Shown here: positions 1 through 64,000 of the stretch, one piece after another
Numbering within the stretch: the first letter of the stretch is position 1
How the letters are laid out: each line of letters begins with the position of its first letter
Assembly: GCA_021292105.1 (NCBI GenBank)
Contig: CM037870.1
Span: 24,630,424 to 24,694,423, forward strand
Source: Anadara kagoshimensis
Lineage: Eukaryota > Mollusca > Bivalvia > Arcoida > Arcidae
Direction: 5' to 3'
Length of the DNA stretch: 64,000 nt
Program-made: the position numbers and the translations under genes
Notes under the pieces: generated by a model
The model's input: the letters and a program-made list of their open reading frames with translations, nothing else
Database searches by the model: none
What the model was told of the DNA's origin: nothing

Positions 1-68
1 AGTAATAAGGGCAAAAAAAAAAATATTATGTAAGCTTTTTTAGTATCATGTTACATAATGGCATAAAG

Positions 69-282
69 TACGGCGGCTGAATGAGACCATGCTAAAAATG
101 CATGTGGGCACGTAGAACCGTTTTTTTGGTGGGCATGGAACTATTACGTGGGTAAACGTAAAATCCACGTGTGCAGGAAAAGAATTTCCTCTCCACGTGC
201 GCGCAATAGTGCCAAGTGCTCGTGTTAAGTTTCATGTGTGCACGTATTCCTTTTTTCTGTATGTCCTCATTCAACCACCGTA
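69..282. mobile_element. MITE-like element A, about 214 bp
   Basis: The ends are inverted copies of each other: TACGGCGGCTGAATGAG at the left (from 69) matches, with a few changes, the reverse complement of the right end (261-282). TAAAG lies just outside both ends (64-68 and 284-288) and may be a short target-site duplication. There is no coding capacity. The interior holds several CACGT/CACGTG motifs. This structure is typical of a non-autonomous DNA transposon; the superfamily is not assignable. Confidence 0.55.
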
Positions 283-894
283 GTAAAGACTTCTAAAAGT
301 TTACGAACTTGAAAGGCGTGTTTGTCAAAAAAGGATGTTTATATCCTGTGGTTGTGTTGACGTCAGTTACACTTTGTTTACATCGTGGAACCATGTAGAT
401 ACTATTTTTATTTGGAATTTTATTTTCAAATTTTATTTTTTAACATATTTTATTTTCATATTTTATTTTTTAACATATTCAATGAATGGATAAGAGATTA
501 AAAACGCTGAATGAACTTATATAATAAGATGCCATATATCTTATAAGTTGTCACCTGGAGCTAAAAAATTCAATAACTATGATCCATTAATGTGCAACAT
601 TTAAACATATGTATATAGAAAACTTAAACGTATGTAATAAAATTTAAGTATATATATGTATATGTATATAGATATTTACATGTTGTTTTTGTATAATATT
701 TTACCTGGGATTTTTATAAGTTTATCAACTAAAAATTTAATTCATTTTTGTCAGCAGTATATATATGCTGATTTCGTGATATGAATATATGAATAGAGAG
801 AAGAGTTTAGAAATATTGCAAAATAGAACTTATTAGTCTGTCTATCTGGGATGTTTAAAATATGGTATTAAGTACAGTTGCACTAAAACGTGCA
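283..894. other. AT-rich intergenic DNA
   Basis: No gene seen. A roughly 30-bp T/A-rich motif ending in TTTTTTAACATA is directly duplicated around 418-479. The rest is simple AT-rich sequence with many stops in all frames. Confidence 0.5.
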
Positions 895-991
895 GTAGCA
901 ACTACCTCTGATAAACACCATTGTAACAACGCCTGATGAAGTCCGGACTTCCGGACTTCATCAAGTGTTGGACTTAATTAGGAGTTGCTAC
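895..991. repeat. Short inverted-repeat element with perfect 13-bp central hairpin
   Basis: TGATGAAGTCCGG (934-946) and its exact reverse complement (951-963) are separated by the loop ACTT. Outer arms GTAGCAACT (895-903) and AGTTGCTAC (983-991) are also complementary. The ATGAAGTCC core recurs at about 20.6 kb and 53.0 kb, so this is a dispersed family and not a lone hairpin. Confidence 0.55.
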
Positions 992-3499
992 ACACCATCA
1001 TATATCCTTTAAGTCTATACAGTGAATCTTGTATAGCGACCACCTATATAAAAGGTTCACTAAGACCAATGTGGTTTAAAATCCATTTGCTTCATGTTTC
1101 AATAAATTAAAGGCAACTCGTCAATAAAGTCCTTAGGTCTTTAGGCCACTATGAGTGAGTGATCAGTATACAGGTGTTACTGTATTTTGAAATTTATGTT
1201 GTATTTAGCTAATTCCTTGTGTGACAAAAAAAAACGACGAGTTTTGAGCAAGTATAAAGATAGCCTTGAGGATATTCCCGTGTAATGGCAACCTTGCGAT
1301 TCCGTTAGCCATTTAAATTTGCTCAAGAACCGTTGGACAGTTTGGTTTATTCTAGCTATCCAAGATTTCAAAAGACAATGTTCTTTGTCTCATTTCAAAT
1401 GTTAAGTCTGACTTTTATCAGGAAAGAATATTCCATTGAACGTGGATCAAACACGAAAGACTTGAAACCCCTCTCCGGATAATATTTTCGGTAACAATTT
1501 TTATTTTGGCGTTCAAGCATTAAAAATATCAATTACCATTTATGCAATATGTAAAATAAAAGAAAAAAAGAGAGGTATTAAAAAGTATCACAGAACAATT
1601 TTGACTAAAAACTTTATATCATCTCCGGTTTTATTTGCGTTGTTCATCTAGTCAGTCACAATGAAGTCTTCAATACAGCACAAATTATCCTTCTGACCAC
1701 GTGGTTAGACTGTGCCTATCTACAGGTAAATGTTTATTTTATATTTTTGTCTCAATGACAGAATGCAAATTGAAACTGAAAAGCCTATTTAAAAAAATCC
1801 GAAATGCATGAAACGACACTGATCCAATGTCTTGCTTCGATGTTTTGGCGTTTAGTGGGTTCTTTTGAATATTTCACTCTAAACATTAAAACAAAACTCA
1901 CTAAGGCAGTTACTTAAAAATGATATTCTTAGTGTTTGGCTAAGATTGTATATCATTTCATATTTCATTTGCCATAGTTTTATTTACGTGTCATATTCAA
2001 GACATTGCATAACCTTTGATCTTTGTCGTGATGAGTCAAACAAACAAGGATCTGTGGACGAAAGTATGCACATGCGCGTTTGTGATTCCATGCACGTTCT
2101 CTATACTTATATAATATACTTAATTTACATACGTCAAAAAAGGAAATAAACTTTTATTACGTAATTTGGTTAAAAAGTACTCCGTGCCTTCTAACTTGTT
2201 ATTTTGTGACAATTTTGCACTCTTAGCAAACAAGATGCACCCTAAGGTATGCATAATTAAGGTGCAGTCAGGTGGTAGGTAATTAACTGTCTAACGAATT
2301 TGAATAAACAACGTATGTCTGTTTTCTCTCATTTTTGTCCATATGGTGGAATAAATATAAACAAGTTCTTTTGTCGTTTTTTGGTTTTTTTTAATATTAT
2401 TATTATTGTCACATACCATTTTTTTAAAAAAATTTAATAATAAAATACATTCAAAAAATGGAATATGACATTATTATAAATGTTTCATTTTGAAAAAAAA
2501 TACAAATTGGTTTTTAAACACGAGTTTTTTCAAGGAAGGTTTGTGAAAGAGAGAGAGAGGAGAGAGAGAGACCCTGATACTTTGACTTTTAAACATAACA
2601 GAGAAACATTTGTCTTAGTCACACTTGTTCATATGTATATATGCATTTCAAAAGGTTTAGTAACTTATATTTTTGAGACTGTTTGTTTCAACCTTGGGAA
2701 TCTAGCCAGAAAATTCAGTAGTTCAAAATGTTGCTCGCCATGTATATTACATGAAGTAAAATGACATTAAAAGTAGTAATATTATATTGTATCATTTCAC
2801 GTTGTAAATGTCAAATTTTATATTGCACGACCTTATATGACCCTGAAACAAGCACTAGTAGGTCAACAACTAAAATACTTATATCTATAGGCAAACTAAC
2901 CCCTTTAAAATTAAGATTTATAGACCTACAATCGCGTGTTTATTGCAACAACAGTCAACGTTATCTGTTCTCAATTTCATTTTTGTCAAGAAAGCCCGTT
3001 GCTAGGGACGCTATCGGTTAAAACAAAAGTAAAGTAAATAAATCACAGTACCTATTTTGTTTAATATCTATAATAAATTGATTTGTTTAATGTCTGAACT
3101 TTAGGGGGTCACTCCCCTTAGTTTACGCAATGTGTTTTTTTTTATTTTTAAAATCCTGGTACAAATGAAAAATAGAAATTTTCACACGTAATATGGATCA
3201 ACATTTTCATAATACTCGATATACCATCGAGTTTTTTTTTTTTTTTTTTTATTATAAAATCGATTTAAATTTCTATAAGAATACATCTTTAAGCACCGCA
3301 AGATTAAAGTATAAAAGTTTTTAAAAAGGGAGATGATGTGTACGTGATTGAACCTTTTCAAGATCCATCATGGTTGAACAATTTAATCCCCGACTAATAC
3401 TAACTATAAAAAAGTTAAAATAAGAAAGAAAAATAGTCCAAAAACCGCAAAAGACAACATATAAAAAAACGATATGACATTACCAATAATTCGAGTAAT
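992..3499. other. Intergenic DNA, no gene recognised
   Basis: Only short frames are open. Contents seen: a GA-rich microsatellite at 2545-2571, a T-run at 3232-3250, and an AT-rich stretch near 2395-2460 containing ATACATTCAAAAAATGG, a motif similar to AT-rich sequences near 22.5, 34.0 and 38.7 kb. Confidence 0.45.
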
Positions 3500-3905
3500 G
3501 ACTTTTTAGTTAATAGAGGAAATAGAAAAGGCCAATGACCTATATGTTAAAGCCAAGGGTCACTCTAAATTAAATAATTATCCTAACGTATTTACTGAAC
3601 TGTTATTGTTTTTTCTTTCGAAGAGGCACTTGCTTTGTGACAAGTTGTTTCCGGTAAAACTTAACTAGAACGGTCTTTTGAGAGGCATATTGCCCGGGTC
3701 CACTGTTTCCAACAATTGACCTCGTGGCCTTGGTCCTCTGCAGCTTAATTAGGATATTTCTTCTCATGTTGGTTAACATTGGTCCCAAGTTTGATCAAAA
3801 TCCATCTATAGACATAGAGCGTGGAGCGGACACGATATTGGGACGGACTGACGGACAGGGTAATTCCTATAAACCGTCAAACTTCGTTCTTGGGGGTATA
3901 AAAAT
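3500..3905 (+). repeat. Dispersed repeat ending in a GGGACGGAC / GGGGGTATAA tail
   Basis: The 3' half carries GGGACGGACTGACGGACAGG (about 3840-3859), followed by a short C/G hairpin region and GGGGGTATAAAA (3893-3904). I associate this ending with a high-copy dispersed repeat of molluscan genomes from general knowledge. The 5' boundary is a guess, set where GGCCAATGACC and AGCCAAGGGTCAC motifs begin. No coding capacity. Confidence 0.4.
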
Positions 3906-4075
3906 ATGTTCGTTGTATAGTACGTGAAATGACTTCAGGTTTTTTTTGGGGTCATTGAATCCAGTAATCGTCCAAAGTCGGAAGATTTGTAATCAGTGGT
4001 CCCAATATGTGTCATTCTAAAGCGAATATCGCAGCGTCTCTCATCGCCAAGGTTCAAATGCTTCTCGGGCATACA

Positions 4076-4264
4076 GTACAGACCTGAGCAAAAGAAAAGG
4101 AGTAGAATTTCAGCTGTCGAACTACCCATATTAAGGAAAGCTGCCGGTCAAAAACTCCGAGAGTTAGATAGTAGCAGTGAACATATAGCTAGCGAGGAGC
4201 CGAAAGGTCTGCCGATTCGACACTTATTTGTTAGCTTAGTGTTAAACTCTCGACAGGTCAGTAC
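4076..4264. mobile_element. MITE-like element B, copy 1
   Basis: It begins GTACAGACCTG and ends with the inverted counterpart CAGGTCAGTAC. The right arm also contains TTAGTGTTAAACTCTCGA, the arm sequence shared with copies at 12.5, 15.8 and 19.0 kb. The left arm has degenerated beyond its first dozen bases. Non-coding. Confidence 0.55.
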
Positions 4265-4279
4265 CGGATTTTAGTGTGA

Positions 4280-4410
4280 GAGAAGTCGAATCACTTGACG
4301 AAGGCCAGTGGTTTTTCTTGGCATTCCGGTTCCAATCCCAGAACTGAGTCCTAGATAAAAGTGGAATAATCTTTACTGAGGAATAGAACACCATTGCTCC
4401 ACCTCTAATA
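4280..4410 (+). repeat. Worn SINE-like fragment (group 3)
   Basis: It contains TGGAATAATCTTTACTGAGG followed by AACACCATTGCTCCACC, the same 3' landmark pattern as the better SINE-like copies at 20760-20945, 43908-44112 and 44508-44735. No clear tRNA-like head remains. Confidence 0.35.
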
Positions 4411-4560
4411 CTAATGCGTGTTTATCTTGTCCTTTTTGCTTCTTTCCCTTTGTTTTGGTTTTGTGTTATTGGTTGCATTTGCTATTGTCAAGTGATTTAG
4501 ATGTTTTAAAAATGTTTTAGGCGTTACAACTTTGCTCTATTTCAAACTATTATCATTACC

Positions 4561-4740
4561 ACTATGGTAGCCTAGCTAGATTAGATTGTATTAAATTGCT
4601 CGCTATATGTATGTGGGAGGTCGGACTTAGAATCCTTGCCCGGTCTGACCAAGACTTGAAAATAGGTAGTGACTGTTCTTAATCCAAGCACTCGATATTT
4701 AAAAACGAAAACCACGGCGTTCTTTGGAAAAAAAATTTAC
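4561..4740 (+). mobile_element. 5' fragment of tRNA-derived SINE group 1
   Basis: TGTGGGAGGTC, GGTCTGACCAAGACTTGAAA and TAGTGACTGTTCTT occur in the same order as in the well-preserved SINEs at 47911 and 57091. The head is mutated: the B box has lost its GGTTCGAACCC consensus. The 3' body is missing or unrecognisable. Confidence 0.5.
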
Positions 4741-6949
4741 AAACAGAAACCCAGAGTCACAGTAGGCCATTGCACGTTGTCCTGCGCGAATCATGCCATT
4801 GAAACCGAGACAAGCACTGGCATGATACGCTTAAGGTATGCATCTTGAAATTGCTCTGTAAGAGTTATTAAGTATACATGGCGCATAACATAACAAACAT
4901 CTACTCTCTCTACCAAACTATGCATCAGTATAAATTATATTGGCCTAGTCTGCAAAACAATTAAAAAATCATTGTTTAGTATATAGTTGGATTCTGGGTG
5001 GAAGGCAACTATAAATTGTAAACAACATAGCTCTTATTACCAGATTGAGATATCATTCTTCAAGGTAAACGTTGCATGTTTGTTTTGGGGTGTACATTTA
5101 ACATGATATCACTGCACTTCCAAGGGTATGATATTGTTACAACGATAGTATGTTAATAGGATTAAATCCGGACAATATTTGATATCAGTCTGATATCTAT
5201 GGGGTCATAAGGTCAAAATGCGTTGTTGTCCTACATCGGAACTTGTTATGACCATGTGACTTTGCTACCTAGCACCCATAAATATCTTTCGCAAATACGA
5301 CTCTAAAACACTTAAGACATGCTTAAATATGGTCAGAAACTGAGATAACTTTAAATTTGAAGTTTCAATCAATTTCTTTAATCCTTTAATTAAACAAATT
5401 AAAAATTTTGGTTGGTGTCAAATGCATGGATGTACATAAAACAATTTGGCGAAAAGGAAGAGATTTTGGCTACGGTTACATCTTTCATAAAAACAATATT
5501 TTTTCATTTGTTTGTTTGTAGATTCAGGATGTTTTGCCACCCTTCCTTGTTACTTATTTAAACATAAAAAGACGTCGACGCCTTAAATGACGATGACGTC
5601 ATCGAGTGTTTTAAGAGGTATATTAAGGTGTATATAAATCAAATATATATACTAGTAGATAACGCACACATATGTATAACTACACAAATATTTGCTTACT
5701 TCTCTTATCTCATCCAAAATGGGGAGGTATGAGGACATCTGATATTTTGAACTTTAATATTACATATTTAAGAGCTATTAAACGAATTTAAGAGATATCT
5801 TTTCAAAATTTTGCCCTTGACAGAACGTAAAATTAAAAAAAAAATTAGCGTTAAATTTCATGCGATCCTTGTTTTTGACTCAAATTTTTCTCATTAAAAA
5901 CTTAGCACTTATTTCGGTGCAATGGGGTAATGAATTTGCCCTAGACTTGAGAGAATCATTGGTTAAGTCCATTGAATCCATGTAATGCCAAATGTTTTGT
6001 TCTGCCTGAGTTACGAATGTTTTTAGTCAATAATGGTTAGTATTTTGAATATGAAATGGAATCACCAATAGAAAAAACGATTTTGCTGTGTTTGATTTTA
6101 AAACAGGAAGATAGAAAGTCTACAACACATGGAGGCAAAACACACAACACTGAAATGTTCTAAAAATTCACGACTACAATTCATGTCTGTTCTCTTCTTT
6201 TGACACAGACGAATGAAAATCAGGTTTTCTTTTATTTAAAGAGCGAAATCAATTTTTGTGACAAGGATGTCCTCGTTTTGTTTTGTTTTAGAAATTAAAT
6301 TTAGAAACATCATATCCTTAAGTTTCATATCCGTATACCTGTTTTTTGTAGGATGGAATTGTTTTGTACAATTGCTGATTAATTTCAATCCCAAACCCAC
6401 CCCCACAAAACTGTGTTCATACAGCATCATATATATTGACAAGCGAACATCTTTAATTTATATTTTTATTCAAGTGTTTGTATATTTATAAATAAAATAT
6501 TTAATATCACGCAACATTACATGTTTGAACGGCGTTTTATATAAATTTGCAAGTCATTATCAAAATCACTCTAGATGTTCCAGAATTTAACCCTAAACTA
6601 AAATCTACAAAAACCATCTTTACAAAAAAGTTTTAAAATATGCACTTTTTAAAATGTATATTTCAGCGAATATGATGTTCATTTCACTTCCTGATGTTTT
6701 AGACACGGTGTCATTCATTCGTATATGTTTTTCATTGTGCCCTTGTCCTACTAGAATTTCATTGTCCTATTTTCCTTTATTTTCTTAAGATTTTTATCAT
6801 GGGTCTTTATCATGTAATTCTTCTTCTTGTTATTATGTAATTTTTCTTTCGTATTAAGTTTTCCGGGAAGTACAGGCGGACAAATCAAGGTGAAACGCAA
6901 ACTTACCGCTCCATTTCCAAATAACAATTTCAAAGTAGAACTTCGAAAA
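4741..6949. other. Intergenic DNA, no gene recognised
   Basis: AT-rich, all frames broken by stops. A clean 14-bp palindrome containing the CRE-type core TGACGTCA lies at 5591-5604 (CGATGACGTCATCG). It could bind CREB/ATF proteins, but no promoter or gene is visible nearby. Confidence 0.4.
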
Positions 6950-7180
6950 CGGACAAACTAAGTTAAACATATGAACTTTGAATAACACGGAAGTGAGACC
7001 GGTGCTCTGGAAGAGTAAGCACTTTCTGTCTACCAAGATAATCCCCGACCATATGTGAAATTTAAAGTTAAAGAAACATGGAGCTATGGGACGTCAAATA
7101 TATCCAGGATGATTTTGGATACTGAGATACCATACTTACCAACACTATTGTGCAAGGGATGAACGGACCTTAAAACATTT
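6950..7180 (+). repeat. Unclassified dispersed repeat, copy 1
   Basis: GAAGTGAGACCGGTGCTCTG and, further on, TATCCAGGATGATTTTGGAT match 49120-49345 in the same order and orientation, with many substitutions. A third fragment (GAAAGTGAGGCCGGGTGCTAC) lies near 45478. No tRNA head or terminal inverted repeat is visible, so the class is unknown. Confidence 0.45.
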
Positions 7181-7651
7181 TTGACATCACTTTATCGTAA
7201 AGTTCAGTGCATTCAGAAATATACAAGGTCGCCGTTTTCTTCAGTACTTGTCAATACTTTGATTTTCATGTCGCCGTTGTTCCACAATGTCACCGAGGCA
7301 ATTTTTAGAACATTGTGATGATTTGCATTTTTATTTGAAAAATATGTATTACCGCTGGAGAGTTTCCTAAACCAGGTATGTATTGACGGAGTGTTGAGTG
7401 AACTCATGGTGTCTCCACTTAGGGTTCGAATCGATGACAGCATGTGAGACTGGGTGTTTCTTTGTTGTAGATCTCCATTAGTTTTTTCATGCGGTACAAT
7501 GCGAACAAGTTGTTTGCAATAGTAATCTGCGGAAGGGCGGTGCTTGTACCGCAAGACGACCATGAGCTATTAAATGTGTTATAAAATTATGCGTCGAGAA
7601 ATGAACCCCTGATTCTTGAATGTCTATGTGTGGCCAACCAGACTCAATGGG

Positions 7652-7723
7652 TTGTCGCGTAGTTTAGTCGATAAAGCATCCTGTTAGTATTAAAAGGTCC
7701 CGGGTTTGAGCCCTTGTGTGACC
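7652..7723 (+). repeat. tRNA-like sequence (probable SINE head)
   Basis: TAGTTTAGTCGATAAAGC resembles a pol III A box, and GGTCCCGGGTTTGAGCCC a B box about 35 bp later. The acceptor ends do not pair well, so this is better read as a SINE promoter or tRNA relic than a working tRNA. A 14-G run follows at 7754-7767. Confidence 0.4.
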
Positions 7724-7867
7724 GGTGCATTTTTCCCTTTTGCTGTTGCGTTTGGGGGGGGGGGGGGTCGTACAACCTTGGGAAGTAGCCGACCAACAGG
7801 ATGGTCATGTAGTGGAATCTGTTGTTTTCGATTCGAAAAATGAATGGAAGAATATGACGGACCGGGC

Positions 7868-7945
7868 TTGATGGGTGGCTAGGTAGCTCGGTCCGTATAA
7901 ATGAATTAGCAAGGTCCCAGGTTCGAGTCCCTATTTGTCGTTGCA
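7868..7945 (+). repeat. Second tRNA-like sequence (probable SINE head)
   Basis: TGGCTAGGTAGCTCGGTCCG and then CCCAGGTTCGAGTCCC form A- and B-box-like motifs, followed by TTGCATTTTTTCTCTTTC. The same layout follows the tRNA-like sequence at 7652 (TGCATTTTTCCC), so both are probably heads of one SINE family. No functional cloverleaf is claimed. Confidence 0.45.
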
Positions 7946-8533
7946 TTTTTTCTCTTTCTTTTTACATTAACAAATCATTTTAATATGTTCATACAAGTAG
8001 CAAAAACACATACCACTTTACATATATCTCGGGGTCAATGTTCTAGATGTTTATCTATTTTCTAATTTGTGATGTTTCATTACCCTTTGGGAAAAATTTA
8101 TAAATAGTCCAGAAAGTGACGTAATAATACCTATATACCTACTAGGTCGTTACGGACAGTTGTTCCAGCACATGTTGTCCCTCTGTTTATTCAGCTGAAA
8201 TTAATTTATAGGCTAGTTAAAATAACTAATTTTGATAGTATCAAAATATTTTGGACTTTGTTCCCAATCATCCTCGGTAAATTTGTTGCCCCTTAGGGGT
8301 CCTTGGTTTTTGTTAACCGCAGATAAAAGTGACATTGTCCGTCCACATGCAATCATGCTACGCTTTATAACGATCACGCTACGGTCTAATGAGAAATGTC
8401 ATTAAAAGTTTGAACAAAACAGTTGGTGAATTTGATCATTGATATCATTCGATTCAATTCATTATTCCTAAGGCATACACTTATGGGTACGTAAAATATT
8501 TGAAGAATACACGTTAGTTTTAGTTCATAGTTT

Positions 8534-8965
8534 TTTAATGTTGCATAAACTATCACCCTCTCACATAACCTAACGCATGTATCAATGATTTTTTCAAAAT
8601 AAATAAATTGGGTAAATTTGTAGAAGTTCTTTTAATGTATTCTACAGCCGTGTAGTTTTTTTTTGCCATGCTGCATATATCATCCATAAATTTCAATAGA
8701 ATAGGGACCGCCTCAAAGTAAATATGATTTCTTTTTATATATTCTACAGTTGTGTAGTGTTTTGCACGAATTTCCATGAATGCTGCATAAATTATCCCTT
8801 AAAAATCATTCTAAGACGAGAAACTGCCCGCATCAAAAACGAAAATGGGTAAATATTATTTCCTTTTTATATATTCTACATGTGTTTAGTTATTTGCAGA
8901 TGCTGCATAACTTATCCTCAAGAAATCAATTTTAAGACGAGAAACTGACCGTCTCTCAAAATGAA
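8534..8965. repeat. Three to four imperfect tandem copies of about 100-130 bp
   Basis: ATTCTACA followed by a TGTTTAG/GTGTAG-like block and then GCTGCATAA recurs, with ATTCTACA at about 8639, 8741 and 8873 (spacings 102 and 132 bp). The last two copies also share AAGACGAGAAACTG. Copies differ widely, suggesting an old local duplication. Non-coding. Confidence 0.5.
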
Positions 8966-9928
8966 CAAAAATTAATTAAAGTTCAAAGACCCTTGTACGA
9001 TCATCTTCGGAGAACATGACACCAAAAGAAATTTTGACTTCAGAATGACCCATATGTCTTGCTGATTTCAAGATGTTGCTTGGCATTTCAGAAATTCTGT
9101 CCCTGGGCTATAGGTGTGTGTTGTTTCGTCGTCTGGAGTGGAATTTTAGTTTGAACATCATTTTATCGCAATTGTTTCATGCGCACCTTGTCCAAATTTT
9201 GAATAAAATTAAAAATTTGCAAATGACATCATCAAAAATTATATTGTTAAAATCTATCATCAGAATTTGACTAAAAACATATGCCAATTTTGAAAAAAAA
9301 ATTACAAAAAATACTATTTTTCTCGTCATTAAAACCCACTTGAAGTACATGTCTTTAATTTACAGGCGGCAAATTAAAGCACACATGCATGAACTTTTAC
9401 CATTCATTGAACCGGAATAGGAAAAATTAACAAGCCAGACGTCCATGAAAGGCTAAAGCAGGTCATATTTCAAATACACCTTTCAACCTAAAGAATGTTT
9501 CTTTGGTTCAAAAAACCACTTCATAAGTTTCACACTTGAATTTCATTATAAAATGAATTCTTTATAATAAATGAGTCCACATGCGTTAAGCCTGCAACAA
9601 AAGCCAGTATAAATAGGTTTTTTGATGACTTTTAAACATAGGGTATCCTTCTCCCCGTCAATGTCCTTGTCTGACTTTTCTTTTGAGAGAATATACCGCT
9701 TGTCTTCAATTCTGATAAAGAAAAAAAACCTATAGAATTTTAAGAATTTATGAGGTTTTTGTCCTGTTGCTAACTTCAAATTTCCGACCAACGCTTAAAT
9801 TTTACACGTTTCTGATGCAAGAATATTGAATATTTCATCAAACTTTGGTAAGGACAAAAATCAATCTCAAATCTGCTACTATGCCAAAAAATATTTCTGA
9901 TATTATTTATATAAAACTTGATTATGAA
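8966..9928. other. Intergenic DNA, nothing recognised
   Basis: AT-rich sequence without a supported gene or repeat boundary. Confidence 0.4.
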
Positions 9929-9931
9929 CAA

Positions 9932-9986
<55 letters not shown>

Positions 9987-10020
9987 AATAAATAAAATAA
10001 ATAAAATAAAAAATAAAAAA
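9929..10020 (+). repeat. (AAAT)n microsatellite
   Basis: About 90 bp of AAAT units grading into AAAAT units at the right end, consistent with slippage and point change. Confidence 0.9.
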
Positions 10021-10479
10021 TGAGTACATATACATTTTATTTTTGTATCGCAAATTTTTTGAAAAAAAAATCAGAAATCTAAGAACGAAGCCATGTGTAT
10101 TTGTTTTTATTACATTATAGGAATCTGGCGAGTTATACTTTAGTTTCTGTAATAATTTTATTACATTTTTGTCTCGCTACAACATCTTGAATTTCAATGA
10201 ACCTTTACATCCTAATCGAAAATGATGAAATGGTCTTATTTTGTTAGAAGAAAGTGGAGAGCTTAGATGAAAATCCTGTATCGAAACAGTTCTTGTTGAG
10301 TTACTAAGGCATGGTCTAGATAATTAGATTGTTTAATGTGTGTAATATACCATTTTTTGAATGCATTTAAAGATAAAATTAAAAAATGGTTTAAATGCGT
10401 TTAGTAATGGAGTGAAGTGGGGTAATGTCATGTTATAATTTTTTTTAATTTTCTGAATGAAATATTCAAAAATTTATAA

Positions 10480-10700
10480 TATGACAGTAATATACACATG
10501 TAGTTTTACGACCCAGTCAAGATTCTGTCACTTATATCGAAATAAAACCAATCCAGAAGTGTCCATAAAAATCCGTATCTTTGGCAAACGAACTGAGAAA
10601 CTTTTTCACACTAGAAAAATGCCTGAGTTGGATTACTACTTTTCCTGAGTGGGATTCGCACTAAACTGTGATCCGTAAGTGCGCTTTACGCCAGCGAGGT
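10480..10700 (-). mobile_element. SINE-like element, group 4, minus orientation
   Basis: GAGTGGGATTCGCAC (plus strand, about 10649) is a reversed B-box-like motif, followed by GATCCGTAAGTGCGC. The copy at 56600-56757 has GAGTGGGATTCGAAC and GATCAGTAAGCGCAC in the same order, and both are preceded at a distance by ATGACAGTA. The element would be transcribed leftwards. Boundaries approximate. Confidence 0.45.
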
Positions 10701-10769
10701 ACTTATAGGCATGTTAAAAAAGGTTTTTGGAATGTAAAAAATGTCCTGCTGTTTTGTTTGCGGATGCTT

Positions 10770-11115
10770 TGCCCAATGACTCCGTAGAACTAGTTTGAAG
10801 GTTTTTATTTTGTACCATGAACGCGTAGCCCGCAATTGACGTATCGCCGACCACGCCCACAATGCTCCGACACTGGCCGCCATCACGGTACCAAAGCAGC
10901 GTCACGGCAACTAATGACGTACCAGTGTCAGTGACATCATTAAATGGCGTTATTCAGACCGAGTTTTGATTCTTTTTGGGTGTAAATCAATCATCCGGTC
11001 ATTTGACGGAACATTATGGGCGTGGCCGGCAATACGTCAATTTGACGTCAGAGAACAGACGGTTACGTTAAAGAATCAAAGCTCTGAAACAAATTCTAGC
11101 TCCATATGTCACAAG
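10770..11115. mobile_element. Foldback-like element with long inverted arms
   Basis: The best-preserved part of the inverted repeat is 10836-10871 against 11007-11044: TTGACGTATCGCCGACCACG on the left and, read in reverse complement, TTGACGTATTGCCGGCCACG on the right. Weaker similarity may extend outwards to about 10770 and 11115. The interior of about 135 bp has several TGACG motifs. No reading frame of note. Confidence 0.5.
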
Positions 11116-12529
11116 GTTCGTTGTTCTATGTTTGCAAATAATCCATTGCGCAGTGACGTCATTTTACGTGCTAATTTTTTCTTGTACCCAGAAATAAAAA
11201 CATGGTAAAATTACAAATACTACTGCCAATGCATTCCATTTATATACATTTCCTTAATTTTTAAAGAAAGATGTTGGGTATCTAAATGTTGACAATGTAA
11301 AGTTGTTTTTAACATGTCTAAATGTTGAAGTGTTCAAATCACAATCCGAAAGCAAAGTAAAAAACTTTAAAAACGTTTTAATTAATAAGTCAAACACAGA
11401 ACGTCCACCATGGATTGCAATATGACTTTAATAGATATTTTATCCTATTACCTGTAGATTAATAATGTGTATTGCATATATACATAGTTCTTATCATGAA
11501 TTCACAACTGACATAATGAGATAGTTTTCGTTGACTAATGAAGATGTCACTTAAGGTGCAAAGTTTAATAGCAATATAACGAATGTAATGGCTAACAAAT
11601 GACACAGACGACAATTGACTTAGTACTTAGTTCATCATATATTAGTAGTATTTTTAGAACGCACCTACAATAAAACATCTTATTCAGTGTTTTGCCTAAG
11701 GATACGCCAACATTTAGTAGTCAAATATAAATTTTGCTGTCATTCTTTCTTTCTCCTTCTTTGTCAGCTTGTCTTCAATACACTTTTCTTTTTTACCTGG
11801 TGGTGGAATAAATTTACCCTGTGCTTGTAAGAGACGTAATGCCGGGCTCATTGTGTGTATAACAGTGAATTATGCAAAGAATCCATTAATTTAGCCTATT
11901 CGCTGTAATATGAGCATCTGCGGTTGTCATAAAAACGTTGTCATTATATGTGGAATGACGGATTCTTTTTACGCATAGCGTATAAGACGTTATATACGTC
12001 ACCAAGGGCACCACTTCCTGTGCAGACATCGCCATTTTCAACATGATAAATAAATCCTTATCCTTTATATGGTAATCGAGTATGCGCATGTGTACTCTTA
12101 AGAGTTGCAGTTCCATTGAAAGGTTATATGTATCCCCGTGGCAGGCTGCCGGTAGAATACTTACATATCCGTTTGTTAGCAAGAGGGTTAAGTCATGTAA
12201 CAATGTTTGCGGCAGACTTTATGACATTACTCAAGCTGATTAACAAAAAATTAGTTTGTTGGTTGGTTTTTACCTTAGACACGGAAGTACTTTAAAACTT
12301 CATTCAATTGCATAATTATGTTATTTCAGCATTTATTAGCAGTTATTTCAATAATCTGTTGTGAAGATATTTAACCACAGACTAATCGATCATTAGCATT
12401 TAAAAGTGTGAAATAACCTTAATAATAAATTACTTTAAAATTCAAGCTTTTAAATTAGAATTTGAATTTGAAAAGTAAATTTTAAAATAGACATCATTAT
12501 AAGCATAAAACCTGATAATGGTATAGACA
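11116..12529. other. Intergenic DNA, nothing recognised
   Basis: AT-rich. A roughly 100-codon frame on the minus strand (12203-11886) has no ATG at its start and no recognisable motif, so it is not called a gene. Confidence 0.4.
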
Positions 12530-12579
12530 GTACAGACCATTCCAAAATTTAACACTGAGCTAACGAAAAGGTGACGACT

Positions 12580-12921
12580 GAATGTTGCATAACGTCGCAT
12601 CAGCAATTTCCCAGCTATTCGCGACGAGAACAATGTTATTAATCTCTATGCATGTGAAGTGCGAGTGTAATGTATGGTCTGCCTTGTACTAGTGCGCACT
12701 CAGGGCGACTTTAACGTGCTAGCTCACTGAGTCAGTACGCCGCAGACAAGCGTACTACTCCCCAAGTCACATTATACTGATAACAGGTGAACTAGTAAAG
12801 GCCAACGACAAGGAAAATTTACTTTTCCAACATGTAGTCTGAGCGGGGCTCGAACTCACAGTGGTAAGAGACCTTGGATTTGTAGACTGTCGTCTTATCC
12901 ATTAGGTCACCTCGGCCTCTG
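12580..12921 (-). mobile_element. tRNA-derived SINE group 2, copy 1 (minus)
   Basis: The right end on the plus strand (about 12841-12921) is a reversed tRNA-like head: GGGGCTCGAACTCACAG is a B box, and TCTTATCCATTAGGTCACC an A box. The body continues left to TTGCATAACGTCGCATCAGC. A second copy with the same order lies at 27776-28127. The insertion sits inside a MITE-B copy and is therefore younger than it. Confidence 0.7.
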
Positions 12922-13038
12922 ATATATTTTTTGCTAGTGACCATAAAGCTGCAAAAAAGAGAGACAGTCAGCAGCTATCGAAATATAGCTTACGATGAGT
13001 AGAGATGAGCTGTCGATATGACGCTAATTCGTTAGCTA

Positions 13039-13244
13039 ATTACATATTATACCAATTTTAATTGTACAGCACTAGACGGCCGTTTCGGAACACAATTCCT
13101 CATCAGTAGTGCTTTGAACCAAAATTGAAATAATTTTTTTTCAAGATGTTGAAAAAATATCCAAAGCACCAATATATATTTTACCAAATTTACCTAAGTA
13201 AATACTTTGTATGAGGGAGTATACCTTAGTTTTTAAGGAATTTA
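13039..13244 (-). mobile_element. Fragment of a hammerhead-bearing retroelement (Penelope-like or retrozyme-like)
   Basis: It shares its body with 21308-21478 and less well with 24307-24420: TTTTACCAAATTTA, GGGAGTATAC and TTAGTTTTTRAGGAATTT occur in the same order (plus-strand reading). All three share the boundary at GGAATTT where complete. It carries an intact-looking hammerhead on the minus strand (13113-13068). Minimal hammerheads are known in Penelope-like elements and animal retrozymes; assignment to either is inference because no reverse transcriptase is present. Confidence 0.5.
13068..13113 (-). ncRNA. Hammerhead ribozyme (minimal type I, short helix III)
   Basis: Read on the minus strand from 13113, the order is: AGCACTA (helix I, 5' strand), the invariant core CTGATGA (13106-13100), a hairpin with stem GGAA/TTCC (13099-13087), the invariant GAAA (13086-13083), a very short helix III (C-GGCC-G), the cleavage triplet GTC (13077-13075), then TAGTGCT, which pairs perfectly with the opening 7 bases. 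Every catalytic consensus position I can check is present. Predicted self-cleavage lies between 13075 and 13074. ACGGCCGT is self-complementary, so two molecules could share helix III. Activity is inferred, not shown. Confidence 0.8.
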
Positions 13245-13537
13245 AGTGTTAAACTTTCGACAGGTCTGTATCGTAAATAAAGGAACAGTGTATTATACAA
13301 CTTGCTTATGTAAGAAATTACGGACTTGATTCATATCAAAGTATATATAATTATGCAATTTCCTCTGGTTCTGTTAGACCACCAAAGCAATTAGTCATCC
13401 ACGATATCAATACAAATAAATACATGTTATCAACAAATAGTACATATTGAATACTAATATATGTACTTTATCAAGGCTCAATAAAGTTTATTGAATTAAA
13501 TATATGATTGAATTCACGGCTTACAATTCATCTAAAT

Positions 13538-14735
13538 GTTTATGATAGGTATGCAATAAGTTTTAACCTTATTAGGTATGCAAGAGATCTTCACCTTAAT
13601 ACGTATGCACTAGTTTTTCTCAATAATGGGTATGCAATAAGTCTTTTTCGTAAAAGGTATGCAATAAGTCTTAACCTTAACCTTAATGCAAGAGATCTTC
13701 AACTTAATGCGTATGCAATACGTTTTTCCAAGTAATGGGTATGCAACAAGTCTTTACCTTAATAGGTATGTTACAGATCTTCAACTTAATGCGTATGCAC
13801 TAGTTTTTTTCTCAATATTGGGTATGCAACAAGTCTTAACCTTAATAGGTGTGCAAGAGATCTTCAACTTAATACGTATAAACTAAGTTTTTTCAATACT
13901 GGGTATGCAACAAGTTTTAACCTTAATAGGTATCCAAGAGATCTTCAACTTAATACGTATACACTAAGTTTTTTCAATACTGGGTATGCAACAAGTCTTA
14001 ACCTTAATAGGTATCCAAGAGATCTTCAACTTAATACGTATACACTAAGTTTTTTCAATAATGGGTATGCAAAAAGTCTTACCTTAATAGGCATGCAAGA
14101 GATCTTCAACTTATATTAATGCTTATGCACTAGTTTTTCTCAATAATGGGAATCCAAAAAGTCTTAACCTTAATAGGTGTGCAAGAGATCTTCAACTTAA
14201 TACGTATGCACTAGTTTTTCTCAATAATGGGTATGCAAAAAGTCTTAACCTTAATAGGTATGCAAGAGATTTTCATCTTCGAAGATGACATCTCTTGCAT
14301 ACGTATTAAGGTTAAGACTTGTTGTATACCCATTATGCGTTTGCACTAAGTTTTTCTCAGTAATGGGTATGTAACAAGTCTTAACCTTAATGGCCAGGCA
14401 ATAAGTGTGTCTCTGTGATATGTATGCAATAAGTTTTCATCGTAATAAGTATGTAATAAGTCTTCATCGCAATGTGTATGCAACAAGTTTTTATCGTAAT
14501 GGGTATGCAATAAGCCTTCGTCGTAATGGGTATGCAATAAGTCTTCGCTGTAATGGGTATTCAATGCGTTTTCTCTGTTATAGGAATGCAATAAGTCTTT
14601 CTCAGTAATGTGTACGCAATTCGACTTCTACATACTGGGTTTGCAATAAGTCGCCTCTATAATAGGTATGAAACAAGTATTGCAATAAGTCGCCTCCATA
14701 ATAGGTATGAAACAAGTAGATATGCAATGTCTTCT
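13538..14735 (+). repeat. Minisatellite of about 28-bp units in 3-unit higher-order repeats
   Basis: Most of the array cycles through three related units: GGTATGCAACAAGTCTTAAC..., GGTATGCAAGAGATCTTCAA... and GTATGCACTAGTTTTTCTCA..., giving a higher-order period near 84 bp. After about 14400 the cycle breaks down into single variant units (GTATGCAATAAGTCTTC-like). Stops interrupt it in places; the short frames across it are repeat artefacts. It contains an inverted segment (14222-14339). Confidence 0.85.
14222..14339. repeat. 118-bp near-perfect palindrome inside the 28-bp array
   Basis: The centre is CATCTTC/GAAGATG at 14280/14281. The left arm (14222-14280) reads in normal array orientation. 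The right arm (14281-14339) is the same sequence inverted, with about half a dozen differences. Beyond 14340 the array returns to its original orientation. Confidence 0.8.
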
Positions 14736-15823
14736 GCATTCCGTGCAAGGTATGGAGCCACATAAACTGTTCATCAGTAGATACCGTGTCAATAATTCAT
14801 GTACATAGTAAGTTTAAGAAACTACTGTTAATAGTAGTATATTTTCCCCAACCTGTATATTATGTTGTCTTCTTTGTAACTTATACAATTATCATTCATT
14901 GCATTTGTTGCACATAACATGTGATAGTATTCATAAGCTGTTGGTAATTAGCATACCCTTACAATTTGGAAATCAAGATAGGAATTAATTGGGGCTTCAT
15001 AAAAAAAACAACCAATGATAAATAATAATTCTTCAGTACTCAAAATAAAACGTCTTATGGAACCGTATACGTAACAGTGTCACCGTGTGTTATTTTTCAT
15101 GTTTTAGTTATCAAATTCACCACATTAATGCATTTAAAGAATAAAAATAGCGCAGTAACAATGAATACATAGATTGACAAGGGTATACATGGTGCATGAA
15201 TTTTTAAACTCTAAGCTCCCTTATGTGAGAAAGTTTGCCAGTTCTCGGGTAATTTCCTTCACCATCCAAGAACTAACCGTTCACTTGTTTTATACCTAAA
15301 GTGTATAAAGCCAATGCCATCTTTAAGCTGCAAAATGAAATTTTACTTCAAATGTGTGTCTAATACAAGTAAAACACTTCTCGTGATGACCACATATTCT
15401 GGTCCCTTCGGGTGCCTCTATGCTTTATTGAATACTTTCCTTGTCTCTTCTGACAGTGAAATAACCCTTGTTGGTTAATTTTTGACAAATTAAATTGTCC
15501 TCTGTAAACAGTTAGCTTTTTATTAGCATAAATGAAGATTTTTATTACAATGGAGAATGAGGATTTTATTACCATCCCCATACAGTATAAATAACACGGG
15601 ATAGAGCCACGGTTTATTTTGTAACCACTCTTCACGTCAGTAACAGGTACTTGACAAAATGTAGGTGTACGGAATTAGGCAATGTACACAATTAATTACC
15701 ACAAAACACGGAGACGACATGATATATACGTGAGCAAGATCACTTCCAACACCGTATCCATTTCTGTGTTATATACACAACCACCTGTATCCATAAAGCT
15801 TTCAACTTTCTGCATTTTATACA
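14736..15823. other. Intergenic DNA with a SINE-like scrap
   Basis: No gene supported. Near 15218-15275, TATGTGAGAAAGTTTGCCAG and CTTCACCATCCAAGAACTAA resemble parts of the SINE-like copy at 43908-44112. The rest is AT-rich. Confidence 0.35.
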
Positions 15824-16066
15824 GTACAGGCCTGTCGAAAGTTTTACACTATGCTAACCAATCAGTGTCGAATATCGGTCAAGAGTTAGCTGCATAACTC
15901 GATAGGTTTTTGGCAGTTACTATATTCCTCTCGATACATTTTCGACAGTTTTTTTTATTTCTCTCGGCAGTTTTTCGATCCCTAGCTATCCATATCTCGG
16001 TCACTCGGCCGTTGTCCTTTTGCTCCTTTTCGTTAGCTCAGTGTTAAACTTTCAACAGGTCTGTAC
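15824..16066. mobile_element. MITE-like element B, complete copy (243 bp)
   Basis: 36-bp terminal inverted repeats: left 15824-15859 starting GTACAGGCCTGTCGAAAG, right 16031-16066 ending CAACAGGTCTGTAC, both containing the ACACT-GCTAAC block. This is the reference copy for the family. The interior has repeated TCGGCAG/TCGACAG motifs. No reading frame, so it must depend on a transposase elsewhere. Confidence 0.75.
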
Positions 16067-19007
16067 AATATATGATAAAATGTGACAATACATTCTTTCG
16101 TCTCGATTTTTTTTCTCTTTTTCTTTTGCAAATTGATTGTTCCTATTTTCTTGCATTTCTGCGTTTTACTTCCTTGTCTGGGGGTCAGTAACATGATGGT
16201 AGAAATAATTTGGATTTATTTGCGCAATTACAAAAATACCAAGTTTTTCTCTCTCGATTATTCTTCACAACAAAGATTTCTTCTGAAAAATATCACGATG
16301 TGACTAGTACTAAAGAGCATGGCAATCCTTTTATTGTTATTACATCAAGGGGTGCCTCCTCTATACGTAAACATTTAAAAGGTAAGAAACTCGTTGTATT
16401 TTTGTTTGAATTAGTTTCTAAGGAATTAACGCTGCATGGAAACTAACATAGACATTTAAATTTCGTATGTATACAAACTTTATTTACAGATAACATTAAA
16501 ATACTTTTAAAAAGTTCATGTCACGATATTTTCACCCTCAATTAAAACGCAGAAAAATTGCAAAATAAAGCCATTTTAAATCAATTGAACTGCATCGATA
16601 GTATGGATAGTATGGCCAGTTCCAAAATTTGCCTTGCATGAAGCATGATGGATAATTAACATTAATTATAAAATAAAAACATATCAAAGTGAAGAAATTA
16701 CTTATATCGGGACATACTTACTGAGTGGTATGTCACTGATTTTCAAAGTACATGTAACAGGTTGTGGGTCAACCCCCAACCAACGACTGTGAAATAATTT
16801 CTACATGTACATTTTCTCTTCAATCTAAATTGATGATGTGAAAAGCGAAAAGCTTATTTACTAGGAATCCCTTGGGTGAGACTAAAACTGGTGCCCAATA
16901 TTTTAGTGCACACTAAAACACTTCTGTTGAGTTTCAAATGAGAGTAGACCACATGTGACCGCAACAGCAAATGTTTTCTACCACAAGCTTGGCTACATTT
17001 CGTATTCTAGAATGGAAGCCGCATGACTAAATCATGATTCTTATTGGGTCAGCCAAAAGACAAAAGGCAGTAACAGACAGTTTTATTCGCCTCTGGTATG
17101 AATGTATGTAATAAATTCAGACAAAAATGATCCGTGTGAAAATGATGGCGATAAAAATGTGGATGATTACCTTTCGGTAATTTCCGTCAAACCGCGTTAT
17201 GCCGAAATATCACGGGAAAAGCCGGAACCAAATTGCAATGCTTCTTCCTCTTTCGGTACCAATCTTAACTAAACCATTATTGATTCTTCAATAAAAAGTG
17301 GAACGTTTTAGTATACCAACTTGAGCATTTGAAAAACGATTGGTTTTAACTAAAACGAATTAGTATTTTTAAAAATAGTAAAATAGAATCGTATATAAAT
17401 TTATGGTTGAAATCTCGTTCTATACTAGTATTTTGAAACATATAGATGATGATAGGAAAATAACACCGTAAACCTTAAATAAATAATTAAAAGTAACTAT
17501 GGGTAATGGATATATTCTTTTTTCAATTTAAAGAGTTTATTTACATATGCTTCTTTTTTAAATGGTAGGGCCTTGGATTCTATAATAACCCCTGTGTCTG
17601 GCGTGCTAATCAGCATTTTCTTTTTTGAAATTCAAGACTAAAAAGGTAATATGTAGGCTAAAAATGATGTTGGCCATAATTCATATGTCATCCTATATGT
17701 TTAAAGTTTTATTCTTTGTAATTAATACGCCATTAATATCCCAGCTATTCATTGTTGAATATAAACCTTTGATTTTCGACGGTATAGTCAGGGGAATGGA
17801 CCATATGTAAGGTTTTGAGTCACTGAGGCATGGCTAAATGGTATATCAGTCTGGACCCCTAATAATAGGCCCCGTCTGTGATCCCAGGTGAGTGGTTAGC
17901 TACCCGTTATTAAAATATAAACATAGGTATAATAAATTAGATTTCAGTTCAACCTCCTATATAAGTTTGTTTGTACTTACTAGTATACAAGTTGCAGTTT
18001 TTGTGTTAGACTCTTTAAAAAATTGCAGTTCAGCAATTTGCACAGAACAGCGACTTGTGACAAAAGTACAAGCAATTCATAATGTTTACTGTTTCAATCT
18101 TTAAGTGCATGCCCAGTTGACTTTTAAATGACAAATCAGGTAATGAAAACAGGGGTCCGTTTTCAGTTATGGTTTACTGTATAATGTGTCTACCGAAAAA
18201 TACCTCGGTAAAACCTTTATTAAATACAAAAGTACTATTCATGCACCATACTGTCCTGTACGGAGCACATTATGCAGATTTAAGCATACCAATTATATGT
18301 AAGTAGATGATACCGGATGTTGTTGAATAGTAAGAGTCTCTGGTATTGAAATATACAACTGTATTTGTTTGAATGGTGTTTTACGCCCGAGTCAAGTTTT
18401 TTTTCACCCACTAACTAAAAATGGTGGAGGAAACCGGAGTGCCAGGAGAAAATCGCCCATCAATATTATATTTTGATGCTAAGTATATACGTATGTATGA
18501 AACAAAGTGCATCTGCTTGCACGTTTAATAAACACCTGTGATGCAGGTACCTTGCATGCTTTCTGAACAGACACTTTTCAATTTACGTATACGTGTATCA
18601 TAATACATGTACAATGAAATAGGTAAACTAAATGTCAAACGTCATTTAGAGTTATGTATAATGGTGTCCAACAACGCCGCTTTGTAAATAATGCATATTT
18701 TATTTATTAAACCTGTTTTTATATCTGAAAATAACTTTTAACATTTTGGAATGACACAGGCGTTATAATGTGTATTAATGTGGAGTTTTCGTCGCGACAA
18801 TTTATATGCCGTTAGATGGTTTTCAGACATTTAAAATTAATTTTAAACAATATTTCTTTTTGATTAATTCTATAATTATTTACATTTTAATAACTAAATG
18901 ACAACACCATTTCTATTCAAATTAAAATGTTGTAAATGAATCAAACTTTTTGATACAGTGTGACAATATGCCACGGTTACTGGTGACATCAAAGACGTAT
19001 TCTAATA
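16067..19007. other. Intergenic DNA, no gene recognised
   Basis: AT-rich. A possible tRNA-like scrap (CATGGCTAAATGG then GTGATCCCAGGTGAG) lies near 17829-17897, too weak to call. A SINE-like fragment inside is listed separately. Confidence 0.4.
18376..18465 (-). repeat. SINE-like fragment with GGAGGAAACCGGAGTGCC motif
   Basis: GTGTTTTACGCCCGAGTCAAG is followed by TGGAGGAAACCGGAGTGCC and GGAGAAAATCGCCC. Similar pairs occur near 53770-53920 and, in part, at 31975-32112 and 53425-53520. The motif is widespread in marine invertebrate SINE-like repeats by general knowledge. No head remains. Confidence 0.45.
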
Positions 19008-19156
19008 TACAAGCCTGTCGAAAATTTAACGTTTAGCTGAAGAACTAGTGCTCGGTCCCCTCGTTAGCAATATCTAGACACATGTTGTCTATCTCTTAGC
19101 AGTTTTTTACAACAGCAGCCGAGATTCGACTCGGTGTTAAACTTTGGAGTCTGTAC
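19008..19156. mobile_element. MITE-like element B, short copy
   Basis: Left end ACAAGCCTGTCGAAAATTTAAC and right end GTGTTAAACTTTGGAGTCTG+TAC are inverted counterparts of the 15824 element. The interior is shorter and diverged, though it keeps CGTTAGCAATATCTAGA. Non-coding. Confidence 0.55.
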
Positions 19157-20077
19157 TTTACTGTCATAAGTAAACCTACTATCTGAACCAATGAACACGC
19201 ATCTGACATCGGTTAATTTCAAGCAATACGCCATTGCATAACTTCCTCTTGTCAGAAATCTTTAGTTTGGGAAGGTTAAAACAGTTATAAACAATGCATG
19301 TGAATACAACGTTTATACATTAAAAACAATGTTGTCCTTCAGCCGACATTTTGTGTGTGTTAAGTCTCATGAATGTGCGAGAATATGTTTGTAATTGCCA
19401 ACACGAATCCAGTATAGCCGTATATGTCAGAATAGTTAATTTATTCATAATTTGCGTTGATGTAAATTCAACTTTACTAGATCCATTAAAGTTCTAGTCT
19501 TGTGTGAACGAAATGAGACCCAATCTGTGAAATGGAAATGTTTTGATGTTTATGAAATTCCAAAGCAAGATCCAACATCTACTTAAATATACTAGTAGTG
19601 GCATATCATACAGATTACTTTTGTCGCCTGTAGAAGTAAGCTGGATTGTGTTTGAACAAAATACGGTAAGACATGTTCAAGATGCCGCTAATAGGACTGA
19701 ACAAAAGAGGCTGTTTATAAAAAAGCGATTGAAACAGACTGAGCAAAGTAAGATATAAGACATGTGGCATTTTTAACACACAGGTTATGTTCTAAAAGAC
19801 ATGTAAATGATCTGGAAATTGAATGTAACATGCCCGGATTATTACGTCGAATAAATTACAACCTCATTCTTATTTCATTGCCAAAAACTTTCAGTTGTCT
19901 TCATCCAATTTTCATTTTCAGACACTCACTCGCCAGAAAAATTATTTACAACTACTTTTGCAATTATCGTAAACAGAGTGATTTGTAGTTACGAGGCCTG
20001 TTATTTTTGCTTTCTGTTTTTTAACAAAGGGTTGCAGAAATACATCTTAAAAGTTGTTTCTACATCAAGTGACACTT
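19157..20077. other. Intergenic DNA, nothing recognised
   Basis: Frames of up to about 75 codons are present on the plus strand, but none has a recognisable domain, and base composition does not change across them. Confidence 0.35.
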
Positions 20078-20245
20078 GCAGTCGGAAGAAAGTTTAATAC
20101 TCGGCTAACACAAAGGGGGCCAAAATTCGGCTGCTAAGTGGCCGAGATATGGATAGAATTGTCCGAATAACTACCAAGCGATAGATAGCGGAAGTCGGAA
20201 AAAAACTACCGAGATATGGGTAACAAAAAGGCTGAGTTCAGCTGC
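20078..20245. mobile_element. MITE-like element B, degenerate copy
   Basis: The left arm GCAGTCGGAAGAAAGTTTAA then CTCGGCTAAC aligns to the MITE-B terminal repeat with substitutions, and the interior has CCGAGATATGG twice. I cannot place a matching right arm, so it may be truncated. Confidence 0.35.
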
Positions 20246-20579
20246 AAATATGACATCAGTACATGTCTGTCTGTGCTGTATGTTTGACCCCATAGTAAAG
20301 ATGACTTAAAATGACATAAAATTGTCTGTTATATGTCATAACTGATAACTACTGATAGCTACTGGTATATATCTGTGTATATAAAATATAGATAATAAGG
20401 TCGGATTAAGGTTGTTTCACATTGGGACATGCAGATGATGTACTGAATAAATACTAAATTGTAGATATACTTAAATAACTTGAACTTTGAAGCAGCATTG
20501 TGTGTAATCTGATGATATGATATTGTACGGATTTGGGGATGAGCTTCTTAGTAGTGTACAAATAGATCTTGATACTGCC

Positions 20580-20705
20580 GTTACAACTTCAAATGAAGTT
20601 CAACGGCTAATGAAGTCCGGACCTCAGTAAAGCATTGAAAATTTAGAGGCCTTATAAAGTCCGCAGATTGAAGCTGGACTTTATAAAGGGTTGCAACATA
20701 TGTCT
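20580..20705. repeat. Inverted-repeat element of the ATGAAGTCCGG family
   Basis: It contains GGCTAATGAAGTCCGGAC (20602-20619), sharing ATGAAGTCCGG with the hairpin at 934-963. It starts with GTTACAACTTC and ends in GGGTTGCAAC, roughly inverted ends. AAAGTCC/GGACTTTATAAAG near 20653-20687 forms an internal inverted pair. Confidence 0.4.
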
Positions 20706-20759
20706 CCACATTCAGTCACTGTGTAAAACATTTGATGTAACAAGTGAAAGTTTTAACTG

Positions 20760-20945
20760 CGGTTCACCAGCCATAAAAGGGGTCTCGATTTCCTAGGTGT
20801 CTCAAGGTTCGAATTTCACTGGGGTTGATCCTTTTCAGTTTTCTTGCCGAAGTCGAAGGTCGGTGACTGGCCATCTAGATAAAGTAAGGTGGAATAATCT
20901 TAATTGGGTATAAAACCCCATTCCTGCCATAAAGAGGCACCGTGT
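20760..20945 (+). mobile_element. SINE-like element, group 3
   Basis: CAAGGTTCGAATTTCACTGG (20803-20822) is B-box-like. Downstream come CTTGCCGAAGTCGAAGGTC, GGTGGAATAATCTTAATTGG and AAACCCCATTCCTGCC, the landmark order seen at 44508-44735. The A box is not convincing. Confidence 0.5.
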
Positions 20946-21307
20946 TGTCTTCTTATTCTTGACCAGATTGGTGGGCCTGAACTAATGGAACCGCACATAC
21001 ATTCGAGAGGATGCATTTTTCTTACCTGGTTTCAGTGTAAAGACAGACAAATAATGGGGTTAATATTTCCTTGAAGCCTTGTCCTTTCAACACGTTATTT
21101 GATTGAGAAATACCATTAGAGGGAGTGGGATATTAGAAACAAGACCGAACAGATTCTAATCAACATAATATTTTGGGAAAAGTGATTGTTGAATAAGAAG
21201 GATGATTTAAGTTTTACTAAACTAATGATTCAATCGAACTAATCGCCTCAATATGAGTAAAACATCATTCTATCCACCCATCATAATAAATAATTTTCGG
21301 TCAGGGA

Positions 21308-21478
21308 AGCCAGTGTCAATTCCTCATCAGTAGTGCTTGGACCAAAAGTATGAAACCAAAACTGTTTTCAAGATGTTGAAAAGATTACCAAAGGACCAAA
21401 ATATATTTTACCAAATTTAGCTAAGGACATACTTTGCATAAGGGAGTATACATTAGTTTTTGAGGAATTTCACATTTT
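21308..21478 (-). mobile_element. Second copy of the hammerhead-bearing fragment, ribozyme broken
   Basis: The body from TCCTCATCAGTAGTGCTTGG (plus strand, 21321 on) through TTTTACCAAATTTAGC to TTTTTGAGGAATTT matches 13097-13244. On the minus strand CTGATGA and the 5' strand of helix I survive. The stretch to the next GAAA is enlarged, and the cleavage triplet and 3' strand of helix I (TAGTGC) are absent, so no ribozyme can form. Confidence 0.55.
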
Positions 21479-21782
21479 AATTTACAGAACAATGTTTCAA
21501 ATTCTTTATTTTTTAATGTTTCTTTTAATATCGTTATCAGAAATCAAAGACGCATTTACATGTGCATATATAGACTTATATTATATAAATAATTGTAAAG
21601 TTTGTCAGTTTTAAATAAGATAAAAAAGAACAGCTTCTTTTAAGTTTTATCGGATAACCGAAGACTGAAGTATCGGTTACTGGTCAACAAAAAATTATCA
21701 AGATGCCATTTTAGATAAAAATAGTTTGTTAGTCAACAGAAATTATCAAAATACCATTTTAGATAAAAATTGTCTGTTTGAA

Positions 21783-22060
21783 AGGCGTCCTACGTTCGAG
21801 TCAAGAATATTTCATATGAATCGAGACGTCACCAGCTATAGGTGAAGTGGCAGGCATGTTTACCTTTACCTTGGGCTCAGGGCAATATGTACATAGGTGC
21901 CTTTAGCGTGCCACGACATGGAGCATCAGTTTTTAAGGTTTCTTTAGTTTTCATTTCAAAATGCCAAGTGATTGGTGAAATAACAGTCACTACTTATCGG
22001 CAAGTCTTGATCCGATCCGGCCAGTGTCGAAACCCCGATTCTACCAATACAGAGTAAGCA
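21783..22060 (-). mobile_element. tRNA-derived SINE group 1, diverged copy (minus)
   Basis: On the plus strand, CGAGTCAAGAATATTTCAT, GAGACGTCACCAGCTATAGG, CTTTAGCGTGCCACGACATG, AATGCCAAGTGATTGG and AACAGTCACTACTTATCGG follow the reversed order of the SINE at 57625-57962. The tRNA-like head at the right end is eroded. Confidence 0.65.
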
Positions 22061-22444
22061 CTCTGTGTGCTCACAGGGACATATTTGGGTTCGATATGTT
22101 CACTGGGACATTTTAGTATAATGTAGATTTCACAGCGGTTTTATTAAAAACAGTCCAAGTTTGTTTAGTCACCTATCACTTGAAATCCCACGCATAAAGA
22201 CGTGAATATGCCAGAATGCATATGCATTACATGTATATAGGTAAATACAGGAAACCTGTATATAAATACCAATCGTGAGACTAAAAAATATGGACTTCAT
22301 AGTGGCCAAGTGGTCTTTGGGTTGAGATATGAAGTTTAAGTCCACTTAAAATTGTGGTACTAAGGTGGTCTTTATGTAGAGATTTTTGGTTTGAGTATGA
22401 AGTACCGGTAAAGGAACATTAAAACATTGGTCTTGTCATGTACT

Positions 22445-22534
22445 ACTTTTGACTTTTTATGAAATAATACATTTAAAAGTAGCAATTGTCATGTGCTAAT
22501 TTTGAATGTATTATTTCATAAAAAGTCAAAAAAG
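22445..22534. repeat. 90-bp hairpin with nearly perfect arms
   Basis: Left arm 22445-22473 and right arm 22505-22534 are inverted copies (core GACTTTTTATGAAATAATAC and its complement) with only an extra A or two. The inner AAAAGTAGCA/TGCTAATTTT extends the stem, leaving a loop of about 10 bp. AATACATT and AAAGTAGCA also occur together near 34005-34045, so this may be a small AT-rich MITE. Confidence 0.6.
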
Positions 22535-24300
22535 TATCAAAAAAAGGCAACTAAATTCTGTTTGACATGCAAGTTGAACAGATTTATAACCAGAAAGAGA
22601 TTGGTGAGTAAAACCGCAGTGAAAACAGTAACAATATTGTTGGTGTATTTGCAATTTTATTCATCACGTAAAATTTAGATGAACATAATAATCAAACTTT
22701 CACAAATCTCTTCAGATATATAACAGAATTTTAGGAATGTATTTTCTTCAACAATCAACAACAAAATTAACCAAGGCACTTGTAAAAACGAACAAACAAA
22801 CAAACATATAACAAGAAAACGACTTTTTAGCCTGGAAAAAAGTATAATGATGCGAATTTTTGAATACTTAATTTCATTAAAAAAATTTAATATTTAGTCC
22901 AATTTCTCTGAGTGTATATAAGTAATTTATTCTTTGAACGGCCAATTGACATGTGGGTGGGTATTGAACACAAATGAGGTTATGCAGTATCATTGTCTTA
23001 CAAAACTTTAACAAATCTAAGTTTTAAGTGAAATTGGATACCAATGCAAGTGTCCCCAAAACGAACCCCACCTGGGAAATTCATGTTTTATTAACCATAT
23101 GAATGTTTAGAATGGCACATCGTCTGTTCTTGTGAAGTTTCACAAAGATTTGTTAAATGGATTTTGAGTGAAATCGCGGACATCATATTGGTGGAAGAAA
23201 TGGAGTAGACACTGTATGTCCCCACCCCCACCCCCACCACACCCACTTCGTTTTGGTTAAAGTAATGGAATGTAAATGGAATCACGAATCAATGATAATA
23301 AATATATAAAATACAATGTAATCTAACATTGGTCCTCAAATTCATTCAATGAATTATTACATGTATGTAATACAATATATACTTTTCAAACATGGCACAT
23401 TTTCAGTTTAACTGATAAAATGAATAAAAAAATATAACAAAATTTCACTATTAACAGTGACAACAACAACAACAACAACAAACATGGATTTATGTATTTC
23501 AATAACATATGCAGAAATTCAATTTTTCATATACAAATATTCAGAATGCTGTGTTTTTTAACCTTAAAAGAAGATAAATATTGAAAAATCTGAAAATTAT
23601 AAAAAATTATAAAAAAAATTAAAAATTTTGCACATGACAGTAGCACTTCTCAAATGTGTGTCATATAAATGTACCATTTAACGCATTTAAAAAGGGTATA
23701 CATAACATATGCATTTGTTTTGAAACCAAATTTACTAATTCATTACTGAATGTCTTTCAACACCCAAATTCTCTTAATTAAAAAATTCTAAAAATTCTAA
23801 AAATTAAAATACTGCACATGACTATTAATTAAAATTAATATATACATATTCATACATTTATTTAGGAAATTAAATTACAAATTTATCAGTGAATGTGTTC
23901 ATATCATTTGCAAACATTATCAGAATGGAATACCATCTAAACATTAGAATTCTCAATTTCATTAACCTGTGTCAGGAAAAGTCAGCAATACTTGTTTATA
24001 GATCATGTCATCTTATTTATATGGCCATTAATTTTTCTCATGTAAATAAAGATGGAATTTTTGATGTCTTGTTTACGTGTGTAGAAAATATATACAGTCA
24101 AATTGCCATTACCATTTATTCTGTTGTCGTGTGCGGATTTTGAATTTTTATCAAAATAATGCATTCAAAATCATCACATGTCACTGCCATGTACTAACCT
24201 TGAATACACTCTTTCAAAAACATTGACCAAACATTTTGTCAAAAACACAATCAACAAATTGGAAAAAGACAAGTCATGTCATTACTAAACTTGTTTTAAT
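22535..24300. other. AT-rich intergenic DNA
   Basis: No gene recognised. Simple repeats: C/A-rich (CCCCCA)n near 23220-23240 and (CAA)n at about 23462-23482. TTTTATCAAAATAATGCATTCAAAA near 24147-24171 resembles the AT-rich hairpin family at 22445 and 34000. Confidence 0.4.
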
Positions 24301-24306
24301 TTTGTA

Positions 24307-24350
24307 GCACTAGACGGACGTTTTGGAATAAAATTCATCATCTATAGTGC
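24307..24350 (-). pseudogene. Decayed hammerhead ribozyme
   Basis: It aligns base for base with 13069-13112. Helix I arms GCACTA/TAGTGC and the GTC triplet survive, but the core CTGATGA has become TAGATGA and GAAA has become AAAA on the minus strand. Both changes hit invariant catalytic positions, so cleavage is not expected. The flank to about 24420 resembles the rest of the element. Confidence 0.65.
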
Positions 24351-24896
24351 CCATACCAAAATTGAACTTAGAAAAAATAGAAGGACAAAGAAAGTATTTT
24401 ACCAAATATCAGTATGTAGAATGCCTACAGACATTTATAAATTTACTTAGGTGTTCGAAATAAGCAAATGACAATACAGTGTTCATTCCTGAAATTTAGT
24501 TGGTGTGACCATCCTAGCCCAGGTCTTGAAAATACTAGGGCCATATTTTTCTAAAATGGGTCAACATTACAACTTAACTTGGTTTTCTGTCAAAGGGTCA
24601 GTATTTAACAAAGAAAAAAATACATGTATTATAATAAGAAAGATCCAGAACTGGATTAATTCAAAACTCCACTAAAGCTGAAAACATGTACCAGGTTTGG
24701 TACACAGACAGTATTTAGTGAGACACTTATTACTTTTGGGACAATGGTCCCTTCTAGATCGAACACTGCAATGTAGACAAATCATGTACCGTTAGACCTG
24801 TCTTTCAGGCCACTTCTATATAAAGATCACCTTCTTTTAAAGGACATTAAAAAATTATCCCATTTGTTCTTTATTCATGTTATTTACCTGTATTTA

Positions 24897-24964
24897 AGTG
24901 TCACCTGTCCATAAAGGCCAACATAGCTGATTCCCTTGGGTGGCCTTTATAGACAGGTGTGACT
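24897..24964. repeat. Short inverted repeat, MITE C relative
   Basis: 24-bp arms (24897-24920 and 24941-24964) with CACCTGTCCATAAAGGCCA and its counterpart TGGCCTTTATAGACAGGTG surround a 20-bp loop. The arm sequence is shared with the element at 25493-25668. Confidence 0.6.
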
Positions 24965-25492
24965 GTATACACAAATATTTCTATAGGTTAGATCTATAAA
25001 GCCCTATGGAAGGTAATTTCATAGTGGCATTTTCATGAACAGGCATTCATTTAAAACTGAAATTTGAGTCTTTAAAAGCAAGTGGCTTGTACAACTGACT
25101 GCATAAAAGTCCAGCCAGCTATTTGGTTCCAAAATCATTTCTTAACTAAGATTTTCTTTAACTTGAATTTGGGAAATTTTGGCAATCTTTTTTGAAACTA
25201 GGAATAACCATTTTTGACAAAACTAAATACAAATGTTATAAGCTTGAAGACATCTCCAAACTTACATCTTAAATTCCCCGATATCTTAAGAATCAACAAA
25301 GTTATTAAGATTTGACAATAACCAGATTTAAGTTCAGAAAAATCTTAGTTAAGGAATGATTGTAAAACTGGGTCCGTTTTCAATGAGCTGTACAAAAAAC
25401 ATGCATATAGACTTGATTGTAGGTTTTTAGAGACAAGTGTCCTTCATAGAAATGTTTCTTGTATAAAACACCTTTTGGCAATGACTTAAAGG

Positions 25493-25668
25493 TACAGTCA
25501 AACCTGTCTATAAAGGCCACCTAATGTAACCAGTAAAAGTGGTCTTTATGTACATGTGGTCATTATATACAGGTTCAAATAATATGATTAATGAGCAACG
25601 GTGAGCAGTTGGGAAAATTTTTTACTAGCATTTAGAGGAAGTTGGTCTTTAAGACAGGTTTGACTGCA
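25493..25668. mobile_element. MITE-like element C, in the 3' flank of the zinc-ribbon gene
   Basis: The left arm contains AGTCAAACCTGTCTATAAAG and the right arm (about 25643-25668) the inverted TTTAAGACAGGTTTGACTG. The interior repeats GGTCTTTATGTACATG-type sequence. It begins 57 bp past the gene's stop codon in the direction of transcription, so it is probably in the 3' UTR. Confidence 0.6.
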
Positions 25669-25724
25669 GTTGCTTAGACTAAGGCAAAGGGTTTGTGTTA
25701 ATTTTTCTCAAGGGAAGGCCTTTG

Positions 25725-27269
25725 TTAATTTTCACGACAGATTTTTCTGACTCTGTCTAATAATTCGTCCAGTCGCTCGTCATATATTCCCAAGTCTCGA
25801 TAGGACTGCAGGATTTTACCACATTCCTCCATCTGCTCGGTTGTTTCTTGTAGTTCCCTCTTTTGTCGGAGTGACCTCACCATCTTGGATTTGTAGGCAT
25901 TTTTCAGTTCCTCGATAATTTCCTGTCTGACCACGCTTACCTGGCCCGTCATACCAGACATGGTCGTCTCGATGTGTTCCACCGCCTCTACTCTGCGCTG
26001 TTCTAAACACACTTCTCTCAATTTCAACAGAGCTGACGTAATTTCCGCGAATGCATCGTTAGTTTTTCCAATTGTGAAGTTGTTCAAATCAGCTATCTCG
26101 TCGATATCTTCCATGACAAACTTTGACAGATTGTACTGCTCATCGAAGGATTTCTTTTCCTCGGGAGTTATTGGTTTGGGTTTTTGTTTGGGAATGCTCT
26201 CTATGTAGTCCTCAGTTGAAAGCCTCATTGGAGACTTTCTAAATTGTGTCGTCTGCTCTGACTTCTCTGCTCGCTTTCTGCCTGATTTTGATTTTTTCTT
26301 CTTATATTTTTTCTTGGATTCAGTTTCCTCATTTGTAGTAAACCACATTTCATCAATGTCATTTTGCAAGCGTCCATTAGACATCGATTCTGAACAGTCA
26401 TGTTTACTTTTGTCCGCGATGTCCGCATTTTCTCTTCGGTGCATATTCTTGTTGCGTCTTCTCGCGTTTCTCCTGTTTTCGGCTGTTGCCATATACGTTT
26501 TGTATAAGTGTATCCTTAGTTGATATAAAGGCATGGTTTCAATAGTTTTATCCGGAAGTCCGTGTTCTAACATAAGTTTATCCGTATTCCTTATTCCGTG
26601 TTTCCCCATTCTAAAACATTTTATTTTCACGCAGTTTGGTACATGGAACTCATCAGGAGAAATAACCAGTGTCCCGTTTTCCTGTGTCCCTACAACTTCT
26701 ATTTTTTCATCAACATCTTGCAATCCTTCCTCAAGTTGTTTGGCCCTTTTATCGACTATAGTTTCTATCATTTTCTCATTGTGTTGTTTTCTACATTCGT
26801 CAATCACATTGTTCATATCCCTAATGGTGGTGTCCATGTGCTCGAACAGTTTGAGGTGCAAATAATAGTACTTCCGGTATTGATCGTCTAGATAATCCGG
26901 GTCCGAAACATTGGCCTCTTTCATTTTTTCTTTAGCTTGTAAAATCCTGTTAAATCGGTTATACAATAAATCGCCGACTAACAAATGGGGTTCTCTCTCA
27001 TAAACTGTCCCCTGTAAATCAGTCATGGGTATTATATCGCGGTGGGCACAGTTAGTACATCGTAAAACGAAATTACCATCCTTGATTTCTTCACCCTCGT
27101 AAAGGGACAGACAGTTCCTACAAAACACTGACAACCTGTCCCCGTCGACTAGGGGGTCACTCGTGTCCGAATCTACCAACCAGTCGTCTTCCAGTTCGCC
27201 GTCAGAGTTGTTATTTTCATCTTTTCTTTCTTTCGTCTCGTTATTTTCATCCGGCATGGAGGCCGCCAT
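25725..27269 (-). CDS. Zinc-ribbon, coiled-coil protein of unknown function (514 aa)
   Basis: This is a single uninterrupted frame. I start it at 27269 because the ATG there has an A at -3 and G at +4 (AAAATGGCG, reading MAASMPDEN). The frame stays open 21 codons further upstream, but without an ATG. Residues 50-74 hold CRNC and, 17 residues later, CTNC: a four-cysteine zinc ribbon preceded by a very acidic N-terminus. Residues 145-191 look like a charged helix or coiled coil. Two basic stretches (about 265-279, RRNARRRNKNMHRR, and 319-336, KKKYKKKKSKSGRKR) could be nuclear-localisation signals. The last 100 residues are again heptad-like. I see no membrane segment, signal peptide or catalytic motif, and do not recognise the family; a nuclear or RNA/DNA-linked role is only a guess. 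Coding is supported by length, conserved-looking domain order and a higher GC content than the flanks. The lack of introns in 1.5 kb suggests a retrocopy or lineage-specific gene. Confidence 0.85.
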   Translation of the reverse strand: MAASMPDENNETKERKDENNNSDGELEDDWLVDSDTSDPLVDGDRLSVFCRNCLSLYEGEEIKDGNFVLRCTNCAHRDIIPMTDLQGTVYEREPHLLVGDLLYNRFNRILQAKEKMKEANVSDPDYLDDQYRKYYYLHLKLFEHMDTTIRDMNNVIDECRKQHNEKMIETIVDKRAKQLEEGLQDVDEKIEVVGTQENGTLVISPDEFHVPNCVKIKCFRMGKHGIRNTDKLMLEHGLPDKTIETMPLYQLRIHLYKTYMATAENRRNARRRNKNMHRRENADIADKSKHDCSESMSNGRLQNDIDEMWFTTNEETESKKKYKKKKSKSGRKRAEKSEQTTQFRKSPMRLSTEDYIESIPKQKPKPITPEEKKSFDEQYNLSKFVMEDIDEIADLNNFTIGKTNDAFAEITSALLKLREVCLEQRRVEAVEHIETTMSGMTGQVSVVRQEIIEELKNAYKSKMVRSLRQKRELQETTEQMEECGKILQSYRDLGIYDERLDELLDRVRKICREN

Positions 27270-27315
27270 TTTGTATTGTTTCCGATAGCGACAGCGAGTA
27301 CGAAGGTTATTTAAA

Positions 27316-27327
27316 TCTATATATAGA
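27316..27327 (-). promoter_or_regulatory. Candidate TATA box for the zinc-ribbon gene
   Basis: The palindrome TCTATATATAGA lies 47-58 bp upstream of the chosen ATG. That would give a very short 5' leader (about 20 nt) if used in the usual way. AT-rich surroundings make a chance match possible. Confidence 0.3.
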
Positions 27328-27518
27328 CCCAATATGTGGGTCAGATTAGTTTTGCTATGTATAGTGTACTGATAATAAATTTATTGTGACATACTATCTT
27401 CTGTTTTACGTCGCACGAAGAGGATACTTTTAATAACCATAGCATGCGACGATGTTCTGACTTGCTGGACGAAAACGCTATATTTTGAAATCAATAGATA
27501 ATATTATGCGTCTCATTA

Positions 27519-27542
27519 ATTATTATTATTATTATTATTATT
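27519..27542 (+). repeat. (ATT)n microsatellite
   Basis: About eight ATT units. An imperfect duplicate of the flank (GGATTTAAAAGTTTTCATTAG / GAATTTAAAAATTCTCATTAG) follows at about 27544 and 27607. Confidence 0.8.
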
Positions 27543-27775
27543 TGGATTTAAAAGTTTTCATTAGATACCAATGTTATAATTATTATTATTTGAAGTTGAT
27601 TATTTGAATTTAAAAATTCTCATTAGACACCAATGTTTGAATAATACAAAATTAAGCCATTAAAAAATTACCAAAAATAAGCGTATGACATTTGACGACA
27701 TTTTTACTGTTATCAGCAATTTCTAATTAAATTTGTTAAATAGTTACATTGAAGCTTACAACAGATGGTTGGTTA

Positions 27776-28127
27776 AGTGTTGCTTAACGTCGCATCAGTA
27801 TTTTTTCAGCTATTCGCGACGAGAACTACTTATTAATCCCTATGGATTAATCTATAAACAAGTTCATGTATGCATCTGAAGTGCCATCTGCCTTGTACCA
27901 GCGCGCACTCAGGGCAATTTTAAGGTGCTAGCTCACCGAGTCAGTATGTCGCAGACAAGTGTACCACTCCCCCAGTCACATTATACTGACACCGGGTAAA
28001 CCAGTAATGGCCAACGGCAAGGAAAATTCACTTTCCCACATGTGGTCTGAGCGGGACTCGAACTCACAGCGGTGAGAGACCCTGGATTTGTAGACTGTCG
28101 TCTTATCCACTTAGCACCGCGGCTTCC
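27776..28127 (-). mobile_element. tRNA-derived SINE group 2, copy 2 (minus)
   Basis: Same order as 12580-12921: TTAACGTCGCATCAG, CAGCTATTCGCGACGAGAAC, CAGGGCAATTTTAAGGTGCT, GCTCACCGAGTCAGTA, then the reversed tRNA-like head with B box GGGACTCGAACTCACAG and A-box region GTCGTCTTATCCACTTAG. It lies about 450 bp upstream of the zinc-ribbon gene's candidate promoter, oriented away from it. Confidence 0.7.
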
Positions 28128-28466
28128 AAAAGCCGACAACAAATTTCAGTTTTAAAAGCTTATTTACATATGAAAATATCATTTGTGTTATTCATGAAAT
28201 TTTGTCTCGCACTCCAGTGGCCAATTCTCCCAATTAAATATTATTCAAGTCTATAATTATTGTAATATCTTAGACACATTGCAGTTATTTAAGGCAAGGT
28301 TTGACCTGTGCAGTTTCAGTGACAATTAGAAGTTTGCACGTGCTTTTACACGTCCCCCGCGGTCCTGTATATGGTAATTTTTTGCACGATTTCATTAAAG
28401 TAGGCGTCTCTGACAGTCTTATATGAAAACAGTAGTTTTTGCATTTTGCATTTTCAAAATTTAATG

Positions 28467-28469
<3 letters not shown>

Positions 28470-28523
<54 letters not shown>
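28470..28523 (+). repeat. (GA)n microsatellite
   Basis: About 27 uninterrupted GA units, with a TTTTG-rich run nearby at 28628-28660. Confidence 0.95.
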
Positions 28524-28527
<4 letters not shown>

Positions 28528-29034
28528 AACCTAAAAATTGTAGAAGCTAACGCGTAGTTTGCAAAAGAATTTCCAAAATGATGTTGTCACAAAACACTGA
28601 AACGCTGATGTAGTATATAGTTTATGTCATATGTTTTTGTTTTTGTTTTGTTTTGTTTTTTATCGTTCAGGAAAAAACATGTCAGATACTAGTAGACGTT
28701 TAATTATTTTCAAATTTCTCCATGAAGAAATACATTTCTTTCTTAAAGCAGATTTTTAACGTCAACAACATTAGTAACAAAAATAGATAAAATAATAGCA
28801 CATGAAAAAATGACCATATAAACATCGCCAAAAACAACAATTACAACAACAATATGCAACAACCGTTCTAACATAACAATTTAATGTACCGCCACATAAA
28901 GCAATGAGCATAAAAGCAAAAGAACCACAGGAACCATAAACGAACTGTCCTTGTGCTTATTTGGAAATTTTGTCCAAAACTAACACGTGACAGAACACCA
29001 ATACACAACCGTATTAACCAACCAACACAATGAC
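28524..29034. other. Intergenic DNA flanking the 94-bp array
   Basis: No gene recognised. AAC/ACA-rich text (28760-28870) gradually approaches the composition of the array that follows. Confidence 0.4.
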
Positions 29035-29962
29035 GACACAACAAAATAAACGAAAATGAAAACAAGACACAAGAAAATGAACGAAACGACACAACAAGGC
29101 AAACGAAAAAGAAAAACTACACAACAAAATGAACGAAAATGAATACGAGAAACAAGAAAATGAACGACAAAGAAAATGAGACGTGGCACAACAAGGCAAA
29201 CGAAAAAGAAACACGGCAATTAAATGAACGAAAATGAAAACGAGACACAAGAAAATGAACGAAAAGAAAATGAGACACGACACAACAAGGCAAACGAAAA
29301 AGAAACACGGCAATTAAATGAACGAAAATGAAAACGAGACACAAGAAAATGAACGAAAAGAAAATGAGACACGACACAACAAGGCAAACGAAAAAGAAAC
29401 ACGGCAACAAAATGAACGAAAATGAAAACGAGACACAAGAAAATGAACGAAAAGAAAATGAGACACGACACAACAAGGCAAACGAAAAAGAAACACGGCA
29501 ACTAAATGAACGAAAATGAAAACGAGACACAAGAAAATGAACGAAAAGAAAATGAGACACGACACAACAAGGCAAACGAAAAAGAAACACGGCAACTAAA
29601 TGAACGAAAATGAAAACAAGACACAAGAAAATGAACGAAACGACACAACAAGGCAAACGAAAAAAAAACTACACAACAAAATGAACGAAAATGAATACGA
29701 GAAACAAGAAAATGAACGACAAAGAAAATGAGACACGACACAACAAGGCAAACGAAAAAGAAACACGGCAACTAAATGAACGAAAATGAAAACGAGACAC
29801 AAGAAAATGAACGAAAAGAAAATGAGACACGACATAACAAGACAAACGAGAGAAACACGGCAACAAAATTAACGAAAATGAAAACGAGACACAAGAAAAT
29901 GAGACACGACACAAGACAAACGATAGAAACACGACACAACAAGGCAAACGAAAAAAAAACCG
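29035..29962 (+). repeat. 94-bp tandem array, about ten copies
   Basis: The unit starts GAAACACGGCAACTAAATGA and ends AACAAGGCAAACGAAAAA. Cleanest spacing is exactly 94 bp (unit starts near 29219, 29313, 29407 and 29501). Shorter variant units also occur: a variant block with AAAACTACACAACAAAATGA near 29116 recurs near 29668, giving a higher-order period of about 552 bp. The plus strand is almost free of T. Long minus-strand frames rich in F, S, V, L and C are repeat artefacts. Confidence 0.9.
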
Positions 29963-30197
29963 TGACGACACAACAAGATTAAGACATAAATTACCATGTG
30001 GCATTGACCCTAAATTATCAACTATACAACAAAACGTGACTTGTATCATAAATGTGGCAGTTTTTGGATTAATTTAATATCTAACAGACAATAATGACAC
30101 TACGCTCATATTATTTGAATATATGTTGTATATACTTAGATATATATTTAAAATAATAACATACAGATCCAAAAGGTTTAGTAAAGGTCTTGCTTAT

Positions 30198-30508
30198 AAC
30201 ATACCACTATATTGGTAGAGCGCTCGCTTCGTATGTGGGAGGTCGTGGGTCCGAACCCAGGTAAGTTCTGACCAAGAACTTGAAAAAATGTAGTTACCTT
30301 TTTTACCAAGCACCTGGTATTAAGAAATGAATGACGTGGTGTCCTTCGTATGAGACCTTAAAAAGCGATGCTCCGATAAAGAACTCTCCATGTACATTTC
30401 CCTGAGCGCAAGGGTACAATTTTCGGTCATTCGTTTCTAACTGTTAATGTCTCGAAATAAGTGAAATATTCTTTACTAGGGCGTTAAATCCCTTTCAACC
30501 AATCAATC
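30198..30508 (+). mobile_element. tRNA-derived SINE, diverged group 1 copy
   Basis: The head has ATTGGTAGAGCGCTCGCTTC (A box) and GTGGGTCCGAACCCAGG (B box). The body has CTGACCAAGAACTTGAAAA, CCAAGCACCTGGTATTAAG, ATGTCTCGAAATAAGTG and AAATATTCTTTACTAGGGCG, the same order as in group 1. The tail is CAACCAATCAATC, not (CAACT)n, so this is a separate subfamily. Confidence 0.7.
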
Positions 30509-31361
30509 TTGCATGTAACTGGACAAAACTGAAAAATGGCCGTTTGATATGTGTACCTAAAAATTAGGAAAAACCAAATAGCACTTATGATTTACATATA
30601 AATCTTTTTATTTTTATGGTTGATTGGAAATAATTGCATATCAATGAGTTCAATGAAAATTATTTGTATTTATTAATTAGCATAATTAATTAACCGTTTC
30701 AATGGTTTTAATTGGTTTTTATACGTAGAAAAAGTAAAAGTATGGTCAATTATTACTTATAAGTCCCGACATATGGACTTGATAATACACACGTTCAAAT
30801 CCCACGTTATACTGACGCTATATGATCACGTGACTATCCGCCATTGCAATTGTAAATACAGACATTATTTAATAAATGACTTCTTGTGTGATCGGCAACG
30901 ATTGTTGCTTCCGAAAAAATCGGTTTTTCCAACATTAATCAATTTATTATAAAGAAAATCGTTTTACTAATAATCAAGCATGGTCAGTCTTTTGCGAGAA
31001 TGAATCAAGTTGTTACAAAATTGATTTCTGACTTGCATATGAGGGCAAAATTAGCCGCTGTCCCTCCCCTCTGTCCCACTCCTTGGTGCTCGTGCTTTGG
31101 ACTTCACACCCTGTCACACTATAGGCATTTTAGACATTGTATGTACGATGTTTTTTTCAAAAAACAATACAGTGCCATGTTTTTTTTTCAAAAAACAATA
31201 CAGTGCCATGTTTTTTCAAAAAACAATAGTGGTTTTGTTCAAAATGGATACACGATTAACATTTTTCGTTCAATGTGAGGTGTTTGTATTATTTTACCTT
31301 TTGAAATGCACTGAAAAATTATTAAGTTCGATATTTCGAAGATTATCGATATCGATATGGG
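30509..31361. other. Intergenic DNA with a small triplication
   Basis: No gene supported. At about 31142-31232 a unit of the form TTTTTTTCAAAAAACAATA plus CAGTGCCATG is repeated three times, each with a T/A-rich self-complementary core. TATCGATATCGATA at 31344-31357 is a small palindromic run. Confidence 0.5.
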
Positions 31362-31585
31362 CAAACAACATTGACCTTTCCGCTTGACCTTTAAATTTAG
31401 ATATTTATTATGGACCAATATATTTATCTATATGAAACATAGATGTTTATTTCATCTCAGTGACATCAGGGGAGACATGCATTGCTTATTTATTAATTAA
31501 CTTCGAACCCTAACACTACTCATGGTGGATGATAGGTATATGAACATCCCTTGTAAAAGGTCAAGCTGACATGTCAATGTTGTTG
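31362..31585. mobile_element. MITE-like element E, copy 1
   Basis: The left arm CAAACAACATTGACC...CGCTTGACC (31362-31392) is the inverted counterpart of GGTCAAGC...GTCAATGTTGTTG (31559-31585). The same arms are found at 44212-44454. Non-coding interior of about 170 bp. Confidence 0.55.
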
Positions 31586-31974
31586 GTCTATATACATATA
31601 TCATGAAAATATCTCATTGCAATTAATTATACGTTATTGAGTATTGACATTAAATATATGATAATAGATATAATTTATCATCGATAATCTAATCTGTCTT
31701 TAATCCATGGAGGTCGCTGATCCCTCATATACTTGGTAATACATGCATTTCTGCATGTTTCCTTGTTTTGGATATCGGATTAGGGGACGTCTTTGTAACC
31801 TTGTTTGATATTTATTATTTCAAAATATGAAGGTCTGAAAAGAATCTGTTGACTATTTTTGTTGTGTTCTCTCTTGGTTTTAGAGGTACCAAAACGAACA
31901 AAGGTAAGAACTTATGTCATCGAGGAGTGGAGTATTTTTGAAGGTTACGCTCTAGTCAGTTTCTCTCTTTTAAA

Positions 31975-32112
31975 CCAGACTGGTCAGTTCAGAGATGACG
32001 GAGGAAACCGAAAGAAAAACCACTAACAAGCAAACTGGCAAAACTGTCTACCACTAGGTAGGCTGTCGGATATTCAAACACGTGATTTAGACCATCCGGG
32101 CACCGAGGCCCC
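31975..32112 (-). repeat. SINE-like fragment
   Basis: GATGACGGAGGAAACCGAAA, AAACCACTAACAAGC and CAAACTGGCAAAACTGTCTA parallel GAGGAAACTGGAGTG, AACACCACTAACTTC and CAAACTGGCAAACTTTCTC at 53425-53520. Head and boundaries are not clear. Confidence 0.45.
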
Positions 32113-33690
32113 TAAAATTCACCTGTATCAAAGCAATTGTTTCTGGCATTTGACACGATCATACATTTGGTACTTTGGAACTATGCCATCAATTCATGGT
32201 TCCAGTATATTATTTCTGCTTTAGGCTACTGTTTTGGAACTGCTCAATGTGCAAGATACTATCCAATGAGGCACTATTAAAAGCTGTCAAGCATGCATTC
32301 GGCGAGTCTCATTTGGACAATTTATCTGATGATGTATAATGTTTGAGCATTAGGTTATTGCTTTTTGTTTGTTTAGTTTGCTAATACTTGTCTATAGGGC
32401 AATTAAAATCTTTTAAGCAACAATTTTAACCGCCATAAGCAAAGTTTATGATATCTGTATATATGTGTTCCATGTTGTACGAGTTTTTGGGCTCTTAATG
32501 TCTTGCGCTTGCTTAATATATAATATCGTATCTGGGGCGTTAGAATAAGACGGAGTGGTGTTTTAAATGAATAACACTTACGTTTTAGTCGTTTTGGTGA
32601 GCTGTTTCGTAACGTGTTGGTACTTCAGTGTGTTATCATTCAATATTTTAGATTGTCTAGTTCCCAATATTTAGAACATTTAACATTTTTCAGTTTGACA
32701 AATTATATAAGTATTCTTTTTCTAACATCTACATGTCAAATCATAATTAACCCCTCCCACCGTTGGGGTGGGGGTGGGTGGGGGTATATAGAAATCCCCC
32801 TGCCTGTTTGGCCGTTCCCTGTCTATGGATTTTGATCAAACATGGCACAAATGTAAACCAACATGAGATGATGTGTTACAATTGCATACCAAATAGCTCT
32901 ATACATGTTGTACATTTTATTACATCAAAAGTTCATGAAATGCTGTAATTTATGGACTTCTAACTACTTTATTTTGTGTTTCGTGCTCTGTGTCTAATTT
33001 GCTGACAAGTACATGCGAGTCCGCGTGCAAATCCAATTCAGTACTTTTTACTCTACAATGTCAACAGAACTGTTTAATGCTAAATTTATCTCGAACCAAC
33101 GTGCTAACCAAAACCTTTTTGCCCAAACAGCCGAGACTTGGGTAGGTTTTTCATAGGGTGTTTAAATCTTCAGCAGTTTGGGTAGTACATACCCATTCAT
33201 CAGCTGTGTTTTGAAACCATTTGGCAACATATATTTTGCATTTTCTAAAAGACTTAGAATTTGTCAAGCGTTTTGTTGCAAGTCGCTTCCAGCTTTTGTG
33301 CTTTGGAGTTTTTGAGCTTATATTTTATCAACTAGCAATTTATTTCTTAGCTGGCTTAATGATGAACAGTTGAGAAGATGGAGTCCAGAGGGCGGGTTTA
33401 GAATCTAAATTTATCATAATTTGTTTTATTTTTAGTTTTATTTACACACCCGTTGAAGAGCCCTGTAGCAAAATGATGAATAATGGGAAGATAGATTGGA
33501 ATACAGTTCGAAAGTTTAAATAAATATTTCAAGCAAATTAAAAGTAATATTATCAATAAATAAACAAAACGTGAAAATAATCAACAAGTTTTAAATTGTA
33601 ATACACTGGTGTTTAATTTTCCCATTTTAATAGATTTTTTACCCAAAATTAGACTCTTGAATTTTAATGTCTTTTAAAATGAATAGGAAA
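32113..33690. other. Intergenic DNA, no gene recognised
   Basis: Contains a G-rich run at 32764-32785 (GGGGTGGGGGTGGGTGGGGG), which could form a G-quadruplex. Otherwise AT-rich and broken in all frames. Confidence 0.4.
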
Positions 33691-33907
33691 TGTTGGCCGA
33701 GTGGTCTAAAAAACGGCATTTACTGTTCATATATCGCCTCTAACCGCTAATGGTTCGAATCCCACACGGCACATTTTAGTGTCAGAAAGTTTTCAGCTCG
33801 GTGTTTGTCTCCGGCACTTCGGCTTCCTCCTCCATCTATGAACATCAGTTCTACACCACCACTCCACTAAATAATTATAAAAAAACACTTCAGTACTGTA
33901 AGTAAAG

Positions 33908-33908
<1 letters not shown>
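33691..33908 (+). mobile_element. SINE with tRNA-Leu/Ser-like head
   Basis: TGGCCGAGTGGTCTAAAAAA is a type II tRNA A-box arrangement, and AATGGTTCGAATCCCACACG a good B box about 50 bp later, as in tRNA-Leu/Ser with a long variable arm. The body has TCCGGCACTTCGGCTTCCTC, related to the group 3 motif in reverse complement. An (AAT)n run follows immediately and may be its tail. Confidence 0.65.
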
Positions 33909-33973
<65 letters not shown>

Positions 33974-34059
33974 TTAATAATAATAATAATTTTAAGTGAA
34001 ATGCTACTTATGATTTTTACCAAAATAATACATTCAAAAGTAGCACATAACTGTCGCTG

Positions 34060-34097
<38 letters not shown>
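33909..34097 (+). repeat. Two (AAT)n runs around a short hairpin region
   Basis: AAT runs at 33909-33970 and about 34060-34097. Between them lie TGCTACTTATGATTTTTACC and AATACATTCAAAAGTAGCAC, which pair partly (GTGCTACTTTT-like arms) and resemble the hairpin at 22445-22534. Confidence 0.75.
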
Positions 34098-34099
<2 letters not shown>

Positions 34100-34440
34100 T
34101 TGATACGATCACATAATTGTTGATTCAGAAAAAGGGCGTGGTTTAAATTATAATTTTTCTATTATGTAATGAATGGTAGGTATTTCAAAATCAATATCTG
34201 GATAGTGACAGAGGGAGTGGTTTTAACAAATTTAAATATTGTATCAAAAATAAAATTATAAATTTGAAAAAAAGGCAAACAGGACATGAATAGGTAGAGT
34301 TTTGTTAAATGAATATCAGATATTCTTGTCTGTTTTAAAAATCTACTCTTAAAGTGGGAGCATTTTAGAAATTTGTTGTTTTAAAAAACACCCTTAAGTG
34401 CCCCCTTCAATGTGAGGCATGCAATAGTTAAATCCGCCCA

Positions 34441-34744
34441 CTCGTCGTTGATTGGCTGGATGTCTGGTTTCAGGTCATTTTAATGTTGTCAATAACTCAC
34501 GCTTGGGTGACCTGGGACTGATATGTGTTAGTGTACAATTTGGGAACAGTGGACAGACACATATATTTCTACAACTGTTGGTAGAAAACTTTCGGAAAAG
34601 TGACAAACAGAAAGTTTATAGGTGTTTTTAAACTTTCAGTTGTTTTCTAAGAAGATAAGTTTTAAGAAGAAAAGTTTCATATAAGTTGGTGAACGACAAA
34701 AAGCCACCAAGTAGATTGTTCCCAGGACAAGGTGTCAACGTGAA
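34441..34744 (+). promoter_or_regulatory. Probable promoter and 5' UTR of the innexin gene
   Basis: An inverted CCAAT box (ATTGG, 34451-34455) lies in a locally less AT-rich stretch. The sequence down to 34744 precedes the proposed start codon. The transcription start is not identifiable; additional upstream non-coding exons are possible. Confidence 0.35.
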
Positions 34745-34749
34745 ATGTC
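34745..34749 (+). CDS. Innexin, first coding exon (ATG plus TC)
   Basis: ATGTC is followed at once by a consensus 5' splice site, GTAAGT (34750-34755). Joined to the exon at 39298, which begins with T, it reads ATG TCT GTG GTG: Met-Ser-Val-Val, leading straight into the conserved innexin N-terminal region. This accounts for the missing ATG in the main exon. The model rests on splice-site match and frame, not transcript evidence. An ATG in another upstream exon remains possible. Confidence 0.65.
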
Positions 34750-37442
34750 GTAAGTATACAAGCTATATACATACCACTTACTAGATATCGCTAACATGTT
34801 TATCGTGGCGAGTTGTTTATGTTCAAAACGAAAGGCGAATATTAAATAATGGTCTCTTTAAATTATTATGAATAAATCTTAACATTTTTAATAAACTTTT
34901 CATTGTCAAATGTTCTGAATTATTTTATGGGATAAACGTATACGTTGGGTAGTTTGACCCACTAATTGAAAACCAGTTTTGTGTTGTACATCACGTTAAA
35001 ATGTCTTCATCATGGCCTAAACGACTGAGTGAGAAAAACTATCATATTCTCTTTAAAAATCAGGTTTTGTGAAGCATGGATATTGACACCTATTTAACTT
35101 CTGTTAAAAACATCACCTAAGTAAATCACCTTTTGGAATCTACAAAATGTACTTAATTAGTAAATACTGAGACTTTAAAACTGTATTTGTTATCTATTTT
35201 TAAGTTTTGGTACTTATTATTTGGCCAATTTGTATATATTTGTGAAATTTAAATTTTTTTCTCTACAAAATTATCATTTTTTTTACTTTTGATTAAAAAA
35301 GCTTTCGTTTGAAATATTCTTAATAAATTCTTTGTTTTATAAGTAATAAAACCATGAGTGGTTGTGTTGACACACATACACATGCAGAGAGCGAGAGGGA
35401 CAGTTTTATAATAAATAATATTTTAGTTGCAATGCAAAAGGAGTATTATTAATATTTTTATATTAACATTTAGTTAGGTGGATATAAACATACATATACA
35501 TATACATATATGCAGTGAGATAGGTTTTTATCATATTTTATTATTTATTTGCAAAATAATTAATATTTTATTGTTAATATATTGTCATGTCATCGATTTT
35601 TCATGTGGTTTTAATACTTATATGAACATGCTAAATTAAATGTGTTACAACACTTCCTAAAATGGATGGGAACCTGTCTGAAAATTCGTGTTCAATCCCT
35701 AATTCTTGCGTCACCTTTTAATCACCCAACAATGTGTTTAATTAAAACTCTTGACCCTTCCGGTCATTTTGCCCTCGGGTGGCCACCTTGTCAAAAGCAA
35801 TAATAACTATTGATGATGAATGTCGGCGGTATATCTGGTTGATTAATGGCGGAATATGCTGCCGGCTTTCACTGACCCCTGGTCGAAACAAAACCTGCTT
35901 GTAAACCTGTCATCGCAATGGTCATGCAAATATGTCCACCAAATTCCACAATCAATGAAGCGAAAAATATGAAAATGCATCCAATATACTTAGCTCACAA
36001 TTTCATTTTCATTCCCATTGAAACCGAGACATGAAAAGGGTTTTATACGTTTCTGATTGAAGGGAATATAAAATGCCTTGATATCTTTAATTTCGGATAT
36101 TATAAAAATAAAATAAATGTATTAAAAATTCATATAATCCCAATCTAGTCACAATTTGTCAGTTTTATTGCTCATACCAAGCGTATTCTCTCAACGTCAT
36201 GACAGGTCTGGGTTATTAGGTCGCAGCAATAATTGATAATTACGTAATTAGATAAATATCAAATGGTTTTATAATCTGAACAGACACGTTATTTTGGTAA
36301 TATCTTGTATTTCTTATCAAATATTCATTGTAGTATAAGAAATATCAAGGGGTTATAAAGATAACAAGAAATATCACTGAACCCACACACAATGGCTTCA
36401 CACCCAGCAAGTTGTTGTACTTCATATCCAGTGTGCCATTAGGATTAAGAGTTTTATGAATGTACTATTGAAATGGGCCCTCAGATTAATGCATGTCAAT
36501 GTTAATGGGGAAAGGGAAGTAACTCGATTACATGTACTGTCCATTTCATGTCAACAAGACATGGCGTAAAATTAACCTTGTTACCAGACTGGGGTCGAGT
36601 TTCGTCGCGTCTATGAAACACACCAAACTTACACTCTTTAAGAAGGCGATGATGTAGTACATGTATTTGTTTTAACTGAAAAAAGAGACTTGGTTTTGCG
36701 AAGTTACAAGTTAACAGAAAGTGTTAAAAAATCTAAAAAATTTGGTGAACTTAACATTTGGTCAAGGGAATTGCTTTTATATGTGTCATTGAACTTGCTA
36801 AAAATAATGTTAAAGGTTATTAAAATTTGCTAAAAATAATTATTAAAAATTTTGGTCATGATTTTCCTCTCATCAGTTGTCTCTATAAACACCAGTCCAT
36901 TAATTGTCTTAAGTAAAAACAAGTACAACAACCTTAATTTATCATTTTATGGTCTAGTGTATGGGTCACACACGTCTATGACAGTCTGGCTGGCGTCTCC
37001 AATCTGTGTTTGGGGGACCCTGGAAAATTTGTGATAATTCAAGCACGTAACGTCCTGCTTAGAACAACACGACACATGTACAAGCAATGTCATGTGTCTT
37101 TAGTTGTGGTCATTTCAAAGAGCCAGACGTTTTTACAGTATCGCCATTAGTACACAGTATAAATGAGTGCCCTACATGGCCTCTCACTCAGCCTTATTAT
37201 CTTATCTTTTTATATATGTATATGCATGATAAGTAAAGTTATATATACGTTTAAGTTTAACACCGTTTTTATCATCAGTGACGTGACATACATGAGTTTG
37301 TTCAGTCATCCAGACGGATTAATGCTAGGATACACATTTTACTTACCTACCAAACAATTTACATAATAGGACTATTATTTACATAACTACTTACATGGTG
37401 AATCCTTTAAATTTGCAGATGTGCAAACCTCTCTCTCTCTCT

Positions 37443-37473
<31 letters not shown>

Positions 37474-39297
37474 ATTATAACCATATCTTGTTTAGGGATA
37501 TTCCCATAGGGATTCAAAGCCCATTTAATTCAGATAAGGGAAAAGTCATTTTAACCGCATCCCTCCTCCCCTTCTACATCCCAAAATCGGCATAATCGCC
37601 TTTCCTCTCCACACCCTTTAAATTCAATGTTCAAACATTAAAAAAAATCTTAATAAAGGTTTTCCTTTTATTCAGTTATTACAGTTACTCTCAGCCATTC
37701 AAAAGAGTAAAAAACCCAAAACATGAGAACTACTGAATATTACATAACTCACCAAAAACTGACAATACATTAAATAGACAAATACTATACAAATGTTATG
37801 GTTCATCGCACCCTTTTGTTCTTTTGTTCTTTCTTTTTTTGTGTTGTAAACGAAAAATGCCATTTACTAAATGAATTTCCGTTGCTGAGATTCGATCGCG
37901 CGACCAAGAAATCCAAACCTACCAAATCTAACAGGTTTCGTTGCCTTCGTTTTTATGGTCTAAACACTATTTTATAATGAGTTTCTTTGTTGCCATGTCC
38001 ACTGTGAAAAGTCCATTTGTGTTCATAGTATAATGCTAATTGGAGTTCAATGACCATTTTGTCCCATATCAACATGTTGGCCTAATGACCTGGGTTATAT
38101 AATGTCGAGATTTTCCTAAGAACTTGTGAAAATACATGCCGGGCTATGTCCAAAATTTTATAATACCCTTTGTATTTAATGACATAAGTGTCTTAATATT
38201 TATTTAATAGGATTACATAATTCAGTTTTATTATTCTTTGTGTGAATAACATTATATGAAAACCAAAAACTGCTGAAAGCGTGGGGCAGAACGAAACCAT
38301 TTTTACCGAAACGTTATCTGTGACGAATTTATTATAACTAGCTCGCTTCCAACGCGGACAAAATGCCAGTTTAGAAGTAGAATGATATCGTGGACGAAAT
38401 GTAAACTGTCTTGAAATGTGCCCATTTTCCCTCCTCGTCGAATTTATCATACAAATAAAATTTTGTTTCATTATTTTGAAATTTTCGAGTCGTTCTTTCA
38501 TTTTTCTGTCCAGGGGTTTTCCACTCATGATTTAAGACAGTGATTCATCCCCGTTCTGAAAAGAATAACCCATTTTCGACTGCAATATTTTTTGTACCAA
38601 TTGTATTTTTTTGGTGTTAACATATAATAACCATTTCGATTACCCAATGTAATGCAAATGCCATAAACCATTTTTGAATGTATTTTATGATTAAATTAAA
38701 AAAATTGTATATGACACAAAAATTAGGTCTAAGTATATCTGTTCATGGTAATTTACGTGAAGATATTGCTATGTAGCAAACTAGCAATATAAAAAAGTAA
38801 TTTATTATTAAGGCAGATAATTCGGCCTAATAGGTAGTGGAATGAAATTAAATAAAAATTTCATTAATGAAAATAAGAATTGTGAATGTAGTCTGTACAT
38901 ACCAGGAACTATAAAGACAACGTAATTAAAACATCAGGAAATACGCCTGTTCCAGTAGGTGAAATAAATGTATTCCATAATTACTTATAAAGAAATGTAT
39001 TGTATAAATAAATTATAACAAAGTCTTAATTAATGTTGATGTAATCAGCTGTTTATACCCCAGGGGATTATCCTTTGCCATTTTAATCACCATTGCTTTT
39101 CATCTAAATTATTTGACTTGGCATCCCACCCCACCCCACCCCCAGCTACTGAAAGTAGAAACTACATAAGGCATTCGACATCGGTAAAGCAATGCTGAGA
39201 CATTCATATTAATATAATGCTAATTTTTACATTCGTGAACATGCGTTAGTTAATTAAATAACAACAAACTTTAATTATTTTTCTTATGTATTTTCAG
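34750..39297 (+). other. Intron 1 of the innexin gene (4.5 kb)
   Basis: It opens with GTAAGTATAC and ends with a pyrimidine-rich tract and TTTTCAG at 39291-39297. Contents: a short (CATATA)n run near 35490-35512, a CT microsatellite at 37430-37473, a 111-codon minus-strand frame (38528-38193) with no recognisable motif, and a C-rich run near 39127-39144. No transposon boundaries stand out, which contrasts with the rest of the window. Confidence 0.65.
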
Positions 39298-40507
39298 TGT
39301 GGTGTGGATTTTTGGGAGTTGGGCTAGTTGGAATAAGCTCAAAGGAAATGATGATGACGACTGGGTCGATCGGATTAACCATTTATATACAGTAGTGTTG
39401 CTCTGTATTTTCGCCGTATTTACGGGAGGTGGACAATATGTCGGGAACCCGATTGAGTGCTGGTGTCCAGCGCAGTTTACGGGCTCCTATGTCTCGTATA
39501 CAAAATCCTACTGCTGGATTAAAAACACGTACTATATTCCAATGGGAGATGTCATTCCAGTCGCTCACGAGAAGAGAGATTCCGAAGAGATCACCTACTA
39601 TCAGTGGATACCGATCATATTGGTTTTTATGGCGTTTTTATTTAAATTACCATGCCTTGTATGGAGAATGTTGAATGGATATTCTGGAATCAGCTTGGAA
39701 AAAATAGTCAACATGGCAGCGGCAACACAAACAAGCGAGCCAAAGAAACGAAATGAAACCGTCGAACATATAGCAATATACATGGATAGATGGCTTGAAA
39801 CCCACCGACAGTACCACCACAATATTATGGTCAGAATGAAGCAGAGAGCTTCACGGGTATGTTTCTTCTTATGCAACAAACGTGAAGGAACCTATCTTAC
39901 AGGACTCTATTTGTGTGTCAAAATCTTGTACGTTGTCAACATTATATGCCAGTTTTTCATTCTTAACGGTTTCATGGGACACGATTTTTACTCCGCATAC
40001 GGATTGGAGGTTATAAACAGCCTTGTAAATGACGAACCAATGAAAGAGTCGCGTAGATTCCCACGTGTCACTCTCTGTGATTTCGACATTCGTCAGCTTC
40101 AGAACTTGCAGCGATGGACCGTCCAATGTGTCTTGCCCATCAACCTCTTCAACGAAAAAATCTTTATGTTCCTTTGGTTTTGGTTCGTTCTTGTTGCCGT
40201 AGTAACCATTGGAAATTTCATTTTCTGGCTCTGGAGAGTTGTGGTGAAGAGAAACCGCGTGGCCTACATCAAGAAGTTCTTGAAGGTCCGGGACGAGCTT
40301 CATGGCGAGGATGACAAGAAGGTTTGCCGTAAATTTGCCGACGATTATTTGAGAGATGATGGTATTTTCGTATTAAGACTAGTTGCTAGAAATTCAAACG
40401 CCATCTTGCTAACGGACTTAGTTCTAAGTTTATGGGGCATTTACAAAAAGAAGCCATCCATTAAGAAAGCATTGAACAATGACGAGTACACCGAATCGCA
40501 TGCATAG
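39298..40507 (+). CDS. Innexin (gap-junction / hemichannel subunit), main exon
   Basis: With the first exon it encodes 404 residues, a normal innexin length. Innexins form invertebrate gap junctions and plasma-membrane hemichannels. Visible family marks: membrane segment 1 (about 30-47), first extracellular loop with IECWCPAQF and YCW (Cys 56, 58, 74), the signature YYQW at 102-105, segment 2 (about 106-126) with the conserved proline in KLPCLVW, segment 3 (about 205-224), second extracellular loop with Cys 262 and Cys 279 (TLCDFDIRQL; VQCVLPINLFNEKIF), segment 4 (about 290-313), and a cytoplasmic tail of about 90 residues. The strictly conserved extracellular cysteines are all present, and Cys 58 (CWC) is extra. 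There is no ATG where the frame opens; instead a splice acceptor ends at 39297. The frame is intact to TAG at 40505-40507. Which numbered innexin it is cannot be told. Confidence 0.95.
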
Positions 40508-42006
40508 TGTATGTAGTTGCTAGGGAAATAGGACTATTTGTTTGAACAGTTGCTAAGGAAAATGGGACTATTTGTTTGAACAGTTCTTAGAAATGCATGA
40601 TGAGATCTGACTCACAAGTTGGGATTAGTCCGATTTGATGATGATGAAACATTCCGGATTATTGCCAGTGATTATAAAACATTGTATAACTGTTGAACAG
40701 AAGTTGGTGATGATGATGATGACATTTTGCTGTTATAGTTTCAGTTGGCCGAGTTGAAGGTGCTATAATAACCCAAGACTGCCTTATTTAATATTTCGTT
40801 AAATGATGCGGTGTAGATGTGTTCAGATCATTGGGACAATTTGAGACTTTGACATTTTTTTTAACGCAGCCGATCAAAGTTTGCTAGTCATTGTGATCAT
40901 ACATGCCAGAATTACTATTACGACTCTTCATTAGTTCTTCCTGCCTGCAACATTGCCTCTGCAAAGTTAATATTTAATTTTGCACATCTCGAACAATTGT
41001 TTTTCCAGTTTGAATAAAAGCTCTGGAGGTTCTTGTTTCGAAAAAAAACTAGGTTCCCCTTAACCAAAAAAAGTGAAAACGCTTTGTTAAAAGGCATATA
41101 TGTTTAAATACAAAATTGTCTTAATTTGTGTTTGATTTAGGTTTGAAAGTTGTCACAAACGATTTTTGAAATTGGCTATCAAAACTGTGGGAACCTAGCA
41201 TATAGGGGGCATACGACAAGGGTTTCTTCTTGTACATGCTTTTTTCAACCATGTCTAGATGTTAATACATTCATACAAATGTGTTCATTATTTTTGACTG
41301 TTGTGTGCATGTATGTATGAAAGATATTATATTTATACAAATCACTCATGTAATGATCAGTGTATCATAATTATAGCATATATTTTTTGAGGTTTTAAAA
41401 ATTGTTAATTTGATAAGAATTAAACATATTTATTTTCGTTTTTAAACGGCCAGTGTGTTTTTCATGTCTTGTGACAATATGCCTAGCTGTCGTGTTGCGT
41501 GGAACCAGCAGAATCGGTGATAAACCTATATTGTAAAATTTTCGGATATAGGGTCATTTTTTCCTCATAAACAGGGCCGACTGGGTAGTCACACTATGTC
41601 CTTTTAAACGTAAACAAAGGTTGTGTACATAAAATATCTTTCATTAAAATATTCGTTGTGAACTCGTTAGAAGGAATTTAAGTTTGTTAATAAGAGGCTT
41701 AAATCTCCTCCAGACTTTGTAAATTTAATGAATCGCACTCTTAATGACAAATTTTGATTATTATTCTATCCAAGTTAAGGCGATTATGTCCATTTTGTTA
41801 GTGCAAAAAACAACAATAGGCTAACCCAATTTAAAACGGTAAGCACTTTAATGATAAAGATTTTTAGCCACTTCCGGAATTTCTAGACGACTGCATTTCC
41901 AGAAGTTTTTAGGGCAACCTCTTTTTGGGTTTGAATATAGGGTATATTATTTACTTCCAGTGGGTCTTGAATTCAAGTTCTTACATTGTTGAATTTAAGT
42001 TCTCGC

Positions 42007-42042
<36 letters not shown>

Positions 42043-42930
42043 GCAATTACGAGATCACTGTAGGGACTCCATCGAGTTCTGTTGCACAACTTCTGTGATA
42101 TTGATTTTTGAGGCATTATAACACGAGTATTTATTCGGAAGCATTTATCACTTTTTACACTATGGGTTCATTTTTAACCTTTTTAAGATAACTCAATAGT
42201 AATCAAAAGAACGATAATCCACCGATTTATACAATAGAAGCGTCGTTTTTTATATAAAATTCATAACTTTGGTGTCATGACAGGAAGTCTATAGATCATT
42301 GGAATTGTAGAGTAGAGATATATTATACTGTAGTGATTAGAATTAACATTTTATTTTTTGTCTTACCTTTGTGCCACCTTAATTAAATTCTAGAACTTGA
42401 CAAGTTTTGTTGGAACATTTTAAGATGGGCAATGGGTATTTGAAACAACGAAATCAATTCGTCTTCCTTGCAATTGCTATATAAAATATAAAGTCTTCCC
42501 TATTCACGCTCTCATATATTAGATTGAGTTGACTTTTCAGACAGATTTTTTTTTAGAGAATTTGATTCCAGATTAACACCGCTAGTTAAATGACACCATT
42601 TAAAATGTTTGTGTTTTCATGCCCAACATAATGGGTGAACGAAGATTTGCAGGAATAATAATGGTATGTGATTTGGATCTCAAAAGTTGACGATGTTTAA
42701 TTTTATTTTTTTCATCATAAAGAATTATTTTTTTTATTCAGTGCATTTTAATGTCGTGTTTGTTTAATGTTTTTAAATGTATTTCTTCAGAAATGATGGT
42801 TAATTTTGTGTACTGTTTCTTCATATAAAATTGTTTGTGTACAAATGGATGCAATAAAATTAAAAGTTACAATTTTTCAATAAAAATATAAATAATACTT
42901 AATTGAAATTTTGTATTTTAAGACTTATAT
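40508..42930 (+). other. Innexin 3' flank with candidate poly(A) signals
   Basis: Just after the stop, a roughly 36-bp segment containing GGACTATTTGTTTGAACAG is directly duplicated (about 40516-40583). AATAAA occurs at 41013-41018, about 500 bp past the stop, and again at 42853-42858. A T-run of about 34 lies at 42008-42041. No other gene seen. Confidence 0.5.
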
Positions 42931-43260
42931 TTGTGGAAGTCAGTTTGTAGACTGATCGCTTCTTAAGTGGGAGACTGTGAGTTCGAAACCCAACTGGGTC
43001 TGACCCAAGACTTGAAAGTGAGTAGCGACTGTTCTTTCGCCAAGTACTCGGCATTAAGAAATTAAAGTCATTGTTCTTTCAGATGGGAACTTAAAACAAA
43101 CGAGGTCCCATGTCATGGTGGGCTTGGCATGATAAAGATCCCTGTTGTAAATGCTATCAAAGCAATGCACAGGCAAAACATCTACACTTTCGCCTATAGC
43201 TGGCGATGTCTCGCTATAAGTGAAATATTCTTGACTGGAACGTTAAACACGATCAACGAA
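42931..43260 (+). mobile_element. tRNA-derived SINE group 1
   Basis: Head with TTGTAGACTGATCGCTTC (A-box region mutated) and GTGAGTTCGAAACCCAAC (B box). The body has GGGTCTGACCCAAGACTTG, CCAAGTACTCGGCATTAAG, CCTATAGCTGGCGATGTCTC and GAAATATTCTTGACTGGAAC and ends GTTAAACACGATCAACG. Full length but with several percent substitutions relative to 47911 and 57091. Confidence 0.8.
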
Positions 43261-43288
43261 CCTGTTTCTTTCGACTCGCCAATATTTG

Positions 43289-43476
43289 TACTGCGAATTC
43301 ATTTATTTTCTTGGTGTAGTGTTTTCGTGCTTCTAAGAAAAAAAATTTTCGCAGGACCGTAAATTTGTGAATGTGGTAACAATTTAATGTAGGTGTGGCA
43401 TATACTATTTCGTTGTCATTAAAATTCGTGGGTCAACGAAAATTGCGACATCGAGAAAATGAATGATTTCGCAGTA
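43289..43476. mobile_element. MITE-like element D with TA ends
   Basis: Left end TACTGCGAATTCATTTATTT and right end (reverse complement) TACTGCGAAATCATTCATTT are inverted repeats of about 23 bp. The outermost TA on both sides could be the TA target duplication typical of Tc1/mariner-type elements. The element (43291-43474) is about 184 bp and non-coding, and starts about 30 bp after a SINE. Confidence 0.65.
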
Positions 43477-43907
43477 TAATTACAAGTGCACACTTGGCGG
43501 GTGTAGCTAACTAAACCGGATGTCGCCGTTCGTGAAATAGGAGGTGCTTGCCCTTCCGGATCACCTGGCTTAACATCACGTGTTTAACTAATTTGCCAGT
43601 TTTCAAAGTTGTTACTTTGCTTTTGGATTGTAATAAGGTGATTGGTATGCTTGTTTTTCATTGAAATTCCAGTTTACATTTATTTTTGGCCAAGAACATA
43701 ATGTTTAGATTTTTCACCGACAACGAACTTGGTCCATGAAATTAATCAGCAACTTTCAATCCCTATTTGGAATTCACTTGTTACTTTCAGTTTGGATCAG
43801 TTGATGGTTCGACTGATTTGAGCCCCACACATTGCACTGGTAGATTCATAAAATACTTCAAACACACCACTGGATACAATTTTGCCATATTCGGTGCTCT
43901 GCCGTGG

Positions 43908-44112
43908 TTTCGGTGGCTTAGTAGTCGGAAGCGCTGGTTTACGGGATAACAGTGCTGCTCACGACCTAGGTTTGTACCTCAATCGGACTCATTCTTGTGT
44001 GAGAAAGTTGACTGTTCACTTATCGATGTTGGCACCAGGCATTCCGGTTTCCGCCACCATCCATGAACTAAGTGGAGGCTTCTTGATCGGAGTATAAAAC
44101 ACCATTATTACA
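43908..44112 (+). mobile_element. SINE-like element, group 3
   Basis: Head-like sequence TCGGTGGCTTAGTAGTCGGA and, further on, CACGACCTAGGTTTGTACCT (weak B box). The body has TGTGTGAGAAAGTTGACTG, CATTCCGGTTTCCGCCACC and TAAAACACCATTATTACACC, close to the copy at 44508. Confidence 0.5.
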
Positions 44113-44211
44113 CCCAACTCTGTCTTATCGAGGTTAAAAATTTCAAAATTGGATATTGACCTAAATTAGTTTATTTACTTCGTTTATCTTTTGTTTTGGT
44201 TTCGACTTCTA

Positions 44212-44454
44212 CAAACAACATTGACTGGCCGCTTGACTATTAAGGACGAGTATATTTATTTACAGGGAACATCAAACAACATTGACTGGCCGCTTGACTA
44301 TTGAGGACGAGTATATTTATTAATAGGGAACAAACATTAAGTGTTAATTTCATCTAGGGTAAATTGAAACTTAACACTGTCCATTTATTGAGTGGATCCT
44401 CCTATATGGATATTCCTAATGAAAAGTCAAATGGCAAGGTTAATGTTGTTTACA
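44212..44454. mobile_element. MITE-like element E, copy 2, with a 61-bp internal duplication
   Basis: The left arm (CAAACAACATTGACTGGCCG, 44212 on) is repeated at 44273 as part of a 61-bp tandem duplication. The right arm (44425-44454, AGTCAAATGGCAAGGTTAAT then GTTGTTTA) is its inverted counterpart. Shared arms with 31362-31585 define the family. Confidence 0.55.
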
Positions 44455-44507
44455 TATACATGCATACTATCTTATAAATGGAATTCAAATTGCGCTCGGT
44501 ATAATTT

Positions 44508-44735
44508 TGGCTTCTCGATGACCAAGTGGTATGAATAGATGATTTGCAGGTCACACAGACTAGGTTCGAATGCCACTCGATCAGATGATCTTAAAAAACC
44601 TTGTCAGTTCTCTTGTCGAAAGTCGATGACATTTCCGAACACTTTACTTTCCTCCGCCATCTCAGATCTGACCACCTAGCTTACGTAGTGGTTGATTCTT
44701 GATTAGAACCTAAGACACCGTTTATGGATGCACTA
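44508..44735 (+). mobile_element. SINE-like element, group 3
   Basis: CGATGACCAAGTGGTATGAA (A-box-like) and ACTAGGTTCGAATGCCACTC (B box) make a tRNA-like head. Downstream are TCTTGTCGAAAGTCGATGAC, CCTCCGCCATCTCAGATC and TTGATTAGAACCTAAGACAC. Confidence 0.6.
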
Positions 44736-45974
44736 CTTTAACCCATCTTAACTGTTAAGATAACACATTAATAAACTGTAAGTATTCGTAACCGTTAAGA
44801 TAGCTTCATGCTACCCAGTTCTACTTGTTGGGTTGCGTGGCTACAAGTGACACTGGACCCTGGGTAGATACCGGTCTTATGGACATCCATGCTCGGGACA
44901 TGACATATTTGACTTTTAACTATGGTAGCACCGTTAAAGGAAATTATTAACAAAATATACGCACCGCTAGCTCAGTCTACCCAACGTTTCACGTGCTTGT
45001 AAATTTGAGAATAGATCACTAGAGTGCGTATCAAATTTGTCTTCTGTCGCTTGGACTTGAGCGCTTTTGGACTAAGTGACTGAGTGACTAGCCTCCGTAT
45101 AAGTGAACAAATCTTAACTGGGACACAAAACACCATTGCTCCAAATCACTCTTGTGCTCTTTTAAGCCAGAATCGGTGTCATGTCTAGAAGACGCGATAT
45201 CTGGATTTCGAACAAGACAATAGGCTTCAGATTGGATACAAAGTTCGGTATTAGTCTTCATGATTACAAGACAAAAGCCCTCGAATGGACACGGATTCAA
45301 CGTCACATGGAATGCTTCAACACAGGAAACTCTAAATTATTTAAAGTTCAGTTTCGGACTTCATGCTTTGACATCCATACAAGTCAAAAACAAAACTAGC
45401 AAAAAACAATCTATGTCCAAATAGACTAAAACCAAAGTGAAAACTTTTTTAAAACTGGCAAACGTGAACTTGCACCAGGAAAGTGAGGCCGGGTGCTACT
45501 CTAGATCGGTTTAAAGGAATAGGGCATCATGATGACAGAATATCAGACTCTAAACTGGATACAGGGCCGTCATGGGATGTAATGCTTACAGAATTAGTGT
45601 CTGAAACCATATAATAAAAATAACAAACTCTAAATTAATAAGGCTTAACACTTCTTGGATTGTGATTTGGGAACAGCGAAATTCTGGACTGACACAAGTT
45701 CATTCGAGTTCTGCATAATCATGAAGAAGCACAATAAGACTGTACATGGTACAGGCTAAAATGGTCTGAATTTTGTTAAGGTCATAGGAGTTCTGTATAA
45801 ACAAGCACAATTTTTAAGACATGGTGCAGGCAAAACAAATTCCGAACTTGCACTGGCTCTAAAAAGCCAAGAACTATCCATGCTTCATAACTGTTGAATC
45901 TTAATTGATTGTATCAAGATAGTAATAATCTAAGAGTTTCAGTATTATTTTACAAGATTTTTGACTTACTTGAC
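44736..45974. other. Intergenic DNA rich in degraded repeats
   Basis: A group 3 SINE-like scrap lies near 45070-45165 (AACACCATTGCTCC), and a fragment of the 6950/49120 repeat near 45470-45510. Several related blocks (GATTGGATACAAAGTTCGG / AACTGGATACAGGGCCGTC; TTCATGATTACAAGAC / ATAATCATGAAGAAGC) suggest an old internally repeated element. No gene supported. Confidence 0.4.
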
Positions 45975-46211
45975 TTATTCCTCTTGATTCCCTGGGGAAC
46001 AAAGGGCCGCAACAACACCCCTCCATCTGACACGGTTCTGTGCTATCTTCTTCAGTTCAGTCCAGGTCTTTCCAGCTGTTTGTGCCTCTGTGTCGGTACT
46101 CCTACGCCAAGCCTGTTTAGGCCAACCTCTCTTCCCCTTCCCATGTGGGTTCCAGTCAAGAGCCTGCCTGGTGGCATTTGACGCAGGCTTGCGGAGTGTG
46201 TGGCAGATCAT
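45975..46211 (-). pseudogene. LINE reverse-transcriptase C-terminal remnant
   Basis: The minus-strand frame reads LRKPASNATRQALDWNP, GKGKRGWPKQAWRRS, GKTWTELKKIAQNRVRW and VVAALCS, ending NQEE-stop. This is the familiar C-terminal tail of many animal non-LTR retrotransposon polyproteins (LRKP...TRQAL-W-P, GKRGRPK-TWRR, W-ELK-A-DR-RWR--V-ALC). Nothing of the polymerase or endonuclease is attached, so it is a 5'-truncated dead copy of about 75 codons. AAGTCAAGTAAGTCAA just past the stop may be its 3' tail. Confidence 0.8.
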
Positions 46212-47294
46212 CAGATTACGAAAAACAAGAAAAACAGAAACCTTACAATCAGTGTTTTGAGTCCAAGTTGGAAGACGATTTGGGAGATTATTGCTGAAGA
46301 CTGGAAAATGTATTCAATGTTATTTTGTTTTTAGATGAGCTTCGTAATTTGCGTGTTTAGCATGATATTTCAGCATCAACGCCCTAGGCTATGTAATTCC
46401 AAGTTCAGAAACAAAGACATTGCTCAATGATATTAAAATGGAGATGGCAAGTCTTAAATTTAAAGATTGGAATAGATTAATGGAATTATGTTAATGATGC
46501 AGGGATAGTTGATTTAACAAGAAAATAATCATTGGCAAGAGGAATTGATTTAAAATTCTGAGTATGTATGACAGTTGCATAGCTGTACCTATGATGGACG
46601 CATTAAAATTAAAACCTTTATTTAAGTTTGTTAAACGCCAAAAATGTATAAACGCATTCCAGTAATATATTTATAAGTTTTTACCAGTTTGTTTTCAAAA
46701 TATAAAGGCATGTTACATATTTATCAGTTACCAAACTAACACACTCTGACACTGCAATACATGAAACAGACACCTGTTCATTGACCTTTAACCTTTGTCT
46801 GATATGTAAATATCACGAATTACGTCATCATTTTCTGACGTAACAAATGTGTCTCATTAATTAACGTTTATAAGTGGTCATTTTCTACCGTGTGGTATGT
46901 AATTTATCTAAAATAGCCTTTGGGATGTTAGGAAAAACTAGAGTACTTCGTAGGCATATATATATATAGGTAATAAAACAAGTGGTCACACGTTTGATCC
47001 TACCGACAACATGCCTCGGAGTATATCCAGCGACCACCTGTAGTACAACAAATGGTTTACATGTACAAAAATTACTGACAACATTGATCTCGTTTCCTGC
47101 TTCTTTGTTTATTAGTACCAACTGACGAAATAACAATAATAATGTAGAGATTTCGTTTTAAATTCTGTTTGTTTTGTAAAGACTCTCTATTATATATGAG
47201 GTGTCTTTTTACAACCACCGTTCTTCTCGGTAACACTGACTACTGTCAATAAGTTGAATACTCCACCTAACAATAACAACAACAACAATAATTA

Positions 47295-47330
<36 letters not shown>

Positions 47331-47887
47331 CATGACAACTCGCTCATAAGAAGTTGCAATATTCATACACCACAACCACTAGTATTGTTTCAACAGGAGC
47401 ATATAGCAGAATTAAAGCAAACCTCGAACCGCTATGCGAACAGGGATTCGAACACAACCGTGTTCGCACTAAACAACAAACATGCAATGGTGTATTCAAT
47501 TTTCAGTAGCGGGACTACTTTTCCTCCCCTAGCCGTTAGTACATACCTATGTTTTAAATTAACTAATATTTGGATTGATTTATACATTTAATAACAAATA
47601 TTTGTTATACGATATACATTCTACTTTATTGAAAAAAGCTCGTTATTAAAGTTTCATCAGTCATACCATATACATGTAATTTTATACATTTGATAATGCC
47701 GAGAATAATTATCAATCCGTGTGCCGCTTTGTGGCATGACCTTCAGGATCTTTTTTGATTCACGGGTTCTTGTCGGTTCGGCAACGCACCAGGTAGAACA
47801 CACATTGTTAGTCCGTTTCTAGAAACGGGACGTTTTATGGAAAGACGTTGTCCGTCGTCCTTCCGTCCGTAATAGTTTACCCAGTCT
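46212..47887. other. Intergenic DNA, no gene recognised
   Basis: AT-rich. An (AAC)n-like run and an (AAAT)n microsatellite lie at about 47270-47330. TACGTCATCATTTTCTGACGTA near 46821 is a roughly symmetrical element with two CRE half-sites. Confidence 0.4.
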
Positions 47888-47910
47888 ACTCCTCCAACAC
47901 CATTCAACCA

Positions 47911-48221
47911 CTGCGGTAGCTCAGTTGGTAGACTGCTCGCTCCGTAAGTGGGAGGTTGTGGGTTCGAACCCCGGCCGGGTCTGACCCAAGACTGTTTCGC
48001 CAAGCACTCGGCATTACGAAATAAAAGTCACGGTTCTTTCGGATGGGAACTTACAATAAACGGGGTCCCGTGTCACGGTGGGCTTAGTTAAAAAACCCTG
48101 CTGTAAAATGCCATCAGCGCAACGTACAGGCAAAATTTCTGCACTTTCCCCTACAACTGGCAACGTCTCGATATAAGTGAAATATTATTGACTGGGACGT
48201 TAAACACCGTTACTCAACTCA
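47911..48221 (+). mobile_element. tRNA-derived SINE group 1 with target-site duplication
   Basis: Head: CTGCGGTAGCTCAGTTGGTA (A box) and TGTGGGTTCGAACCCCGGCC (B box). The body contains CAAGCACTCGGCATTACG, TCACGGTTCTTTCGGATGG, GGTCCCGTGTCACGGTG, TCGATATAAGTGAAAT and GACTGGGACGTTAAACACC, and ends in a short CTCAA run. The 21-bp sequences 47888-47908 (ACTCCTCCAACACCATTCAA plus C) and 48222-48242 differ at only two positions and flank it as a probable target-site duplication. Relative to the 57091 copy about 20 bp are missing after ACCCAAGACT. Confidence 0.9.
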
Positions 48222-48242
48222 ACTCCTCCAGCACCATTGAAC

Positions 48243-49119
48243 ATATTTCATCTAACCTTGGTATACATAATTACCATGATATGATATTGTGTACTTCAGA
48301 AGAGGAGGTAACTCTGGGCAAATAACTCAAAGTTATGTCCGTTTGAATATTTTTTCAAATTTTAATCATGTTTTTGTGCTCTTTGCCAACCATGTATACT
48401 GGCGTTTCTTGCTCCGCCTAGCGACAACCTTGTAAAAAGTAAGGAAAGTATGTAAAAGTATGGGGTAAAAGAACTTGGCCTTGTAGAATGACCTCGGTGT
48501 GTTATAGAATAGTTAGTATGTTTTATAGTTACGTTGGCACCAGAGGTATATAATACTTGTACATTATATCTAGAACTGTCATTTATATAATTTTGAACTT
48601 TTCTATAATTGTAAATCATTTGGTGTGGATAAAATAAATGAAAATATGGTTTTGCCCTTTCTATGAAGATATCATATCAAAACATATGTTGTAGAAATGC
48701 AGTCTCTAGATACAAGTGGTTCAGTTACTTGTTCGTCTGGAGGATTTCTGTAAGATTTATGAAATGATGCCAGAAATGAAACCAATCCCAGTTGGAAAAT
48801 ATATTTTCTGCAAATCCAAAATTTTGTACTTATTCACTTTTTAGCTAAATGTTTTCTGCATAATTTATATCGAGTGTGATATTAAATCATTTATTTTAAA
48901 ACCATTCATTATGCTTGTTACAGGTATTATGTAATGGATGTGCAATTATGCTAATTAATTGAATAATTAAAAAGCAATTGCATTGTTAATAAGCATATAA
49001 ATTTAACACTTCACTGTATGCAAATAAAACACAAAATAATATAATTGTTATGTAATATATACTGGTCGATGTCCAATTTGTTCGATATACTGGCCCATTT
49101 TCAATCAAAATTACAACTC
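48243..49119. other. AT-rich intergenic DNA
   Basis: Nothing recognised. All frames are short. Confidence 0.4.
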
Positions 49120-49345
49120 CAAAAGCAAGTTAAAGTTAAGAGAAACATGTGCTCTTCCACCAGGGCAGTGAGGCCGGATGCCCCGGAAGATTTTGAAAAC
49201 ACATCCTGTTTACCAACACTCGCCAGGCTTTAACACCAAATTAAGAAAGAAAGAAAATGGAACTATGTGAGTCAAACATATCCAGGATGGTTTTGGATAC
49301 AAAGATATCATACGTATCAACAATATTAATATGATGACGCCCATT
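49120..49345 (+). repeat. Unclassified dispersed repeat, copy 2
   Basis: CAGTGAGGCCGGATGCCCCG and CATATCCAGGATGGTTTTGG match the repeat at 6950-7180 in order and orientation. Non-coding and without visible terminal structure. Confidence 0.45.
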
Positions 49346-49583
49346 ACTTTTTTTCGGGTCTTGATAAGCCCAGGCTTGCATTAACCCCGACTCAATGTAT
49401 ACTAGTATATAATTTTCTGAAAGAAATCTACAATTTCATTAAACAAATAATGGCATGATATTATTCTTTTAGGAATTTTGCAAATAACAAGTTTAAAAAA
49501 AAACCTGAAAAATATCTATACATTTCACTATGGTATTTATTATTTCTTATACAGTGTACTGGCAGTTTTGATAAGTAAGACGT

Positions 49584-52304
49584 CAAAAGAACAATCACTG
49601 CAAGTACCTGGACACCGAGGCTGACAGAACAATCACTACAAGTCTTGGAACACAGACGCTGACAGAACAATCGCTGCAAGTTTGGACCACAGACGCTGAC
49701 AGAACAATCACTGCAAGTATTGGAACACAGACGCTGACAGACAGGATAATTACTACGAGTCCCTGGACGACGAGGCTGACAGAACAATTACTGCAGGCCT
49801 TGGAGTACAGACGCTGCTGACAGAACAATCACTACAAGTCTTGGACCACAGACGCTGACAGAAAAATCAGTACAAGTCTTGGACCACAGACGCTGACAGA
49901 ACAATCACTACAAATCTTGCAACATAGACGCTGACAGAACAATCACTACAAGTCTTGGAACACAGACGCTGACAGAACAATCACTACAAGTCTTGGGACA
50001 CAGACGCTGACAGAACAATTACTACAAGTCTTGGAACACAGACGCTGACAGAACAATCACTACAAGTCTTGGGACACAAACGCTGACAGGACAAGCACTG
50101 CAAGTCTTGGGACACAGACGCTGACAGAAAAATCACTACAAGTCTTGGGACACAGACGCTGACAGGACAATCACTAAAAGTCTTGTGACACAAACGCTGA
50201 CAGGACAATCACTACAAGTCTTGGGACACAGACGCTGATAGAACAATCACTACAAGTCTTAGGACACAGACGCTGATAGAACAATCACTACAAGTCTTTG
50301 AACACAGACGCTGATAGAACAATCACTGTAAGTCTTGGAACACAGACGCTGACAGGACAATCACTACAAGTCTTGGAACACAGACGCTGATAGAACAATC
50401 ACTGCAAGTCTTGGAACACAGACGCTGACAGGACAATCACTACAAGTCTTGTGACACAGACGCTGACAGAACAATCACTACAAGTCTTGTGACACAGACG
50501 CTGACAGGACAATCACTGCAAGTCTTGGGACACAGACCCTGACAGGACAATCACTACAAGTCTTGTGACACAGACGCTGACAGAACAATCACTACAAGTC
50601 TTGTGACACAGACGCTGACAGGACAATCACTGCAAGTCTTGGGACACAGACGCTGACAGGACAATCACTACAAGTGTTGAGGCACAGACACTAACTTGAC
50701 AATCACTACAAGTCGTGGAACACAGACGCTGACAGGACAAGCACTGCAAGTCTTGGACCACAGAGGCTGACTGGACAATTGCTACAGATCTTTGAACACA
50801 GACGCTGACAGAACACTCACTACAAGTCTTAAGACACAGACCCTGACAGGACAATCACTACAAGTCGTGGAACACAGACGCTGACAGAACAATCACTACA
50901 AGTCTTGGGACACAGACGCTGACAGGACAAGCACTGCAAGTCTTGGACCACAGAGGCTGACTGGACAATTGCTACAGATCTTTGAACACAGACGCTGACA
51001 GAACACTCACTACAAGTCTTGGAACACAGACGCTGACAGGACAATCACTTTATGTCTCGGAACACAGACGCAGCTGACAGAACAAGCACTACAAGTCTTT
51101 GAACACAGACGCTGACAGAATAATCATTCCAAATTTTGGAACATGGACGCTATCAGAACAATCACTACCAGTCTTGGAACATGGACGCTAACAGAACAAT
51201 CACTACCAGTCTTGGAGCACAGACGCTGACATAACAATCACTACAAGTCTCGGAACACAGACGCTGCTGACAGAACAATCACTACAAGTCTTGCAACATA
51301 GACGCTGACAGAACAATTACTACAAAGTTTGGACACAGACGCTGCTGACAGAATAATCACTACAAGTCTTTGAACACAGATGCTGACAGGACAATTACTA
51401 CAAAGTTTGGACACAGACGCTGACAGAACAATCACTACAAGTCTTGAAACACAGACGCTGACAGGACAATTACTACAAAGTTTGGACACAGACGCTGACA
51501 GAACAATCACTACACGTCTTGCAACATAGACGCTGACAGAACAATTACAACAAAGTTTGGACACCGACGCTGCTGACAGAACAATCACTACAAGTCTCGG
51601 AACACGGACGCTGCTGATAGAACAATCACTACAAGTCTTGGAACATAGACGCTGACAGAACAATTACTACAAAGTTTGGACACAGACGCTGCTGACAGAA
51701 CAATCACTACAAGTCTTTGAACACAGATGCTGACAGGACAATTACTACAAAGTTTGGACACAGACGCTGACAGAACAATCACTACAAGTCTTGGAACACA
51801 GACGCTGACAGGACAATCACTACAGGTCTTGGGACATAGGTGCTGACAGAACAATCACTACAAGTCTCGGAACACGGACGCTGCTGATAGAACAATCACT
51901 ACAAGTCTCGGAACACGGACGCTGCTGATAGAACAATCACTACAAGTTTTGGAACACAGACGCTGACAGAACAATCACTACAAATCTTGGAACACAGACG
52001 CTGACAGAACAATCACTACAAGTCTTGGAACACAGGCGCTGACAGAACAATCACTACAAGTCTTGGAACACAGACGCTGACAGAACAATCACTACAAGTC
52101 TTGGAACACAGACGCTGACAGAACAATCACTACAAGTCTTGGAACACAGACGCTGACAAAACAATTACTACAGGTCTTTGAACACAGACGCTGACTGGAC
52201 AAGTGCTACAATTCTTGTGACACAGACGCTGACAGAACAATTACTACAAGTCTTGGAACACAGACGCTGCTGATAGAGCAATCACTACAAGTCTTGGAAC
52301 ACAT
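49584..52304 (+). repeat. 38-bp minisatellite, about 70 units
   Basis: The unit runs GACAGAACAATCACTACAAG then TCTTGGAACACAGACGCT. Variants swap GAACAA/GGACAA and AAGTCTTGG/AAAGTTTGG. Many units in 51060-51910 have an extra GCT (41 bp). Higher-order repeats: 114 bp (three units) around 50420-50640, a 190-bp (five-unit) duplication with near-identical blocks starting at 50731 and 50921, and a roughly 347-bp repeat with matching blocks at 51341 and 51688. Minus-strand frames rich in SVCVPRLVVIVLSA are repeat artefacts: 38 is not a multiple of three. Confidence 0.95.
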
Positions 52305-52942
52305 GTCCTTACAATATCACTAACCTTTGGTCCTTTTAAAAAGCATCATTTAAATTCATCCTTATATCCATTCATTCAGCGCAACATTGAGCGATTTAGT
52401 ATTCCTGATTTAAATTATCTTTAATTAAGCTAATTGTAGCAATAACAAAAGTAAAAGGAAATTGGATGAATCTCTGTCCACCTACTTTGTCTACCCGTCA
52501 TCATGAGTGTTATTTGTGTAGTTTTGAATTGGAATAAAATAGTATTAATTTTATAAAAATAGAATTTAAAATTTAAAAATTTTATTATTTCAAAAAATTA
52601 ACAAATCCAAAAGCAACATATTTTATCATTTCATAACATTTTTGAAAATATATCATTTAGAAAATTGAAAACTTAAAAAATAGGACACAAGTTCAAAAGT
52701 AACTCATGACATATATAGGTATAATTATAATAGATTTTGGCTCCATTTGACAGATACACCAGACTTATCACGCGGATCGGTCTAATTTACTCCCGGGTAT
52801 GAAGCGATATATATAGACATATATCTTAATATCTATCATAAATTTGGTATATTTATAGAAAAATAACAAATTAAACAGTTGAAATAAGGGTAGTCATATG
52901 ACCCGGTCATCTGATCACGGCATCACGCAGATGTTTAACAGA
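52305..52942. other. AT-rich intergenic DNA
   Basis: Nothing recognised. Confidence 0.4.
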
Positions 52943-52943
52943 T

Positions 52944-52981
<38 letters not shown>
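52943..52981 (+). repeat. (GA)n microsatellite
   Basis: GA run interrupted once by GG. First of five GA tracts in 1.6 kb. Confidence 0.9.
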
Positions 52982-52982
<1 letters not shown>

Positions 52983-53011
52983 TTGTTTTCAAGTAACAGG
53001 TATTTAGACCA

Positions 53012-53058
53012 CTGTAACAGCTCCTAATGAAGTCCGACGCCTAATGGAGTTGTTACAG
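53012..53058. repeat. Short inverted repeat of the ATGAAGTCC family
   Basis: CTGTAACAGCTCC (53012-53024) and GGAGTTGTTACAG (53046-53058) are complementary except at one position and enclose TAATGAAGTCCGACGCC. The core is shared with elements at 895-991 and 20580-20705. Confidence 0.5.
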
Positions 53059-53077
53059 ACCACTTTGCAACCGAGGC

Positions 53078-53081
<4 letters not shown>

Positions 53082-53145
<64 letters not shown>

Positions 53146-53298
53146 CCCGCTCTTGATCTTGAACAATTATTGGCTCCATCACCGGTTATGGTGGAAATTT
53201 GACATTGGCCCAAGGAAAAGTATTCACGTCGTAGAAAAAAGGACAGCTGTACATGTATATCCTATTTATCTCTGTCCCCCTTTACACCTTAAAACGAG

Positions 53299-53335
<37 letters not shown>
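53082..53335 (+). repeat. GA-flanked unit, copy 1
   Basis: Unique sequence (53142-53296) between two GA tracts. It contains ACAATTATTGGCTCCATCACC near its left end and CCTATTTATCTCTGTCCCCC near its right, both echoed at 54245-54487. Confidence 0.55.
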
Positions 53336-53424
53336 CAATGTACATGTATGTTTTGCTTAGTGTACACGTGTACTGATGATCATGTAATAAGTAGTTTGCA
53401 CACCACAAGGGCGTCGGGTCTTGG

Positions 53425-53520
53425 ACAATAGAGGAAACTGGAGTGTCTAGTAAAAACACCACTAACTTCACTATATCAAACTGGCAAACTTTCTCAAACT
53501 ATTAAATCTCAACCGAGTGG
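53425..53520 (-). repeat. SINE-like fragment
   Basis: GAGGAAACTGGAGTGTCTAG, AAACACCACTAACTTC and CAAACTGGCAAACTTTCTC match the fragment at 31975-32112. Confidence 0.45.
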
Positions 53521-53769
53521 TACTTATACCTACGTGGTACCCAGAATGTTAGAAATAATGTCTTGTATCTATGCAAATATCATGTTAATGAAAATAAATA
53601 AAATATGGCTCACACCTAGATATTAACACAATTAATTCACATATTCAGAGATGTTTCTCAATCAAAGCCTCTGTTTCGTATCTCCAAGAAAATGCATGTT
53701 GTTTGTCCATAAAAGGCTGCTAGGAAAATGTCAAAAAAGACCTACATCTGTGTGAGTCAATTAAATCAA

Positions 53770-53920
53770 ATAAGTGGCGTTTTACGCACCTGTCAAGATA
53801 CTGTTTCTCCCATCAAAGAAGTAAGTTCTTGGATATGGTGGAGAAAACCGAAGTGCCATGAGAAAACCAAAGACCCGAAAGACTTTCTCGGTGATTCGAA
53901 ACTTGGCGGTGCTTTGTGAT
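53770..53920 (-). repeat. SINE-like fragment
   Basis: TGGCGTTTTACGCACCTGTC, GGTGGAGAAAACCGAAGTGC and GAGAAAACCAAAGACCCG match the fragment at 18376-18465. No head preserved. Confidence 0.45.
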
Positions 53921-54244
53921 CCGTTCGCCGACGCTTTTGGCTCGCATGATCACGTGAAAGTAAATGCTCATGTATGTGCTTCAGTAATAATCATACACAA
54001 ACCACACACGTACTTTATTAACCCAGAGATTAAGGTGGTATATAATTTTGTTACATGTATTTGCAAGTTGTGTCCAGGGTTTGCAGACATATAGATAAAA
54101 TATGTTTACTCAGTGTGTGATACCATTACAGAGAAAATTTACGACACAGACTTTATAAAATACAAGCAGTTATATTTGTATTCGGAGATAAGGAAAAAAC
54201 CTAAGTTTTAAATATATGAAATAAGAACGCGAGATAAATAGAAA

Positions 54245-54246
54245 GT

Positions 54247-54305
<59 letters not shown>

Positions 54306-54431
54306 TACAGTCGTTGGTCTGGGGACAATTATTAGCTCTATCATCGCCTTAGTTTAATAAGTAAATTGTACCCCATTGCACGTAAACGGACCACTTTCTA
54401 ACCTATTTTTCTCTGTCTCCACTTCTCATTG

Positions 54432-54487
<56 letters not shown>
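54245..54487 (+). repeat. GA-flanked unit, copy 2, with (GT)n
   Basis: Begins with (GT)n then (GA)n (54245-54302) and ends with (GA)n (54435-54487), followed by a CG-rich run TGCGCGCGCGCGAC. The middle has ACAATTATTAGCTCTATCATC and CCTATTTTTCTCTGTCTCC, paralogous to copy 1 but diverged. Confidence 0.55.
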
Positions 54488-54488
<1 letters not shown>

Positions 54489-55358
54489 TGCGCGCGCGCG
54501 ACTGTGATATGAGGTTGGATATATTATTAAAATCTGACGAACTTTTTATACATCTCTCTCTCTCTCTCTTTCTCTCTCATATTTTAAATAGGTTTATATA
54601 ATAGATATAAATGTGTTTGTGCATATATAAAAAGGTCAGGGGACAAGTTCTTGATATCACTGGAATTTAACCACACGGTGCAGCGTGTTATATCGTCTGA
54701 TGAGGGCTATATCTAGAACGATACCAGCTGGTGATGACAATTTACACACATTATAACCTTTTACGGGTCTGTCATAAATTTAAGTGTAACATAAAATTTT
54801 TACATAACATTTGGGTTTTGTTTTTAAAATATCCTCCATATGTCTCTTAAATATACATGCTCGTGTACTACTTGGTGCATGCATTTGCATTCTACTTAAA
54901 AATGCATGTTGCAACTTAATAAATAAATAAATAAATAAATAAATAAAATAAGAAAACTTAAAGTATTGCTACTTTGCTACTTGTCACTGAAGGTGCAAAC
55001 TACAGTATCTAGTACTTAGAAAGAAAGAGTTAAGTCCCTTCTGCCGTTTTTAGCCGAGACATAACAACAACAACAACAACAACAACAGCAGCAATAATAA
55101 TAATAATAATAATAATAATTTGTAGTTTTGAACTGCGATGGGATGTACAGTAAAAGGGAGACAATCTTTTGTGGAATTATTTTTTTCGAGAAAGAAAGAG
55201 TTATCTTCCTTTTGCCACAATTCTCTTCAAACCCACATATATACATACAGACTATAATTTTTTTCATATTTCATTAGAAAATTGAAGAAAAAAATAATAT
55301 CGCAGTACGGGGGTGAAAAGACTAACTTTATCGCACAAGGATTTGTCCCAAGTGGGAT
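54488..55358. other. Intergenic DNA with microsatellites
   Basis: CT run near 54553-54580, (AAAT)n at 54919-54949, and a compound (CAA)n-(CAG)n-(AAT)n at about 55063-55120. Around 55259-55352, TTATCGCACAAGGATTTG and AAGTGGGATTTGAATTG resemble a worn group 4 SINE head. Confidence 0.6.
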
Positions 55359-55683
55359 TTGAATTGTCATTTACAATTGTTATTGTACAACGATGTTATT
55401 AAACCGTCTGTATTATATTGTTGTGAAGAATGGAATGGACTCAAACATGTAGATCATCAGCTGCTTGTGAAGTTTCAACATTTTGTGGTCAATTATGTTT
55501 CCATTTTTTCTTATCTAACCAGATCAGACGTAGATTTTATGTGAAAGCATAAAGTTTGATTATTCCGTTTAACATCTGAAGTGGATTGCCGTCATCTACT
55601 TGTTTTAATCGATTGTGCAATTATGGGCTCAAAACATATTTTCATATGTAGACTTTTTTTAATGTTTTCTAAATCTAAACTAT
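55359..55683 (+). pseudogene. LINE reverse-transcriptase remnant with two stop codons
   Basis: One plus-strand frame reads YNDVIKPSVLYCCEEWNGL, LVKFQHFVVNYVSIF, TRSDVDF, then two TGA stops (55542, 55557), then LTSEVDCRHLLVL, AIMGSKHIFICRLFLMFSK. This matches the part of non-LTR reverse transcriptases after the palm domain (LY...P..LYG.E.W..L...D...L..FQ....; TRSD; EID.RKLLFL). The frame is otherwise intact, so decay is moderate. CR1-like affinity is my inference. Possibly related sequence continues to the (AAAT)n run at 56386, but I cannot show it is the same element. Confidence 0.65.
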
Positions 55684-56385
55684 AAACACGGTGGAATTTC
55701 CAGTAATATTTTACTTCTTCTCGATCAATCAGAGCCTCAAATAAGAATTAGACATGAAGGGTCATTACCCCCTACTTTTATTCTAAAGGATATCCTGTAA
55801 AATCTAAAGAGTATCGACACTGATCCATAAAAATGTAAAGAGTATTTTCAAGTTTTAAAGCCATTTACTCATATAAGTATAACTACTAACAATAATACAG
55901 TAACAACATCTTTATTGTGACAATGGTACTTGGTTCAGGAGTTCAAACCCCATAGCAGGCTCTACTGTTATACGTATTGTAAAGGGTAAAGAGGATTTTC
56001 AAAGGGTTTTGATACCCTTACATTTACAATTTAAAGAGTATTTTTTAAAATAAAAGGGTACCTCTTATCTGGAGCTCTGTCAATATAATTTACTCCCGTA
56101 CGTTCAACGGACTATTATAAGCAAGTTTATCTGGACACGGACAATTGGTGAAGCAATCAAATGGTATATGGAATTACTCAGTGGACCAAAAGAACAGAAC
56201 AAGATCAAACTTTACATCCATTTCGCAGCCTCTCCGGCTGTGGTATAAGCTCTTCTCAAGAGAGACAAAGAACTTTCATTATGCCGATTTATTGCAAAAT
56301 TTTGGAGTCACACCAAACATTTTATCCTACTTTTATATAAATCATTTGTCTGTTGTAATTGAAATTTAAAGAATTAAAGACACTA

Positions 56386-56437
<52 letters not shown>

Positions 56438-56599
56438 GTAATCTATAAAAACTGAGGGGATGAACGGTAAAAGGGAGACAATCTAATGTAAAATTATTTT
56501 CTCGAGATTGAAAGAGTTATCCTCCTTTTGCTACATCCACATACATGTACTTTAGTTGATTCAAAATTTATATTGCGGCATATAAATCTTAAATATTTC
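55684..56599. other. Sequence between LINE remnant and SINE, with (AAAT)n
   Basis: AAAGAGTATTTTCAAG-like blocks recur (near 55838, 55991 and 56034). A 74-codon frame at 56145-56369 has no recognised motif. (AAAT)n lies at 56386-56436. Confidence 0.5.
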
Positions 56600-56757
56600 A
56601 TTCAGATAATTCAAAAATTTATAAAATGACAGTACTGTACGTGAAGAGACAATCTTACTATAGGATCTGTCTCGAGTGGGATTCGAACCTAGGTTAACGT
56701 TGATAGACATTGTGATCAGTAAGCGCACACTTTAGAGCACTCGACCACAGAAGCCCT
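56600..56757 (-). mobile_element. SINE-like element, group 4 (minus)
   Basis: A reversed tRNA-like head on the plus strand: GAGTGGGATTCGAACCTAGG (B box) and GAGCACTCGACCACAGAAG (A-box side). It parallels 10480-10700. Confidence 0.55.
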
Positions 56758-57090
56758 AAAAATTGATTTAGAAGAACACTGCTTTACATTTGAAGAGTTG
56801 GTTTTACTGTAACACCGTTAATTCTGCCTGACGACGCCACCAAAGCTAGGTCTACCTGGCTACGCTTACCTTAATTGTTCTCTGCCATGTTGCCTCTCAC
56901 AGCCAAAGTTCGAATTAAGCCCGGACAGATGTTTATAAGTGAGAATTTTGGTTTCATTATGTTGACTACATATGAATCATCAATAGATATTCTATGCCAG
57001 GTGTATAATTTTTTTATGTATTAAACACACAAGGAACGTCTGTTTAAATCAAATTGATACTAGCGATGCTTCTACAACACGTTTTAACAA

Positions 57091-57441
57091 CTGCGGTAGC
57101 TCAGTTGGTAAAGTGTGCGCTCCGTAAGTGGGAGATCGCGGGTTCGAACCCCTACCGGGTCTGATCCAAAACTTGAAAGTGGGTAGTGACTGTTCTTTCT
57201 ACAAGCACTCGGCATTACGAAATAAAAGTCACGGTTCTTTCGGATGGGAACTTAAAATAAACGAGGTCCCGTGTCACGGTATACGTAGGTGTGGCACGAT
57301 AAAAACCCTGTTGTATAATGCCATCAGCGCAACGCACAGGAAAAAAATTCTGCACCTTCGCCTATAGCTGGCGACGTCTCGATATAAGTGAAATATTCTT
57401 GACTGGGAGGATAAACACCATTACTCAACTCAACTCAACTC
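57091..57441 (+). mobile_element. tRNA-derived SINE group 1, full length
   Basis: Head CTGCGGTAGCTCAGTTGGTA and CGCGGGTTCGAACCCCTACC, full body including ACTTGAAAGTGGGTAGTGAC and CCTATAGCTGGCGACGTCTC, and 3' end TAAACACCATTACTCAACTC continuing as (CAACT)n. The tail shows the family's pentamer repeat most clearly. The copy at 57625-57962 lies 183 bp away in opposite orientation. Confidence 0.9.
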
Positions 57442-57624
57442 TAAAACACTTCAGTGATATCTATTACAGGAATGTTGTTGGTTTTGTGAAAAGTGGGTTA
57501 TTCCGACTGCCTTTAATGAAACCAACCAATAAATTTATTAAAAAAGTACTTAAGTCCATCCTGTGCCATCAAAATAAAAATCGGATGTTTCAAATTTTAT
57601 TTGAAATGTGTATGTTCTGTCAAG

Positions 57625-57962
57625 TAGTAGTAGTAGTAATGGTGTTTAACGTCCAAGTCAAGAATATTTCACTTATATCGAGACGTCGCCAGCTATAGGC
57701 GAAGATGCAGAAATTTTGCCTGTGCGTTGCGCTGATGGCATTGTACAGCAGGGTTCTTTAGCGTGCCAAGCCCACCATGACACGGGACCTCGTTTATTTT
57801 AAGTTCCCATCCGAAAGAACCGTGACTTTCATTTCATAATGCCGAGTGCTTGGCGAAAGAACAGTCACTACCCACTTTCAAGTCTTGGTCAGACCCGGCC
57901 GGGGTTCGAACCCACGACCTCCCACTTACGGAGCGAGCACTCTACCAACTGAACTACCGCAG
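57625..57962 (-). mobile_element. tRNA-derived SINE group 1 (minus) with perfect 12-bp target duplication
   Basis: TGTTCTGTCAAG occurs immediately left (57613-57624) and right (57963-57974) of the element. On the plus strand it runs from a (TAG)n tail, through TGGTGTTTAACGTCCAAGTC, to CTACCAACTGAACTACCGCA. The reversed head includes GGGGTTCGAACCCACGACC. The tail is (CTA)n, not the (CAACT)n of the neighbouring copy. Confidence 0.95.
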
Positions 57963-58080
57963 TGTTCTGTCAAGAAGATAGGAAAGTAACATTAAGGAAA
58001 CCCCAGATATAAAGAAAAATAATGGTACAGGATGTGATACCAACAAGCGGAAAACTGTAAGATAACAATAATACAGACTG

Positions 58081-58088
58081 GATTTGAT

Positions 58089-58142
<54 letters not shown>

Positions 58143-58322
58143 GAGTTTTACGTCACTGTCAAGAATTTCTCTGTTATATCGAAACATCACCATCTATAGA
58201 CCCTGTGGCTTTCATTTTTGAAATACCAAGTGTATGGCCAAGAACAGTTACTAACTATTTTCCAATTCTTTGAACCCAGCCGTGGTTTGAACCCCGGCAC
58301 GACCTCACACATACGAAGTGAT
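58081..58322 (-). mobile_element. SINE, minus orientation, with (AATC)n tail
   Basis: A run of GATT (58081-58138) is followed by AGAGTTTTACGTCACTGTCA, ATCGAAACATCACCATCTAT, TACCAAGTGTATGGCCAAGA, AACAGTTACTAACTATTTTC and GTTTGAACCCCGGCACGACC, the reversed SINE order. The AATC tail and diverged body make it closer to the 30198 subfamily, whose tail is ATCA-like. Confidence 0.7.
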
Positions 58323-58396
58323 CCAGACTAGACCCTAATTAAACTCGTGAAACCCTTTAATTGACGGATACACCTATCTTCGCCATTGTGCTTTTT

Positions 58397-60310
58397 GGCA
58401 TGTTTGTTTTTACTTTGCTTTGTGATTGCGATTTAGACATGGTTTGTTTTCACTTTGATTTGTGATTATGATTGGGACATGGATTGGTATGGTTTTTTTT
58501 TACTTTGCTTTGGGATTGTGGTTTGGACATGGATTTGTTTATTTGTTTTACTTTGATTTGTGATTATGATTTCGACATGGATTAGTATGTTTGTTTTCAC
58601 TTTGCTTTGTGATTGTGGTTTGGACATGGATTGGTATGTTTGTTTTCACTTTGCTTTGTGGTTGTGGTTTAAACATAGATTGGTATGTTTGTTTTTACTT
58701 TGCTTTGGGATTATGGTTTGGACATAGATTGGTATGTTTGTTTTCACTTTGCTTTGTGGTTGTGGTTTGGACATGGATTGGTATGTTTGTTTTTACTTTG
58801 CTTTGTGATTGTGGTTTGGACATGGAGTGGTATGTTTGTTTTCACTTTGCTTTGTGGTTGTGGTTTGGACAGGGATTGGTATTTTTTTTTTACTTTGCTT
58901 TGTGATTGTGGTTTGGACATGGATTGATATGTTTGTTTTTACTTTGCTTCGGGATTGTGATTAAGACATGCATTGGTATGTTTGTTTTACTTTGATTTGT
59001 GATTATGATTTGGACATGGATTAGTATGTTTGTTTTTACTTTGATTTGTGATTGTGATTTGGACATAGATTGGTATGTTTGTTTTTACTTTGCTTTGGGA
59101 TTATGATTTGGACGTAGATTGGTATGTTTGTTTTCACTTTGCTTTGGGATTATTATTTGGACATGGATTAGTATGTTTGTTTTCACTTTGCTTTGGGATT
59201 GTTATTTGGACATGGAGTGGTATGTTTGTTTTGACTTTGCTTTGTGATTGTGGTTTGGACATGGATTGGTATGTTTGTTTTTACTTTGCTTTGGGATTAT
59301 GATTTGGACATAGATTGGTATGTTTGTTTTCACTTTGCTTTGTGGTTGTGGTTTGGACATGGATTGGTATGTTTGTTTTTACTTTGCTTTGGGATTATGA
59401 TTTGGACATGGAGTGGTATCTTTGTTTTCACTTTGCTTTGTGATTGTGGTTTGGACATGGATTGGTATGTTTGTTTTGACTTTGCTTTGGGATTATTATT
59501 TGGACATGAATTGGTATGTTTGTTTTTACTTTGCTTTGGGATTATGATTTGGACATCGATTGGTATGTTTGTTTTCACTTTGCTTTGGCATTATTATTTG
59601 GACATGGATTGTTATGTTTGTTTTCACTTTGCTTTGTAATTGTGGTTTGGACATGGATTGGTATGTTTGTATTTACTTTGATTTGTGATTGTGATTTTGA
59701 CAGGGAGTGGTATGTTTGTTTTTACTTTGCTTTGTGGTTATGATTTGGACATGGATTGGTATGTTTGTTTTCACTTTGCTTTGCGATTGTGGTTTGAACA
59801 TGGAGTGGTATGTTTGTTTTTACTTTGATTTGTGATTGTGATTTTGACAGAGATTGGTATGTTTGTTTTTACTTTGCTTTGTGATTGTGGTTTTGACATG
59901 GATTGGTATGTTTGTTTTTACTTTGCTTCGGGATTGTGATTTAGACATGGATTAGTTTGCTTGTATTTACTTTGCTTTGGGATTGTGATTTAGACATGGA
60001 TTAGTATGTTTGTTTTTACTTTGCTTTGGGATTGTGATTTAGACATGGATTAGTACGTATGTTTTACTTTGCTTTCGAATTGTGATTTAAACATGGATTA
60101 GTATGTTTGTTTTTACTTTGCTTTGGAATTGTGATTAAGACATGGATTGGTATGTTTGTTTTCACTTTGCTTTGGGATTATTATTTGGACTTGGATTGGT
60201 ATGTTTGTTTTTACTTTGCTTTGGGATTGTGGTTTAGATATGGATTGGTATGTTTGTTTTGCTATGCTTAGTGGTTGTGGTTTGGACATGGAGTGGTATG
60301 TTTGTATTTA
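58397..60310 (+). repeat. 49-bp minisatellite, about 39 units
   Basis: Unit TTGGTATGTTTGTTTTCACT then TTGCTTTGTGATTGTGGTTT and GGACATGGA, spaced exactly 49 bp where clean (e.g. 58631 to 58680). The plus strand is strongly G+T-rich. Apparent proteins rich in WYVCFHFALWLWFG are repeat artefacts: the period is not a multiple of three. Unit variants (GTGATTGTGG, GGGATTATGA, GGGATTATTA) are interspersed, not clustered. Confidence 0.95.
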
Positions 60311-60539
60311 ATAACAACCTAATTGCGTGTATATGATACACTGTACAATTGTACTTTTCGTTATGTACATGTACTATTGACATTTACCTGCACTCTTACA
60401 CTAACTCTCTACTTTCTTAAGGTGTGTAACAATTAAGATTTTATTTTTATTTTGCCCAAAGACATTTTAATTTTAATGTGAGGATATGTTTCCTAAAAAT
60501 ACATATGTCCTTGTTCTTAATTTACTGACATTTTCTTGT

Positions 60540-63500
60540 CATGCTAAGTAGAGTTTTTTACACATGTTAACATTTTTGCCATTCATGGCAAAGTACAACG
60601 GAGACACACAAGAGCAAGAACGCTGTTTGGTAGAGCTTTATACACATGTTAATATTTTTGCCAATGATGACAAAGTACAAAGAAGACATACAAGAGTAAG
60701 AACGCTGCTTGGTAGAGCTTTATACACATGTTAACATTTTTGCCATTCATGGCAAAGTACAAAGGAGACACACACGAGTAAGAACGCTGCTTGCTAGAGC
60801 TTTATACACATGTTAATTTTTTGCAAATGATTGCAAAGTACAAAGAAGAAACACAAGAGTAAGAACGCTGCTTGGTAGATCTTTATACACATGTTAACAT
60901 TTTTGCGAATAATGGCAAAGTACAAAGAAGAGAGTGAGTGAGTGAGTAATAGTGTTTAACGTCCCAGTCATGAATATTTCATTTATATCGAGACGTCGCC
61001 AGCTATAGGCGAAGGTGCAGAAATTTTGCCTGTGCGTTGCGCTTATGGCATTATACAGCAGGGTTCTTTAGCGTGCCAAGCCCACCGTGACACGGGACCT
61101 CGTTTATTTTAAGTTCCCATCCGAAAGAACCGTGGCTTTCATTTCGTAATGCCGAGTGCTTGGCGAAAGAACAGTCACTACCCACTTTCAAGTCTTGGGT
61201 CAGACCCGGCCGGGGTTCGAACCCACGACCTCCCACTACAGAGCGAGCACTCTACCAACTGAGCTACCGTAGTAGTAACAAAGAAGAAACACAAGAGCAA
61301 GAACGCTGCTTGGTAGAGCTTTATACACATGTTAACATTTTTGCCAATTATGGCAAAGTACAAAGGAGACACACAAGAGCAAGAACGCTGTTTGGTAGAG
61401 CTTTATACACATGTTAACATTTTTGCCAATGATGGCAAAGTACAAAGGAGAGACACAAGAGTAAGAACGCTGCTTGGTAGAGCTTTATAAACATGTTAAC
61501 ATTTTTGCCAATTATGGCAAAGTACAAAGGAGAGACACAAGAGTAAGAACGCTGCTTAGTAGAGCTTTATAAACATGTTAACATTTTTGCCAATTATGGC
61601 AAAGTACAAAGGAGACACACAAGAGCAAGAACGCTGCTTGGTAGAGCTTTATACACATGTTAACATTTTTGCCAATTATGGCAACGTACAAAGGAGACAC
61701 ACAAGAGTAAGAACGCTGCTTGGTAGAGCTTTATACAGATGTTAACATTTTTGCCAATTATGGCAACGTACAAAGGAGACACACAAGAGCAAGAACGCTG
61801 CTTGGTAGAGCTTTATACACATGTTAACATTTTTGCCAATGATGGCAAAGTACATAGGAGACACACATGAGCAATAACGCTGCTTAGTAGAGCTTTATAC
61901 ATATACACATATTGACATTTTTGCCAATGATGGCAAAGTAAAAAAGGAGACACAAGAGCAAGAACGCTGCTTGGTAGAGCTTTATACACGTGTTAACATT
62001 TTTGCCAATTATGGCAAAGTACAAAGGAGACACACAAGAGCAAGAACGCTGCTTGGTAGAGGTTTATAAACATGATAACATTTTGCCAATGATGGCAACG
62101 TACAAAGGAGACACACAAGAGCAAGAACGCTGCTTGGTAGAGCTTTATAAACATGGTAACATTTTTGCCAATTATGACAACGTACAAAGGAGACACACAA
62201 GAGCAAGAACGCTGCTTGGTAGAGGTTTATAAACATGGTAACATTTTGCCAATTATGGCAACGTACAAAGGAGACACACAAGAGCAAGAACGCTGCTTGG
62301 TAGAGGTTTATAAACATGGTAACATTTTTGCCAATTATGGCAAAGTACAAAGGAGACACACAAGAGCAAGAACGTTGCTTTGTAGAGCTTTATACACATG
62401 TTAACATTTTTGCCAATGATGACAACGTACAAAGGAGACACACAAGAGCAAGAACGCTGCTTGGTAGAGCTTTATAAACATGGTAACATTTTTGCCAATT
62501 ATGGCAAAGTACAAAGGAGACACACAAGAGCAAGAACGCTGCTTAGTAGAGGATTATAAACATGGTAACATTTTTGCCAATGATAGCAAAGTACAAATGA
62601 GACACACAAGAGCAAGAACGCTGCTTGGTAGAGCTTTATACACATGTTAACATTTTTGCCAATTATGGCAAAGTACAAAGGAGAGACACAAGAGCAAGAA
62701 CGCTGCTTGGTAGAGGTTTATAAACATGATAACATTTTGCCAATGATGGCAACGTACAAAGGAGACACACAAGAGCAAGAACGCTGCTTGGTAGAGCTTT
62801 ATAAACATGGTAACATTTTTGCCAATTATGGCAAAGTACAAAGGAGACACACAAGAGCAAGAACGCTGCTTAGTAGAGGTTTATACAGATGTTAACATTT
62901 TTGCCAATTATGGCAACGTACAAAGGAGACACACAAGAGCAAGAACGCTGCTTGGTAGAGCTTTATACACATGTTAACATTTTTGCCAATGATGGCAAAG
63001 TACATAGGAGACACACATGAGCAATAACGCTGCTTAGTAGAGCTTTATACATATACACATATTGACATTTTTGCCAATGCTGGCAAAGTGAAAAAGGAGA
63101 CACAAGAGCAAGAACGCTGCTTGGTAGAGCTTTATACACGTGTTAACATTTTTGCCAATTATGGCAAAGTACAAAGGAGACACACAAGAGCAAGAACGCT
63201 GCTTGGTAGAGGTTTATAAACATGATAACATTTTGCCAATGATGGCAACGTACAAAGGAGACACACAAGAGCAAGAACGCTGCTTGGTAGAGCTTTATAA
63301 ACATGGTAACATTTTTGCCAATGATAGCAAAGTACAAAGGAGACACACAAGAGCAAGAACGCTGCTTGGTAGAGGTTTATAAACATGATAACATTTTGCC
63401 AATGATGGCAACGTACAAAGGAGACACACAAGAGCAAGAACGCTGCTTGGTAGAGCTTTATAAACATGGTAACATTTTTGCCAATTATGGCAAAGTACAA

Positions 63501-64000
63501 AGGAGACACACAAGAGCAAGAACGCTGCTTAGTAGAGGTTTATAAACATGGTAACATTTTTGCCAATGATAGCAAAGTACAAATGAGACACACAAGAGCA
63601 AGAACGCTGCTTGGTAGAGCTTTATACACATGTTAACATTTTTGCCAATTATGGCAAAGTACAAAGGAGAGACACAAGAGTAAGAACGCTGCTTAGTAGA
63701 GCTTTATAAACATGTTAACATTTTTGCCAATGATGGCAAAGTACAAAGGAGACACACGCTGCTTAGTAGAGGTTTATAAACATGGTAACAATTATGGCAA
63801 AGTACAAATGAGACATACAAGAGCAAGAACGCTGCTTGGTAGAGCTTTATACACGTGTTACCATTTTTGCCAATGATGGCAAAGTACAAATGAGACACAC
63901 AAGAGCAAGCAAGAACGCTGCTTAGTAGAGCTTTATACACATTTTAACATTTTGCCAATGATGACAAAGTACAATGGAGACACACAAGAGCAAGAACGCT
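60540..64000 (+). repeat. 82-bp satellite array running off the window end
   Basis: Unit CATGTTAACATTTTTGCCAA then TTATGGCAAAGTACAAAGGA, GACACACAAGAGCAAGAACG and CTGCTTGGTAGAGCTTTATA plus CA: 82 bp. About 37 units plus one SINE insertion. It includes a dyad TTTGCCA-NNNN-TGGCAAA. About 440 bp from 61731 recurs at 62881, a shift of exactly 1150 bp (about 14 units), sharing rare variants such as GAGCAATAACGC and a TATACATATACACAT insertion. The array continues past 64000. Confidence 0.95.
60932..61277 (-). mobile_element. SINE group 1 inserted in the 82-bp array, 10-bp target duplication
   Basis: ACAAAGAAGA, part of the satellite unit, is found directly left (60922-60931) and right (61278-61287). 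The element begins on the plus strand with (GAGT)n and TAATAGTGTTTAACGTCCC and ends CTACCAACTGAGCTACCGTA. The reversed head GGGGTTCGAACCCACGACC is intact. The satellite unit resumes in register after the insertion. Confidence 0.95.

Follow-up and report, generated by a model that had tools for sequence, protein, structure and literature searches.

What is a hammerhead ribozyme motif doing in a short non-coding fragment of a bivalve genome and, if it belongs to a mobile element, how is that element copied? The motif lies on the minus strand of a 64,000-nucleotide stretch of Anadara kagoshimensis DNA (assembly GCA_021292105.1, contig CM037870.1, positions 24,630,424 to 24,694,423), hereafter "the window". 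Our reading of the whole, held with high confidence, is that the fragment is a monomeric copy, old and 5'-truncated, of a metazoan non-LTR retrozyme, a 339-bp non-coding retroelement with thousands of copies, for which a copying route is proposed below.

A type I hammerhead motif on the minus strand

The initial annotation had described a minus-strand hammerhead with all of its parts in order, cut between 13075 and 13074. The core and the three helices were located where it had put them, and the predicted cleavage site was correctly placed. The parts are as follows.

13068..13113, minus strand: type I hammerhead ribozyme, predicted cut between 13075 and 13074 (sequence reading, Rfam model match, three-helix scan)
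13107..13113, minus strand: AGCACTA, 5' strand of helix I (sequence reading)
13100..13106, minus strand: CTGATGA, catalytic core (sequence reading, core-pattern search)
13087..13099, minus strand: helix II, GGAA (13099-13096) with TTCC (13090-13087), loop TTGTG (sequence reading, copy table)
13076..13086, minus strand: GAA (13086-13084) and helix III, ACGGCCGT (13083-13076) (sequence reading)
13068..13074, minus strand: TAGTGCT, 3' strand of helix I (sequence reading)

Read from 13113 to 13068, the order is AGCACTA, CTGATGA, GGAA, TTGTG, TTCC, GAA, ACGGCCGT, C and, beyond the predicted cut, TAGTGCT. Helix I is made of seven Watson-Crick pairs between AGCACTA (13113-13107) and TAGTGCT (13074-13068), C17 is base 13075, and cleavage of the minus strand is predicted between 13075 and 13074. 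Helix III, ACGGCCGT, amounts to two pairs (A-T and C-G) around a palindromic GGCC loop, while the helix II loop is TTGTG in this copy and TTGTA in most of the tabulated family copies. Sequence reading and scan found the CTGANGA/GAAA core, the cleavage triplet, three helices and an open helix I, which characterize the type I hammerhead. By this anatomy the motif is a type I hammerhead, for which self-cleavage is predicted.

Chance resemblance, Rfam matches and folding

A chance resemblance to a hammerhead has to be weighed at this point. Searched without the helices, the loose core pattern was matched twice in the window, where 0.75 matches are expected, so that taken alone it is weak evidence, and the free folding of the motif region is not unusual either. 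Against chance, a three-helix scan demanding the core together with a helix I of at least 5 bp, a helix II of at least 3 and a helix III of at least 2 gave one match in the window and one in total across 200 dinucleotide-shuffled windows, and the match to the Rfam hammerhead model RF00163 spans the full model. Decisive against a chance string is the recurrence of the core; with two loop bases left free, it occurs 3,286 times in the genome searched (1.115 Gb, 36 contigs), and the reversed control occurs 0 times. These 3,286 copies demonstrate a repeat, not by themselves a ribozyme. We regard a chance resemblance as extremely improbable.

In the covariance-model check proposed by the initial annotation, a search of 101 bases gave a full-length RF00163 match (model positions 1-45; 28.1 bits, E 1.5e-5), but the score did not reach the curated cut-off of 34, which is a curation threshold and stands outside the definition of the ribozyme, our classification being made by anatomy. 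No hammerhead match was obtained at gathering level over the whole window, nor at E<=10 in a 601-base stretch. These misses on longer stretches look like filter losses, because the copy at locus L012 was also missed within 339 bases and matched, again with 28.1 bits, within 98 bases.

Free folding of 63 bases around the motif gave z -0.63, with 49 of 200 shuffles equally stable and a minimum that differs from the active fold; it neither supports nor excludes the ribozyme. When the window ribozyme is folded alone, with nested helices only, a competing hairpin (-12.6 kcal/mol) is favoured over the active fold (-7.0 kcal/mol), which fits a dimer-assisted ribozyme, without proving one. The GGCC loop of helix III is kept in 82 of 119 hammerhead-bearing copies, and pairing of helix III between two ribozyme molecules is therefore possible. 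In the copy table, read by eye, mostly scattered single changes are seen; since no compensatory change was noticed among the tabulated copies, the fold rests on the motif rather than on covariation.

A 339-bp repeat family

A 201-base query around the motif gave at least 41 matches with an identity of 87% or higher, one of them the query locus (40 of 5,003 first-look candidates were scored). The exact 17-base tail at the 3' end of the element occurs 8,730 times in the genome, and its reversed control 0 times. Family copies are single or tandem, and it is from tandem loci such as L012, where three units, the first of them truncated, follow one another at intervals of about 339 bp, that the non-coding unit of 339 bp was defined; L029 holds five units. 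In unit coordinates (u), the core occupies u272-303, the cut is predicted after u303 and the unit ends 36 nt further, at u339. The unit has a GC content of 34%, and its longest stop-free frame over three joined units is 49 codons. Its ends are unlike each other, no terminal repeats were seen in it, and single copies end without one. Of the 119 copies with a hammerhead, 68 keep the full motif with helix I; copies selected by exact core or by similarity are abundant in this sample. Just 5 of 41 sampled arrays carry two or more exact cores; therefore, few of the sampled loci could yield unit RNAs.

A subfamily was noticed at L027, with a unit of about 292 bp whose first part is different. In its core the CTGA has T replaced by C, helix III carries GACC, and a direct repeat of 37 bp flanks it.

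Among the features that identify metazoan non-LTR retrozymes, a type I hammerhead within a repeat of about 150-450 bp with less than 50% GC, many copies from monomers to tandems, and the lack of ORF and LTR were found here, and judged by its sequence the family is a further member of that known class. A hint at retrozymes in the initial annotation is thereby borne out, the family having thousands of copies and a type I hammerhead with neither ORF nor LTR. The hammerhead is of the retrozyme kind rather than of the minimal Penelope-like kind: in the predicted circular fold of the reference unit, a 1x5 internal loop is followed by a further stem, Ib, and BLAST of the unit against six Penelope-like 3' regions gave no match. 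Penelope-like elements encode a reverse transcriptase and a GIY-YIG endonuclease, and the unit has no ORF of that size. Folded as a 339-nt circle, the unit showed no excess stability (z +0.16; 55 of 100 shuffles as stable).

The core strings were absent from viral contigs and from bacterial and archaeal genomes, and BLAST of the locus against plasmids gave no match; these collections are not animal, and both results are thus uninformative on relatives. Among openly licensed PMC papers, a body of literature without most subscription journals, we recognized no treatment of this family.

The window copies and their surroundings

Three members of the family lie in the window, the second and third being additional to the initial annotation.

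13039..13255, minus strand: 5'-truncated retrozyme copy, unit positions 119-339, 217 bp, 87% identical to the reference unit
13039..13074, minus strand: 36-nt tail of this copy, from the predicted cut to the usual 3' end of the element (...GGTATAATATGTAAT) (copy alignments)
21317..21493, minus strand: second copy, unit positions 109-285, stopping inside loop II, ribozyme incomplete
24293..24363, minus strand: third fragment, decayed, unit positions 253-323, core mutated

The 5' edge of the first copy is uncertain by about 15 bases. Its 217 bp agree with an earlier description as a fragment of roughly 200 bp lacking coding capacity, and the sole ATG ORF of at least 20 codons that overlaps 13000-13300 has 22 codons. 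Compared with the reference unit, the copy differs at 1 of 46 positions in the ribozyme and at 27 of 176 elsewhere, a contrast that is biased by the copy having been picked for its intact ribozyme. About 1.35 Mb away, L002 is a 92% duplicate of the window locus over about 1.2 kb, with the ribozyme altered in GAAA and in the helix III loop. The window copy, a single unit with an intact ribozyme motif, is probably a relic, because one unit alone cannot release a monomer.

Other repeats share the window. Adjoining the retrozyme, the minus strand at 12579-12919 carries a repeat with a tRNA-like stretch that is similar in L024 (82%) and, by eye, in L091; it resembles a tRNA-derived SINE, and ARAGORN called no tRNA there. 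Long tandem arrays with periods of 38, 49 and 82 bp occupy 49588-52303, 58442-60310 and 61278-64000, and an innexin ORF lies at 39275-40507 (Pfam E 6.2e-99).

Copy ends and insertion sites

Copy ends were read from two samples, with array ends taken as BLAST edges, accurate to a few bases. The first consists of 41 core-bearing arrays in 40 loci, taken around the first 100 core places listed, all on a single contig (C1). In 33 of these arrays the 3' end falls at u338/339 (31 of 38 after three duplicate-looking locus pairs were merged), the other eight ending at u244, 289, 314, 317, 322, 330 (twice) and 334, and the 5' starts are scattered from u1 to u283. The second sample is made of 21 tails in 20 regions, drawn from the first 25 tail places listed so as to be new loci without an adjacent exact core. 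Retrozyme sequence lies directly upstream of all 21 tails, four of which run on into a next unit, and no other element with the 17-base tail was found among them. The 5' edges in this sample are variable where in view, leaving down to about 25 nt of element; at L080 and L086 the match reaches the edge of the stretch and the 5' end is out of view. A Helitron origin was set aside, the 5' ends being scattered.

The position of these ends relative to the ribozyme cut bears on the template. If cleaved linear monomers were copied, ends would be expected at u303 and full copies would start at u304. Yet none of 161 unit matches in 88 loci ends around the cut (u298-308), so the templates would carry both sides of it, being either circles or uncleaved multimers. 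On the 5' side, four of the 161 matches start at u298-310 (L014, L081, L084 and L070), one of them cut by a stretch edge and none at u304; as the core-chosen sample is blind to single copies starting at u304, the evidence on this side comes mostly from the 20 tail regions, one of which starts at u302. Reverse transcription thus seems, from the sequence of the ends, to start inside circular or multimeric RNA. In arrays the unit-to-unit junctions u339/u1 are contiguous, which fits a reverse transcriptase lapping a circle, and a multimeric transcript would explain them equally well.

Loop II also appears among the ends. Nine of the 161 unit matches begin at u279-284, four of these in the 20 tail regions, and two copies stop at u285 (the second window copy) and u289. 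This loop may be a hotspot of breakage, or its A/T-rich letters may match A/T-rich targets.

At the insertion sites, the first base after the end is a T in 87% of 54 distinct flanks, against a background of 34%. The next unit begins with T as well, hence the preference may reflect either target choice or one-base primer pairing. No poly-A or simple-repeat tail is present at the printed array ends. Target-site duplications are expected of target-primed insertion. They were rare in a formal scan, in which 3 of 71 arrays, one of them sitting inside a tandem repeat, scored at least 11; no score of that size came from 346 mismatched pairings. By eye, duplications of 37 bp (L027), about 3 bp (L089), about 2 bp (L048) and 0-1 bp (L018) were read, and at L033, in an ambiguous reading, comparison with one paralogue points to about 7 bp lost on balance.

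Proposed copying route

What is seen here is the family, its unit, the tandem arrays, a 3' end that prevails 36 nt downstream of the predicted cut, and the scatter of 5' ends. Perhaps, as published work on other animals suggests, tandem copies would be transcribed, the transcripts would be cut into monomers by the hammerhead, and the monomers would be closed into circles by a host RNA ligase. From the copy ends we infer the rest. With a nicked T/A-rich target as primer, a helper reverse transcriptase would begin at a single site within a circular or multimeric template, unit position 339, and its runs of variable length would leave truncated copies, or tandem arrays when it goes round more than once.

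Alternatively, the family could be a satellite, its repeats having spread by recombination and duplication rather than by reverse transcription. Tandem arrays are indeed present, and some copies have moved within larger duplications, as with the 92% identity of L002 over about 1.2 kb and three locus pairs that share flanks. This is disfavoured because the 3' end is shared; the copies are dispersed, with unrelated flanks, one common 3' end and scattered 5' ends, and L018 contains a nested insertion. We thus consider the satellite explanation very unlikely and retain reverse transcription as the copying mode.

Candidate helpers

If the retrozyme is copied by a helper, a Penelope-like element (PLE) whose reverse transcriptase starts internally, 3' of the hammerhead, is a possible mobilizer, which we advance tentatively. 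At least 50 genomic matches to the GIY-YIG endonuclease were listed, with 150 of 248 candidates scored, and at L069 a frame of 762 residues carries both reverse transcriptase and GIY-YIG domains. By motif reading, a hammerhead-like core with a paired helix I lies downstream of the endonuclease in five of seven PLE loci: about 90-110 nt past the ORF stop in L069, L091, L092 and L093, and, for the core, about 800 nt past the GIY-YIG stop in L094. The hammerhead-like motif of L095 is degenerate (by eye), and L090 has none in the stretch read. In the L094 family, 43 of 46 other matches (40 of 190 candidates scored) end 46 nt past the predicted cut. In vitro, reverse transcription by an Anolis PLE starts internally, 3' of the hammerhead cut (PMC11167929).

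Several observations speak against a PLE. The similarity between the tails of the L094 family and the retrozyme is weak, its score being reached by 2.3% of mononucleotide shuffles (115 of 5000) and 9.1% of dinucleotide shuffles (453 of 5000), and the L093-type tail has no similarity to the retrozyme tail; L093-type ends are blurred, probably by TA repeats. The L094 family often forms outward-facing inverted pairs (11 by our own count, four of them 0.7-2.2 kb apart), whereas retrozymes within 40 nt of each other show one outward pair, the nested insertion in L018, and retrozyme neighbours at 0.5-2.1 kb are 8 outward and 5 inward. Two PLE hammerhead-like motifs were tested with Rfam and neither was recognized. 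The Anolis hammerhead, moreover, was dispensable for insertion in vitro (PMC11167929).

Two further features of these PLEs were noted. L069 carries a minimal hammerhead on both strands, in its inverted copies, and the L094 family shows, by eye, a zinc-finger-like C/H spacing after the GIY-YIG domain, followed by the hammerhead-like core.

A LINE or another non-LTR element recognizing the 3' tail could also be the mobilizer. LINEs and SINEs classically combine one fixed 3' end with 5' truncation at varying points, a pattern that retrozyme copies show. On the other hand, the tail was on no other element in the 21 sampled tails, a sample that a low-copy partner would escape, poly-A or simple-repeat tails are absent from the printed ends, and target duplications were mostly not found. 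A LINE helper thus appears rather unlikely. We tentatively place a PLE ahead of a LINE as helper of the retrozyme, with an L094-type PLE as a candidate.

A wider proposal may be ventured, doubtful as it is: animal retrozymes would be copied by PLE reverse transcriptases whose start within the RNA circle is fixed immediately 3' of the hammerhead, and a one-base primer pairing would be provided by the T that occurs both in the target (87% at +1) and at the beginning of the next unit. If this is true, the genomic 3' end would be the footprint of internal initiation on the circle, and the missing helper of animal retrozymes would be named.

The class of element is already known; it is the uniform 3' end that gives a clue to the copying mode. 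A 2020 review states that animal retrozymes have no conserved motif revealing which autonomous element moves them (PMC7761336). In one genome, most sampled copies have a single 3' end in common, whose distance to the ribozyme cut is fixed, and their layout resembles that of a Penelope-like family resident in the same genome, so that the question of the helper becomes directly testable biochemically.

Comparison with known systems

In the passages of PMC10886601 consulted, retrozymes are mentioned only as non-autonomous LTR elements. Plant LTR retrozymes share with the metazoan kind their non-autonomy, a hammerhead and circular RNA intermediates, and differ in having type III hammerheads within LTRs, circles of 600-800 nt, a primer-binding site and a polypurine tract (PMC7229834).

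Metazoan non-LTR retrozymes were described by Cervera and de la Pena in 2020, with an example from the mussel Mytilus galloprovincialis (PMC7229834). They are expressed as linear and circular monomer RNA, and their target-site duplications, when present, are longer than 4 bp. The mussel family is the nearest in type to ours; it too is a non-coding repeat, low in GC and a few hundred bp long, with a type I hammerhead and, as here, metazoan retrozymes occur in thousands of copies, single or tandem, without LTR. The unit of 339 bp compares with about 350-390 bp in mussel, a comparison made by description. The prevailing 3' end measured here, 36 nt past the cut, is not among the features given for metazoan retrozymes in the parts of PMC7229834 consulted. 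Circles are called "highly self-paired" in the literature, whereas the unit here, folded as a 339-nt circle, is no more stable than its shuffles.

Penelope-like elements with minimal hammerheads are described in PMC7761336. The retrozyme studied here is unlike them in lacking an ORF, in its two-pair helix III and in the stem Ib of its unit fold, and it does not typically form outward inverted pairs. What it has in common with Penelope-like elements, as described in PMC7761336 and PMC11167929, is a hammerhead near the 3' terminus, an end shortly past the cut, and tandem or partial-tandem copies.
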